From: Alphaproteobacteria bacterium
GTDB taxonomy: Bacteria; Pseudomonadota; Alphaproteobacteria; Micropepsales; Micropepsaceae
DNA length: 42,181 nt
NCBI GenBank assembly: GCA_013697055.1
Contig: JACCXK010000093.1
Coordinates: 1-42,181 of the forward strand
Reading direction: 5' to 3'
Made by a program: the position numbers and the translations under genes. Below, piece after piece: positions 1 through 42,181 of this stretch. The notes beneath the pieces were generated by a model, which was given only the letters and a program-made list of their open reading frames with translations, was not told the origin of the DNA and ran no database searches. Numbering within the stretch: the stretch's first letter is position 1; every line of letters starts with the position of its first letter.

Positions 1-309
1 CAGCATGCCGCCGCCGCCCTTGATCAGGTCCAGGTTGCGGTCGGCCTCGTCGGCGCCGTCGATGGTCAGGTCCAGCGGCGCCAGGTCCTCCAGCGAGGCC
101 AGGGTCAGACCCAGCTTGCGCGCCAGAGTGGCGGTCTTTTCGCTGGTCGGCACGCAGAGCAGCTTTTCGCCACCGCGCACCCGGGGGGCCAGCATCTCGA
201 CAAAGATCTCGGCAGTCGAGCCAGAGCCCAACCCCAGCTTCATGCCGTCCTGGACATACTCCAGCGCCTTGGCGGCGACGGCACGTTTGAGGGCGTTCTG
301 GTCGGTCAT
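1..309 (-). CDS. rpiA: Ribose-5-phosphate isomerase A, N-terminal part (runs off left edge)
   Basis: Interconverts ribose 5-phosphate and ribulose 5-phosphate in the cytosolic non-oxidative pentose phosphate pathway. Only the first 103 residues are in the window; the 3' end lies beyond base 1. The visible part starts [19 protein letters not shown] and contains the family phosphate-binding loop [11 protein letters not shown] (about residues 26-36), the VPTSEKT segment, the catalytic-region IDGADEAD motif (about 84-91) and the start of the KGGGGML loop. These are the standard RpiA landmarks in the right order and spacing. It lies 39 bases after glmS on the same strand and may be cotranscribed with glmU-glmS. 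Identification is secure; completeness cannot be judged. Confidence 0.93.
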
Positions 310-348
310 GGGCGCGACCATACCGGGCTTCCGTAACGGCGCAAATCG

Positions 349-2175
349 CTATTCGACGGTAACGGATTTCGCGAGGTTTCGCGGCTGGTCCATATCCGTA
401 CCCTTGGCAATAGCGGCATAGTAAGCCAGCAATTGCACCGGGATGGCATAGATCAGCGGGGTGATGAAGCTGTTGGTGGTGGGCACCTCGATGCTCGCCC
501 ACACCTTGCCGGCCTTGGCCATGCCGGCCTTGTCCGAGATCAGCAGCACCTTGCCGCCGCGCGCCATCACTTCCTGCATGTTGGAGATGGTCTTTTCGAA
601 ATGGGCGTCGTGCGGGGCGATGACGATGATCGGCACCGCGTCATCGATCAGGGCGATCGGACCGTGCTTCATCTCGCCGGCGGCATAGCCTTCGGCATGG
701 ATATAGCTGATCTCCTTCAGCTTCAGCGCCCCTTCCAGCGCCAGGGGGTAGCTGGCGCCGCGGCCCATATAGAGAACGTCGCGCGCCTTGGCGATTTCCT
801 CGCCCAGTATCTTGATCGCGGGTTCCTGTTTCAGGAACTCCGCGATGTGGCGCGGCGCTTCCAGCAGCGAAGCGCACAGCGTCTTTTCCTCGCTCTTGGA
901 TATGGTGCGGCGGGCTTCGGCCGCCGCGATGGCAAAACTGGCCAGCGCCGCCAACTGGCAGGTGAAGGCCTTGGTCGAAGCCACACCGATTTCCGGCCCG
1001 GCATAGGTGGGCAGCACGATGTCGGCTTCGCGCGCCATGCTGGATTCGGTGACATTAACCACCGCGATGGTGACCTGGCCCTTGGCCTTGGCCTCGCGCA
1101 GCGCCGCCAATGTGTCGGCGGTCTCACCCGACTGGGAGATGAACAGCGCCGCGCCGTTTTCCGGATAGACAGGATCGCGGTAGCGCAGTTCCGACGCCAC
1201 ATCGATTTCCACCGCCATGCGGGCCAGCTTTTCGAACCAGTATTTGCCGACCATGCCGGCATAATAGGACGTGCCGCAGGCCGAGATGGTCAGGCGCGAG
1301 GCCTTGACCAGTGCATCGCGCAGGCCCTTGCCCTGGCGGCGCACATCAGGGCCGGCGGGGTCGAGATAATGCGCCAGGGTGTGGCCCACCACTTCGGGCT
1401 GCTCATGGATTTCCTTGGCCATGAAATGACTGTGACCGGCCTTGTCCACCAGCGCGGCGCTGGCGGAGGTGATCTTGATTTCGCGGTTGGCGGGGCGGCC
1501 TTCGGCATCGAAGATCGCAACCTCGGCGCCCCGGATCACCACCACATCGCCCTCTTCGAGATAGGCGACCTTGTTGGTGAAAGGCGCCAGCGCAAAAGCG
1601 TCCGAGCCGATATAGGCTTCATGTTCGGCATAGCCCACCGCCAGCGGCGCGCCGCGGCGCGCGCCCACCAACAACCCGTCATGGTCCTTGAAGATCATGG
1701 CGATGGAATAGGCGCCGGTCAGCCGGGCAACGGCCTTCTTGGCGGCGGCGTCCGGCGCAAGGCCTTCGCTGAGCAACTGGGTGACCAGGTGGGCGGCGGT
1801 TTCGCTGTCGGTTTCGGATTCGAACACATGGCCCTTGGCGGTGAGCTCGGCCTTCAACTCGCGGAAATTCTCGATGATGCCGTTATGCACAATGGCGACT
1901 TGCGCCGTGGCATGGGGATGGGCGTTGCTTTCGGTGGGGGCGCCATGGGTGGCCCAGCGTGTATGGCCGATGCCGGTCGAGCCGTGCAGCGGCCGGTCCT
2001 GCAGCACCGCGCCCAGCATGTTGAGCTTGCCGGGCGCGCGGCGGCGGTCGATGGCGCCATGGTCCAGGGTGGCGATGCCCGCCGAGTCATAGCCGCGATA
2101 TTCCAGCCGCTTCAGGGCTTCCAGGATGACCGGCGCCACGTCGCGCGTGCCCGCAATGCCAACAATGCCGCACAT
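349..2175 (-). CDS. glmS: Glutamine-fructose-6-phosphate aminotransferase (isomerizing)
   Basis: Makes glucosamine 6-phosphate from fructose 6-phosphate and glutamine, the entry step to UDP-GlcNAc for peptidoglycan and lipid A. The 608-residue protein has the family's full length. It starts MCGIVGIAG, so Cys2 becomes the N-terminal nucleophile of the Ntn glutaminase domain (about 1-220, with GHTRWATHG and HNGIIEN). Two SIS isomerase domains follow (ISACGTSYYAG, SQSGETADT, GRGASYPLALEGALKLKE), and the C-terminus is the typical ...NLAKSVTVE. Its ATG overlaps the glmU stop by one base (TAATG), implying translational coupling. No glmS ribozyme would be expected upstream, because the gene sits directly behind glmU. 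Confidence 0.97.
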   Translation of the reverse strand: MCGIVGIAGTRDVAPVILEALKRLEYRGYDSAGIATLDHGAIDRRRAPGKLNMLGAVLQDRPLHGSTGIGHTRWATHGAPTESNAHPHATAQVAIVHNGIIENFRELKAELTAKGHVFESETDSETAAHLVTQLLSEGLAPDAAAKKAVARLTGAYSIAMIFKDHDGLLVGARRGAPLAVGYAEHEAYIGSDAFALAPFTNKVAYLEEGDVVVIRGAEVAIFDAEGRPANREIKITSASAALVDKAGHSHFMAKEIHEQPEVVGHTLAHYLDPAGPDVRRQGKGLRDALVKASRLTISACGTSYYAGMVGKYWFEKLARMAVEIDVASELRYRDPVYPENGAALFISQSGETADTLAALREAKAKGQVTIAVVNVTESSMAREADIVLPTYAGPEIGVASTKAFTCQLAALASFAIAAAEARRTISKSEEKTLCASLLEAPRHIAEFLKQEPAIKILGEEIAKARDVLYMGRGASYPLALEGALKLKEISYIHAEGYAAGEMKHGPIALIDDAVPIIVIAPHDAHFEKTISNMQEVMARGGKVLLISDKAGMAKAGKVWASIEVPTTNSFITPLIYAIPVQLLAYYAAIAKGTDMDQPRNLAKSVTVE

Positions 2176-3506
2176 TACTTTTTCTCCAACTTCTTTTTGT
2201 CGCGGAAGGCTTTCGCCCAGCCCGCTTTCTGAGTCTGCGGCCCGCGCGCAATCGCCAGCGCATCGGCTTCCACGTCTTGTGTAATGACTGATCCGGCCGC
2301 CGTGATGGCGCCGTCGCCGATCTTCACCGGCGCCACCAGCGCGGTGTCCGAGCCGATAAAGGCGCCGGCGCCGATCTCGGTGATCGACTTGGTGAAGCCG
2401 TCATAATTGCAGGTGATGGTGCCGGCCCCGATATTGGCGCCCGCCCCCACCCGCGCATCGCCCAGATAGGTGAGATGATTGGCCTTGGCGCCCGTGCCGA
2501 TCACCGCATTCTTCACTTCCACGAAATTGCCGATATGGGCGCCTTCGCCGATCACCGCGCCGGGACGCAGGCGCGCGAACGGCCCGATGATGGCGCCGGA
2601 GGCAACGCTGGCGCCTTCCAGATGCGAGTGGCTGCGGATGCGCGCGCCGGTCTTCACGCTCACGCCGGCTGCGAACACCACAAAGGGTTCGATCTCCACG
2701 TCATTCTCCACCATCGTGTCATGGGCGAAGAACACCGTCTCGGGCGACGCCATGGTGACGCCGTCGGCCAGCAGGCGCTTGCGGACGCGGTCCTGGAACA
2801 TGCGCTCGGCGCCCGCCAGTTCGGCACGGCTGTTGACGCCGGTAACGGAAACCTCGTCGGCCACGGCGATAGCGCATTTGATCCCATCGGTGCGCGCGAT
2901 GCTGGGCACGTCGGTGAGGTAATATTCCTTCTGGGCATTGTCGTTGTTCAGCAGCTGCGTCCATTGGAAGAATTTCTGCGCGTCCGCGGCATAGCAGCCG
3001 GCATTGCACAGGCTGACGCCGCGCTCGGCGTCCGAAGCGTCCTTGTATTCGACGATGCGGTTCAGGAACCCGTCCGGCGTCAGCAGCACCCGGCCATAGG
3101 AAGCGGGATCGGCCGGCTCAAAGGCCAGCATGGCCAGGCCCGTGCGCGCCTGTGCCCGCAGGCACTCGGCAATGATCTCGCCGGTGACCAGCGGCATGTC
3201 GCCATTGACGATCAGAAGCGTGCCGGAAAAATCCGCCAGCGCGTCCCTGGCGCAGGCCGCGGCATGGCCGGTGCCCAACTGCTGGTCCTGGATGGCGCTG
3301 TCACAGCCCATGGCCTTGGCATAATCGCGCACCACCTGACCGGCGGGCGACGTCACCACCACGATGCGCTCCACCCCGGCGGCCCTCAGCGCCCCGATGA
3401 CATGGCCGAGCAGCGGCAGCCCGGCGACCTTGTGCAGGACCTTGGGCAGTGCCGATTTCATACGGGTGCCGGCGCCCGCAGCGAGAATGATGGCAGCCTT
3501 ACTCAT
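2175..3506 (-). CDS. glmU: Bifunctional GlcNAc-1-phosphate uridyltransferase / GlcN-1-phosphate acetyltransferase
   Basis: Carries out the last two steps to UDP-GlcNAc in the cytosol: acetylation of GlcN-1-P, then uridylyl transfer. The N-terminal nucleotidyltransferase domain has the signature LAAGAGTRMKSALPKVLHK near residue 8, and QLGTGHA and GDMPL follow. The C-terminal half is a left-handed beta-helix of hexapeptide repeats (for example GAHIGNFVEVKN, NHLTYLGDARVGAGANIGAGT) with the acetyl-CoA-binding GSDTALVAPV stretch. Length is about 443 residues, normal for the family. I chose the start at 3506 (MSKAAIILAAG), which matches family N-termini; an in-frame ATG four codons upstream (3518) is possible. 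A degenerate copy of this gene's first codons lies just upstream (3601-3638). Confidence 0.95.
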   Translation of the reverse strand: MSKAAIILAAGAGTRMKSALPKVLHKVAGLPLLGHVIGALRAAGVERIVVVTSPAGQVVRDYAKAMGCDSAIQDQQLGTGHAAACARDALADFSGTLLIVNGDMPLVTGEIIAECLRAQARTGLAMLAFEPADPASYGRVLLTPDGFLNRIVEYKDASDAERGVSLCNAGCYAADAQKFFQWTQLLNNDNAQKEYYLTDVPSIARTDGIKCAIAVADEVSVTGVNSRAELAGAERMFQDRVRKRLLADGVTMASPETVFFAHDTMVENDVEIEPFVVFAAGVSVKTGARIRSHSHLEGASVASGAIIGPFARLRPGAVIGEGAHIGNFVEVKNAVIGTGAKANHLTYLGDARVGAGANIGAGTITCNYDGFTKSITEIGAGAFIGSDTALVAPVKIGDGAITAAGSVITQDVEADALAIARGPQTQKAGWAKAFRDKKKLEKK

Positions 3507-3633
3507 GGCGGGCGCCATTTATCTTTTTGGTCGCATGTTTTCGGTCCAACATCGACGACAACGCGGTCAAAACCAGCAAGCCGAAAAAATGCTCCCGGGG
3601 GCCCGCAGCAAGGATGACGGCAGCCTTCGACAT
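3499..3633 (-). pseudogene. Short ORF beginning with a copy of the glmU 5' end
   Basis: This 44-codon ORF starts MSKAAVILAAGPREHFFG, repeating the GlmU N-terminus MSKAAIILAAG and then diverging into unrelated sequence. Its stop (TAA, 3499-3501) overlaps the glmU start region, so ribosomes leaving it would finish on the glmU ATG at 3506. At DNA level 3601-3638 matches 3474-3511 at 32 of 38 positions, and the serine codon differs (TCG versus AGT) while still encoding Ser. It could be a decayed fragment of a duplicated nucleotidyltransferase gene or a leader peptide coupled to glmU. No function is assigned; translation is unproven. Confidence 0.4.
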
Positions 3634-3721
3634 GGCGGTTGGGTAGTGCCCTGTGAGAAAAAGATGAAGTGACGAATTGCGACTGTATATTGCCTTGATT
3701 CTAAGGACGATCCGTTAATTC

Positions 3722-4405
3722 ATGCCCCCACACCCGGCCCTGATTTTCGACCTGGACGGCACTTTGGCCGACACCGCCCCTGACCTTTTGGGGGCGACCA
3801 ATGCCGTGCTGGCGGCCAGGGGGCGGCCTTTGCTGGACCTGGGGCATCTGCGCCACATGGTGGGCTTTGGCGCCAAGGCGCTGATCACCCAGGCGATGGA
3901 GGCCAGCGGCGCCCCCGTGACGGAAGCGGACATGCCGCCCCTGGGCGAAATCTTCCTGGCCCATTACCGCGCCCACATCGCCGATGGCACCCGGCTGTTT
4001 CCGCAGGTGGCCGAGACCCTGGCCGCGTTGAAAGCCCAAGGCGCGCGGCTGGGGGTGCTGACCAACAAGCCGCAGGAACTGACCGACCTCTTGTTGCCGC
4101 GCCTGGGGCTGGAGGGGGTGTTCGCCGCCGTCTATGGCGCGGGGCGCATGACCTATACCAAGCCGGACCCGCGCATCTTCCATGACGTGGTGACAGACGT
4201 ATTTAAGGGAGGTGGGGGCGGCGGACCGGCGGTGATGATCGGGGATTCCATCACCGACCTGAACACGGCGCGCGCCGCTGATGCGCCCTGTATCCTGATG
4301 TCCTATGGCTTCACGCCGGTGCCCGCCAAAGAGCTTGGCGCAGACATCGTGCTGGATGATTTTGACCAACTGCCACAGGCGTTGCGCGATCTGAAGCTGC
4401 TCTAG
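3722..4405 (+). CDS. gph: Phosphoglycolate phosphatase-type HAD hydrolase
   Basis: A HAD-superfamily phosphatase that probably dephosphorylates 2-phosphoglycolate or a similar small phosphoester in the cytosol. The 227 residues include HAD motif I DLDGT (nucleophile Asp10, acid/base Asp12), motif II LTNKP (about residue 113), a motif III lysine in YTKPDP, and motif IV GDSITDLNTA (about 173). The alpha-helical cap between motifs I and II fits the Gph/PGPase subclass. No strong ribosome site is visible close to the ATG; AAGGA lies about 15 bases upstream. It is divergent from glmU and convergent with the response regulator, with both stops sharing the tetranucleotide CTAG at 4402-4405. The exact substrate is inferred from family resemblance only. 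Confidence 0.85.
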   Translation: MPPHPALIFDLDGTLADTAPDLLGATNAVLAARGRPLLDLGHLRHMVGFGAKALITQAMEASGAPVTEADMPPLGEIFLAHYRAHIADGTRLFPQVAETLAALKAQGARLGVLTNKPQELTDLLLPRLGLEGVFAAVYGAGRMTYTKPDPRIFHDVVTDVFKGGGGGGPAVMIGDSITDLNTARAADAPCILMSYGFTPVPAKELGADIVLDDFDQLPQALRDLKLL

Positions 4406-4824
4406 AGCTCCCAGGTCGGCGCGGGAGGGGCGGACGTGGCGTCCCACACCATGGTGCTGGACTTCACCAGCCGCGACAGCCGTTCCAGCAAGACGTCGGG
4501 ATTGAACGGCTTGACCATATAGTCGCCAGCGCCGCCGGACATCGCTTCCATTACGGTTGCGGGATCGCGCTCGCCGGTCAGCATCATCACCGGCAGATTG
4601 GCCATGCGCGGATCGGACTTGATCTTGCTCAGCGCCGACAGACCGCCGCCGCCTGGCATCTGCACATCCAAAATCACCGCAATCGGCTCTTGGGCGCGCA
4701 CCATGGCCAGCGCGGCAATGGCATCGTTGGTGGAGACGACATTGTAGCGCGCCATGCCCAGACGCAGCTTCACCAGGTTGATGATGGTGGGATCGTCATC
4801 GGCGATCACGACACAACGCTGCAT
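4402..4824 (-). CDS. Single-domain response regulator (CheY-like)
   Basis: A 140-residue stand-alone receiver with no DNA-binding output domain. The acidic pocket is Asp10/Asp11, the phosphoacceptor is Asp53 (in ILDVQMPGGGG), the switch threonine is Thr83 (MLTGE) and the conserved lysine is Lys105 (VKPFNP). All catalytic receiver residues are present. It ends in a short, probably disordered, proline-containing tail. It is divergent from the MASE1 histidine kinase across 165 bases, making that kinase a plausible partner. Such proteins usually act as phosphorelay intermediates or by protein-protein contact; the target is unknown. Confidence 0.88.
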   Translation of the reverse strand: MQRCVVIADDDPTIINLVKLRLGMARYNVVSTNDAIAALAMVRAQEPIAVILDVQMPGGGGLSALSKIKSDPRMANLPVMMLTGERDPATVMEAMSGGAGDYMVKPFNPDVLLERLSRLVKSSTMVWDATSAPPAPTWEL

Positions 4825-4934
4825 TCAAACACCCCGCCAATTCCCGGCCGCAGCTTTGGCCGGCAGGGCTTAAGATTGTCTTCCTGAAATGTCAGATTGC
4901 CGGCCATTTTTCTTGGGAATTCCGCGGCTTTTTG

Positions 4935-4963
4935 GTGACATTTCTGCAGAATCGGGTCCTATT
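4935..4963 (+). promoter_or_regulatory. Candidate sigma-70-type promoter for the MASE1 kinase
   Basis: GTGACA (4935-4940, five of six matches to TTGACA) and CCTATT (4958-4963, weak -10) are separated by exactly 17 bases. They lie 27 bases before the proposed TTG start, leaving room for a short leader that contains the GGAGAG ribosome site. The -10 is poor, so this is only a suggestion. Confidence 0.25.
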
Positions 4964-4989
4964 CCGCCCGTCCGGCACCGGAGAGTTAT

Positions 4990-6585
4990 TTGCCCGCACC
5001 CGCCCCGTTTCTGCGCAAGGATTTCCTGGTCGCCGCGCTGCTGGCCGCGGTGGGATTCTTCGTGCTGGGCTATGGCGCGATCCGACTGACGCCGCCGGGC
5101 AGCTCCACCGCCATCATCTGGCCGGCCGACGCCTTCGCTTTGTGCCTGATGCTGCGCTATGCGCGCGGCTGGCGCGAGCGCGGCGTGATGCTGGTGGGCG
5201 TGTTCGTGGCCGATCTGTTCAGCAACGGGTTGGGCGGCTCGCCCGCGCTGCTGACCATCGGCTACAGCCTGGTCAACACGTTGGAACTGGCGCTGTGCCT
5301 GGTGATCGCGGGTCAAAGGCGCGCTTTGCGCTTCGCCAATGTGCGCGCCCAGGCGCTGTTCGGCCTCAAGATCGGCGTGCTGGCGCCGCTGCTCGGCGGG
5401 CTATGCGCTATGCTGGTGACTTGGGCAGGCGGTGCGCCCGATGCCTTTGCCGCGGGGCGCAACTGGTTCTTCGCCGACGTGCTGGGCTTTTGCATCGTCT
5501 TTCCCATCGGCATGGCCATTTCCTGGCGACAGATCGAGAAGCTGCGGCTGCGCCAGCGCCTGCCGCTGGCGATCGGGGCGGTGAGTTTGCTGATCGCAGT
5601 GACCTTGCTGGTGTTTCCGCTGCGCGTCTATCCGCTGCAGTTCCTGGTGCTGCCCGCCGCTCTGTTCGTGACAGCGCGTTTCCGCACGTTGGGCGCGGGC
5701 GCGGCCATGATCATCATCGCCACCATCGTGCTGGCCGAGCCGGTGCCGAAAATGGCCATCGATCCGGTGTTGCGCATCCAGTATCTGCAACTGTTCATGG
5801 CGGTGTGCGGCCTGGTTTGCGTGCGCGCCGCGGGACTGCTGAATTCCCGCGACCTGCACATCGCCATCGGCGAGCGCCAGCATCGCCGCGCCGTGCGCGC
5901 CAGCCGCTTCAAAAGCCGGCTCCTGGGCCATGTCAGCCATGAAGTGAGGAGCCCGCTGTCGGCGATCATCGGTTTTTCGTCGATGCTGGAATCGGGATCG
6001 CTGTCGGCGGAACGGGCGCCGGAATTTGCCGCCATTATCGCCCATAATGGCGAGCTGTTGCAGCGGCTGCATGACGACCTGCTCGACCTGTCCCGCGCCG
6101 AAGCCGGCGCCCTCTCCATCCAGGCCGAGCGGGTGACAGTGGGCAGCACCCTGGCCACCTGCATCAGCGGCATCCGGCTGGACGCCACCCTGGGCGGCAA
6201 GGAAGTGCTGGTGGACGGGATCGAGGACGCGCTGGCGGTGCAGGCCGATCCGGTGCGGCTGGCCCAGATCCTCAACAACCTGATCGCCAATGCCTTCAAG
6301 TATGGCGACAATTTCTCGCCCATCCGGGTCAGCGCCCATGCCCGGGACGACGGCTTCGGCCGCATCGAGATCGCCAACACCGGCCCCGGCATCCCCGCGG
6401 CCGAGCGGGGGGCGGTGTTCCTGCCCTTCCGCCGCTCGCAACTGGTGGGGCGTTCTGTGCCGGGCGCCGGCCTGGGGCTCTCCATCGCCAAGCTGCTGGT
6501 CGAGGCGCAGGGCGGGCGGATCGATTTTGAGAGCGAACCCGGCCGCCAGACCCGGTTCTGGATCGACTTGCCGTTGGCTGCCTGA
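4990..6585 (+). CDS. MASE1-domain membrane sensor histidine kinase
   Basis: A 531-residue inner-membrane kinase. Residues about 10-295 form roughly eight hydrophobic helices resembling the MASE1 sensor (with the SSTAIIWPADAFAL and LLTIGYSLVNTLE segments). A cytoplasmic HisKA domain follows with the phosphoacceptor His317 in GHVSHEVRSPLSAIIGF. The HATPase_c domain has an N box (NNLIANAFKYG, about 430), a G1 box (IANTGPGIP) and a G2 box (GAGLGLSIAKLLVEAQGG). There is no receiver domain. I accept the TTG start at 4990 because GGAGAG (4980-4985) sits four bases upstream and the next in-frame ATG would remove the first helices. MASE1 ligands are generally unknown. The divergent receiver at 4402-4824 is the likely partner. 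Confidence 0.88.
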   Translation: MPAPAPFLRKDFLVAALLAAVGFFVLGYGAIRLTPPGSSTAIIWPADAFALCLMLRYARGWRERGVMLVGVFVADLFSNGLGGSPALLTIGYSLVNTLELALCLVIAGQRRALRFANVRAQALFGLKIGVLAPLLGGLCAMLVTWAGGAPDAFAAGRNWFFADVLGFCIVFPIGMAISWRQIEKLRLRQRLPLAIGAVSLLIAVTLLVFPLRVYPLQFLVLPAALFVTARFRTLGAGAAMIIIATIVLAEPVPKMAIDPVLRIQYLQLFMAVCGLVCVRAAGLLNSRDLHIAIGERQHRRAVRASRFKSRLLGHVSHEVRSPLSAIIGFSSMLESGSLSAERAPEFAAIIAHNGELLQRLHDDLLDLSRAEAGALSIQAERVTVGSTLATCISGIRLDATLGGKEVLVDGIEDALAVQADPVRLAQILNNLIANAFKYGDNFSPIRVSAHARDDGFGRIEIANTGPGIPAAERGAVFLPFRRSQLVGRSVPGAGLGLSIAKLLVEAQGGRIDFESEPGRQTRFWIDLPLAA

Positions 6586-6665
6586 AGGCAAGAATCTCGC
6601 GGTTTTGGCCGTCCCGCTTGACGGTTTTGGAGCCCCCCCTTATAGCCCTGCCCTCCGTCATGGAC

Positions 6666-6740
6666 GGGCGCGTAGCTCAGCGGGAGAGCACTCCCTTCAC
6701 ACGGGAGGGGTCAGAGGTTCAATCCCTCTCGCGCCCACCA
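6666..6740 (+). tRNA. tRNA-Val (anticodon CAC)
   Basis: A 75-base cloverleaf with encoded CCA. The acceptor stem GGGCGCG/CGCGCCC pairs perfectly, the D-arm is GCTC...GAGC, the anticodon stem is CTCCC/GGGAG with loop TTCACAC giving anticodon CAC (codon GUG), and the T-arm is AGAGG-TTCAATC-CCTCT. The 3' half (6696-6741) is duplicated imperfectly at 16228-16273, marking this gene as the integration site of a genomic island. Confidence 0.96.
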
Positions 6741-6741
6741 T
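6696..6741 (+). repeat. Island end 1 (att-like): 3' half of tRNA-Val
   Basis: This 46-base stretch runs from the anticodon loop through the CCA end. It matches 16228-16273 at 40 of 46 positions with no gaps, in the same orientation, 9532 bases apart. This is the classic footprint of tyrosine-recombinase insertion into a tRNA gene, and an integrase N-terminal remnant starts 102 bases downstream. Confidence 0.8.
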
Positions 6742-6842
6742 CCTAAACCGTTGCACCACAACGGAAACTAGGTTCGGGCAACCTCCCCAGAAAACCACTG
6801 CAAGTCAGCGTGTCACACTCCTGGCACACGGACACCCCGACA

Positions 6843-7157
6843 GTGGCGACCATTCGACAAAGACAAGGCAAGTGGCAGGTTCAAGTCCGCCGCTCCGGCC
6901 TCACATCGAGCCGAACCTTCAACCTGAAAGCTGATGCGCTCCGCTGGGCAAACCAGACCGAAGCGGAAGCAGATAGGCATGGGATAGAGCAAGTGAAAGC
7001 GAGCCAAGCAAGAAGGTCTATTACAGCCGGAAGACAGAGACCTATAGCGACAGCGTATGGGCGCGCTAAACGGAATGTCCGCTTTGCGCCAAAAGCGGTC
7101 ATTCGTCCGCGGCAAACCCACTGGCGCCTCGGATTCAAGCAGACCTTCGGTAAGTAA
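6843..7157 (+). pseudogene. Truncated tyrosine-recombinase (phage-type integrase) N-terminus
   Basis: From the GTG at 6843 the frame reads VATIRQRQGKWQVQVRR, then a segment containing SRTFNLKADALRWANQTEAEADRHG. This is the arm-binding N-terminal domain of tRNA-targeting phage-type integrases. Similarity ends after about 55 residues, the rest of the frame runs into a dispersed repeat (7074-7105), and it stops at 7157. The catalytic domain (R-H-R-Y) is absent anywhere in the window. An integrase fragment directly downstream of a tRNA gene is the expected position for an island integrase. The element is therefore no longer able to excise by its own enzyme. The stretch 7158-7287 shows no other gene. 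Confidence 0.72.
7074..7105. repeat. Dispersed palindromic repeat, copy 1
   Basis: A dyad centred on CCGCTTT...AAAAGCGG. It matches 16102-16133 at 28 of 32 positions in the same orientation. Both copies lie inside the island close to its two ends. It resembles a repeat family that turns up in many alphaproteobacterial genomes and is often mis-translated as reading frames containing VRFxPKADI-like peptides; that link is from memory. Confidence 0.6.
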
Positions 7158-7287
7158 GTTCCGGCACCGGTAAACACTGAATTAAATCAAAGGCATCGAA
7201 CGGTTGAGCGCGACACCTTCATCCAAAAACGCAAACCTTCGTTCCAGCCATATCGAGACAGCGGCCCGAGGCCTCAGACTTGGGCCC

Positions 7288-7632
7288 TTATACAAGTTGC
7301 AGCAGAGTCTCCGATAGCGCGCTGATACGAACAGGTTTCGGTAAGAGGGTCGCGCCGTTGCACCACTGTGGCAGTCGGTCTCGGGAAACTCCCGATAGGA
7401 AGAGAAACGGCGTGCCCCTGGCGCGCAACTCACGAGCAACCCTCTCGGCCGTCTCATCTCGCAGGTTAAAATCGAGCACGGCGACATCGCAACCCTCTTC
7501 CTCGAGGAGGGCAAGAGCCTTTGCGACGGAAGCTGCAGGCCCAACAATTTCAAACCCCGCGCCTTCTAACTGGTCGGCGATATCAATCGCGATAATTGCT
7601 TCATCTTCAACTATGAGCACGCGCGAATTCAT
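7288..7632 (-). CDS. Single-domain response regulator of the island operon
   Basis: A 114-residue receiver starting MNSRVLIVEDE. The acidic pair is in VEDE (residues 8-11), the phosphoacceptor is Asp54 (AVLDFNL), Ser80 occupies the switch Thr position (FLFLSG), and Lys99 is in LPKPVR. There is no output domain. It resembles the small receivers that accompany HWE kinases. I chose ATG 7632, with GGTGG upstream, over the GTG at 7641. It is the last gene of the three-gene island operon, 37 bases after the HWE kinase, and is a candidate shuttle or phosphate sink for that relay. Confidence 0.85.
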   Translation of the reverse strand: MNSRVLIVEDEAIIAIDIADQLEGAGFEIVGPAASVAKALALLEEEGCDVAVLDFNLRDETAERVARELRARGTPFLFLSGVSRDRLPQWCNGATLLPKPVRISALSETLLQLV

Positions 7633-7669
7633 TGGCGCCACCGGGCACTAAAAAAGACCGAGCTACGCA

Positions 7670-8875
7670 TTATACCTCCAAAGCATTCGCCGCAGGACAG
7701 GAGAGCCGCCACCTGAGACCCGACGATGGAAAGTCGAGTTGGGTTTCACCATCAAGGCTCATCTGCGCCATTCTCGTAACCACCGTCGTGCCGAAGCCTC
7801 GGCGCTTCGGCGCGGTAATGGGAACGCCACTCGTTTCGATCCACGTAATCTCAAAGCGCTCTTTATCGGCGCCTTCAATCTGCCAAGCGATATCTATCGA
7901 GCCGTCCTCACCAGACAAAGCGCCATGTTTAACCGCATTGGTCGATAGCTCATGCAGTGCCATGCCAAGGGCCTGGGCCGCAGAAGCCGACAACCGAAGC
8001 GGCTGCCCAACGAAAAGGATGCGCCGACCAACCAAATCGCCGAAATGAGACAGCTGTTCGACAACGAGATCCGCGATATCTACGCTCTTCCATTGGTTCC
8101 TAACCAGCAGGTCATGGCTCACCGCGAGTGCATGCACGCGACTCGCAAAGTGTTGCCTAAACTGTTCGGGACTTCCGGCTACGGTCTGCTGAGCAACCGC
8201 CATTACGACGCTTAATATATTCTTCGAACGGTGGTTTACCTCATTCATTAACAATCGGATTTGCTGTTCAGCCTCTCTGTGAGCTTCGGTGCGTTCCATC
8301 ACCCGCTGTTCCAGGGTGCTGTTAAGCTCGCGTAACTGCTCTTGGACTAGCCGACGCTCCTCAATTTCCGCCAATAGATTGCGGTTGGCGTTCTCGAGTT
8401 GGCGCTGCTTCAGGTGCAGCTCTGCCAGAACGGCAACCTTGGAGCGAAGGATGGCCGGATTGACAGGCTTATGCAAATAATCAACTGCACCACTATCATA
8501 GCCTTCGATGATATGCTGATCTTCATTATAATAGGCAGTAAGAAAAATAATCGGAACCTCGGCTGTCTTTTTTCGCTCCCTTATCATCTGAGCTAATTCA
8601 AATCCTGTTACCCCGGGCATCCGTACATCCAAAATGAGGATGGCAAACTCCTCATTCAGAAGCGCGAGCAGGGCCTGGTCCGCTGATTCCGAACGGACGA
8701 GTTTATAGCGTGGGGAATCTAGAACAGTCTCAAGCACGGTCAGGTTTTTCGGCTCATCATCAACGATCAAGATATTGATCAGTTCATCGGCGGACAGCGC
8801 CGTAGGCTCCCTTGAGGAACTGCTACCTGATACGGTTTCTCGCGCGACGGTCTCAGTCGCCACCGGGATACTCAT
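7670..8875 (-). CDS. Receiver-HWE hybrid histidine kinase
   Basis: A 401-residue soluble protein. The N-terminal receiver (about 33-150) has phosphoacceptor Asp83 in LILDVRMPG, Thr113 and Lys136 in HKPVNP. A coiled-coil stretch (about 155-205) follows, then an HWE-type kinase core: His215 in NEVNHRSKN, the His308-Glu309 pair in ALHELSTNAVKHGALS (Asn313 in the N box), and the Trp345-x-Glu347 motif in ITWIETSG. No membrane segment is visible. Receiver-first HWE kinases can be controlled by phosphorylation of their own receiver. I chose ATG 8875 because AAGGA lies seven bases upstream; an in-frame ATG at 8890 lacks one. The gene lies 81 bases downstream of the giant kinase on the same strand. 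Confidence 0.88.
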   Translation of the reverse strand: MSIPVATETVARETVSGSSSSREPTALSADELINILIVDDEPKNLTVLETVLDSPRYKLVRSESADQALLALLNEEFAILILDVRMPGVTGFELAQMIRERKKTAEVPIIFLTAYYNEDQHIIEGYDSGAVDYLHKPVNPAILRSKVAVLAELHLKQRQLENANRNLLAEIEERRLVQEQLRELNSTLEQRVMERTEAHREAEQQIRLLMNEVNHRSKNILSVVMAVAQQTVAGSPEQFRQHFASRVHALAVSHDLLVRNQWKSVDIADLVVEQLSHFGDLVGRRILFVGQPLRLSASAAQALGMALHELSTNAVKHGALSGEDGSIDIAWQIEGADKERFEITWIETSGVPITAPKRRGFGTTVVTRMAQMSLDGETQLDFPSSGLRWRLSCPAANALEV

Positions 8876-8956
8876 ATTGTTTTCCTTCATCTTACCATCA
8901 AAAATGTCTAAGGGTCACACGTAGGTCCCAAATCCGCTTGGAATTCCTCCAGAGAG

Positions 8957-11900
8957 TTATCGGTATAGCCAGACCCTCATAAGAGATAAGAGTTGATCAG
9001 TATTTACCGGCTTTGAAATATAGTCGCTCGCGCCCGCATCCAGACACTTCTCGCGGTCACCTTTCATCGCTTTCGCCGTCAGGGCCAGGATCGGGAGAGT
9101 TCTGAATTCTGGAATGCTGCGAATTTGCCGGATAGTTTCGTAACCGTCCATTTCCGGCATCATGATATCCATCAGTACCAGCCTGATGTCCGGTGTGGTT
9201 TTGATGATTTCAATCGCACTCTTGCCCTTGGTGGTGCTGATCACCTCTACCTCGTGGTTCTCAAGAAGCGAGGTAAGGGCAAAGATATTCCGCGCGTCGT
9301 CATCGACAACAAGCACTTTGCGGTTACGTAATATTTCCTTCGACCCGTGAAGACGCTCGAGCATAGACTGTTTCTCGGCCGGCAAGTCTGTAATCACCCG
9401 ATGAAGGAAGAGCGACGTCTCATCAAGCAGACGTTCGGGAGATTGGACGTCTTTCAGGACAATACTTTTCGCCATTGTCCTAAGCTGCGCTTGCTCTTCG
9501 GCTGTTAGGTCCTTACCGGTAAAGACGACAACCGGCACATCTGCCAAAGCTGGCTCATTATGCAACTTCTCTAAAAGTTCAAATCCCGTCATGTCGGGTA
9601 GACGAAGATCCAGCACGACACAGTCAAAGGGCTGCCGGCGCAATGCTTCCAGTGCCTCGCCCCCGCTCCCTGCGGCGACGAGCTCGATATCCTTGTAGTT
9701 CAGAAGTTCCATTATGGACTGCCGCTCAATCTCATTGTCTTCGATTATCAGCAGCCTTTTAGTCCGCATGGCGGTAAAGTCTTTGAGGCGATCGAACGCG
9801 ATTTCCAAGCCGCTCGTGGTGGCCTCTTTAACAAGATATGCGAATGCCCCATGAGACAAGCCATGCTGGCGTTCCTCTTCTAAGGTGACAATTTGAACCG
9901 GAATATGGCGCGTCGCAGGATCCAGTTTTAGCTGGTTGAGCAACGTCCAGCCAAGCATGTCCGGGAGAAAAATGTCCAGGGAGATTGCTGCAGGACGTAG
10001 CTGCCGCGCGAGGGATAGCCCCCCCGCACCACGGGTGCTGACTACTCCCTTAAAGCCCTTGTCCCGCGCCAAGTCGAGCAGTATCCGCGCGTAACGGATG
10101 TCGTCCTCGATAATGAGCAAGACAGCATCACCCTCGAGAATACTATCTCGGTCGTCTTCGACCATCTCTTCTCGCGCTTGGGGCATAACGACCAATTCCC
10201 TCACCATCGAGGAATGGATGGGTGCGCCATCGCCAATTGCGTTGGCCGGGGTATCGCGGCCGGGGAATTTGACAGGTAAGAATAGGGTGAATTTGCTGCC
10301 TTGGCCAAAAATGCTTGTAAGTTTAATCTCCCCCCCAAGAAGAAGGGCCAACTCACGACTGATAGCAAGGCCAAGTCCGGTACCGCCGTATCTGCGTGAT
10401 GTTCCCGCGTCTGCCTGCTGGAAGGCTTCGAAGATAAGACGCTGCTTATCGGGTGCGATACCGATACCCGTATCCTCAACAGTAAAGGCGACTATATGCT
10501 CGGCCTTACTCAACAGAGGGTGGTCCGTACTCCAACCCGTTTCGGCGACGGCGACACGTACGTCCACATGTCCACTCGAAGTAAACTTGACAGCGTTGGA
10601 GAGGAGATTCTTTAGGATCTGCTGTAACCTCTTGTCGTCGCTTTCCATAAAGTGCGGCAGATTGTCCTCAAAATGCACATTAAGGGGTAGATTCTTAGCC
10701 TCTGCTACATGGCGGAAGTTTCTTTCGATATTTTGACGAAGACGCTCGAAGGGAATTTCTTCAACTTCAACTGTAACGGTGCCGGATTCAATCTTTGAAA
10801 GGTCGAGAATATCGTTGATCAGGTTTAGGAGGTCAGAACCTGAAGAATTGATGTTGCGAGAAAACTCAATCTGCTTCCCAGAAAGATTTCCGGGAACGTT
10901 CTCAGCAAGCTGCTGGCTCAGAATCAGAATTGAATTCAGCGGGGTTCGCAACTCATGTGACATGTTCGCCAAAAACTCGGATTTGTATTTCGACGTGAGA
11001 GCCAGCTCGATGGCTTTTTCTTCGAGCGCATGACGGGCCTGCTCCACCTCGGCGTTCTTGCGTTCCACTTCAGCATTCTGGTCCGCAAGCAGCTTCGCCT
11101 TCGTACCGAGTTCCTCGTTAGTCTGCTGAAGTTCGGTTTGGCGGGATTGCAGTTCAACTGTGAGCTGCTGCGACTGCGTAAGTAGTCCTTCAGTTCGCAT
11201 TGTCGCTTCGATCGTGTTGAAGACGGCGCCCAGGCTCAGCGTCAGCTGATCAAGGAATGATAGATTGACTGGCGTGAATGGTTGAAGAGTCGCCAGCTCG
11301 ATGACCGCTTTGGTCTGCCCCTCAAAAAGGACCGGGAGCACGACAATGCTCACCCGGGCTGCTTCCCCAAGACTAGAGTGAATGGTGAGAAAATCTGGCG
11401 GAACGTCCGTGAGCAAAATGCTCTTCTTTTCGATCGCACATTGGCCAGCCAGCCCTTCGCCTAGGCTAATAGTTTGAGCCAAATTATCGCCACTGTGCGC
11501 ATAGCTGGAGAGTAGATTGAGCGTGCCATTTCGGTCGCCACTTTCGAGGTGATAGATCGTGCCTTGGTATGCTTGGACAAGGGGGCTCAGCTCGCTGAGC
11601 AAGATTTTTCCCACGGTGCTAAGATCGCGTTGGCCCTGTAACATGCCGGTAAATTTGGCGAGATTTGTTTTGAGCCAATCCTGCTCTCTGTTACTTTCGG
11701 TAGTGTCGCGTAGGTTCGAAATCATAGTGTTCAAATTGTCTTTAAGCTCAGCTACTTCTCCGCGTGCATCAACCTGAATAGTACGTGTAAGATCCCCCTT
11801 CGTCACGGCGGTGGCTACTTCTGCGATTGCACGAACCTGAGTAGTGAGGTTGGCTGCAAGCAAGTTCACGTTGCTAGTGAGGTCCTTCCATGTGCCGGCA

Positions 11901-14900
11901 GCGCCCGGAACGTTGGCTTGTCCGCCCAGACGCCCATCCACACCGACCTCGCGCGCGACATTTGTCACCTGATCAGCAAACGTTGCTAGTGTATCGGTCA
12001 TGTTGTTGATGGTCTCGCCAAGCGCCGCCACTTCGCCCTTTGCCTGCACTGAGAGACGCTGACTGAGGTTGCCGTTAGCCACGGCGGTAACCACTTTCAC
12101 AATACCGCGGACCTGATCGGTGAGGTTGGATGCCATGAAGTTGACGTTATCGGTCAAATCCTTCCATGTACCAGCGACGCCTGGCACGGCCGCCTGTCCG
12201 CCAAGCCTGCCTTCGGTGCCGACTTCACGCGCCACTCGCGTTACTTCGCCCGCAAAGGAGTTCAGCTGATCGACCATCGTATTGATGGTGTTCTTTAGCT
12301 CCAGGATTTCACCTTTCACATCAACGGTGATCTTGCGGTTTAGATCGCCGCGCGCCACGGCGGTGGTCACTTCGGCAATGTTCCGAACTTGGGTGGTAAG
12401 GTTATTTGCCAAGCCGTTGACGGTGTCCGTGAGGTCCTTCCAAGTACCGGCCACTCCTGGGACCGCCGCTTGTCCACCAAGCCGCCCTTCTGTGCCAACC
12501 TCGCGGGCGACGCGCGTGACTTCCGAGGCGAAAGAACGGAGCTGCTCCACCATCGTGTTAATAGTTTCTTTGAGTTGCAGAATCTCTCCACGAACGTCGA
12601 CGGTAATCTTTTTGGAAAGATCGCCGCTGGCCACCGCGATGGTGACCTCGGCAATGTTGCGCACTTGGCCGGTAAGATTAGACGCCATGTAGTTGACGTT
12701 ATCGGTCAAATCCTTCCATGTTCCAGCCACCCCGGGAACAGCCGCCTGGCCGCCGAGTTTTCCTTCGGTTCCGACCTCTCGTGCGACGCGCGTGACTTCC
12801 GACGCGAAAGCAGACAACTGATCTACCATGGTGTTCATGGTCTCCTTCAGCTGCAAAATCTCGCCCTTCACGTCGACGGTGATCTTGCGACTGAGGTCGC
12901 CGCGTGCGATTGCAGTCGCGACGTCAGCAATATTCCGCACCTGGCCGGTTAGGTTGTTCGCCATTGAATTGACGTTGTCGGTTAGATCTTTCCAGGTCCC
13001 CGCCACACCCGGAACTTGCGCTTGGCCGCCGAGTTTTCCATCAGTTCCCACCTCGCGCGCCACGCGGCTGACCTCGGCCGCGAACGAACGGAGCTGATCT
13101 ACCATCGTATTGATAGTTTCTTTCACCTCGAGAATTTCACCTCGAACGTCGGCGGTAATCTTTTTTGAAAGATCGCCGGTGGCGACGGCAATGGTCACCT
13201 CGGCGATGTTGCGGACCTGGCCAGTTAGGTTATTCGCCATAGAATTTACGTTGTCGGTGAGATCCTTCCACGTTCCGGCCACGCCAGGCACCACTGCTTG
13301 GCCCCCTAGCTTGCCTTCCGTCCCTACTTCACGCGCCACGCGTGTGACCTCGGAAGCGAAGCCGTTGAGCTGATCGACCATAGTGTTAATGGTGTTTTTT
13401 ACTTCTAGAATTTCGCCGCGGACATCGGCAGTGATCTTTTTAGAAAGATCCCCGCGCGCCACTGCCGTCGTAACTTCCGCAATGTTGCGTACCTGGCCGG
13501 TTAGATTGGAAGCCATAAAATTCACGTTGTCGGTAAGGTCTTTCCAGGTTCCAGCGACGCCGGGGACTTCAGCCTGACCTCCAAGCTTACCTTCAGTGCC
13601 AACCTCGCGAGCCACGCGAGTGACTTCTGCGGCGAAGCCATTGAGTTGGTCGACCATTGTGTTCATGGTGTTCTTCAGTGCGAGGATTTCACCCTTCACC
13701 TCGACAGTGATCTTCGAAGAAAGATCGCCTTCCGCAATAGCTGTGGCCACCTCCGCGATGTTGCGAACCTGGCCAGTGAGATTGTTCGCCATCGAGTTAA
13801 CGTTGTCTGTGAGATCCTTCCAGGTTCCGGCCACACCTTCGACTGCGGCCTGGCCGCCGAGCTTACCTTCGGTCCCCACTTCGCGCGCGACGCGGCTTAC
13901 TTCTCCGGCAAAGGCGTTGAGCTGGTCCACCATCGTGTTCAGGGTGTTTTTCAGCTCGAGAATCTCGCCTTTGACGTCGACAGTAATTTTCCTGGAGAGA
14001 TCGCCATTGGCTACCGCAGTAGCTACGTCGGCGATGTTGCGCACCTGCCCGGTAAGGTTGGATGCCATTGAGTTAACGTTGTCAGTGAGATCTTTCCAGG
14101 TGCCGGCGACGCCAGGCACCACTGCTTGGCCGCCCAGCTTGCCTTCAGTGCCTACTTCTCGCGCCACTCGCGTGACTTCTGAGGCGAACCCATTGAGCTG
14201 GTCAACCATCGTGTTGATAGTGTTTTTCACTTCCAGAATCTCGCCGCGGACGTCAGCTGTGATCTTTTTCGAAAGATCGCCGCGCGCCACAGCGGTCGTG
14301 ACTTCCGCAATGTTGCGTACTTGACCGGTTAGATTGGAAGCCATGAAATTCACGTTGTCGGTGAGGTCTTTCCAGGTGCCGGCGACACCCGGTACTGCTG
14401 CTTGGCCCCCAAGCTTGCCTTCAGTGCCCACCTCACGAGCCACGCGAGTGACTTCCGCGGCGAAGCCGTTAAGCTGATCGACCATCGTGTTGATGGTATT
14501 CTTGAGCGCCAGAATTTCCCCCTTAACGTCGACAGTGATCTTGCGGGAGAGGTCGCCCTTGGCGACGGCAGTTGTCACGTCTGCGATATTACGAACCTGG
14601 CCGGTAAGGTTGGATGCCATGGAATTCACGGAGTCGGTGAGATCCTTCCACGTACCGGCGACGCCCGGCACCTGGGCCTGGCCGCCTAGCTTTCCTTCGG
14701 TCCCGACCTCACGGGCTACTCGGGTCACTTCGGATGAAAACCCATTGAGCTGATCGACCATTGTGTTAATGGTCTCTTTTAGAGCCAGAATCTCACCTTT
14801 TGCATCAACAGTGATCTTCCGAGAAAGGTCGCCGCGCGCGACCGCCGTCGTCACTGTCGCGATATTGCGAACCTGTTCGGTGAGGTTTGTGGCCATAGCA

Positions 14901-15817
14901 TTTACGGAATCGGTTAGGTCCTTCCATGTGCCGGCAACACCAGGAACCACGGCCTGACCACCTAAACTCCCGTCTGTGCCTACTTCACGCGCCATGCGTG
15001 TGACTTCCGAGGCGAAGGACCGGAGCTGATCCACCATCGTGTTGATGGCTTCCTTGAGCTGCAGAATTTCACCGCGCACATCAACGGTGATCTTTTTGGA
15101 AAGGTCTCCATTTGCCACGGCGATCGTCACGTCCGCTATGTTACGGACCTGTGCTGTTAGATTACCGGCCATTTGATTTACGGACTCAGTCAGATCTTTC
15201 CATACACCAGATACACCTCTAACTTTAGCCTGCCCGCCCAGCTTACCCTCTGTGCCTACCTCGCGAGCGACGCGTGTCACCTCGGACGTGAAAACCGAGA
15301 GCTGCTCGATCATGGTATTGACTAGCTTGGCCGACCGAAGAAATTCGCCCTTCAGTGGCTCCCCATCAGCCTGCAGCTCCATAGATTGCAAAAGGTCGCC
15401 CTTTGCCACGGCGCCGATGGTGCGTGCGACTTCGGTTGTTGGCCTCACCAAGTCATCAAGCAGGGTATTGATGGAGCCCACTTTCTCTGCCCAGCCACCG
15501 ATAGCTCCAGGCAGGGACATACGCTGCTTGAGCCGACCCTCCTTGCCCACCGTTTTGCTTAAGCGCGTAACCTCTCTTGAAATGCGCTCTTCGTGGGCTA
15601 CGCATTGGTTGAAGGCTTCCGCAAGACGTCCGTCGGTACCTGGCCAATCGGCGGGCAAACGTACAGAGAAGTCCCCGTCGCGAAACGCGAGCATCGCCGT
15701 CAGAAGATGCCGCGACCGAGCGGCCGCATCCTCCTGCCTAGCATCTGCTAGTTTTTCGTTTGCTGCTGTCCGGTGGGATAACTTCTTCTGGCCGCGGGCT
15801 ATAACTGTTTCGCTCAT
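8957..15817 (-). CDS. Giant poly-HAMP hybrid sensor histidine kinase, three receivers
   Basis: A 2286-residue protein with no signal peptide or membrane helix, so probably cytoplasmic. After a divergent first unit (about 40-125) come 14 HAMP-type units to about residue 1370. Thirteen of these carry the linker [15 protein letters not shown]...GTWKDLTD, with a period of 92 residues (276 bases). Then follow a GAF-like region (about 1400-1535), a coiled coil (about 1540-1605), HisKA with His1621 in [12 protein letters not shown], a HATPase_c domain ([26 protein letters not shown]), and receivers near 1895-2010, 2020-2140 and 2165-2285, each keeping its Asp. This is the layout of group III (Nik1-like) hybrid kinases, whose HAMP arrays act as the signal converter. 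It is the first gene of the island operon and its stimulus is unknown. Confidence 0.93.
11700..15450 (-). repeat. In-frame 276-bp tandem repeats coding for HAMP units
   Basis: The GDL codon landmark recurs at 15391, 15103, 14827, 14551, 14275, 13999, 13723, 13447, 13171, 12895, 12619, 12343, 12067 and 11791. The spacing is exactly 276 bases, except 288 between the first two. Units 5 and 8 (14275, 13447) encode almost identical protein 828 bases apart, yet their DNA differs at 16 of 120 compared positions, all silent. The array is old and held by selection on protein, not a fresh expansion. Confidence 0.9.
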
Positions 15818-16227
15818 AGGACATCCATTTTATGGCTTGTATTGAGAACTAAACTATTGATGCAATTAGCCAATTGCGCGGCGTATCTCTGCCCCGCGGG
15901 GGTGGGTTCATCGATGGGTGAATTTATGCGTGAAGACGCCCGACCGCGCAGTTTATTTGAGACCACACTTGCCCCCCGGAAACTCTCCGCCCCACCGCCT
16001 AAACGCACGAAAGGTTGGTCGGTTCCGGTACTCAGAAACGTCCTCGCCTTCCGCCAGGTCGGCGCCCACCGCCTACGGATAGCCAGGGAGCGAGGGGGCC
16101 TAACGTCCGCTTTGGGTCAAAAGCGGTCATTCAGCCAATGACCGAAGCCCATGTGTGCACTCAAGCGTGCAACTCGCTCAAAAAGAATCCTGTGAAATCA
16201 AGCGGAAGCCACCGCTCTGCATAGGCC
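15818..16227. other. Island right-hand non-coding segment upstream of the giant kinase
   Basis: About 410 bases between the giant kinase start and the second att-like repeat. It should hold the promoter of the signalling operon, but I see no convincing -35/-10 pair. It includes the second dispersed repeat (16102-16133). A 64-codon minus-strand frame (15814-16008) overlaps the kinase start by ATGA but shows no recognisable features. Confidence 0.6.
16102..16133. repeat. Dispersed palindromic repeat, copy 2
   Basis: 28 of 32 positions match 7074-7105 in the same orientation, with the same CCGCTTT/AAAAGCGG dyad. It lies 95 bases inside the right island boundary. Confidence 0.6.
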
Positions 16228-16273
16228 TTCACGCGGGAGGGGGCACAGGGTCAATCCCCGTCGCGCCCACCAT
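16228..16273 (+). repeat. Island end 2 (att-like): decayed copy of the tRNA-Val 3' half
   Basis: 40 of 46 bases match 6696-6741. The acceptor 3' strand CGCGCCC and the ACCA end are intact. The T-stem reads ACAGG/CCCGT, in which one pair is swapped (G-C to C-G) and one is mismatched compared with the functional gene, and the T-loop reads GTCAATC. A swapped but paired T-stem position suggests descent from a different functional tRNA 3' end that is now free to decay. No 5' half of a tRNA precedes it. Confidence 0.78.
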
Positions 16274-16298
16274 TTTATCGCCGTTCCGGCGATAAAAT
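16272..16298. repeat. Perfect inverted repeat next to the island end
   Basis: ATTTTATCGCC, then GTTCC, then GGCGATAAAAT: an 11-bp perfect stem with a 5-base loop. It begins at the last bases of the att-like copy. It has no T-tract after the stem on either strand, so I do not call it a terminator. Confidence 0.6.
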
Positions 16299-16343
16299 CG
16301 TGCGGCGCTGAATTACGGCAGCAAAAGCAAAACCCGATCGCGC

Positions 16344-16496
16344 CTAGCTTGCGCCGTCTTCGTTCGGCTTGGTCTGTTCGGCCTTGCGCCGGGCGGTTTC
16401 CTCGGCGCGGCGCTCGGCTTTCTCCTTGACCTTCGCGGCCTGGGCACGTTCGCGCTGCAGACGGTCCTGGGAATAATTTGGGGATCTGGGCGCCAT
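16344..16496 (-). CDS. Small highly charged conserved-type protein (50 aa)
   Basis: Starts MAPRSPNYSQDRLQRERAQA and continues as an Arg/Lys/Glu/Ala-rich helix ending in NEDGAS. The residue pattern suggests a single long charged helix or nucleic-acid-associated peptide. I recall similar short MAPRSPNYSQ... proteins in alphaproteobacteria, without a function. It starts five bases after the stop of the preceding minus-strand gene, so the two are probably cotranslated. No enzyme motif, signal or membrane segment is present. Confidence 0.65.
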   Translation of the reverse strand: MAPRSPNYSQDRLQRERAQAAKVKEKAERRAEETARRKAEQTKPNEDGAS

Positions 16497-16501
16497 CTTC
16501 C

Positions 16502-16813
16502 TTATTCCTCGACCCGGGTTTTGCTGGCGCCGGCGTGGCAGGTATCCAGCGCCCAGACTTCGCCGGCCTTTTCGGCGGGGCGATAGAACAGCGTCGCGCC
16601 GGACACATGCATCCCGTCGGGGCGGCAGAATTGGCGGAACGCGCGCTCGACGTCACTTTCCAGCTTGAGCGGAATGTCACGCGAGACCGCCTCCCGGCCC
16701 TTGCGGATGGCACGCATCACCGACCAGCGCCGCAGTCCGGCGGGATGGGGCGCAAGCGCTGCAACCAGTTCTTCCACGATGGTCGGGCGCGGGGCGCGCT
16801 GGTCCTGGCTCAT
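16502..16813 (-). CDS. Conserved-type hypothetical protein (103 aa)
   Basis: Reads MSQDQRAPRPTIVEELVAAL, followed by a basic middle (RRWSVMRAIRKGRE), a segment containing DVERAFRQFC, and a C-terminal FYRPAEKAGEVWALD. It is soluble, with no export signal and no motif I can assign. The same order of features appears in small uncharacterised alphaproteobacterial proteins as I remember them. It lies between the cspA terminator and the 50-residue gene, five bases from the latter, so the pair forms a small operon separate from cspA. Confidence 0.65.
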   Translation of the reverse strand: MSQDQRAPRPTIVEELVAALAPHPAGLRRWSVMRAIRKGREAVSRDIPLKLESDVERAFRQFCRPDGMHVSGATLFYRPAEKAGEVWALDTCHAGASKTRVEE

Positions 16814-16831
16814 CAGATGTCCTTCGCGTTG

Positions 16832-16867
16832 AAAAAAATGGCGGGCACGGCATTCGCCGCGCCCGCC
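16832..16867 (-). terminator. Intrinsic terminator of cspA
   Basis: Read on the minus strand: GGCGGGCGCGG, loop CGAATG, CCGTGCCCGCC (11-bp stem with one G-T wobble), then A and a run of T including seven consecutive T at 16838-16832. It lies 11 bases after the cspA stop and before the next ATG at 16813, so cspA is probably transcribed on its own. Confidence 0.85.
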
Positions 16868-16877
16868 GCATTGTCGA

Positions 16878-17081
16878 TCAGGCGCTCTGCAGGTTTACGG
16901 CCTTGGAGCCCTTGGCGTCGGGCTGGATGTCAAAGGTCAGCTTCTGGCCTTCCGACAGCGAGGTCATGCCGGCGGCTTCCAGCGCGGTGGCGTGGACGAA
17001 CACGTCCTTAGCGCCACCTTCCGGCGCGATGAAGCCAAAGCCCTTGGCGGAATTGTAAAACTTGACGGTACCGATGGTCAT
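16878..17081 (-). CDS. cspA: Cold-shock domain protein
   Basis: A 67-residue single cold-shock domain, an RNA/ssDNA chaperone. It has RNP1-like KGFGFIAPE (residues 13-21) and RNP2-like DVFVHATAL (26-34), the aromatic nucleic-acid-binding face, and a C-terminus KAVNLQSA. I chose MTIGTVKFYNS as the start, with AAGGA seven bases upstream; a longer frame upstream is not family-like. The 253 bases upstream of it hold no gene, leaving room for a promoter and leader. Members may be cold- or growth-phase-induced; nothing here decides which. Confidence 0.93.
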   Translation of the reverse strand: MTIGTVKFYNSAKGFGFIAPEGGAKDVFVHATALEAAGMTSLSEGQKLTFDIQPDAKGSKAVNLQSA

Positions 17082-17334
17082 GATGATTTCCTTTGCGAAC
17101 GATCGCCCGGACACATGCCAGGGCGGCGAAGACATCAAGTCGGGAAGTGTCTGAGCCAGGCGCGCGCGAGGCGGGTCGGGATTGGCGCTTCTTCTGGAGC
17201 AGTCGCGCGCAGGCTATGCGCCTTTGCCGGGCTTAATACAAGGCTCCGGCCGGTTCCGGCCCCGAATGGCTGTGCCGGCCTGGCAATAGAAGGGCCGTTT
17301 TCCGTTGTTTTATCGCCAAAAGAGGCCCCGGCCG

Positions 17335-17946
17335 TTACTTCTTGAACTCCACAAGGATCGCCTCATAAGGCGCATTGCCGGCATTTTCGTCGCTTTGTGT
17401 GCCGGGCATCAGCCATTGCACCGCACCCGGCTGGAGCGGCACGGATTTCCATCGCATCGCGGTCAACGGCACCAGAAGGCGCTCGAACGGCTCCTGATAC
17501 GGGGTCGTCTTTTCGCCTTGCGCAAGCCGCAGCCGCAGCACCCGCACCTGGTTGTTGTCGAGCTCGACTTTGAAATGCTTGTCCAGCGCGGGCGCTTTGA
17601 CAGTTGGCTTCATCGCGGGCGGCGATTTCAGCTCGACATGCACGATGTCCACTGGGCCCCTGGCGGCGATCTGCGCGGTATGGGTGCCCATGGCGTCGTT
17701 CCATTGCACTTCGCCGGCCTTGAAATGCTCCGGGCTGACTTTACCGTCCGGGTAGCGGATGGTGTTGGTGCCGGCCTCGAAATAGATCATCACCCGGTTG
17801 GTGAGATGGACATGCGGCTTGGTGAGTTCGCCCGGCTTGCCGGCGCTGAGCGCCACCTTGGCCACGGCATTGTTGATCGGCACGCTCGGCGGGTCATAGG
17901 GAATGCCCGCATGGGCGACCGCGGCGAGCGCCAAGATACTCAGCAT
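17335..17946 (-). CDS. Exported cupin-like protein
   Basis: 203 residues starting with a short signal peptide (MLSILALAAVAHA). Two cupin-like beta segments follow: KPHVHLTNRVMIYFEAG through GEVQWNDAMGTHTAQI (about 48-110) and FKVELDNNQVRVLRLRLAQGEKTTPY onward (about 130-185). The second half lacks a clear metal-binding His/Glu set, so it may be structural. It probably acts in the periplasm. The start at 17946 was chosen for the signal peptide; it lies 19 bases after the GH172-like gene and ends the four-gene operon. A sugar-binding or isomerase-like role is possible but unproven. Confidence 0.7.
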   Translation of the reverse strand: MLSILALAAVAHAGIPYDPPSVPINNAVAKVALSAGKPGELTKPHVHLTNRVMIYFEAGTNTIRYPDGKVSPEHFKAGEVQWNDAMGTHTAQIAARGPVDIVHVELKSPPAMKPTVKAPALDKHFKVELDNNQVRVLRLRLAQGEKTTPYQEPFERLLVPLTAMRWKSVPLQPGAVQWLMPGTQSDENAGNAPYEAILVEFKK

Positions 17947-17965
17947 GATGTCTGCCTTTCTGTTG

Positions 17966-19135
17966 TCAGCGGCGCTGGGGTTGCAAGTCCGTATCGGGCG
18001 GCAGCGCCGGATAGGGCGCATGCGCACCCTGTTGGTACCAGAACGCCACCGACGAGATGTTCTCATGGATCGGCCGATAAACGCGGGCCTCGCCGTCCTG
18101 CTGCCAGCCCAGCCCCTGGATCGTCACTTTCAGATCGGACTTGAAGCGCACCGGATCGGTGATGTGCCAGCGATACAGGCCGAAACGGCTATCGGCTTCG
18201 CGGTCCTCGGGGCGCAGCACCTGCACCAGGCCGGTATAGGGCCCGGAAAATTCCTGGTAGGCGCGGGTCAGCGGGCTGACGAAATCATAGGAGCCGTTGA
18301 AATAATCCTCGGTGCCGGTGCCCGCGATGGTGGGAAATTCCCTGTCGCCGTCCATAAAGAACTTGATCTCGCCCTCGCCCCACCAGCCGGAATGGGCGAT
18401 GCCATAGGTCATGTAGGTGCCGACATACTGGCCCCGGCCGCGCACCCCATCCAGGATCACATAGTCGGTCTTGTCGGGCAGCGGCCGCACCTGGCGGAAC
18501 TGGGCATGGAAGGTGGCGGCATCGGCCGCCACGCTGCCTAGCGCATAATCGATCTGGAAATAGAGCGTGGCATTGGTCTTGGCGCGGTTCTCCACCTCGA
18601 TGCGCATATGTTTGCGGAACGGCATGGGCCAATAGCTGTTGAAGGCGCTGCCCGGATTGACGGTGATGGCCAGCGAATTGACCTGGGCATATTGGCCAAG
18701 CCCCATGGCGAAGAAATCGCCCAGCGGCACTTCCACCGACGGATCCTTTTCATCGTCCCACCAGATGCGCAGGATCAGGCTGCGCCATGTGGTGGTGGCG
18801 GCGGCCACCGCGGGGGTCAGCCAGATATGCTGGATGGCGCCCGTGCCGGCGACATCGGCCAGGGTTGCGCGCTCGCCCGCGTTGACCCGGATGGACGGAC
18901 TGATCTTCCAGCCGCGCCCCAGATACTTGGCGGCGTTCTGGCCGGTGCCAGTGGTGGCCATGCCGCCCTTGCCGGGCTCACCGGTGGGATTTTCCGGCGA
19001 GATCGAGCGGGTTTGGGCGTCGGAGGTCCGGTAGAGACTGGAGAGCGTGCCGGTGAGGCCATCCACCGGTTGGCCGAAGCCTGGCAGGGTCAGGACAGCC
19101 GCCATCGCCGCCACAAGCAAAGCCATCCGCATCAT
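17966..19135 (-). CDS. Exported DUF2961 / GH172-family protein
   Basis: 389 residues with a cleavable signal (MMRMALLVAAMAAVLTLPGF). The body shows DUF2961 landmarks: GAIQHIWLTP (about 100), LRIWWDDEKDPSVEVPLGDFF (about 125-145), YWPMPF, and the acidic signature GTGTEDYFNGSYDF with Glu276. GH172 members characterised so far include fructofuranosidase/difructose anhydride enzymes and arabinan-active enzymes, so a periplasmic glycoside-processing role is likely. The ATG overlaps the permease stop by four bases (ATGA). The substrate cannot be read from the sequence. Confidence 0.82.
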   Translation of the reverse strand: MMRMALLVAAMAAVLTLPGFGQPVDGLTGTLSSLYRTSDAQTRSISPENPTGEPGKGGMATTGTGQNAAKYLGRGWKISPSIRVNAGERATLADVAGTGAIQHIWLTPAVAAATTTWRSLILRIWWDDEKDPSVEVPLGDFFAMGLGQYAQVNSLAITVNPGSAFNSYWPMPFRKHMRIEVENRAKTNATLYFQIDYALGSVAADAATFHAQFRQVRPLPDKTDYVILDGVRGRGQYVGTYMTYGIAHSGWWGEGEIKFFMDGDREFPTIAGTGTEDYFNGSYDFVSPLTRAYQEFSGPYTGLVQVLRPEDREADSRFGLYRWHITDPVRFKSDLKVTIQGLGWQQDGEARVYRPIHENISSVAFWYQQGAHAPYPALPPDTDLQPQRR

Positions 19136-20514
19136 GAGAGCTCCCTGGTTGTTTTGCGCATTGCCAGCAGCACGATTGTTCCAATCGCCGTCCAGGCGGG
19201 GAAGATCCAGAACACTGGCGGCCAGCCGCCGGCCGCGACCAGCGGCATCACCACCGCCAGCACCGCCATCACCACCGCGCCGATGACGCCGGCCACCACC
19301 ACCCAACTGGGCGCCGCCACCACATCGGCGCGCGCACCTTGCCGTTTGCGCAACACCGGCAGCCCGATGCAGCAGATGGCATAGCCGAACACCAGGCTGA
19401 TGGTGATCGCATCCACCAATGCGCCCACCGCGCCCCGGCCCAGGCCGAGCCCCGCGACATTGATGACGAAAATCACCAGCACGATGGGCGCCGGCACGCC
19501 GGAGCGGCCATGCCATTTGTTCATCCACGCCGGCATCAGGCCTTCGCGCGTCAGGGCGATCAGGGTGCGCGACGCCATCAGGAAGCAGCCATTCCAGGTC
19601 TTGAGCAGGGAGAGAATGGCGATCAGCAGCACCAGCGGCACCAGCACCTGGCCGCCGGGCAGCAGACGCGTCACCTCGACAAAGGCCAGGGAATGGGACG
19701 GCAGGTTTTGCCAGGGCATCATGATGGCGGTACCGGTCACCACCACGCAATAAAAGGCGGCGGCCGCGACAACCGTCAGCACCAGTATGCGGAACAGGGT
19801 GGAGAACGGCAGGCGGGCGGATTTTTCCTCCACCACATGGCTGACCGCCTGGAAGCCGCACAACAGGAAGGCGCAATTGGCGAAGATGGCGGCGGCGCCT
19901 TCCCACCACACCGGATTTTGCGCCGGCAGCAGCGGCGCCAGGTTGGCGGGCGCGCCGTGGGACAGCATCAGCGCCACCATCGCCAGCGCCCCGCTGATGA
20001 AGATGTAGGTGAACAGACTGTGGAAGCGCGCCAGCACCTGGCCGCCCCGGTAATTCAGCAGCGCGATGACCGGCGCCCCGATACAGCCGATGATCAGCTG
20101 GTTGCGGGTGACGATGGTGCCGGCGGCAGTGTACAGCGCCACATCGGGCACGCCGGTGTTCAGCCGCTCGAACAGCCAGGCGATGGCCAGGCCTTCGAAA
20201 ATCGTCACCAGGATCCAGGCAAAGGCGATGAACCAGCCGACATAGAAGGCCAAGCCCCGGCCAAAGACATGCAGCACAAAGGTGAACTCTCCGCCGGTGA
20301 CGGGAAGGCGCGAGGTCAGCTCGGCATAGCAGGCGCCGATGCAGGCGACCACGATGCCGCCCAGGGCAAAGCCGATCACCGCGCCGCCGGGTCCGGCCGA
20401 CGCGATCCAGCTTCCCGCCAGAACGCACCAGGACGAGCCGATGATGGAGCCGAAGCCGAAGGCGAACAGCTGGAAGCGACCGATATTGCCCTTAAGGGCG
20501 GGTGCTTCGGCCAC
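19132..20514 (-). CDS. APC-family amino-acid/amine permease
   Basis: 460 residues, about 12 hydrophobic helices, inner membrane. The N-terminus FAFGFGSIIGSSWCVLAGSW matches the APC helix 1 substrate-binding loop (G-S-I-I-G-S), and ELTSRLPVTGGEFTFV is the conserved helix 2-3 signature. The start is GTG, sharing its first base with the stop of the upstream gene (TAGTG), so translation is coupled. It probably imports an amino acid, amine or related product liberated by the upstream formamidase-like enzyme. Specificity is unknown. Confidence 0.87.
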   Translation of the reverse strand: MAEAPALKGNIGRFQLFAFGFGSIIGSSWCVLAGSWIASAGPGGAVIGFALGGIVVACIGACYAELTSRLPVTGGEFTFVLHVFGRGLAFYVGWFIAFAWILVTIFEGLAIAWLFERLNTGVPDVALYTAAGTIVTRNQLIIGCIGAPVIALLNYRGGQVLARFHSLFTYIFISGALAMVALMLSHGAPANLAPLLPAQNPVWWEGAAAIFANCAFLLCGFQAVSHVVEEKSARLPFSTLFRILVLTVVAAAAFYCVVVTGTAIMMPWQNLPSHSLAFVEVTRLLPGGQVLVPLVLLIAILSLLKTWNGCFLMASRTLIALTREGLMPAWMNKWHGRSGVPAPIVLVIFVINVAGLGLGRGAVGALVDAITISLVFGYAICCIGLPVLRKRQGARADVVAAPSWVVVAGVIGAVVMAVLAVVMPLVAAGGWPPVFWIFPAWTAIGTIVLLAMRKTTRELS

Positions 20515-22919
20515 TAGATCGGCGCTTTGAACGGCGCAGCTTGCGAAAATCGCTTCAACACATTGGTGGTGATGCGGGCGATGTCATTGTCGAAGCTGTT
20601 GTGATTCAGCGCCCCGATATAGGCCATGGAGCCGACGGAAAAGACCGCGCCGCCAGACGGCGTTTCGAAGAAGGTCAGCGAGGCGTAGTTCTTGTTGTCG
20701 TAATCATCGCGCATCTGCACCGCCTGTTGCGCGTTGGCCCAGACCGGGATCGGCGTGCCTTCGGACTTGGCCAGGTGCAGGGCATGGCGCGGCGTGCCGG
20801 CGTCATAATCCACCCGGTCGAACTCATCGCCCGCGGCGCCGCCGAAATGGGTGCCGTAGTCGCCGATGATCTCATTATGCACGCCGGCGAAGATGAAGGC
20901 AGCGCGCGGGTTTTTCGAATCCGGCAGCACCTTGTAATAGGTGTTGCCCGACCCGAAGGTGGTGCCGGCATAGCGCAGGCCCAAGGTGTGGGTCAGCCAG
21001 CCGTGGTCCCATTCCAGATTGTCCACCCCGTTGAGTTCGAAGCGGCGCTCGCCCTCGAAATTCTGCGGCGTCCAATAGACTTCGTTGAGGCGCCGCAGTT
21101 CGACCGCCGGGATGCCGTCATCGCGCCAGGCCGCGGGATTCTGGAAGCCGTTGCCGCCCAAGTACATAAAGCGCCCGCCGGAGCCCAGATAGTCCTTCAC
21201 GGCGGTGAAGATTTCCGGCGACTGGTATTCCGGATGCTGGCCGGTGATCACGGTGCGATAGCGCGACAGCAGCGCCTTGCCTTCCTTGTGCACCAGGTCG
21301 TCGGTGATGATGTCGTAGGGCATCTTTTCATGTTCCAGCCAGTCCACGACCTGGGTGTCGGAATTGATCAGGTGCAGCCAGGTCTTGAGCGTGACCGTCA
21401 GCAGCGGCCGCCGCCAGGATGAGCGCGTCACCAATGTGCCGTCGATATGCTGGTCATACAGGCCGCGCCCGAATTCGGGATGCTGCATCAGGAAATCGAT
21501 ATCGTCGGCGTTGAAGTGGAACGCGGGATAACGTTCTAACTGGGCGAAATTGCGCGTCCAGTTACTGTAGGCCAGATAGGTGGTGGTGGGGATCAGGAAG
21601 GCCGTGGTTGCAGTCGTGGTGCCCTTGGGCGGCGCCACGAAGAACGGCACATAATGCTCGGACTTGCCGTGCTGCAGATGCACGGCATAGATGCCGCTCT
21701 TCAACCCTTGCGGCACCGTATAGCTGAAGCCGGGATTCCATTCCGCATCCAGCAGATCGTCTTCGCGGAAATACATCGCCGAGAATTCGCCCGGCTGCTG
21801 GCGCCAGTCCTTGCTGGAGGTCCAGTGATAGCCCTTCATGGCGCGCTGCGGCCAGTTCACGCCGCGCCCGTTCCAGGCCGCCGCGGTCGCGTCATGCACG
21901 GTCAAGGTGCCGATGCCGCGGCCGAAGTCCCAGAAGCCGCGAATGTCATCGCCCGCGACCTCGTCCAGTTTGGTCGCCGTGGCGACGCGGATCATGTCGG
22001 TGGGATGCAGAACCTTGCCCGACAGGCGTACGCCGTCGATACGGCCATTGAACAGGGCATAAGGCGCGGGTTGGCCGTTGGCCATCATCTCGCCGCTGCC
22101 GGCGGCAAAGCGCATCGGCGTGCCGCTGGCCACCGTCCAGGCCTTGGCCAGGCGGCGGGTGCCGAAAATGTAATGCCAGGGGTCGCTGTTGGAAGCGAGG
22201 GTGAAATTGGGATCGGTCATCAGCACGTCATAAACGCGCCACTCGCCTGACGAAGAATCGAACGACGCCCCCAGCACGGTCCAGTGACCATGCTGGATAT
22301 AGCGCGAGGTGCGCAGCTTGAAATATTTGCCTCCGCCCTGCCCTACCCACAGCGCGCCCTCGCCGCGCTCATCGATGCCGATGGCCCAGCCGGTCTTTTT
22401 GGTCTGGTCCCATTGCGAGGCGATAATTTGCGGCCCCTTGCCCGGCAAGGTGGGCTTGACCAACGCCACCACCGAGAAATCGCGGGTGCTGCTGGTGACG
22501 GCCGACGGCGAGGCCTGGTCGAAGGTGACATAGGAGCCGGGCCAGGTCTTCTGCTCAGCCCCAGGATAGCTTTTGGCGAAATCGGCCGAGACCGGATCGA
22601 CCCGGAAACGCCCGGCGCCCGACAGGGTATCGCCATTGATCACCCGCACCAGCGAGGCCTTGTAATCGCCCGGGGCATAGGTGCTGACGTGAAAGGTGAT
22701 CTTCTCGCCCGGCCGCACCGTGATCTGGTCGCTGTAACCGACGATGGTCTTATTGGATTTGGCCAGGGTCAGGGCATGGCCCTTGTCGGCGTCGGTCACC
22801 GCACGGCGGGGCCGCGCCGTCAGGCTGGTCAACGCCATGGCGGGAAGCCGGGCCATGGCGGCAAAGGCGGAGGCCACCCCCATCATCAACATGGATGTGC
22901 GGCGCGTCAGATTGGTCAT
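20514..22919 (-). CDS. Exported N,N-dimethylformamidase large-subunit-like protein
   Basis: 801 residues. The N-terminus TNLTRRTSMLMMGVASAF is a signal with a twin-arginine pair, possibly Tat. The middle has a LamG-like jelly roll (DFSVVALVKP through FNGRIDGVRLSG) and the C-terminal half a glutamine-amidotransferase-like fold, as in the DmfA2 beta subunit. Candidate mononuclear iron ligands are Tyr448 or Tyr451 (TTTYLAYSN), Tyr488 (GLYDQH) and Glu564 (HPEYQS). Their spacing is close to the Tyr/Tyr/Glu set known in dimethylformamidase. No small alpha-subunit gene is next to it. I preferred ATG 22919, behind GGGGGAC, over an in-frame TTG. It is the first gene of the operon; an amide or formamide substrate is only an inference. 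Confidence 0.78.
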   Translation of the reverse strand: MTNLTRRTSMLMMGVASAFAAMARLPAMALTSLTARPRRAVTDADKGHALTLAKSNKTIVGYSDQITVRPGEKITFHVSTYAPGDYKASLVRVINGDTLSGAGRFRVDPVSADFAKSYPGAEQKTWPGSYVTFDQASPSAVTSSTRDFSVVALVKPTLPGKGPQIIASQWDQTKKTGWAIGIDERGEGALWVGQGGGKYFKLRTSRYIQHGHWTVLGASFDSSSGEWRVYDVLMTDPNFTLASNSDPWHYIFGTRRLAKAWTVASGTPMRFAAGSGEMMANGQPAPYALFNGRIDGVRLSGKVLHPTDMIRVATATKLDEVAGDDIRGFWDFGRGIGTLTVHDATAAAWNGRGVNWPQRAMKGYHWTSSKDWRQQPGEFSAMYFREDDLLDAEWNPGFSYTVPQGLKSGIYAVHLQHGKSEHYVPFFVAPPKGTTTATTAFLIPTTTYLAYSNWTRNFAQLERYPAFHFNADDIDFLMQHPEFGRGLYDQHIDGTLVTRSSWRRPLLTVTLKTWLHLINSDTQVVDWLEHEKMPYDIITDDLVHKEGKALLSRYRTVITGQHPEYQSPEIFTAVKDYLGSGGRFMYLGGNGFQNPAAWRDDGIPAVELRRLNEVYWTPQNFEGERRFELNGVDNLEWDHGWLTHTLGLRYAGTTFGSGNTYYKVLPDSKNPRAAFIFAGVHNEIIGDYGTHFGGAAGDEFDRVDYDAGTPRHALHLAKSEGTPIPVWANAQQAVQMRDDYDNKNYASLTFFETPSGGAVFSVGSMAYIGALNHNSFDNDIARITTNVLKRFSQAAPFKAPI

Positions 22920-23169
22920 GCCCAAGTCCCCCAAGACTCTTTGCTGAATTCAGACACAGAAGGGGAAGACTGGCAATAAGGCGCAATTGTGGAGCGCCCA
23001 CAGGCTTTTGCGCGGTTCTCGAGGAAGTGGTGAAACCAGGCCAGCGCCGTTTCCCCGACGGCGCGATGGCAATTCGCAGGTTCCGGGTTGGGACTTTGTA
23101 TGTTGCACGACGGCGGCGGATTCCTGTTTGCTGTTTCGGCAGGGGGCTGTCACGCAAAAGGAACGCCAA

Positions 23170-23475
23170 ATGAAACCTGCAATCCCCGCTATCCTCTCAA
23201 TCACTCTGCTCGCGGGCGTCGCCACCGCCGCAATCGCCTATAGCGGTGAGGACCTTGCCAAAAACGCCAGGCTCACTATCGCGCAGGCGACAAACGTTGC
23301 CTTGAAAGCGCGGCCCGGCCAGATCAAGGACAAGGAACTTGAACGCGAAAAGGGCGGCTCCGGCTTGCGCTATTCCTTCGATGTGGTCAGCAATGGGATC
23401 ATGTATGAAGTCGGTATTGATGCCCAGAGCGGCGCCGTTCTGGAGAACAAGAAGGAAGGATCGCATCCCGACTAG
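23170..23475 (+). CDS. Small exported PepSY-domain protein
   Basis: 101 residues: signal peptide MKPAIPAILSITLLAGVATA, then one PepSY-like domain (LTIAQATNVALKARPGQI, about 35-52, and YSFDVVSNGIMYEVGIDAQSGAVL, about 69-92). PepSY proteins are periplasmic and often inhibit proteases or accompany metal or redox proteins. ATG 23170 was chosen for the signal peptide. It is convergent with the membrane protein at 23499, 23 bases apart; a functional link is plausible but unproven. Confidence 0.8.
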   Translation: MKPAIPAILSITLLAGVATAAIAYSGEDLAKNARLTIAQATNVALKARPGQIKDKELEREKGGSGLRYSFDVVSNGIMYEVGIDAQSGAVLENKKEGSHPD

Positions 23476-23498
23476 TTTCGAGGCCCGCTTGCGGCCGC

Positions 23499-24266
23499 CT
23501 ATTTCGCGGGTTCCGCCACGCCTGGATGTTGACCGGCGCGTTGCGGGAAGATGGCGATGCACAGGACAATCAACACAGCGATAATCGCAGATGCCAGGGG
23601 GCGGCTCACGTTTAGACCGCCTTGCGCTACGGGCTTGTCGAAAAAGTCTCCCACGGTCGCGCCGAGCGGACGGGTAAGGATGAACGCGGCCCAGAACAGA
23701 AGCACGTGCGAAAGGGTGCTCCAAAAATACAGGCCCGCTATCACGGCGAGAGCGGCTCCGAATACCAACGCACCACCGCCATATCCAAGACCGCTGTCAG
23801 CAGCCCAATCTCCCAGCGCAGTACCGAGGGTCTGCGAAAGGGTTATGGTAGCCCAATAGAATGCCTCCACACGGGGCCTGCTGACCGTCGCTACCGACAC
23901 GCTTCCTTCCGCCCAATACCAAGTCCCGAGCGAAGCAGCCACCAGGGCCAGCAACAGCAGTGAACCCCCCGGATAGCCGATCCCCAGGGATCTGTCTGCG
24001 AAATCCGCCAGCGTCGTCCCAAGGGTGGTCGAAGCGACAATCGTGGCCCAATACAGAAAGGGCTGAAATTTTCGGGACATTATTTGCAGAATGACGAATA
24101 AAACCATCGCCGTGGCGAATATTGCCGTGCTCAGCAGGTATCCCAGATTCATCGTCATTGAGAGCGTATCGCCGCCCGTTTCGCCCAATGTCGTGGCCAG
24201 TATCTTGATGATCCAGAATGTCAGAACAACTTCCGGGACCTTGCTCTCGACGGAATCAGAACTCAC
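23499..24266 (-). CDS. Multi-pass membrane protein with four LG-x-T-x-x-D motifs (COG4705-like)
   Basis: 255 residues, about eight hydrophobic helices. Four copies of one motif are visible: TTLGETGGD (25-33), TTLGTTLAD (80-88), QTLGTALGD (145-153) and RPLGATVGD (199-207), each at a helix start. This implies an internally fourfold, two-helix repeat, as in small ion carriers. I recall uncharacterised COG4705 membrane proteins with this pattern; no substrate is known to me. The start is GTG (24266) with GAGG upstream. The 188 bases above it show no gene. Confidence 0.75.
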   Translation of the reverse strand: MSSDSVESKVPEVVLTFWIIKILATTLGETGGDTLSMTMNLGYLLSTAIFATAMVLFVILQIMSRKFQPFLYWATIVASTTLGTTLADFADRSLGIGYPGGSLLLLALVAASLGTWYWAEGSVSVATVSRPRVEAFYWATITLSQTLGTALGDWAADSGLGYGGGALVFGAALAVIAGLYFWSTLSHVLLFWAAFILTRPLGATVGDFFDKPVAQGGLNVSRPLASAIIAVLIVLCIAIFPQRAGQHPGVAEPAK

Positions 24267-24454
24267 AGCAGAACCTCATGACTTGACGCACTCGCCGGAG
24301 GGCGCGCCTCAGGAATTTTGGGGTGCTGGATTGATCAACAGCCACGCGCACCGCGGGTTCCGTCCTGTCACTATACAATTTCCCAATAGCTTTGTACGCG
24401 AACCGATGACCATTTCGCAGTGTGCGACGATCTTGGCGTCGTGAAACGTGCAAT

Positions 24455-25579
24455 TTACAGGATGCGGTGAAACCAGGCGAGCGAAAGCCCCGCCGCCGCC
24501 AGCATCAGCAGCGCCGCCAGCGCGGCGAAGAAGGCGGTGATTTCCATCTCCCGCGTCTCCACCACCAGCTGGCGCGACAGCACGTCGTACACCGCTTTCA
24601 GGTCTTCGGCGCTGTTGGCGTGGAAATAGCGCGCATGGGTCATGTCGGCGATCTTCTTGAGCGCCACCTCGTCCAGTTGTGCGCGCATCGACCAGCCGCC
24701 GAAACCGACGATATTGCCCTTGGCGGTGCCGAAGCCGACGGTATAGACCCGCACGCCGTACTCACTGGCCATGCGCGCCGCTTCGATCGGGTCAAAGCCG
24801 GCATTGGTCTGCCCGTCGGTGAGCAGGATCACTACCGCATTCTTGTAGGAGCCGGGCTCGACCGGGACATGCTTCTTGGGCGGCGCCTTGGCGCGCTCGC
24901 CCAGCGCAGTGCCGCCGAAGCGTTCGCGGAAATCGTAGTTGCCCCAGCGGCCGGCCGTGTCGGAGTTGAACTGGTTGATGGGGAAGTTTTCCTGCGGGAA
25001 CAGGGTCGAGAGCGACACCAGCACGCCGCTGCCCACCGCGGTGCCGCGCTGCAGCTCGAACCGGTCGATGGCGGCGGTCAGGGCCGGATGGTCGGTGGTC
25101 GGCGCCTGTACCAGCAGCGCGGTGGCCGCGAAGGCGACGATGCCGATGCGCACGTCGCGCGGCTGGTCCTTGATATAGGCCTTGGCCGCCGTCTCCGCCG
25201 CCATGATACGCGACGGGTTCACATCGGTGGCGCGCATGCTGCCCGACACGTCCATCGCCAGGATCACGGTGGCGACACGGCTCGGCAGCGCGACTTCGGC
25301 GGACGGCCGCGCCATGGCGAGCAGCAGCATGGCAAAGGCCGCCAGCATCAGCGCCGGGGGAACATGACGCCGCCAGCCGGGGCCGTCGCTGGCCTCGCGC
25401 ACCAGCGCCAGGTTGGGATAGCGGAAGGCGCTTTTGCGGCGGCGGCGCAGCAGCACCACATAGATCGCGGCGATCACCGGCACCAGCAGCAGGAACCACA
25501 GCATTACCGGCCAGGAGAAGGAGATGCTGGGGATCAGCCCGCCCAGCCGCGACCAGGGAATGCCGAACAGGTCTTTCAT
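24455..25579 (-). CDS. BatA-like von Willebrand factor A membrane protein
   Basis: 374 residues: two N-terminal membrane helices (about 20-45 and 75-92), a VWA domain with MIDAS motif DVSGS (about 110-114) and the second metal segment LLTDGQTNAG (about 247-256), and a C-terminal helix (about 350-370). Bat proteins work with MoxR ATPases in envelope stress or enzyme maturation. It overlaps the DUF58 gene by four bases. A BatB partner and TPR BatC are not present downstream, so this is a shortened bat set. Confidence 0.88.
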   Translation of the reverse strand: MKDLFGIPWSRLGGLIPSISFSWPVMLWFLLLVPVIAAIYVVLLRRRRKSAFRYPNLALVREASDGPGWRRHVPPALMLAAFAMLLLAMARPSAEVALPSRVATVILAMDVSGSMRATDVNPSRIMAAETAAKAYIKDQPRDVRIGIVAFAATALLVQAPTTDHPALTAAIDRFELQRGTAVGSGVLVSLSTLFPQENFPINQFNSDTAGRWGNYDFRERFGGTALGERAKAPPKKHVPVEPGSYKNAVVILLTDGQTNAGFDPIEAARMASEYGVRVYTVGFGTAKGNIVGFGGWSMRAQLDEVALKKIADMTHARYFHANSAEDLKAVYDVLSRQLVVETREMEITAFFAALAALLMLAAAGLSLAWFHRIL

Positions 25580-26460
25580 GCCGACCTCTGGCTTTGTTTG
25601 CGCATCGCGGCAAAGCGCACCAGCGCATCCAGCACCTCATCCTCGGTGCCCAGCTCCACCACATCCACGCCGGCTTTTTCAAAACCGGCGCGTAAAGCCG
25701 CTTCGCGCGTATCGGCGGCGTCGGCGAAACGTTGCTGGAAGCCGCGGCTGTTGGTGTCGACGAACAACTGTTCGCCGGATTCGGCGTCCTGGAAGGTGAG
25801 AAACCCCAGGTCCGGCATGCGCGTGTCCAAAGGATCGGTCAGGCGCACCGCCACCACATCGTGGCGTTGGGAAAGCCGGGTCAGCGTCTGTTCCCAACCG
25901 GGACTGCTGATGAAGTCGGAGACCACAAAGACCAGCGAGCGGCGGCGGATGACCCCGGCGGCCTGCGCCAGCACCGCTTTCAGGTCGGTGGCACCGCGTC
26001 CCGGGCGATGACCGCTGACGGCGCTGAGGATATGCAGCAACTGGCGGCGCCCGCCGCTGGCCGGGATGGTGCGGTCCACCTGGCCGGAGAAGATCATGGC
26101 GCCGGTCCGGTTGCCGCGGCCCAGCATCAGCCGGCACATCAGAAGCGTGAACTCCATCAGCACGGTGTGCTTGGAGACGCTGACACCTTCGAACATCATC
26201 GACGGGCTCATGTCGAGCAGGAACCAGACCGGAATTTCCCGATCCTCCAGATAGTCGCGCACGAAGGGCGCATCCAGCCGGGCGGTGGCGTTCCAGTCCA
26301 TGCGCCGCACATCGTCATGGAACTGGTATTCGCGCAGGTCCGCCAGGTCGAGGCCATCGCCGCGCGAGGGGCTTCTGTAGTCGCCCTGCAATAGCCCTTC
26401 CAGCCGGCGCATCACCGGCAATTCCAGGCGGCGCAGGACATTTTCAGAGACTGGCGGCAC
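25576..26460 (-). CDS. DUF58 domain protein (MoxR partner)
   Basis: 294 residues with the DUF58 core RSPSRGDGLDLADLREYQFHDDVRRMDWNAT (about 29-59; quoted in parts: GDGLDLADLREY, DVRRMDWNATARL), followed by a degenerate VWA fold (LLDMSPSM, about 82). No membrane helix is seen. It overlaps the MoxR gene by 17 bases and BatA by four, giving tight coupling. DUF58 proteins are thought to be adaptors between MoxR AAA+ ATPases and their VWA clients; the client here is probably the BatA-like neighbour. Confidence 0.9.
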   Translation of the reverse strand: MPPVSENVLRRLELPVMRRLEGLLQGDYRSPSRGDGLDLADLREYQFHDDVRRMDWNATARLDAPFVRDYLEDREIPVWFLLDMSPSMMFEGVSVSKHTVLMEFTLLMCRLMLGRGNRTGAMIFSGQVDRTIPASGGRRQLLHILSAVSGHRPGRGATDLKAVLAQAAGVIRRRSLVFVVSDFISSPGWEQTLTRLSQRHDVVAVRLTDPLDTRMPDLGFLTFQDAESGEQLFVDTNSRGFQQRFADAADTREAALRAGFEKAGVDVVELGTEDEVLDALVRFAAMRKQSQRSA

Positions 26461-27427
26461 GCAATGTCTCCAGGATGGGCGGCGGCACCGCCCGCAGGAT
26501 CTGATTGAGAATCTGGTCGGAGGTCATGCCTTCCGACAGCGCCTCATAGGACGGCACCAGCCGGTGGCGCAGCACATCGGCCGCCACGTCCATCACATCG
26601 GCCGGCAGCACATAGTCGCGGCCGCGGATGAAAGCCAGCGCCCGCCCCGCCTCGATCATGGCAATGGAAGCGCGTGGGCTGGCGCCATACTGGATAAAGC
26701 GCCCCAATTGCGGCAACCCGCATTTCTCCGGCGCGCGGGTGGCGGCGACCACCTTCACGGCATAGATCATCAGCGACGGATCGACATAGAGCCGCCGCGC
26801 CGCTGCCTGCATCTGCAGCAGATCGTCGGTCGAGGTCACCGGCGCCACCGCCACCGGATCGCCGGTGACGCGCTGGACGATGACGAATTCCTCTTCCTCG
26901 GATGGATAGCCGATCAGGATCTTCATCATGAAACGATCCACTTGCGCTTCCGGCAGAGCATAGGTGCCTTCAGTCTCGATGGGGTTCTGGGTCGCCATCA
27001 CCACAAAGGGCTTTGGGACAACAAAGGATTCGCCGGCGATGGTGACCTGGCGCTCCTGCATCACTTCCAGCAGCGCGCTTTGCACCTTGGCGGGGGCGCG
27101 ATTGATTTCGTCGGCCAGCACCAGATTGGCGAACACCGGCCCCAGCATGGTGACGAACTCGCCATTCTTCTGGTTGAAAATGCGCGTGCCGGTGAGATCA
27201 GCGGGCACCAGGTCGGGGGTGAACTGGATGCGCTTGAACTTGCCCTGCATCGCCTTGGCCAGGGTGGCTACCGTTAAAGTCTTGGCCAGGCCCGGCACGC
27301 CTTCGACCAACAGATGCCCGCCCGCCAGCAGCGCCACCAGCACCCGCTCCAGGAAATGATCCTGGCCTACCACCACCTTCTTCACTTCATAAAGAAGATG
27401 TTCCAAACCCGGATGCGCGTTGCTCAT
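26444..27427 (-). CDS. MoxR-family AAA+ ATPase
   Basis: 327 residues. Walker A GVPGLAKT (about 42-49), Walker B VLADEINRAP (about 103), sensor 1 ATQNPIE, and the arginine-finger region ALPEAQVDRFMMK; the C-terminal lid is typical of MoxR. It acts as a cytosolic chaperone-like ATPase for VWA proteins. The start at MSNAHPGLEHLL was chosen because it gives the family N-terminus and lies ten bases after the protease stop; the longer frame runs through the protease gene. It is the second gene of the protease-moxR-DUF58-batA operon. Confidence 0.92.
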   Translation of the reverse strand: MSNAHPGLEHLLYEVKKVVVGQDHFLERVLVALLAGGHLLVEGVPGLAKTLTVATLAKAMQGKFKRIQFTPDLVPADLTGTRIFNQKNGEFVTMLGPVFANLVLADEINRAPAKVQSALLEVMQERQVTIAGESFVVPKPFVVMATQNPIETEGTYALPEAQVDRFMMKILIGYPSEEEEFVIVQRVTGDPVAVAPVTSTDDLLQMQAAARRLYVDPSLMIYAVKVVAATRAPEKCGLPQLGRFIQYGASPRASIAMIEAGRALAFIRGRDYVLPADVMDVAADVLRHRLVPSYEALSEGMTSDQILNQILRAVPPPILETLRAASL

Positions 27428-27437
27428 GTCCTGTCCT

Positions 27438-28478
27438 CTAAAGTGGGCTGGTCCCAACGGCCTTGGCCGCATTCTCGATGGGCACGGCGAAGGCCATGCC
27501 GGCAAAGACATGCTGGCCGGTGGGATTGAAGATCGCGGTGACGATGCCCACCACCTCACCCTCGCGGTTGACCAGCGGTCCGCCGGAATTGCCGGGGTTC
27601 GCCGCGGCGTCGAACTGGATCAGGTTGGAAAGCCGCGCTTCGCCCTCCTTGCGGTCGGGATCGACGAATTCGCGCTTCAGCCCCGCAACCACGCCGGCGG
27701 AGACCGAAGGCCCCAGGCCAAAGGGAAAGCCCACCGCCACCACAGGATCGCCGGGATTGAGTCCGCCGGTGGAGGCCAATGTGGCGGGCTTGAGATCATC
27801 GGGCGCAGTCTTGGCCCGGATCACCGCCAAGTCGTTTTCCGGTTGGATGTTGACGACACTGGCTTCGGATTTGCTGCCGTCCCAGAAGGTCACCACCCAG
27901 CGATCGGTGGAGCGGATGACGTGCAGATTGGTGAGAATGTCGCCCTTGGCGGTGATCACCACGCCGCTGCCGATGGAATCCGGCTTGTCTTTATCCTGCT
28001 GGTCGTCGGGGGTGCGCGGCGGCAGGACATGCTGGCCGCCTGGCTTTTCCTTTTTCATTTTCTTCGCCGCGGCCGCTTCCGCCTTGGCTTCCTGGGCGGC
28101 GCGTTCGGGCGACAGGAACCCTTCCACCCGCACCACCGAAGGCCCCACCATGGCGGCGGCTATGGCCGTGTCGGCGGGCGGCGCATCGGTGTGCGACATG
28201 GTGTATTTCACCGCATTGTCGATATCCCACTGACTGAGCGCGCGCGGGCCGGGATGGAAAAGCTGCCAGCCGCCGATCAGCAGCAGCACCGCCAGCGCCG
28301 ATGCAACGGCCGGCAGGATGCGCTCATGCCGCGCGGCGAAACTCTTGCTCCAGGACCAAAGCTGCGCGCCAAGGCGTGGACTTTCCTCCCACTGCGCGTG
28401 TTGCGGCGCCTGGGAAGGAACGCTACCGGCGGAACCACGCTGCCGTCCCGCACGGCTATAAAGCGATTTGCGCTTCAT
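27438..28478 (-). CDS. Membrane-anchored trypsin-like serine protease (Deg-like, no PDZ)
   Basis: 346 residues: a basic cytoplasmic N-terminus, one membrane helix (about 54-72), a charged Ala/Lys linker (about 125-165) and an S1C-type protease domain. The catalytic triad is His186 (TNLHVI), Asp216 (ENDLAVI) and Ser298 (NPGNSGGPL). The C-terminus ends right after the protease fold, so there is no PDZ domain, unlike DegP/DegS. The active site faces the periplasm. It leads the moxR-DUF58-batA operon with a ten-base gap, an uncommon arrangement suggesting an envelope quality-control module. Confidence 0.87.
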   Translation of the reverse strand: MKRKSLYSRAGRQRGSAGSVPSQAPQHAQWEESPRLGAQLWSWSKSFAARHERILPAVASALAVLLLIGGWQLFHPGPRALSQWDIDNAVKYTMSHTDAPPADTAIAAAMVGPSVVRVEGFLSPERAAQEAKAEAAAAKKMKKEKPGGQHVLPPRTPDDQQDKDKPDSIGSGVVITAKGDILTNLHVIRSTDRWVVTFWDGSKSEASVVNIQPENDLAVIRAKTAPDDLKPATLASTGGLNPGDPVVAVGFPFGLGPSVSAGVVAGLKREFVDPDRKEGEARLSNLIQFDAAANPGNSGGPLVNREGEVVGIVTAIFNPTGQHVFAGMAFAVPIENAAKAVGTSPL

Positions 28479-28574
28479 ACCGACTTCACCCGAAGGCCGC
28501 GAGGCAAGCCTATTAGGCTTTTGGCTGCGACTTCAAGCGGACGGGTGCGCGGCTATCGCGGAATGACGGAACCT

Positions 28575-29114
28575 TTACGGTTTGGCCGCCGATAAAGTGG
28601 GGAATTCCAGTGGACCGGCATAGCCAAGGTCCTTGATCTGCTTGGTCATCCTGTCCACCAGCACCTGCGCCGGGCGCGGCTCGCGGGTATAGAGATTGAC
28701 CTCGGTCATCTCAGGATTGGCGATCATGAACCAACTGTCGCCATGATCCAGCACCCAATATTCGCGGTGGATGGGGAACAGCCCACCCAGCGCCCGGTAA
28801 GTGACATCGACCTTGGTGTTGGTGCCGGGGTTGAGGATCTTCAACGGCCCGCCAATGGACTCTTCCTTGCCGTCCGGCGTCTTGTCGTGACAGGCGTCAC
28901 GTTCAAAGATTCCGCCATCTTTGCTCTGGTAATCGGTGACACCGGCAACGCAGCCGGCGTTAAAGCTCTTGGGGGTGCGGCCAATCTCGTACCAGCGTCC
29001 GGCAAAGAAGCTGGCTGCGTCCACCGGCCTGGCCGGCTCCGGCGCTTTGGGCGCGGCGGCAAAGGCAGAAATGGTGGTCATGGCCAGAAGGGCCAGGGCG
29101 GCAGCGGCTTTCAT
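28575..29114 (-). CDS. Exported lipocalin-family protein (Blc-like)
   Basis: 179 residues with a signal peptide (MKAAAALALLAMTTISAFAA) and the lipocalin signature GRWYEIGR (39-46). Later strands are YQSKDGGIFERDACHD, YWVLDHGDSWFMIAN and LYTREPR. No lipobox cysteine follows the signal, so it is probably a soluble periplasmic protein rather than a lipoprotein. Lipocalins bind lipids or hydrophobic ligands. It starts eight bases after the YncE-like gene and ends the exported-protein operon. Confidence 0.85.
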   Translation of the reverse strand: MKAAAALALLAMTTISAFAAAPKAPEPARPVDAASFFAGRWYEIGRTPKSFNAGCVAGVTDYQSKDGGIFERDACHDKTPDGKEESIGGPLKILNPGTNTKVDVTYRALGGLFPIHREYWVLDHGDSWFMIANPEMTEVNLYTREPRPAQVLVDRMTKQIKDLGYAGPLEFPTLSAAKP

Positions 29115-29122
29115 GTCATCTC

Positions 29123-30265
29123 CTAGCGGCTGTGCTGGGTGGACAGCGAGCCGGGGCGCGATTCAAAGGTCAAACTCGCGGCATCGTCGCGCGCCAGGCT
29201 GTGGCCGTCAAAGCGGAAGACCTGAATGATGCGTTCCGTAGCGCATTGCTGCAGCACCAGCTTGCCGTCGTCGCTCCAGGCCAGACCCTGCGCCCAGTGG
29301 CAGGAACTGGCCTCGGTCACCGGGGTCAGGGTGCCCGGCCCCAACGCGTAAATCCGCACGATGCCGACCAGACCGTCATATTTGGGGTCGCTGCGCACCG
29401 TCGCCGCGCCATTGGCCAGCACCAGCGCGGCATAACGGCCATCCGGCGACAAGGCGACATGTTCGGGCGTCTTACCCACTTCCAGGTTCAGCGCCAGCTT
29501 GCCGGTCTTCAGATCGATCATGGTCAGGGTGCCGGCGGTTTTCTTCTCCAGCATGCCGCCGACATTGGTGTTGATCAGCCAATTGCCGTCCGGCGTGATC
29601 ATGGCGCCGTAGGGCGAGTTGCCGGTCGCCACATCCTTGCCGCTGCGGGTAACGCGGGAGCCATCGATCTCCAATTCCATGATCCTGGTGGCGCCCATGG
29701 CCACGGCATAGGCCTTGCGGCCATCCGGTGCGAACACGACATCGCTGGGCGCCGCACCCTTGCCCAGGTCCACTTTTCCGGCAGGCGTGAGATGCTTGTC
29801 GAGCAGGGTAAAGACCGTGACGGAGTCGTCGGTCTTGCCGGCGACCAGCACCAAATTCCCGGCACGGTTGATGCTGACGCCGCCGGGGGTCAGGCCGGCA
29901 TGAACGGTCTGCAGCAGCCTGGGATGGGCGGGATCGGCCAGATCGACCACCGACACCGTGTCGCCGGGCACGGGATTTTCCGGATCGGTCTCCACATAAT
30001 TCTGCGCCGCGGTGATGATGGCGAACTTCTCGCCCGCGCCCACCGCCACCGCATTGGGCGATCCGATCATGGCGGCGGGTACCTGCAGCGTGCCGATCAC
30101 GCGCGGCGGATAGTGATTCATGTCCAGGACAGAAACGCTGTCGGGGGTGCGCGGGGTGGGATCGCCCTTGACGATCTGCTTGCCGTCATTGGCCGAGATC
30201 ATCAGGCCCGCATGGGCGGCTGTGGAACACAGCAGCAAACCCGCCAGTGCCGCCAGCCGCCTCAT
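29123..30265 (-). CDS. Exported YncE-like beta-propeller protein
   Basis: 380 residues: signal peptide MRRLAALAGLLLCSTAAHAG followed by repeated propeller blades (SVSVLDMNHYPPR, TVSVVDLADPAHP, LVLVAGKTDDSV, DVVFAPDGRKAYAV, ITPDGNWLINTN, ALSPDGRYAALV), the seven-bladed YVTN/lactonase-like type. It is likely periplasmic. I place the start at 30265, where ATG overlaps the upstream TGA by four bases; an ATG at 30277 is also in frame. Such propellers may bind DNA or ligands or act as lactonases; no catalytic set is recognisable. Confidence 0.82.
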   Translation of the reverse strand: MRRLAALAGLLLCSTAAHAGLMISANDGKQIVKGDPTPRTPDSVSVLDMNHYPPRVIGTLQVPAAMIGSPNAVAVGAGEKFAIITAAQNYVETDPENPVPGDTVSVVDLADPAHPRLLQTVHAGLTPGGVSINRAGNLVLVAGKTDDSVTVFTLLDKHLTPAGKVDLGKGAAPSDVVFAPDGRKAYAVAMGATRIMELEIDGSRVTRSGKDVATGNSPYGAMITPDGNWLINTNVGGMLEKKTAGTLTMIDLKTGKLALNLEVGKTPEHVALSPDGRYAALVLANGAATVRSDPKYDGLVGIVRIYALGPGTLTPVTEASSCHWAQGLAWSDDGKLVLQQCATERIIQVFRFDGHSLARDDAASLTFESRPGSLSTQHSR

Positions 30266-30795
30266 TGATCCGGGCATCCGCTGCCATATTCGTTGAAGGC
30301 CATGATCGAGGCATCCATCCGCGCCCTGGCCTTGTTCTTGTTGGTCTCGGACACCAGGATGCGGTGGTTCTCGATCGTCGCCAAAGCCATGGCCGCCGGC
30401 TTGCCGGCATCGGACCGCGACTGCCGAACAGTGACGAAATCGCGGATGCAGCGCTGATAGGCATCCGACAAAGCGGCATAGCGCTTGGTCGCCGCCATGC
30501 CGGCGACGATCTCCTCCCGGCTGGCGACCAGGCCGTTCACCGCGGCGGGCATTTGCGGCGCCGTGCAATTGTCACGGGCGAAGCTCTGGCCCACCCAGGC
30601 CGGATCGGGGCGGCTGTCCACCACCTCGCCGGTCTTGCAGATGGGCGCAAAGGGCTTGCCTTCGGCCAGCCGCGCCGAATTCACGCCGGTTTGGGGCTTC
30701 GCCGCCGGCTGGGGCATGGCGAGGGCCGCCAGCACCACGCCGGATACGGCAAGCGCCGCAAGAAGCCCGGCGCCGGTTGCGATCTTCTTCAACAT
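30262..30795 (-). CDS. Exported or membrane-anchored protein with Cys residues, unknown function
   Basis: 177 residues starting MLKKIATGAGLLAALAVSGV, a signal or anchor helix, then a mainly helical body. Cysteines lie in PICKTGE, DNCTAPQ, RCIRDF and GSGC, compatible with disulfides in the periplasm. I recognise no family. The start at 30795 is supported by AAGGCGG, which overlaps the upstream stop; an upstream ATG (30831) would lie inside the NHL gene. It sits between two propeller genes in one operon, suggesting a shared export-side function. Confidence 0.68.
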   Translation of the reverse strand: MLKKIATGAGLLAALAVSGVVLAALAMPQPAAKPQTGVNSARLAEGKPFAPICKTGEVVDSRPDPAWVGQSFARDNCTAPQMPAAVNGLVASREEIVAGMAATKRYAALSDAYQRCIRDFVTVRQSRSDAGKPAAMALATIENHRILVSETNKNKARARMDASIMAFNEYGSGCPDQ

Positions 30796-30805
30796 CAACG
30801 CCGCC

Positions 30806-32086
30806 TTACGGATTGATGACGCTGCCTCCAACGACCTTCTGCTTCAGCAGCGAACTCAGCGGCACCATGCCCTTGTAGACGAACTTCTGCACCCGCTGAC
30901 CGCGATAGGTCTCGGTGGTGTAGATGTTGCCCTTGGTGTCGGTGACGATGGAGTGCACCGCATAGAACTGGCCCGGGCCGCGGCCGCCGCCGCCGAACCA
31001 GTACAGTTCCTTCATGGTCTTGCGGTCGAACACATGGATGTTCTCGTTGGCGCCGTCGGAGACATAGGCGAACTTCTGCGCCGGATCGCGGCTGAAGGCC
31101 ATTTCCCAGGCCGAGCCGTCGCCGCGGGTCTCCGGCTTCAGCGCATACTGGGCGACATAGGTGCCGTCCATCTTGAACACCTGGATGCGGTTATTGGTGC
31201 GGTCGCAGGCATAGATCAGCCCGTCATTGCTGGGCTGGGCGCAATGCATCGGATTGCCGAACTGCGGCGAGTTCACATCATAGTGCGGGATGGGCGTGTC
31301 ATCGGGCTTGTGACCGTAAGCGCCCCACATGCGCTTGAACTTCAGGGTGGTGGCGTCCCAGATCGACACGCGCTTGTTGCCGTAGCCGTCGGCCAGGATC
31401 ATCTCGTTGCCGGCGAAACGAATCTGCGCGACGCCGCGCACATTCTCGGTGTCCAGGCTGCCCTTGCTGCCATTGGCCTTGCCGATCTGGCCCAGATATT
31501 TGCCATCGGGGGTGAATTTCAGGATGAAGCTGTCGTGATATTGGCCGACCCCCCCGCCGGCATAGAGCGGCGGCACCACATTCGGCGGCGCCGAAAACTG
31601 CGCCGCACTGCCGGGCGCCGCCATGGGCTGATAGGCGCCATTGCCGCCCAGCCAGATATTGCCGTCCGGCGCAACGGTGATGCCGTGATTGGAGCTGGGC
31701 CAGTCATGGCCGTTGCCCTTGACCTCGTCGCGGCCCCAATGGCGGATCAATTCGCCGGCCGGATTGAACTCCAGCACGTCGGGGGCGGCAGTGCAGCAAT
31801 CGGCTTCATTGCGGGTGGCGTAGGATTCCTTCTGCTCCAGGGTCTGGGGGCGGTGGACGATCCAGACATTGTCCTTGGCGTCCATCGACAGGCCGATGAC
31901 CATCGCCAGGCGCCAGTGATTGGGCAAAGGCTTGGGCCAGAAGGGGTCGACCTCGAACTTGGGCACCATGATGTCGCCCGACGACTCTTGCGCCTGGGCG
32001 GTGCGATATGCGGACGGTCCGGCGCCGAGCCCCGCGACAAGCGTGGCGGCCCCGGCGGCAAGCAGAAACTTCCTGGAAAAATGCAT
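30806..32086 (-). CDS. Exported NHL-repeat beta-propeller protein
   Basis: 426 residues with a signal (MHFSRKFLLAAGAATLVAGL) and NHL-type blades: GLSMDAKDNVWIVHRP, HGITVAPDGNIWLGG, ILKFTPDGKYLGQIG, LIYACDRTNNRIQVF, HSIVTDTKGNIYTTET. The layout resembles peptidyl-alpha-hydroxyglycine lyase-like propellers common in environmental proteobacteria. A vicinal Cys pair in EADCCTAAP may form a disulfide. ATG 32086 lies behind GGGGGTTGGG. It is the first gene of the NHL / Cys-protein / YncE / lipocalin operon, divergent from the methyltransferase gene. Enzyme activity is not established by sequence. Confidence 0.82.
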   Translation of the reverse strand: MHFSRKFLLAAGAATLVAGLGAGPSAYRTAQAQESSGDIMVPKFEVDPFWPKPLPNHWRLAMVIGLSMDAKDNVWIVHRPQTLEQKESYATRNEADCCTAAPDVLEFNPAGELIRHWGRDEVKGNGHDWPSSNHGITVAPDGNIWLGGNGAYQPMAAPGSAAQFSAPPNVVPPLYAGGGVGQYHDSFILKFTPDGKYLGQIGKANGSKGSLDTENVRGVAQIRFAGNEMILADGYGNKRVSIWDATTLKFKRMWGAYGHKPDDTPIPHYDVNSPQFGNPMHCAQPSNDGLIYACDRTNNRIQVFKMDGTYVAQYALKPETRGDGSAWEMAFSRDPAQKFAYVSDGANENIHVFDRKTMKELYWFGGGGRGPGQFYAVHSIVTDTKGNIYTTETYRGQRVQKFVYKGMVPLSSLLKQKVVGGSVINP

Positions 32087-32116
32087 GACCCAACCCCCGT
32101 TGGAGGCTGTTGCCGG

Positions 32117-32205
32117 CCTTATGGCCTTCCGAGCCTCTCCCTTATGGGCCAAGCGTTACATGGGCGGGGGACCTGCGCAACCCTGTCCGGGCTTGTCCCA
32201 TAAGG
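32117..32205. promoter_or_regulatory. Possible operator: repeated CCTTATGG motif
   Basis: In the 184-base divergent region CCTTATGG occurs at 32117 and in CCTTATGGG (32140-32148), and the exact inverse CCCATAAGG lies at 32197-32205. Two direct copies and one inverted copy between two divergent genes could bind a regulator of both. This is pattern evidence only. Confidence 0.3.
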
Positions 32206-32270
32206 CATTTTTCCCTTTAGATGATCTGCCACCGCGCCCATTTCGTAAGCAGTTGCAACAAGGATTTTGC

Positions 32271-33293
32271 ATGAGTTTCGCCACCGCCGCCGCCAATCTT
32301 GCCGAACGCGCGCCCCTGCCCGATTTCGTGATCCGCGCCGGGATGCGCCGGGTGATCGCCGCCAATGACGCCTGCGTCACGCCGCCCGGCACCGATGCGG
32401 ATTTCGCCCGCGCCATGTCCGGCCATGCCATCGCCGAACATGCCGATGCCGCCAACCGCCAGCATTACGAATTGCCGCCCGAATTCTTTGCCCTGTTCCT
32501 GGGGCCGCACCGCAAATATTCCAGCTGCCTGTATCCGAAGGGCACCGAAACTTTGGGCGAAGCCGAAGCCATCGCCCTGGCCGAGACGGTGGCCCATGCC
32601 GGGCTGGCGAACGGCCAGGAGATTTTGGAACTGGGCTGCGGCTGGGGTTCGCTGTCGCTATACATGGCCGAGAAGTTTCCCGGCGCGCGCATCACCTCGG
32701 TCTCCAATTCCGCACCGCAGCGCGGTTACATCGAAGCCCAGGCGCGGGCGCGCGGCTTGACCAACCTCACCGTCATCACCGCCGACATGAATGACTTCAA
32801 CACCGACAAGGCATTCGACCGGGTGGTGTCGGTGGAGATGTTCGAGCATATGGCCAACTGGCAGGCGCTGCTCAGCCGCGTGCGCACATGGCTGAAACCC
32901 GACGGACGGCTGTTCATTCATATCTTCACCCATCGCCATCGTCCGGCGCGCTATGACTGGCGCGATTCGGAAGACTGGATGGGCCAGCATTTCTTCACCG
33001 GCGGCATCATGCCGACTGTGGGCCTGATCCGGCAATTTCCCGACCTGTTCACGGTGGAAGAGGAATGGCGCTGGAGCGGCAGCCATTACAAGCGCACCGC
33101 CCTGCAATGGCTGGATCTGTTCGATGCCAATCGCGCCAGGATCGATCCCATCCTGAAGGACGTTTATGGCGCGCAGGCCGGGGTGTGGCGGCGGCGCTGG
33201 CGCATGTTCTTCCTGGCCACCGCCGAAAGCTTCGGTTTCAAGGATGGTGACGCCTGGGGCGTCAACCATTACCGGCTGAAACCTTCTCTCTAA
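32271..33293 (+). CDS. SAM-dependent methyltransferase, CFA-synthase superfamily, coclaurine N-methyltransferase-like
   Basis: 340 residues. Substrate-entry segment HYELPPEFFALFLGPHRKYSS starts at residue 65, SAM motif LELGCGWGS is at 119-127, SVSNSAPQ at 143-150, SVEMFEHM near 190, and the C-terminal GVWRRRWRMFF...WGVNHY block. These match, in order, the plant coclaurine N-methyltransferase layout and its bacterial relatives. The long N-terminal domain of true cyclopropane synthases is missing. It is likely to be annotated as a CFA synthase, but an N- or C-methyltransferase acting on a small amine or lipid is equally possible. ATG 32271 has AAGGA upstream. Confidence 0.83.
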   Translation: MSFATAAANLAERAPLPDFVIRAGMRRVIAANDACVTPPGTDADFARAMSGHAIAEHADAANRQHYELPPEFFALFLGPHRKYSSCLYPKGTETLGEAEAIALAETVAHAGLANGQEILELGCGWGSLSLYMAEKFPGARITSVSNSAPQRGYIEAQARARGLTNLTVITADMNDFNTDKAFDRVVSVEMFEHMANWQALLSRVRTWLKPDGRLFIHIFTHRHRPARYDWRDSEDWMGQHFFTGGIMPTVGLIRQFPDLFTVEEEWRWSGSHYKRTALQWLDLFDANRARIDPILKDVYGAQAGVWRRRWRMFFLATAESFGFKDGDAWGVNHYRLKPSL

Positions 33294-33302
33294 TTTTGGG
33301 CT

Positions 33303-33851
33303 TTAATTGCGAAGCGTGAAAGTTGCGCCGCTCTCGCGGCCATTGCCCCATAGCGAAAACGGACTTGGGGTCATCGCCTGTCCCGGCTGCGGCGGCGCGG
33401 TGGAAATCAATGTCACCTCCATCACCAGCACCTGATCGGGTCCCACCGCGCCATTCAGCGCGCCTTTGGGACCAAAAGCCAGGTTGGCGGGAATGACGAG
33501 TTGCCAGCGGTCGCCCTCATGCATCAGGGGCAAAGCCTCGGCCAGGCCGGCCAGGGACACCGTGCTGATCAACAGCGAAGCGGGCAGCACCGGGGTGGTG
33601 CTGTCCACCACTGCGCCGTTGATCAGACGCATGGCATAAGCGACGCGCACCACATCACTGCCGCCCGGCCGTTTGCCGGTGCCGGCGCGCGTGACGCGAT
33701 ATTGCAGCCCGCTAGGGCGGATGATGGTGCCGGGCTTTTTGGCATTGGCGGCCAGGAAGGCGGCGTTGGCAGCCGGGCTCAGCGCATCGTCGGCGGCGAA
33801 GGCCGCCCCCGTGCAGAACAACAATCCCAACAGGACGGCGCGTCTTCTCAT
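33303..33851 (-). CDS. Exported FKBP-type peptidyl-prolyl isomerase
   Basis: 182 residues: signal peptide MRRRAVLLGLLFCTGAAFAA, then an FKBP fold (SGLQYRVTRAGTGKRPGGSDVV, about 47-68; MRLINGAVVDST; LPLMHEGDRWQLVIPANLAFG, about 107-127; LVMEVTLIS). The usual VIPGW segment reads LAGLAEALPLM, so ligand-pocket residues are partly altered. It is probably periplasmic folding help. It overlaps the cupin gene by ATGA and is convergent with the methyltransferase, nine bases apart. Confidence 0.84.
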   Translation of the reverse strand: MRRRAVLLGLLFCTGAAFAADDALSPAANAAFLAANAKKPGTIIRPSGLQYRVTRAGTGKRPGGSDVVRVAYAMRLINGAVVDSTTPVLPASLLISTVSLAGLAEALPLMHEGDRWQLVIPANLAFGPKGALNGAVGPDQVLVMEVTLISTAPPQPGQAMTPSPFSLWGNGRESGATFTLRN

Positions 33852-34255
33852 TTCATCCCGGGCATGGCCGGCATGGTGAGCGTCGCGCCGGTGGGCGCCA
33901 CGAACACCGCCAGGATGCTGGCCGGTTCGCTGTCGCTGGCATTCTCGCTCACCATATGGGTGCTGCCTTCCGGCTCGAAGAAGGTTTCACCGGGGCCAAA
34001 GACCTTCACCGGACCGTTGGTGGAAACCTGCGAGCGCACCTTGCCGCTCACCACATAGACAAAGACGCTGCCGGGATGGCGATGGGCCGCGGACTTGCCG
34101 CCCGGCGGGTAATTGACCGTCACCGCCGTCAGGGTCTGGCCAGGCGCATTGGCCAGTGCCTGGGCCATCAGGGGGCTGACTTTGGCGGCGGGAGCCTCGG
34201 CCGCCAGCGCGGGCGCTGCGGCCAGCAACAACGATACAGCAATCAGAATTCGCAT
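33848..34255 (-). CDS. Exported small cupin-domain protein
   Basis: 135 residues: signal peptide MRILIAVSLLLAAAPALA, then one cupin with motif 1 YPPGGKSAAHRHPGSVFVYVVSG (about 49-71; two His) and motif 2 PGETFFEPEGSTHMVSEN (about 88-105; one His). The metal site looks complete (His, His, Glu/Asp, His). It is likely a periplasmic metal-binding cupin. It starts five bases after the hydrolase stop and overlaps the FKBP gene by four. The function is undetermined; ChrR-like and dioxygenase-like alternatives cannot be separated. Confidence 0.82.
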   Translation of the reverse strand: MRILIAVSLLLAAAPALAAEAPAAKVSPLMAQALANAPGQTLTAVTVNYPPGGKSAAHRHPGSVFVYVVSGKVRSQVSTNGPVKVFGPGETFFEPEGSTHMVSENASDSEPASILAVFVAPTGATLTMPAMPGMK

Positions 34256-34260
34256 TCGGT

Positions 34261-35085
34261 TTACCCCTTGATAAAGGCCAACAGGTCGGCGTTGATCGTG
34301 TCGGCCTGGGTGGTGATCATGCCGTGCGGGAAATCCTTGTAGGTTTTCAGTATGCCATTTTCGAGTAGCTTGGCGGAAAGCGGTCCCGAGGCGACATAAG
34401 GAACGATCTGGTCGTCCTCGCTGTGCATCACCAGTACAGGCACGGTGATCTTCCTGAGATCTTCGGTGAAGTCGGTCTGGGAAAAGGCGACGATGCCGTC
34501 GTAATGCGCCTTGGCGCCGCCCATCATGCCTTGCCGCCACCAATTGGCGATGGCGGATTCCTGGGATTTCACACCCGGCCGGTTGAAGCCATAGAATGGC
34601 CCTTCGGGCACGTCGCGGTAGAATTTCGAGCGGTTGGCCGCGAGTTGCGCCTGCAGATCATCGAACACGGCCTTGGGCAGGCCGTCCGGATTGGCTTGTG
34701 TCTTGACCATCAGCGGCGGCACCGCGCTGATGATGGCCGCCTTGGAAACACGGCTCTCTCCATGACGGGCCAGATAGGCCACCACCTCGCCGCCGCCGGT
34801 GGAATGGCCGACATGCACCGCGTCTTTCAGGTCCAGATGCGCGGTCAGCGCCGCCAGGTCGTCGGCATAGTGATTCATGTCATGACCGCCGCCGGTTTGG
34901 GTGGAACGGCCATGGCCGCGCCGGTCATGGGCGATGACGCGAAAGCCCTTTCCCACAAAGAACAGCAGCTGCGCGTCCCAGTCATCGGACGATAGCGGCC
35001 AGCCATGCGAAAACACGATCGGCTGGCCGGAGCCCCAGTCCTTGTAGAAGATTTCCGTACCGTCCTTGGTGGTGATGCTGGGCAT
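34261..35085 (-). CDS. Alpha/beta hydrolase, non-haem chloroperoxidase-like
   Basis: 274 residues, cytosolic. [11 protein letters not shown] (about 28-38) is the oxyanion region; nucleophile elbow GHSTGGGE (about 94-101) gives Ser at about 96; acid Asp in HSEDDQIVP (about 225); His in DFPHGM (about 253). These match the cofactor-free haloperoxidase/esterase group (perhydrolase-like). ATG 35085 has AAGGAGA upstream, while the longer frame lies opposite the nucleoside hydrolase. It leads the hydrolase-cupin-FKBP operon. Physiological substrates are unknown. Confidence 0.87.
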
Positions 35086-35147
35086 GGGCCGTCTCCTTTG
35101 GGCAAAGGCAGAATGGGGTGCGCATGTGACCGTTTTTGGGCTCATCC

Positions 35148-35166
35148 GGTCAAGATCACTTTGACC
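35148..35166. promoter_or_regulatory. Inverted repeat in divergent promoter region
   Basis: GGTCAA (35148-35153), seven bases, TTGACC (35161-35166), midway between the divergent hydrolase and nucleoside hydrolase genes. It could be an operator for a dimeric regulator; TTGACC also resembles a -35 element. Weak evidence. Confidence 0.3.
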
Positions 35167-35214
35167 TTTTGGTTCCAAATCCGGCATCATGGCGCCAAAC
35201 AACAGGGGTGGAAC

Positions 35215-36165
35215 ATGCGCAAGATCATCGGCATCGCCGCTGCCGCTTTTTTGATCGCTTCCGTGGCGGCCCAGGCGCAGACCCGCGAGAAAATCATCAT
35301 CGACAGCGATATCGGCGATGACATTGACGATGCCTTTGCCGTGGGACTGGCGCTGTCCAGTCCGGAGTTCGAAATTCTGGGCGTCTCGGCCAGTTTCGGC
35401 GACACCGTCACCCGGGCCAGGATGTTCGACCGCATGCTGGGCGAGCTGGGTCGCAGCGACATTCCCGTGGCGATGGGCGCGCCCGCCGCCGTCAACCTCA
35501 ATGCCTTCACCCAGCGCCGCTATGCCGAAGGCGGCAGTGTGGCAGCGCGCCCGCATCCCAATGCCGTGGACTTCGTGCTGGAACAGGCGCGCAAATATCC
35601 CGGCCAGGTGACATTGGTGGCGGTGGGGCCGCTGCCCAATGTCGGGGCGATGATCGACAAGGACCCGGCCGCATTCCGCATGTTGAAACAGGTGGTGATC
35701 ATGGGCGGCTCGATCCGCACCATGAACGATCCCTATGGTGTGGCCGCGCCGATCGCGCCGCACCCCGAGTGGAACATCAAGAACGACATCGCCTCGGCCA
35801 AGAAACTGTTTGCCTCGGGCGTGAAGCTGAAAGTGATGCCGCTGGATTCCACCGCCAATTTGAAATTCCATGACGTGGCGCGCACCGCTCTTTTCCAGTA
35901 TGGCAGCATGCTGACCAATATCCTAGCGGGGCTAACCTATGAATGGACCGCCGCCACCCGCGCCTCTTCGCCAATCCTCTACGATCCCATGACGCTGGCC
36001 GCGCTGCTGCAGCCCTCACTTTGTCCGCTGACCCCGCTGCACATCACGGTGGACGATGCCGGCAACACCAAGGAGACGCCGGGCGCGCCCAATGCCGAAG
36101 TCTGCCTGCATTCGGACGCCGAGGCCTTTGCGCAATTCTATGTGAAGCGGGTCGCGGGCCATTGA
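35215..36165 (+). CDS. Exported inosine/uridine-preferring nucleoside hydrolase
   Basis: 316 residues: signal peptide [22 protein letters not shown], then the IUNH calcium site [11 protein letters not shown] (30-40). [20 protein letters not shown] and [10 protein letters not shown] follow, and the C-terminal [13 protein letters not shown] region carries the calcium-binding Asp. The signal implies periplasmic hydrolysis of ribonucleosides to base and ribose for scavenging. ATG 35215 has AGGGGTGG upstream. Its stop overlaps the next gene's start by one base (TGATG). Confidence 0.88.
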
Positions 36166-38078
36166 TGCAGCAATTGTTCGACCAAGCGCGCAACGCGCAA
36201 GCGCACGGCAACCTGGCCGAGGCCGCACGGCTTTACCGCCAGATCCTGGCGTCCATGCCGGCGCCCGAAGTGATGGTCAATTACGGCAATGTGCTGGGCC
36301 AACTGGGCAACCGCGCCGAGGCGCTGGCGCAGTTTGACCAGGCGCTGCAGCTCAATCCCAACCTGTTCGAAGCGCTGTTCAACCGCGCCAACCTGATGCT
36401 GGAACTGAAAAGACCGGTCGAGGCGCTGGCCAATTACGATCAGGTGCTCGTGTCGCGCCAGGATTTCGCCAGCGTGTGGAACAATCGCGGCACCGCCCTG
36501 CGCAGCTTGCAGCGGCTGGACGAGGCTCTGGCCAGCTTTCAGAAGGCGGCAACGATCGCGCCTGGGCATTGCAATGCGCTCACCAACTGCGCCGTCATCC
36601 TGTGGGACATGCGGCGGCTGAGAGACTCCTTGGCGGCGGTGGAGCGGGCTCTGGCGGTGCAACCCGGTTTTGCCGAGGCGCTCTATGTCAAAGCCAATGT
36701 GCTGCGCGACATGGGCCGCACCAGCGAAGCGCTGACCCATTACGAACAGGCGCTGGCGGGCAATCCGGCGCATGCCCATGCCCTGAACGGGTTGGCGCAG
36801 GTGGCGGGCATTCTTTGCGACTGGAAGCGCACCGCGGCGCTGACGCCACGGCTGCTGGAGAACGCGCCGGGTGGCCGCGCCCTGATCCAGCCTTTTGTCC
36901 TGATGGGGTACAGCGACGATGCCGCCTTGCTGCGGCGCTGCGCTGAGAACTACGTCCACCATGTCGCCTCGGCCCACCCCTCCCTGTCGGACGGCAAGCG
37001 TTATGGGCATGAGCGCATCCGGCTGGCGTACCTGTCCGCGGATTTCCACCAGCATCCCACCGCACAGCTTCTGGCCGAACTGTTCGAACGCCATGACCGC
37101 AGCCGCTTCGAAGTCACCGCTATCGCCTTCGGACCCGACGACGGCAGCGCCTTGCGCGCCCGAATGAAGAAGGCATTCGACCATTTCGAGGATGTGCGGG
37201 GCAAAAGCGATTCCGAAGTGGCGCAGATGCTGCGGGCCCGCGAGATCGACATCGCGGTGGACCTGAACGGCCATACCGCAGGCGCCCGTCCCGGCATCTT
37301 CAGCTATCGCCCTGCCCCCGTGCAGGTGAACTATCTGGTCTATCCCGGCACCACCGGCGCCCGCTTCATGGATGTGGTTCTGGCCGACCGCATCGCCCTG
37401 CCCGCCGATCAGCAGCCTTTCTTCAGCGAGAAGATCGTCCACCTGCCCGACTGCTACCAGGCCAATGACGCCACGCGCGTGGTGCCGCCGGCGCCCAGCC
37501 GCGCCGAAGCGGGCTTGCCGGAGAACGGCTTTGTCTTCTGCTGCTTCAACAACAGCTGGAAGATCACGCAGCCGGTGTTCGACATCTGGATGCGGCTGTT
37601 GTCGCAAGTCGATGGCAGCCTGTTGTGGTTGCTGGACGGACCCCATGCCGACAATCTGCGCGCCGAGGCCAAGGCGCGCGGCGTGGACCCGGGCCGGCTG
37701 GTGTTCGCGCCCCGGCTGCCGCCAGAGCAGCATCTGGCGCGGCATCAACTGGCGGACCTGTTCCTGGACACGCTGCCCTACAACGCCCACACCACCTGCA
37801 GCGACGCGCTGTGGGCAGGGCTGCCGGTCGTCACCTGCTACGGCAAGTCCTTTACCGGCCGCGTCGCTTCCAGCCTGCTGAAAGCGATCGACTTGCCCGA
37901 ACTGGTGACGGTGTCACCGGCAAAATATGAGGAGCTGGCGCTGGAACTGGCGACAGGCCCGGCCTTGCTGAAAGCAACACGCGAAAAGCTGGCGCGCAAC
38001 CGCACCACCACATCGCTTTTCGACAGCGAACGCTTTCGCAAAAATATCGAAGCTGCTTATGAGGCGATGCTGGCCTAG
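36165..38078 (+). CDS. TPR / GT41 O-GlcNAc-transferase-like glycosyltransferase
   Basis: 637 residues. The N-terminal half (about 1-240) has tandem TPRs (AEAARLYRQILASMP, AEALAQFDQALQLNPNLFEALFNRANLML, quoted in parts: FDQALQLNPNLFEALFNRA). The C-terminal GT41 catalytic region starts at about 285: LAYLSADFHQHPTAQLLAEL, DLNGHTAGARPGIFSYRPAP, VNYLVYPGTTGA, the nucleotide-sugar loop FCCFNNSWKI, and PYNAHTTCSDALWAGLPV. The probable role is cytosolic transfer of a sugar to proteins or another acceptor. Translation is coupled to the nucleoside hydrolase (TGATG). It is convergent with the amidohydrolase, sharing CTAG at the stops. The acceptor is unknown. Confidence 0.9.
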   Translation: MQQLFDQARNAQAHGNLAEAARLYRQILASMPAPEVMVNYGNVLGQLGNRAEALAQFDQALQLNPNLFEALFNRANLMLELKRPVEALANYDQVLVSRQDFASVWNNRGTALRSLQRLDEALASFQKAATIAPGHCNALTNCAVILWDMRRLRDSLAAVERALAVQPGFAEALYVKANVLRDMGRTSEALTHYEQALAGNPAHAHALNGLAQVAGILCDWKRTAALTPRLLENAPGGRALIQPFVLMGYSDDAALLRRCAENYVHHVASAHPSLSDGKRYGHERIRLAYLSADFHQHPTAQLLAELFERHDRSRFEVTAIAFGPDDGSALRARMKKAFDHFEDVRGKSDSEVAQMLRAREIDIAVDLNGHTAGARPGIFSYRPAPVQVNYLVYPGTTGARFMDVVLADRIALPADQQPFFSEKIVHLPDCYQANDATRVVPPAPSRAEAGLPENGFVFCCFNNSWKITQPVFDIWMRLLSQVDGSLLWLLDGPHADNLRAEAKARGVDPGRLVFAPRLPPEQHLARHQLADLFLDTLPYNAHTTCSDALWAGLPVVTCYGKSFTGRVASSLLKAIDLPELVTVSPAKYEELALELATGPALLKATREKLARNRTTTSLFDSERFRKNIEAAYEAMLA

Positions 38079-38998
38079 AGCGCCTTGGGCCGCTTCTTGG
38101 GATCGAAGCCGTAAAAACGTTCCGGATTTTCCACCAGGATGCGGTGGCGCAACTTCGCGTCCGGCGCCCATTTGGCCATCAGGTTCAGCAAGGTGACGTC
38201 ATCCGGCATCGCCACCGGGTTCAGTTTCTTGGTGGCGTCGGGGTGCGGCCAGTCACTTCCCCAGACGCAACGTTCGGGCGCCGCCTTGATATAACCCATC
38301 GCCGCCGCACTGGCGCCCGCATAGTCCGGCGGCGTGCCGCCGCCATACAGATACGCACCCGACACCTTTACCCAGCCATGACCGCTGTCCAGCAGCTTGC
38401 GCACCGTGACATATTGCGGCCCCTTGTCATCCGCGGCGCGGCCCAGGTGATCGATGATGACCGGGATCGGCAGACCCAGCAAAACCTTTTCCATCTGCAC
38501 CAGCTGCTCGGGCGGCATATTGCATTGCATGTGCCAGCCCAATGCCGCTACGCGCCGCGCCAGCGGCATCACTTCATCGGCGCCAACCGGATTGCCCAAC
38601 CCGAACTGCACCCGGATGCCGCGCGTGCCGGCATCATGCAGGGTCTTCAGTTCCGCATCGGTGACCGCGCTGTTGACCACACAGACGGCGCGAGCGTTAT
38701 CGCCCATCTGCGCCAGCACATCCAGCAAACACGTATTGTCGGTGCCATAGGTCGAGGGCTGCACCATCACATTGCGGCTGGTGCCCAACCTTTTCTGCAA
38801 CGCCTTGTAGTCTTGGACCGTGGCATAGGGCGGCGTCAGCACCGCCTTGGGGTTAAAGGGAAAGCGCGGATCGTAAATGTGGTGATGGCTGTCACAGGCG
38901 CCGTCGGGGACCTGGAACGTTACCTTGGGGTCCTTGGCCAGCGCCGGCGTGGCGACCAGCGCCAGTCCAGCCACAACAGTGCGGCGATCAACGCGCAT
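38075..38998 (-). CDS. Exported amidohydrolase (COG3618-like, pyrone-dicarboxylate lactonase group)
   Basis: 307 residues: signal [21 protein letters not shown] (with Arg5-Arg6, possibly Tat), then a TIM-barrel amidohydrolase. DSHHHIYDP gives the metal-type His38/His40 pair; VIIDHLGR (about 180-187) and VWGSDWPHPD (about 247-256) are the later family motifs. Relatives include 2-pyrone-4,6-dicarboxylate lactonase and sugar lactonases. The ATG shares one base with the stop of the PQQ-type dehydrogenase (TAATG). This coupling suggests it hydrolyses a lactone made by that enzyme in the periplasm. Confidence 0.83.
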   Translation of the reverse strand: MRVDRRTVVAGLALVATPALAKDPKVTFQVPDGACDSHHHIYDPRFPFNPKAVLTPPYATVQDYKALQKRLGTSRNVMVQPSTYGTDNTCLLDVLAQMGDNARAVCVVNSAVTDAELKTLHDAGTRGIRVQFGLGNPVGADEVMPLARRVAALGWHMQCNMPPEQLVQMEKVLLGLPIPVIIDHLGRAADDKGPQYVTVRKLLDSGHGWVKVSGAYLYGGGTPPDYAGASAAAMGYIKAAPERCVWGSDWPHPDATKKLNPVAMPDDVTLLNLMAKWAPDAKLRHRILVENPERFYGFDPKKRPKAL

Positions 38999-40206
38999 TA
39001 TTTCTTCCCCGTATAAGTGACTTTCCAGATCGTCTGGCCCTGGTCATCGGCCACCAGCAGGCTGCCGTCTTTCGCCACGGCCAACCCCACCGGACGGCCC
39101 CAGGCCTTGGGCGGATTCTTCGACACGCCGTCCCAGAAACCCACCAGGAAATTGTCATAGCCGCCCACCGGGCGTCCATTCTTCATGCGGATGCGCACCA
39201 CCTTGTAGCCATGCGGCGCGCTGGTGTTCCACGATCCGTGCAGCGACACGAAGGCGTCGCCTTTGTAATCGGCGGGAAAACTGCTGCCGGTATAAAAGGC
39301 CAGCCCGGTCGGCGCGCTGTGCGCCGGGAACAGCACGTCGGGCGTGATCGCCTTGGCCACCATGTCGGGCCTCTTGGCGCCCAGATCGGGATCGGGGATC
39401 TGGCCGGTATAGCTCCAGGGATAGCCGTAGAAACCGCCCGGCTTCACATAGGTGAAAAAGTCCGGCGGCAGGTTGTCGCCCAACCCGTCGCGCTCATTGG
39501 TGGCGACGAACAAGTCGTGGGTGCCGGGCGCGAAAGCCACGCCCACCGGGTTGCGGATGCCGCTGGCGTAATCGACCAACTGGCCATTCTTGATCTGGAA
39601 AATCTTGGCGCCCGGCTGGTATTCGGAAACATTGTCGTGACTGCCCATCTCCACGAACATCGACCCGTCCGGCGCGATGGCGAAGTTGCGGGTGCCGTGC
39701 ATGCCCGAATTGCGCAGGTCCGGTGTTTTGGTCACCTGCTCCAGCTTGCCGGCTCGGGTGGCGCCCGCGACATAGGGCGTGCGCCAGATGGCGATCTGGT
39801 CGCTGATGTACACAAAACCGTCATGGACCGCGACGCCGGAAGGATTGTGCAACCCTTCCGCAAAGGTGAATCGCTGGTCCGCGGCGCCGGTTCCCGCGGC
39901 GTCGCGCAACAGGCTAATCTTGTTGGCCTTTCGCTCCGACAGGAACACATCGCCATTGGGCGCGATCGCCATGAAGCGGGGAAAGGTCAGTTTGTCGGCA
40001 TAGATCGAGACGGTGAAGCCCTTGGGCGCCTTGGGCATCATGCCGGCAGGGCGCGGGATCGCCTCATTATTGTTGGCCACCGCCGGGCTGGCATAGGGCC
40101 TGGGCAGGTCCGACTGTTTGAGCAGGAAATGCTGGCCGGGCTGGTCCACCGCCGCCCAGGCGGCGCTGGACAGCAGCAACAGCATCGTCACGGCACGGAT
40201 CGTCAT
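38998..40206 (-). CDS. Exported PQQ-dependent sugar dehydrogenase-like protein (sorbosone dehydrogenase type)
   Basis: 402 residues: signal [18 protein letters not shown] and a beta-propeller of the soluble GDH/sorbosone dehydrogenase class. Segments include [18 protein letters not shown] (about 75-92), [76 protein letters not shown] and [20 protein letters not shown]. His and Arg in GLHNPSG/GIRNP occupy positions expected near PQQ. It would oxidise an aldose or polyol to a lactone with periplasmic electron transfer; PQQ binding is inferred. The ribosome site is GAGGGGA. Confidence 0.83.
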
Positions 40207-40313
40207 GTCCCCTCCACGCGCCGCTTCTCGCGGCTTTTTGTGCGGGCGAGAATGGCCGGGCGCGACTTCAAAAACAATGGTGCGGGCCTCGCGGACCGGC
40301 TAAAAGCCCCGCC

Positions 40314-41180
40314 ATGACAGTGCCGGAAACCCGCAAGATCGAGGCGCGCGCCTGGTTCGAAGCCTTGCGCGACCGCATCATGACGGCGTTTGAAACGCTG
40401 GAGGATGAAGCGCCGGCGAATCTCTATCCCGGCGCGCCCGGCCGCTTCCAGAAAACCCCCTGGTCGCGCGGCGAAGACGAAGGCGGCGGGGTGATGGGCA
40501 TGATGCGCGGCCGGCTGTTCGAGAAGGTCGGCGTGCACACCTCCACCGTGTTCGGCGCTTTCTCGCCGGAATTCGCCAAGCAGGTGAAAGGCGCCGGCGA
40601 AGACCCGCGCTTCTGGGCCAGCGGCATCAGCCTGATCGCCCATATGAAGAATCCGCGGATTCCCGCGGTGCACATGAACACCCGCATGATCGTGACCACC
40701 GAAAGCTGGTTCGGCGGCGGCGCAGATTTGAACCCCACCTTGGATGCGGCCCGCAGCCCGCGCCATCCCGATACGGTGGACTTCCATGCGCGCTTGAAGA
40801 AGGCCTGCGACGGTTTCAACACCGACTGGTTCCCCAAGTACAAGAAATGGGCCGACACGTATTTTTGGCTGCCACACCGGCTGGAGCCGCGCGGCACTGG
40901 CGGCATCTTCTATGACCATCACGACTCGGGCGACTGGAGCCGCGATTTCGCCTTCACCAGGGCGGTGGGCGAAGCCTTTCTCGACATCCAGCCCCAGATC
41001 ATCCGCCGCCGCATGGAAGAAGCCTGGACCGAGGAGGAACGCCACGAACAGGCCAAGTGGCGCGGCCGCTATGTCGAGTTCAATCTTCTGTATGACCGCG
41101 GCACCCATTTCGGTCTGAAGACCGGCGGCAATGTTGAAAGCATTCTTTCCTCCATGCCGCCCGTTGCTGAATGGAAGTGA
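40314..41180 (+). CDS. hemF: Oxygen-dependent coproporphyrinogen III oxidase
   Basis: Decarboxylates coproporphyrinogen III to protoporphyrinogen IX using O2 in the cytosol. 288 residues with family landmarks [17 protein letters not shown] (about 44-60), [25 protein letters not shown] (about 99-123, quoted in parts: [16 protein letters not shown]), [47 protein letters not shown] and a C-terminal LSSMPP. Length is normal. It is divergent from the PQQ-type dehydrogenase; hemC starts eight bases after it, making a haem operon. Confidence 0.96.
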
Positions 41181-41188
41181 GGCGCGGA

Positions 41189-42115
41189 ATGGAAATGAAA
41201 CTGGGCTCGCGCGGTTCGCCGCTGGCACTGGCCCAGTCGCGGCTGGTGGCCGGGATGCTGAATATCAGCGAAGCCGCCATCCAGAGTTTCATGACCAGCG
41301 GCGACCAGATCCAGGGCCGCTTGCAGGAGCAAGGCGGCAAGGGGTTGTTCACCAAGGAGCTGGACGAAGCCCTGCTGGACGGGCGCATCGACATCGCCAT
41401 CCATTCCATGAAGGACCTCCCCACCCGCATGCCGGACGGGATTGTTCTGGCTTGCGTGCCCGCGCGCGAGGACCAGCGCGATGCGTTCATTGCCACGCGC
41501 GCCAAGAGTTTGATGGAATTGCCGGCCGGCGCCACGGTGGGCACCGCATCCTTGCGCCGCCAGGCCCAGTCCCTGCACGCGCGGCCCGATCTGAAAGTGG
41601 AATTGCTGCGCGGCCGGGTGGAAACGCGCCTCGCAAAAATCGAAGGCGGCGCCTTTGATGCGACTTATCTGGCGCTCGCCGGATTGAAGCGGCTGGGGCT
41701 GGAACGCCACGCCGCGTCGATCGTGGATAGTGAGGCGATGCCGCCGGCGCCGGGACAGGGGGCGCTGGCCATCACCTGCCGCGCCGAAGACGCGAAAGTC
41801 ATCGCCCGCCTGGCGAAGATCAATATCGCCGAGCATGCCGTCACCACCACTGCCGAACGCGCCTTCCTGCAGGCGCTGGACGGTTCCTGCCGCACGCCGA
41901 TCGCGGCGATGGCCCGGATCGAGGACGGCAACCTTTCCTTCCTGGGCGAAGTGCTGACCCCGGACGGCAAACAGTGCTGGCGGCGTCGCGAAAGCGTCGC
42001 GTTGGGAAGCGACGGCATCGAAACAGCCCGCGCCCTGGGCCTGAAGCTGGGTGCGCAGATCAAGGCCGAAGCCGGGCCGCTCTATCAGGCCCACTTTGGT
42101 GATGGCGGCTGGTAG
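41189..42115 (+). CDS. hemC: Hydroxymethylbilane synthase (porphobilinogen deaminase)
   Basis: Assembles four porphobilinogens into hydroxymethylbilane on a dipyrromethane cofactor. 308 residues: LGSRGSPLALAQSRLV at 5-20, KGLFTKELDEAL, catalytic Asp76 in HSMKDLPT, GTASLRRQAQSL, LRGRVETRLAKIEGG, PAPGQGALAITCR, and cofactor-attaching Cys234 in LDGSCRTPI. I chose ATG 41189 with GAGG six bases upstream; an in-frame ATG at 41171 would overlap hemF. It forms a haem-biosynthesis operon with hemF. Confidence 0.96.
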   Translation: MEMKLGSRGSPLALAQSRLVAGMLNISEAAIQSFMTSGDQIQGRLQEQGGKGLFTKELDEALLDGRIDIAIHSMKDLPTRMPDGIVLACVPAREDQRDAFIATRAKSLMELPAGATVGTASLRRQAQSLHARPDLKVELLRGRVETRLAKIEGGAFDATYLALAGLKRLGLERHAASIVDSEAMPPAPGQGALAITCRAEDAKVIARLAKINIAEHAVTTTAERAFLQALDGSCRTPIAAMARIEDGNLSFLGEVLTPDGKQCWRRRESVALGSDGIETARALGLKLGAQIKAEAGPLYQAHFGDGGW

Positions 42116-42123
42116 AGCCGGGA

Positions 42124-42174
42124 CGGCTGGCGGCCATGCCGCCAGCCGATGATTTGGTCCAGTGGACCAAATCA
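42124..42174. repeat. Two tandem perfect hairpins after hemC
   Basis: CGGCTGGCGGC-CAT-GCCGCCAGCCG (42124-42148) and TGATTTGGTCC-AGT-GGACCAAATCA (42150-42174) are each 11-bp perfect stems with 3-base loops, one base apart. They begin nine bases after the hemC stop codon. There is no T-tract, so they may act as mRNA 3'-end stabilisers or Rho-associated ends rather than classic terminators. The second one may be a dispersed repeat element. Confidence 0.7.
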
Positions 42175-42181
42175 ACCGGCG

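Follow-up and report, generated by a model that had tools for sequence, protein, structure and literature searches.

What could a dimethylformamidase-like amide hydrolase carrying an export leader do when it is encoded directly ahead of an amino-acid-type permease, a GH172 (DUF2961) protein, and a cupin-like protein? The four genes are arranged in this order of transcription on the minus strand, within positions 17335–22919 of a 42,181-nucleotide stretch of DNA (the window), which belongs to a genome assembly of 3.77 Mb in 256 contigs (Table 1). With moderate confidence, we favour a reading in which the hydrolase would be a periplasmic, amide-scavenging enzyme that dispenses with a small subunit and is partnered by a permease importing its product.

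Table 1. Genes of the cluster and their positions in the window
Feature	Position	Strand	Description
DMF-like amide hydrolase	20514..22919	minus	801 aa from ATG; Pfam DMFA2_C, Laminin_G_3
APC-superfamily amino-acid-type permease	19132..20514	minus	460 aa, GTG start; Pfam AA_permease_2
GH172 (DUF2961) protein	17966..19135	minus	389 aa; Pfam DUF2961; export-type N-terminus
Cupin-like protein	17335..17946	minus	203 aa; export-type N-terminus; weak family evidence

The arrangement given in the preliminary description, four overlapping or closely spaced genes, is confirmed: the hydrolase stop and the permease start overlap by 1 nt (TAGTG), the permease stop and the GH172 start by 4 nt (ATGA), and a 19-nt gap separates the GH172 and cupin-like genes. 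Against relatives, dN/dS was ~0.09–0.32 across 12 comparisons covering all four genes (hydrolase, ~0.09–0.20 in five; permease, 0.20–0.32 in four; GH172, 0.13 in one; cupin-like gene, 0.18–0.25 in two). The four-gene cluster is real; its genes evolve under purifying selection, and the reading frames are not products of chance. It is from the spacing that the four genes are taken as a probable single transcript, because the promoter scan was no better than shuffled sequences (one site, which does not precede the cluster, against 1.4 in the shuffles).

The hydrolase consists of the leader, a conserved linker, and the domains of the dimethylformamidase large subunit, with matches to Pfam DMFA2_C (E 2.5e-65; PF20254, 221.7 bits against a cut-off of 27) and Laminin_G_3 (E 2.2e-7), and, among PDB entries, to 6lvb (large subunit of dimethylformamidase; E 7.4e-99) and 8huy (N-acetyl-(R)-β-phenylalanine acylase; E 7.4e-94). 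In the Paracoccus dimethylformamidase, iron is reported to be bound by Y399, Y440, and E521, and the mutants Y440A, E521A, and H519A to be inactive (PMC7686228). The three ligands and H519 (Paracoccus aminophilus DmfA2 numbering), on whose retention in homologues the metal site of the preliminary description depended, are conserved in all 43 aligned rows, as is E657; N547 is conserved in 42 of the 43. The hydrolase is a member of the dimethylformamidase family with a predicted mononuclear iron site, in which the ligands would be Y451, Y488, and E564 and the catalytic residue H562 of the window protein, together with N590 and E699. AlphaFold models of the hydrolase were unusable (mean pLDDT 33.8, nine sequences).

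Our sample comprised 195 relatives, with 23 genomes of the genus having any PF20254 match, 12 of which encode a hydrolase of the same genus-level clade as the window protein (members 78–95% identical to it); among these 12, G048 has only a remnant, and the hydrolase is split over two contigs in G001 and G061. PF20254 genes of other genomes of the genus (G004, G013, G022, G028, G035, G041, G046, G047, G051, G053, and G055) were not counted as clade members, because nine of the 11 gave no match to the window hydrolase at E 1e-3 and the other two (G004 and G041) gave short, weak ones of 27–32% identity. Outside the clade, 49 of 385 genomes of the class (the window genome included, few genus-mates being sampled) match the hydrolase at E 1e-90, the best-scoring match other than its own being 38% identical and none exceeding 43%; on plasmids, all 77 matching records are <60% identical. 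Partial, duplicate, or run-on frames (L007, L011, L015, L017, L020, L021, L028, L031–L033, L037, L050–L061, L066, L072, L082–L084, and L086), another subfamily (L022–L027, L029, and L030), and L005, which had no matching frame, were left out of the tree, and L006 was trimmed at its residue 231 before alignment. The window clade is placed on a long branch (1.29) as the sister of L067/L070/L075 (support 0.94), a group that also has no small subunit. The acylase 8huy groups with L047 and others (0.795); because the window clade is long-branched and lies outside this acylase clade, the acylase can serve only as a loose analogy for the window hydrolase.

The secretion signal previously assigned to the hydrolase is a leader of the twin-arginine type (MTNLTRRTSMLMMG..., with cleavage likely after AMA), and it is conserved in all nine full-length hydrolases of the clade, each of which starts with a short n-region followed by TRR and a hydrophobic stretch, and has a basic residue ahead of an AxA-type cut site. 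In 31 of the 33 other genomic rows of the tree, the first domain begins 18 residues or fewer from the start; the remaining two (L006 and L077) are run-on frames. TatC is encoded in the window genome (E 3.5e-70). Export by Tat rather than Sec is likely; the motif has Ser in place of Phe at the +2 position of the Tat consensus, given as S/T-R-R-X-F-L-K (PMC3383694). A literature search for an exported form of dimethylformamidase returned general Tat and export papers only.

The absence of a small subunit, already remarked on in the preliminary description, was examined with a profile built from relatives of DmfA1. With L064 as a positive control, the profile gave no match anywhere in the 42-kb window, in L032–L042, L059, L060, and the paralogue loci L047 and L010, or in the larger flanks L087–L089 of the sister group. 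In a separate profile scan, a small-subunit gene lies upstream in 21 of the 33 genomic rows outside the clade, and the clade loci gave none. A single-sequence search with DmfA1, which is weak for distant forms, matched seven genomes among the 195 relatives, all labelled as the same class and none as the same genus, and gave no match in the window genome. The absence is thereby supported, and it appears less odd than was first implied, because 12 of the 33 other genomic rows also have no small subunit in the fetched flanks (short for most), and because the significant matches of DmfA1 in the PDB are dimethylformamidase entries only, with none among the acylase entries. Three family genes carried on plasmids (L063, L064, and L065) are preceded by a gene for the small subunit, with transporters of amide or amino-acid type in their vicinity.

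The window genome also encodes a leaderless family paralogue (L047; G000:C200, 1954–5516), which falls in the β-Phe acylase clade, has a 4-nt overlap with a class III transaminase gene, and adjoins a gene for an oligopeptide-type binding protein (SBP_bac_5). Transaminase sequence is adjacent to the paralogue in all seven genomes of the genus that have it, and each of the seven also belongs to the 12 genomes of the exported clade, G048 with its remnant being counted (hypergeometric 5e-7 to 7e-7, relatedness ignored). Since the tree includes four of these seven paralogues and groups them with one another, the co-occurrence may come from one ancestral event. These bacteria, it is suggested, use N-acyl β- or ω-amino acids. 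For the exported hydrolase itself, an N-acyl amino acid, possibly a β-amino acid derivative, is our leading guess, favoured by the name of the family's acylase and by the paralogue without a leader, with its overlapping class III transaminase gene.

The hydrolase could instead be a periplasmic formamidase or small-amide hydrolase, whose freed amine would be imported by the permease as a nitrogen source; we hold this to be unlikely, although the most credible of the alternatives. The characterised dimethylformamidase acts on DMF, formamide, and N-methyl- and N-ethylformamide (PMC7686228), and two other genes of the family lie near AmiS/UreI-type transporters. However, the column of F693, described as a residue constricting the pocket of the Paracoccus enzyme (PMC7686228), is a gap in all nine clade rows of the tree. 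The permease partner, moreover, is of the amino-acid type and not AmiS/UreI. Small amides should cross membranes without any export of an enzyme.

The permease matches Pfam AA_permease_2 (PF13520; E 4.4e-28, 98.8 bits against a cut-off of 27) and no NCBIfam transporter model above its cut-off. The coupling to an amino-acid-type importer that had been proposed for the window is seen in nine of the 12 genomes with a clade hydrolase, where the permease lies directly downstream (G000, G001, G016, G017, G018, G037, G048, G061, and G068), with a 1-nt stop/start overlap in seven of the nine pairs; the other two, G016 and G017, have a permease frame that begins 27–28 nt later. It is not adjacent to the hydrolase in G015, G040, and G056, with homologues located elsewhere in the genome in G040 and G056. 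At E 1e-100, a search of 299 sampled genomes of the phylum returned no permease besides the window's own.

That the hydrolase and permease are mere neighbours with separate roles, their overlap arising from genome packing, seems improbable. Three of the 12 genomes are unpaired, G036 has the permease without the hydrolase, and in G048 (L037, C88, 5722–6069) the hydrolase is reduced to the start of its leader, fused in frame with the C-terminal 107 residues and followed by an intact permease; this remnant may reflect either a true deletion or an error of assembly. Against separate roles, the two genes share 11 genomes of 12 and 12, where ~2 would be expected among 69–72 genomes of the genus, a figure that ignores relatedness and includes permeases 63–64% identical that may be paralogues, and the pair is retained in differing gene surroundings. 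The core of the cluster is the pair of hydrolase and APC permease, and the GH172 and cupin-like genes are accessory; the co-occurrence elsewhere that the preliminary description looked for divides the set, the permease being adjacent in nine of 12 genomes, the cupin-like gene clustered in four of 12 as a minimum, and the GH172 gene in two of 12.

Two further kinds of neighbour were considered and dropped as partners. PQQ-dependent dehydrogenases, which neighbour the permease in G056 and G036 and the hydrolase in G015, were dropped because the window genome (G000) alone has 50 matched stretches of the family, some of which are pieces of one gene. In G056, the hydrolase and the permease each have an enolase-superfamily gene next to them, and these two genes are only 29% identical to each other.

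The GH172 protein matches Pfam DUF2961 (E 2.4e-87), in agreement with its first assignment as a DUF2961-family glycosidase, and its nearest solved relative is ExoMA1 (PDB 8ic8; E 3.5e-109, 48% identity), an exo-α-D-arabinofuranosidase (PMC10509167). It retains the catalytic Glu pair (E270/E291 equivalents) and the neighbouring Trp and Asp named for αFFase1 (PMC8605356), all of which it shares with ExoMA1. At the position of Asn253 of ExoMA1 it has Asp (EDYFNGSYDF vs EDYFGGAWNF), read by eye because a gap shifted the column of the automatic alignment; Gly at this position is reported to admit fructose and other residues to exclude it (PMC10509167). The GH172 protein is predicted to be exo-α-D-arabinofuranosidase-like. 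It differs from ExoMA1 further in its export-type N-terminus, ExoMA1 being described as lacking a signal sequence (PMC10509167), and in that no GH116 partner matched in the window genome. Among other GH172 genes of the genus, the closer ones (L091–L094; 53–58% identical) lack an evident leader when read from the starts as called, and the more distant ones (L097–L099; 38–40% identical) have leader-like stretches, L095 being left out of this comparison. An MFS sugar transporter adjoins the GH172 gene at L091 and L092, the two loci whose neighbours were scanned.

The preliminary description had the four genes release a sugar and an amine or amino acid from an amide-linked glycoconjugate. In such a scheme, GH172 would remove a furanosyl sugar, the hydrolase would cut the amide, and the permease would import the amino acid; tight packing of all four genes in the window and in G061, with the same 4-nt overlap before GH172 in two different orders (hydrolase–permease–GH172–cupin in the window and hydrolase–permease–cupin–GH172 in G061), export-type N-termini on all three soluble proteins, and the intact catalytic residues of GH172 are all in keeping with it. 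As the core function, however, joint release of sugar and amide products is unsupported, because GH172 is rarely clustered with the hydrolase (two of 12, G000 and G061, 84% identical) and not associated with it in the genus: the other 10 genomes with a clade hydrolase gave no GH172 match (G037 being 58% complete), and any GH172 gene and the hydrolase share two genomes of the genus, where ~2 are expected. The four genes, in addition, include no sugar transporter, and the window genome has no match to GH116, nor to DUF4185 in a search that had no positive control and is uninformative. A literature search found nothing linking DUF2961 with an amino acid permease. We consider joint dismantling of a glycoconjugate improbable too, and place it behind mere adjacency. 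An elaborated form, in which a self-sufficient exported 2-Tyr-1-carboxylate iron amidase would use its linker (~30 residues after the leader) in place of the small subunit and, with the exported GH172, remove an amide-linked amino acid together with a sugar of the D-arabinofuranose type from a single N-acyl glycoconjugate in the periplasm, is very unlikely.

The cupin assignment of the fourth protein is weak: it matched PDB 3lag at E 0.078 (single sequence) and 0.047 (profile), with no Pfam match at E 0.01 and no NCBIfam match at E 0.1, and its AlphaFold models were unusable (mean pLDDT 31.7, four sequences). The gene is in the cluster in at least four of the 12 genomes (G000, G001, G061, and G068), a minimum because the contigs of G018 and G037 end inside the permease, and it is located elsewhere in the genome in G048 and G056.

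In the amide-scavenging reading that we favour, the hydrolase would fold in the cytoplasm with its mononuclear iron and be exported, already folded, to the periplasm by the Tat route. There it would cleave an amide without a small subunit, most likely that of an N-acyl or N-formyl amino acid, and the co-translated APC permease would import the freed amino acid or amine. Counting against this reading, the large subunit of the Paracoccus enzyme is reported to be inactive by itself (PMC7686228), and in three of the 12 genomes no permease adjoins the hydrolase. The genes for GH172 and the cupin-like protein would be accessory ones gained in some strains.

Among the known systems, the window hydrolase resembles the Paracoccus DmfA1/DmfA2 enzyme (PDB 6lvb) in its large-subunit family, its ~32% identity to P. 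aminophilus DmfA2, and its Tyr/Tyr/Glu and His residues. In contrast to this α2β2 enzyme (EC 3.5.1.56), it has no detected small subunit, an export leader, a gap at the F693 column, a long separate branch, and a different transporter partner. With the β-Phe acylase (8huy, 8i59, and 8i5a) it shares the family, the metal ligands, the lack of a small-subunit chain as judged by PDB sequence search, and possibly an amino acid product, judged from the acylase's name, whereas it belongs to a different clade, the paralogue L047 grouping with the acylase instead. In the PDB copy searched, these are the only two activities of the iron amidase family with solved structures, and neither of the two sequences carries an export leader, judged for the acylase from the crystallised chain only. 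Within the dimethylformamidase family, the exported clade appears to be a new form. If it indeed works without a small subunit, the large subunit can act alone in the periplasm, and the permease partner points to a testable class of product. The genome annotation 'dimethylformamidase' can stand for several different enzymes.

Elsewhere in the window, the region 7670–15817 has a lower GC content (0.51–0.57, against ~0.61–0.65) and encodes a 2286-aa hybrid histidine kinase with 13–14 HAMP repeats and three receiver domains, together with an HWE kinase; a tRNA-Val gene is located not far away, at 6666–6740.
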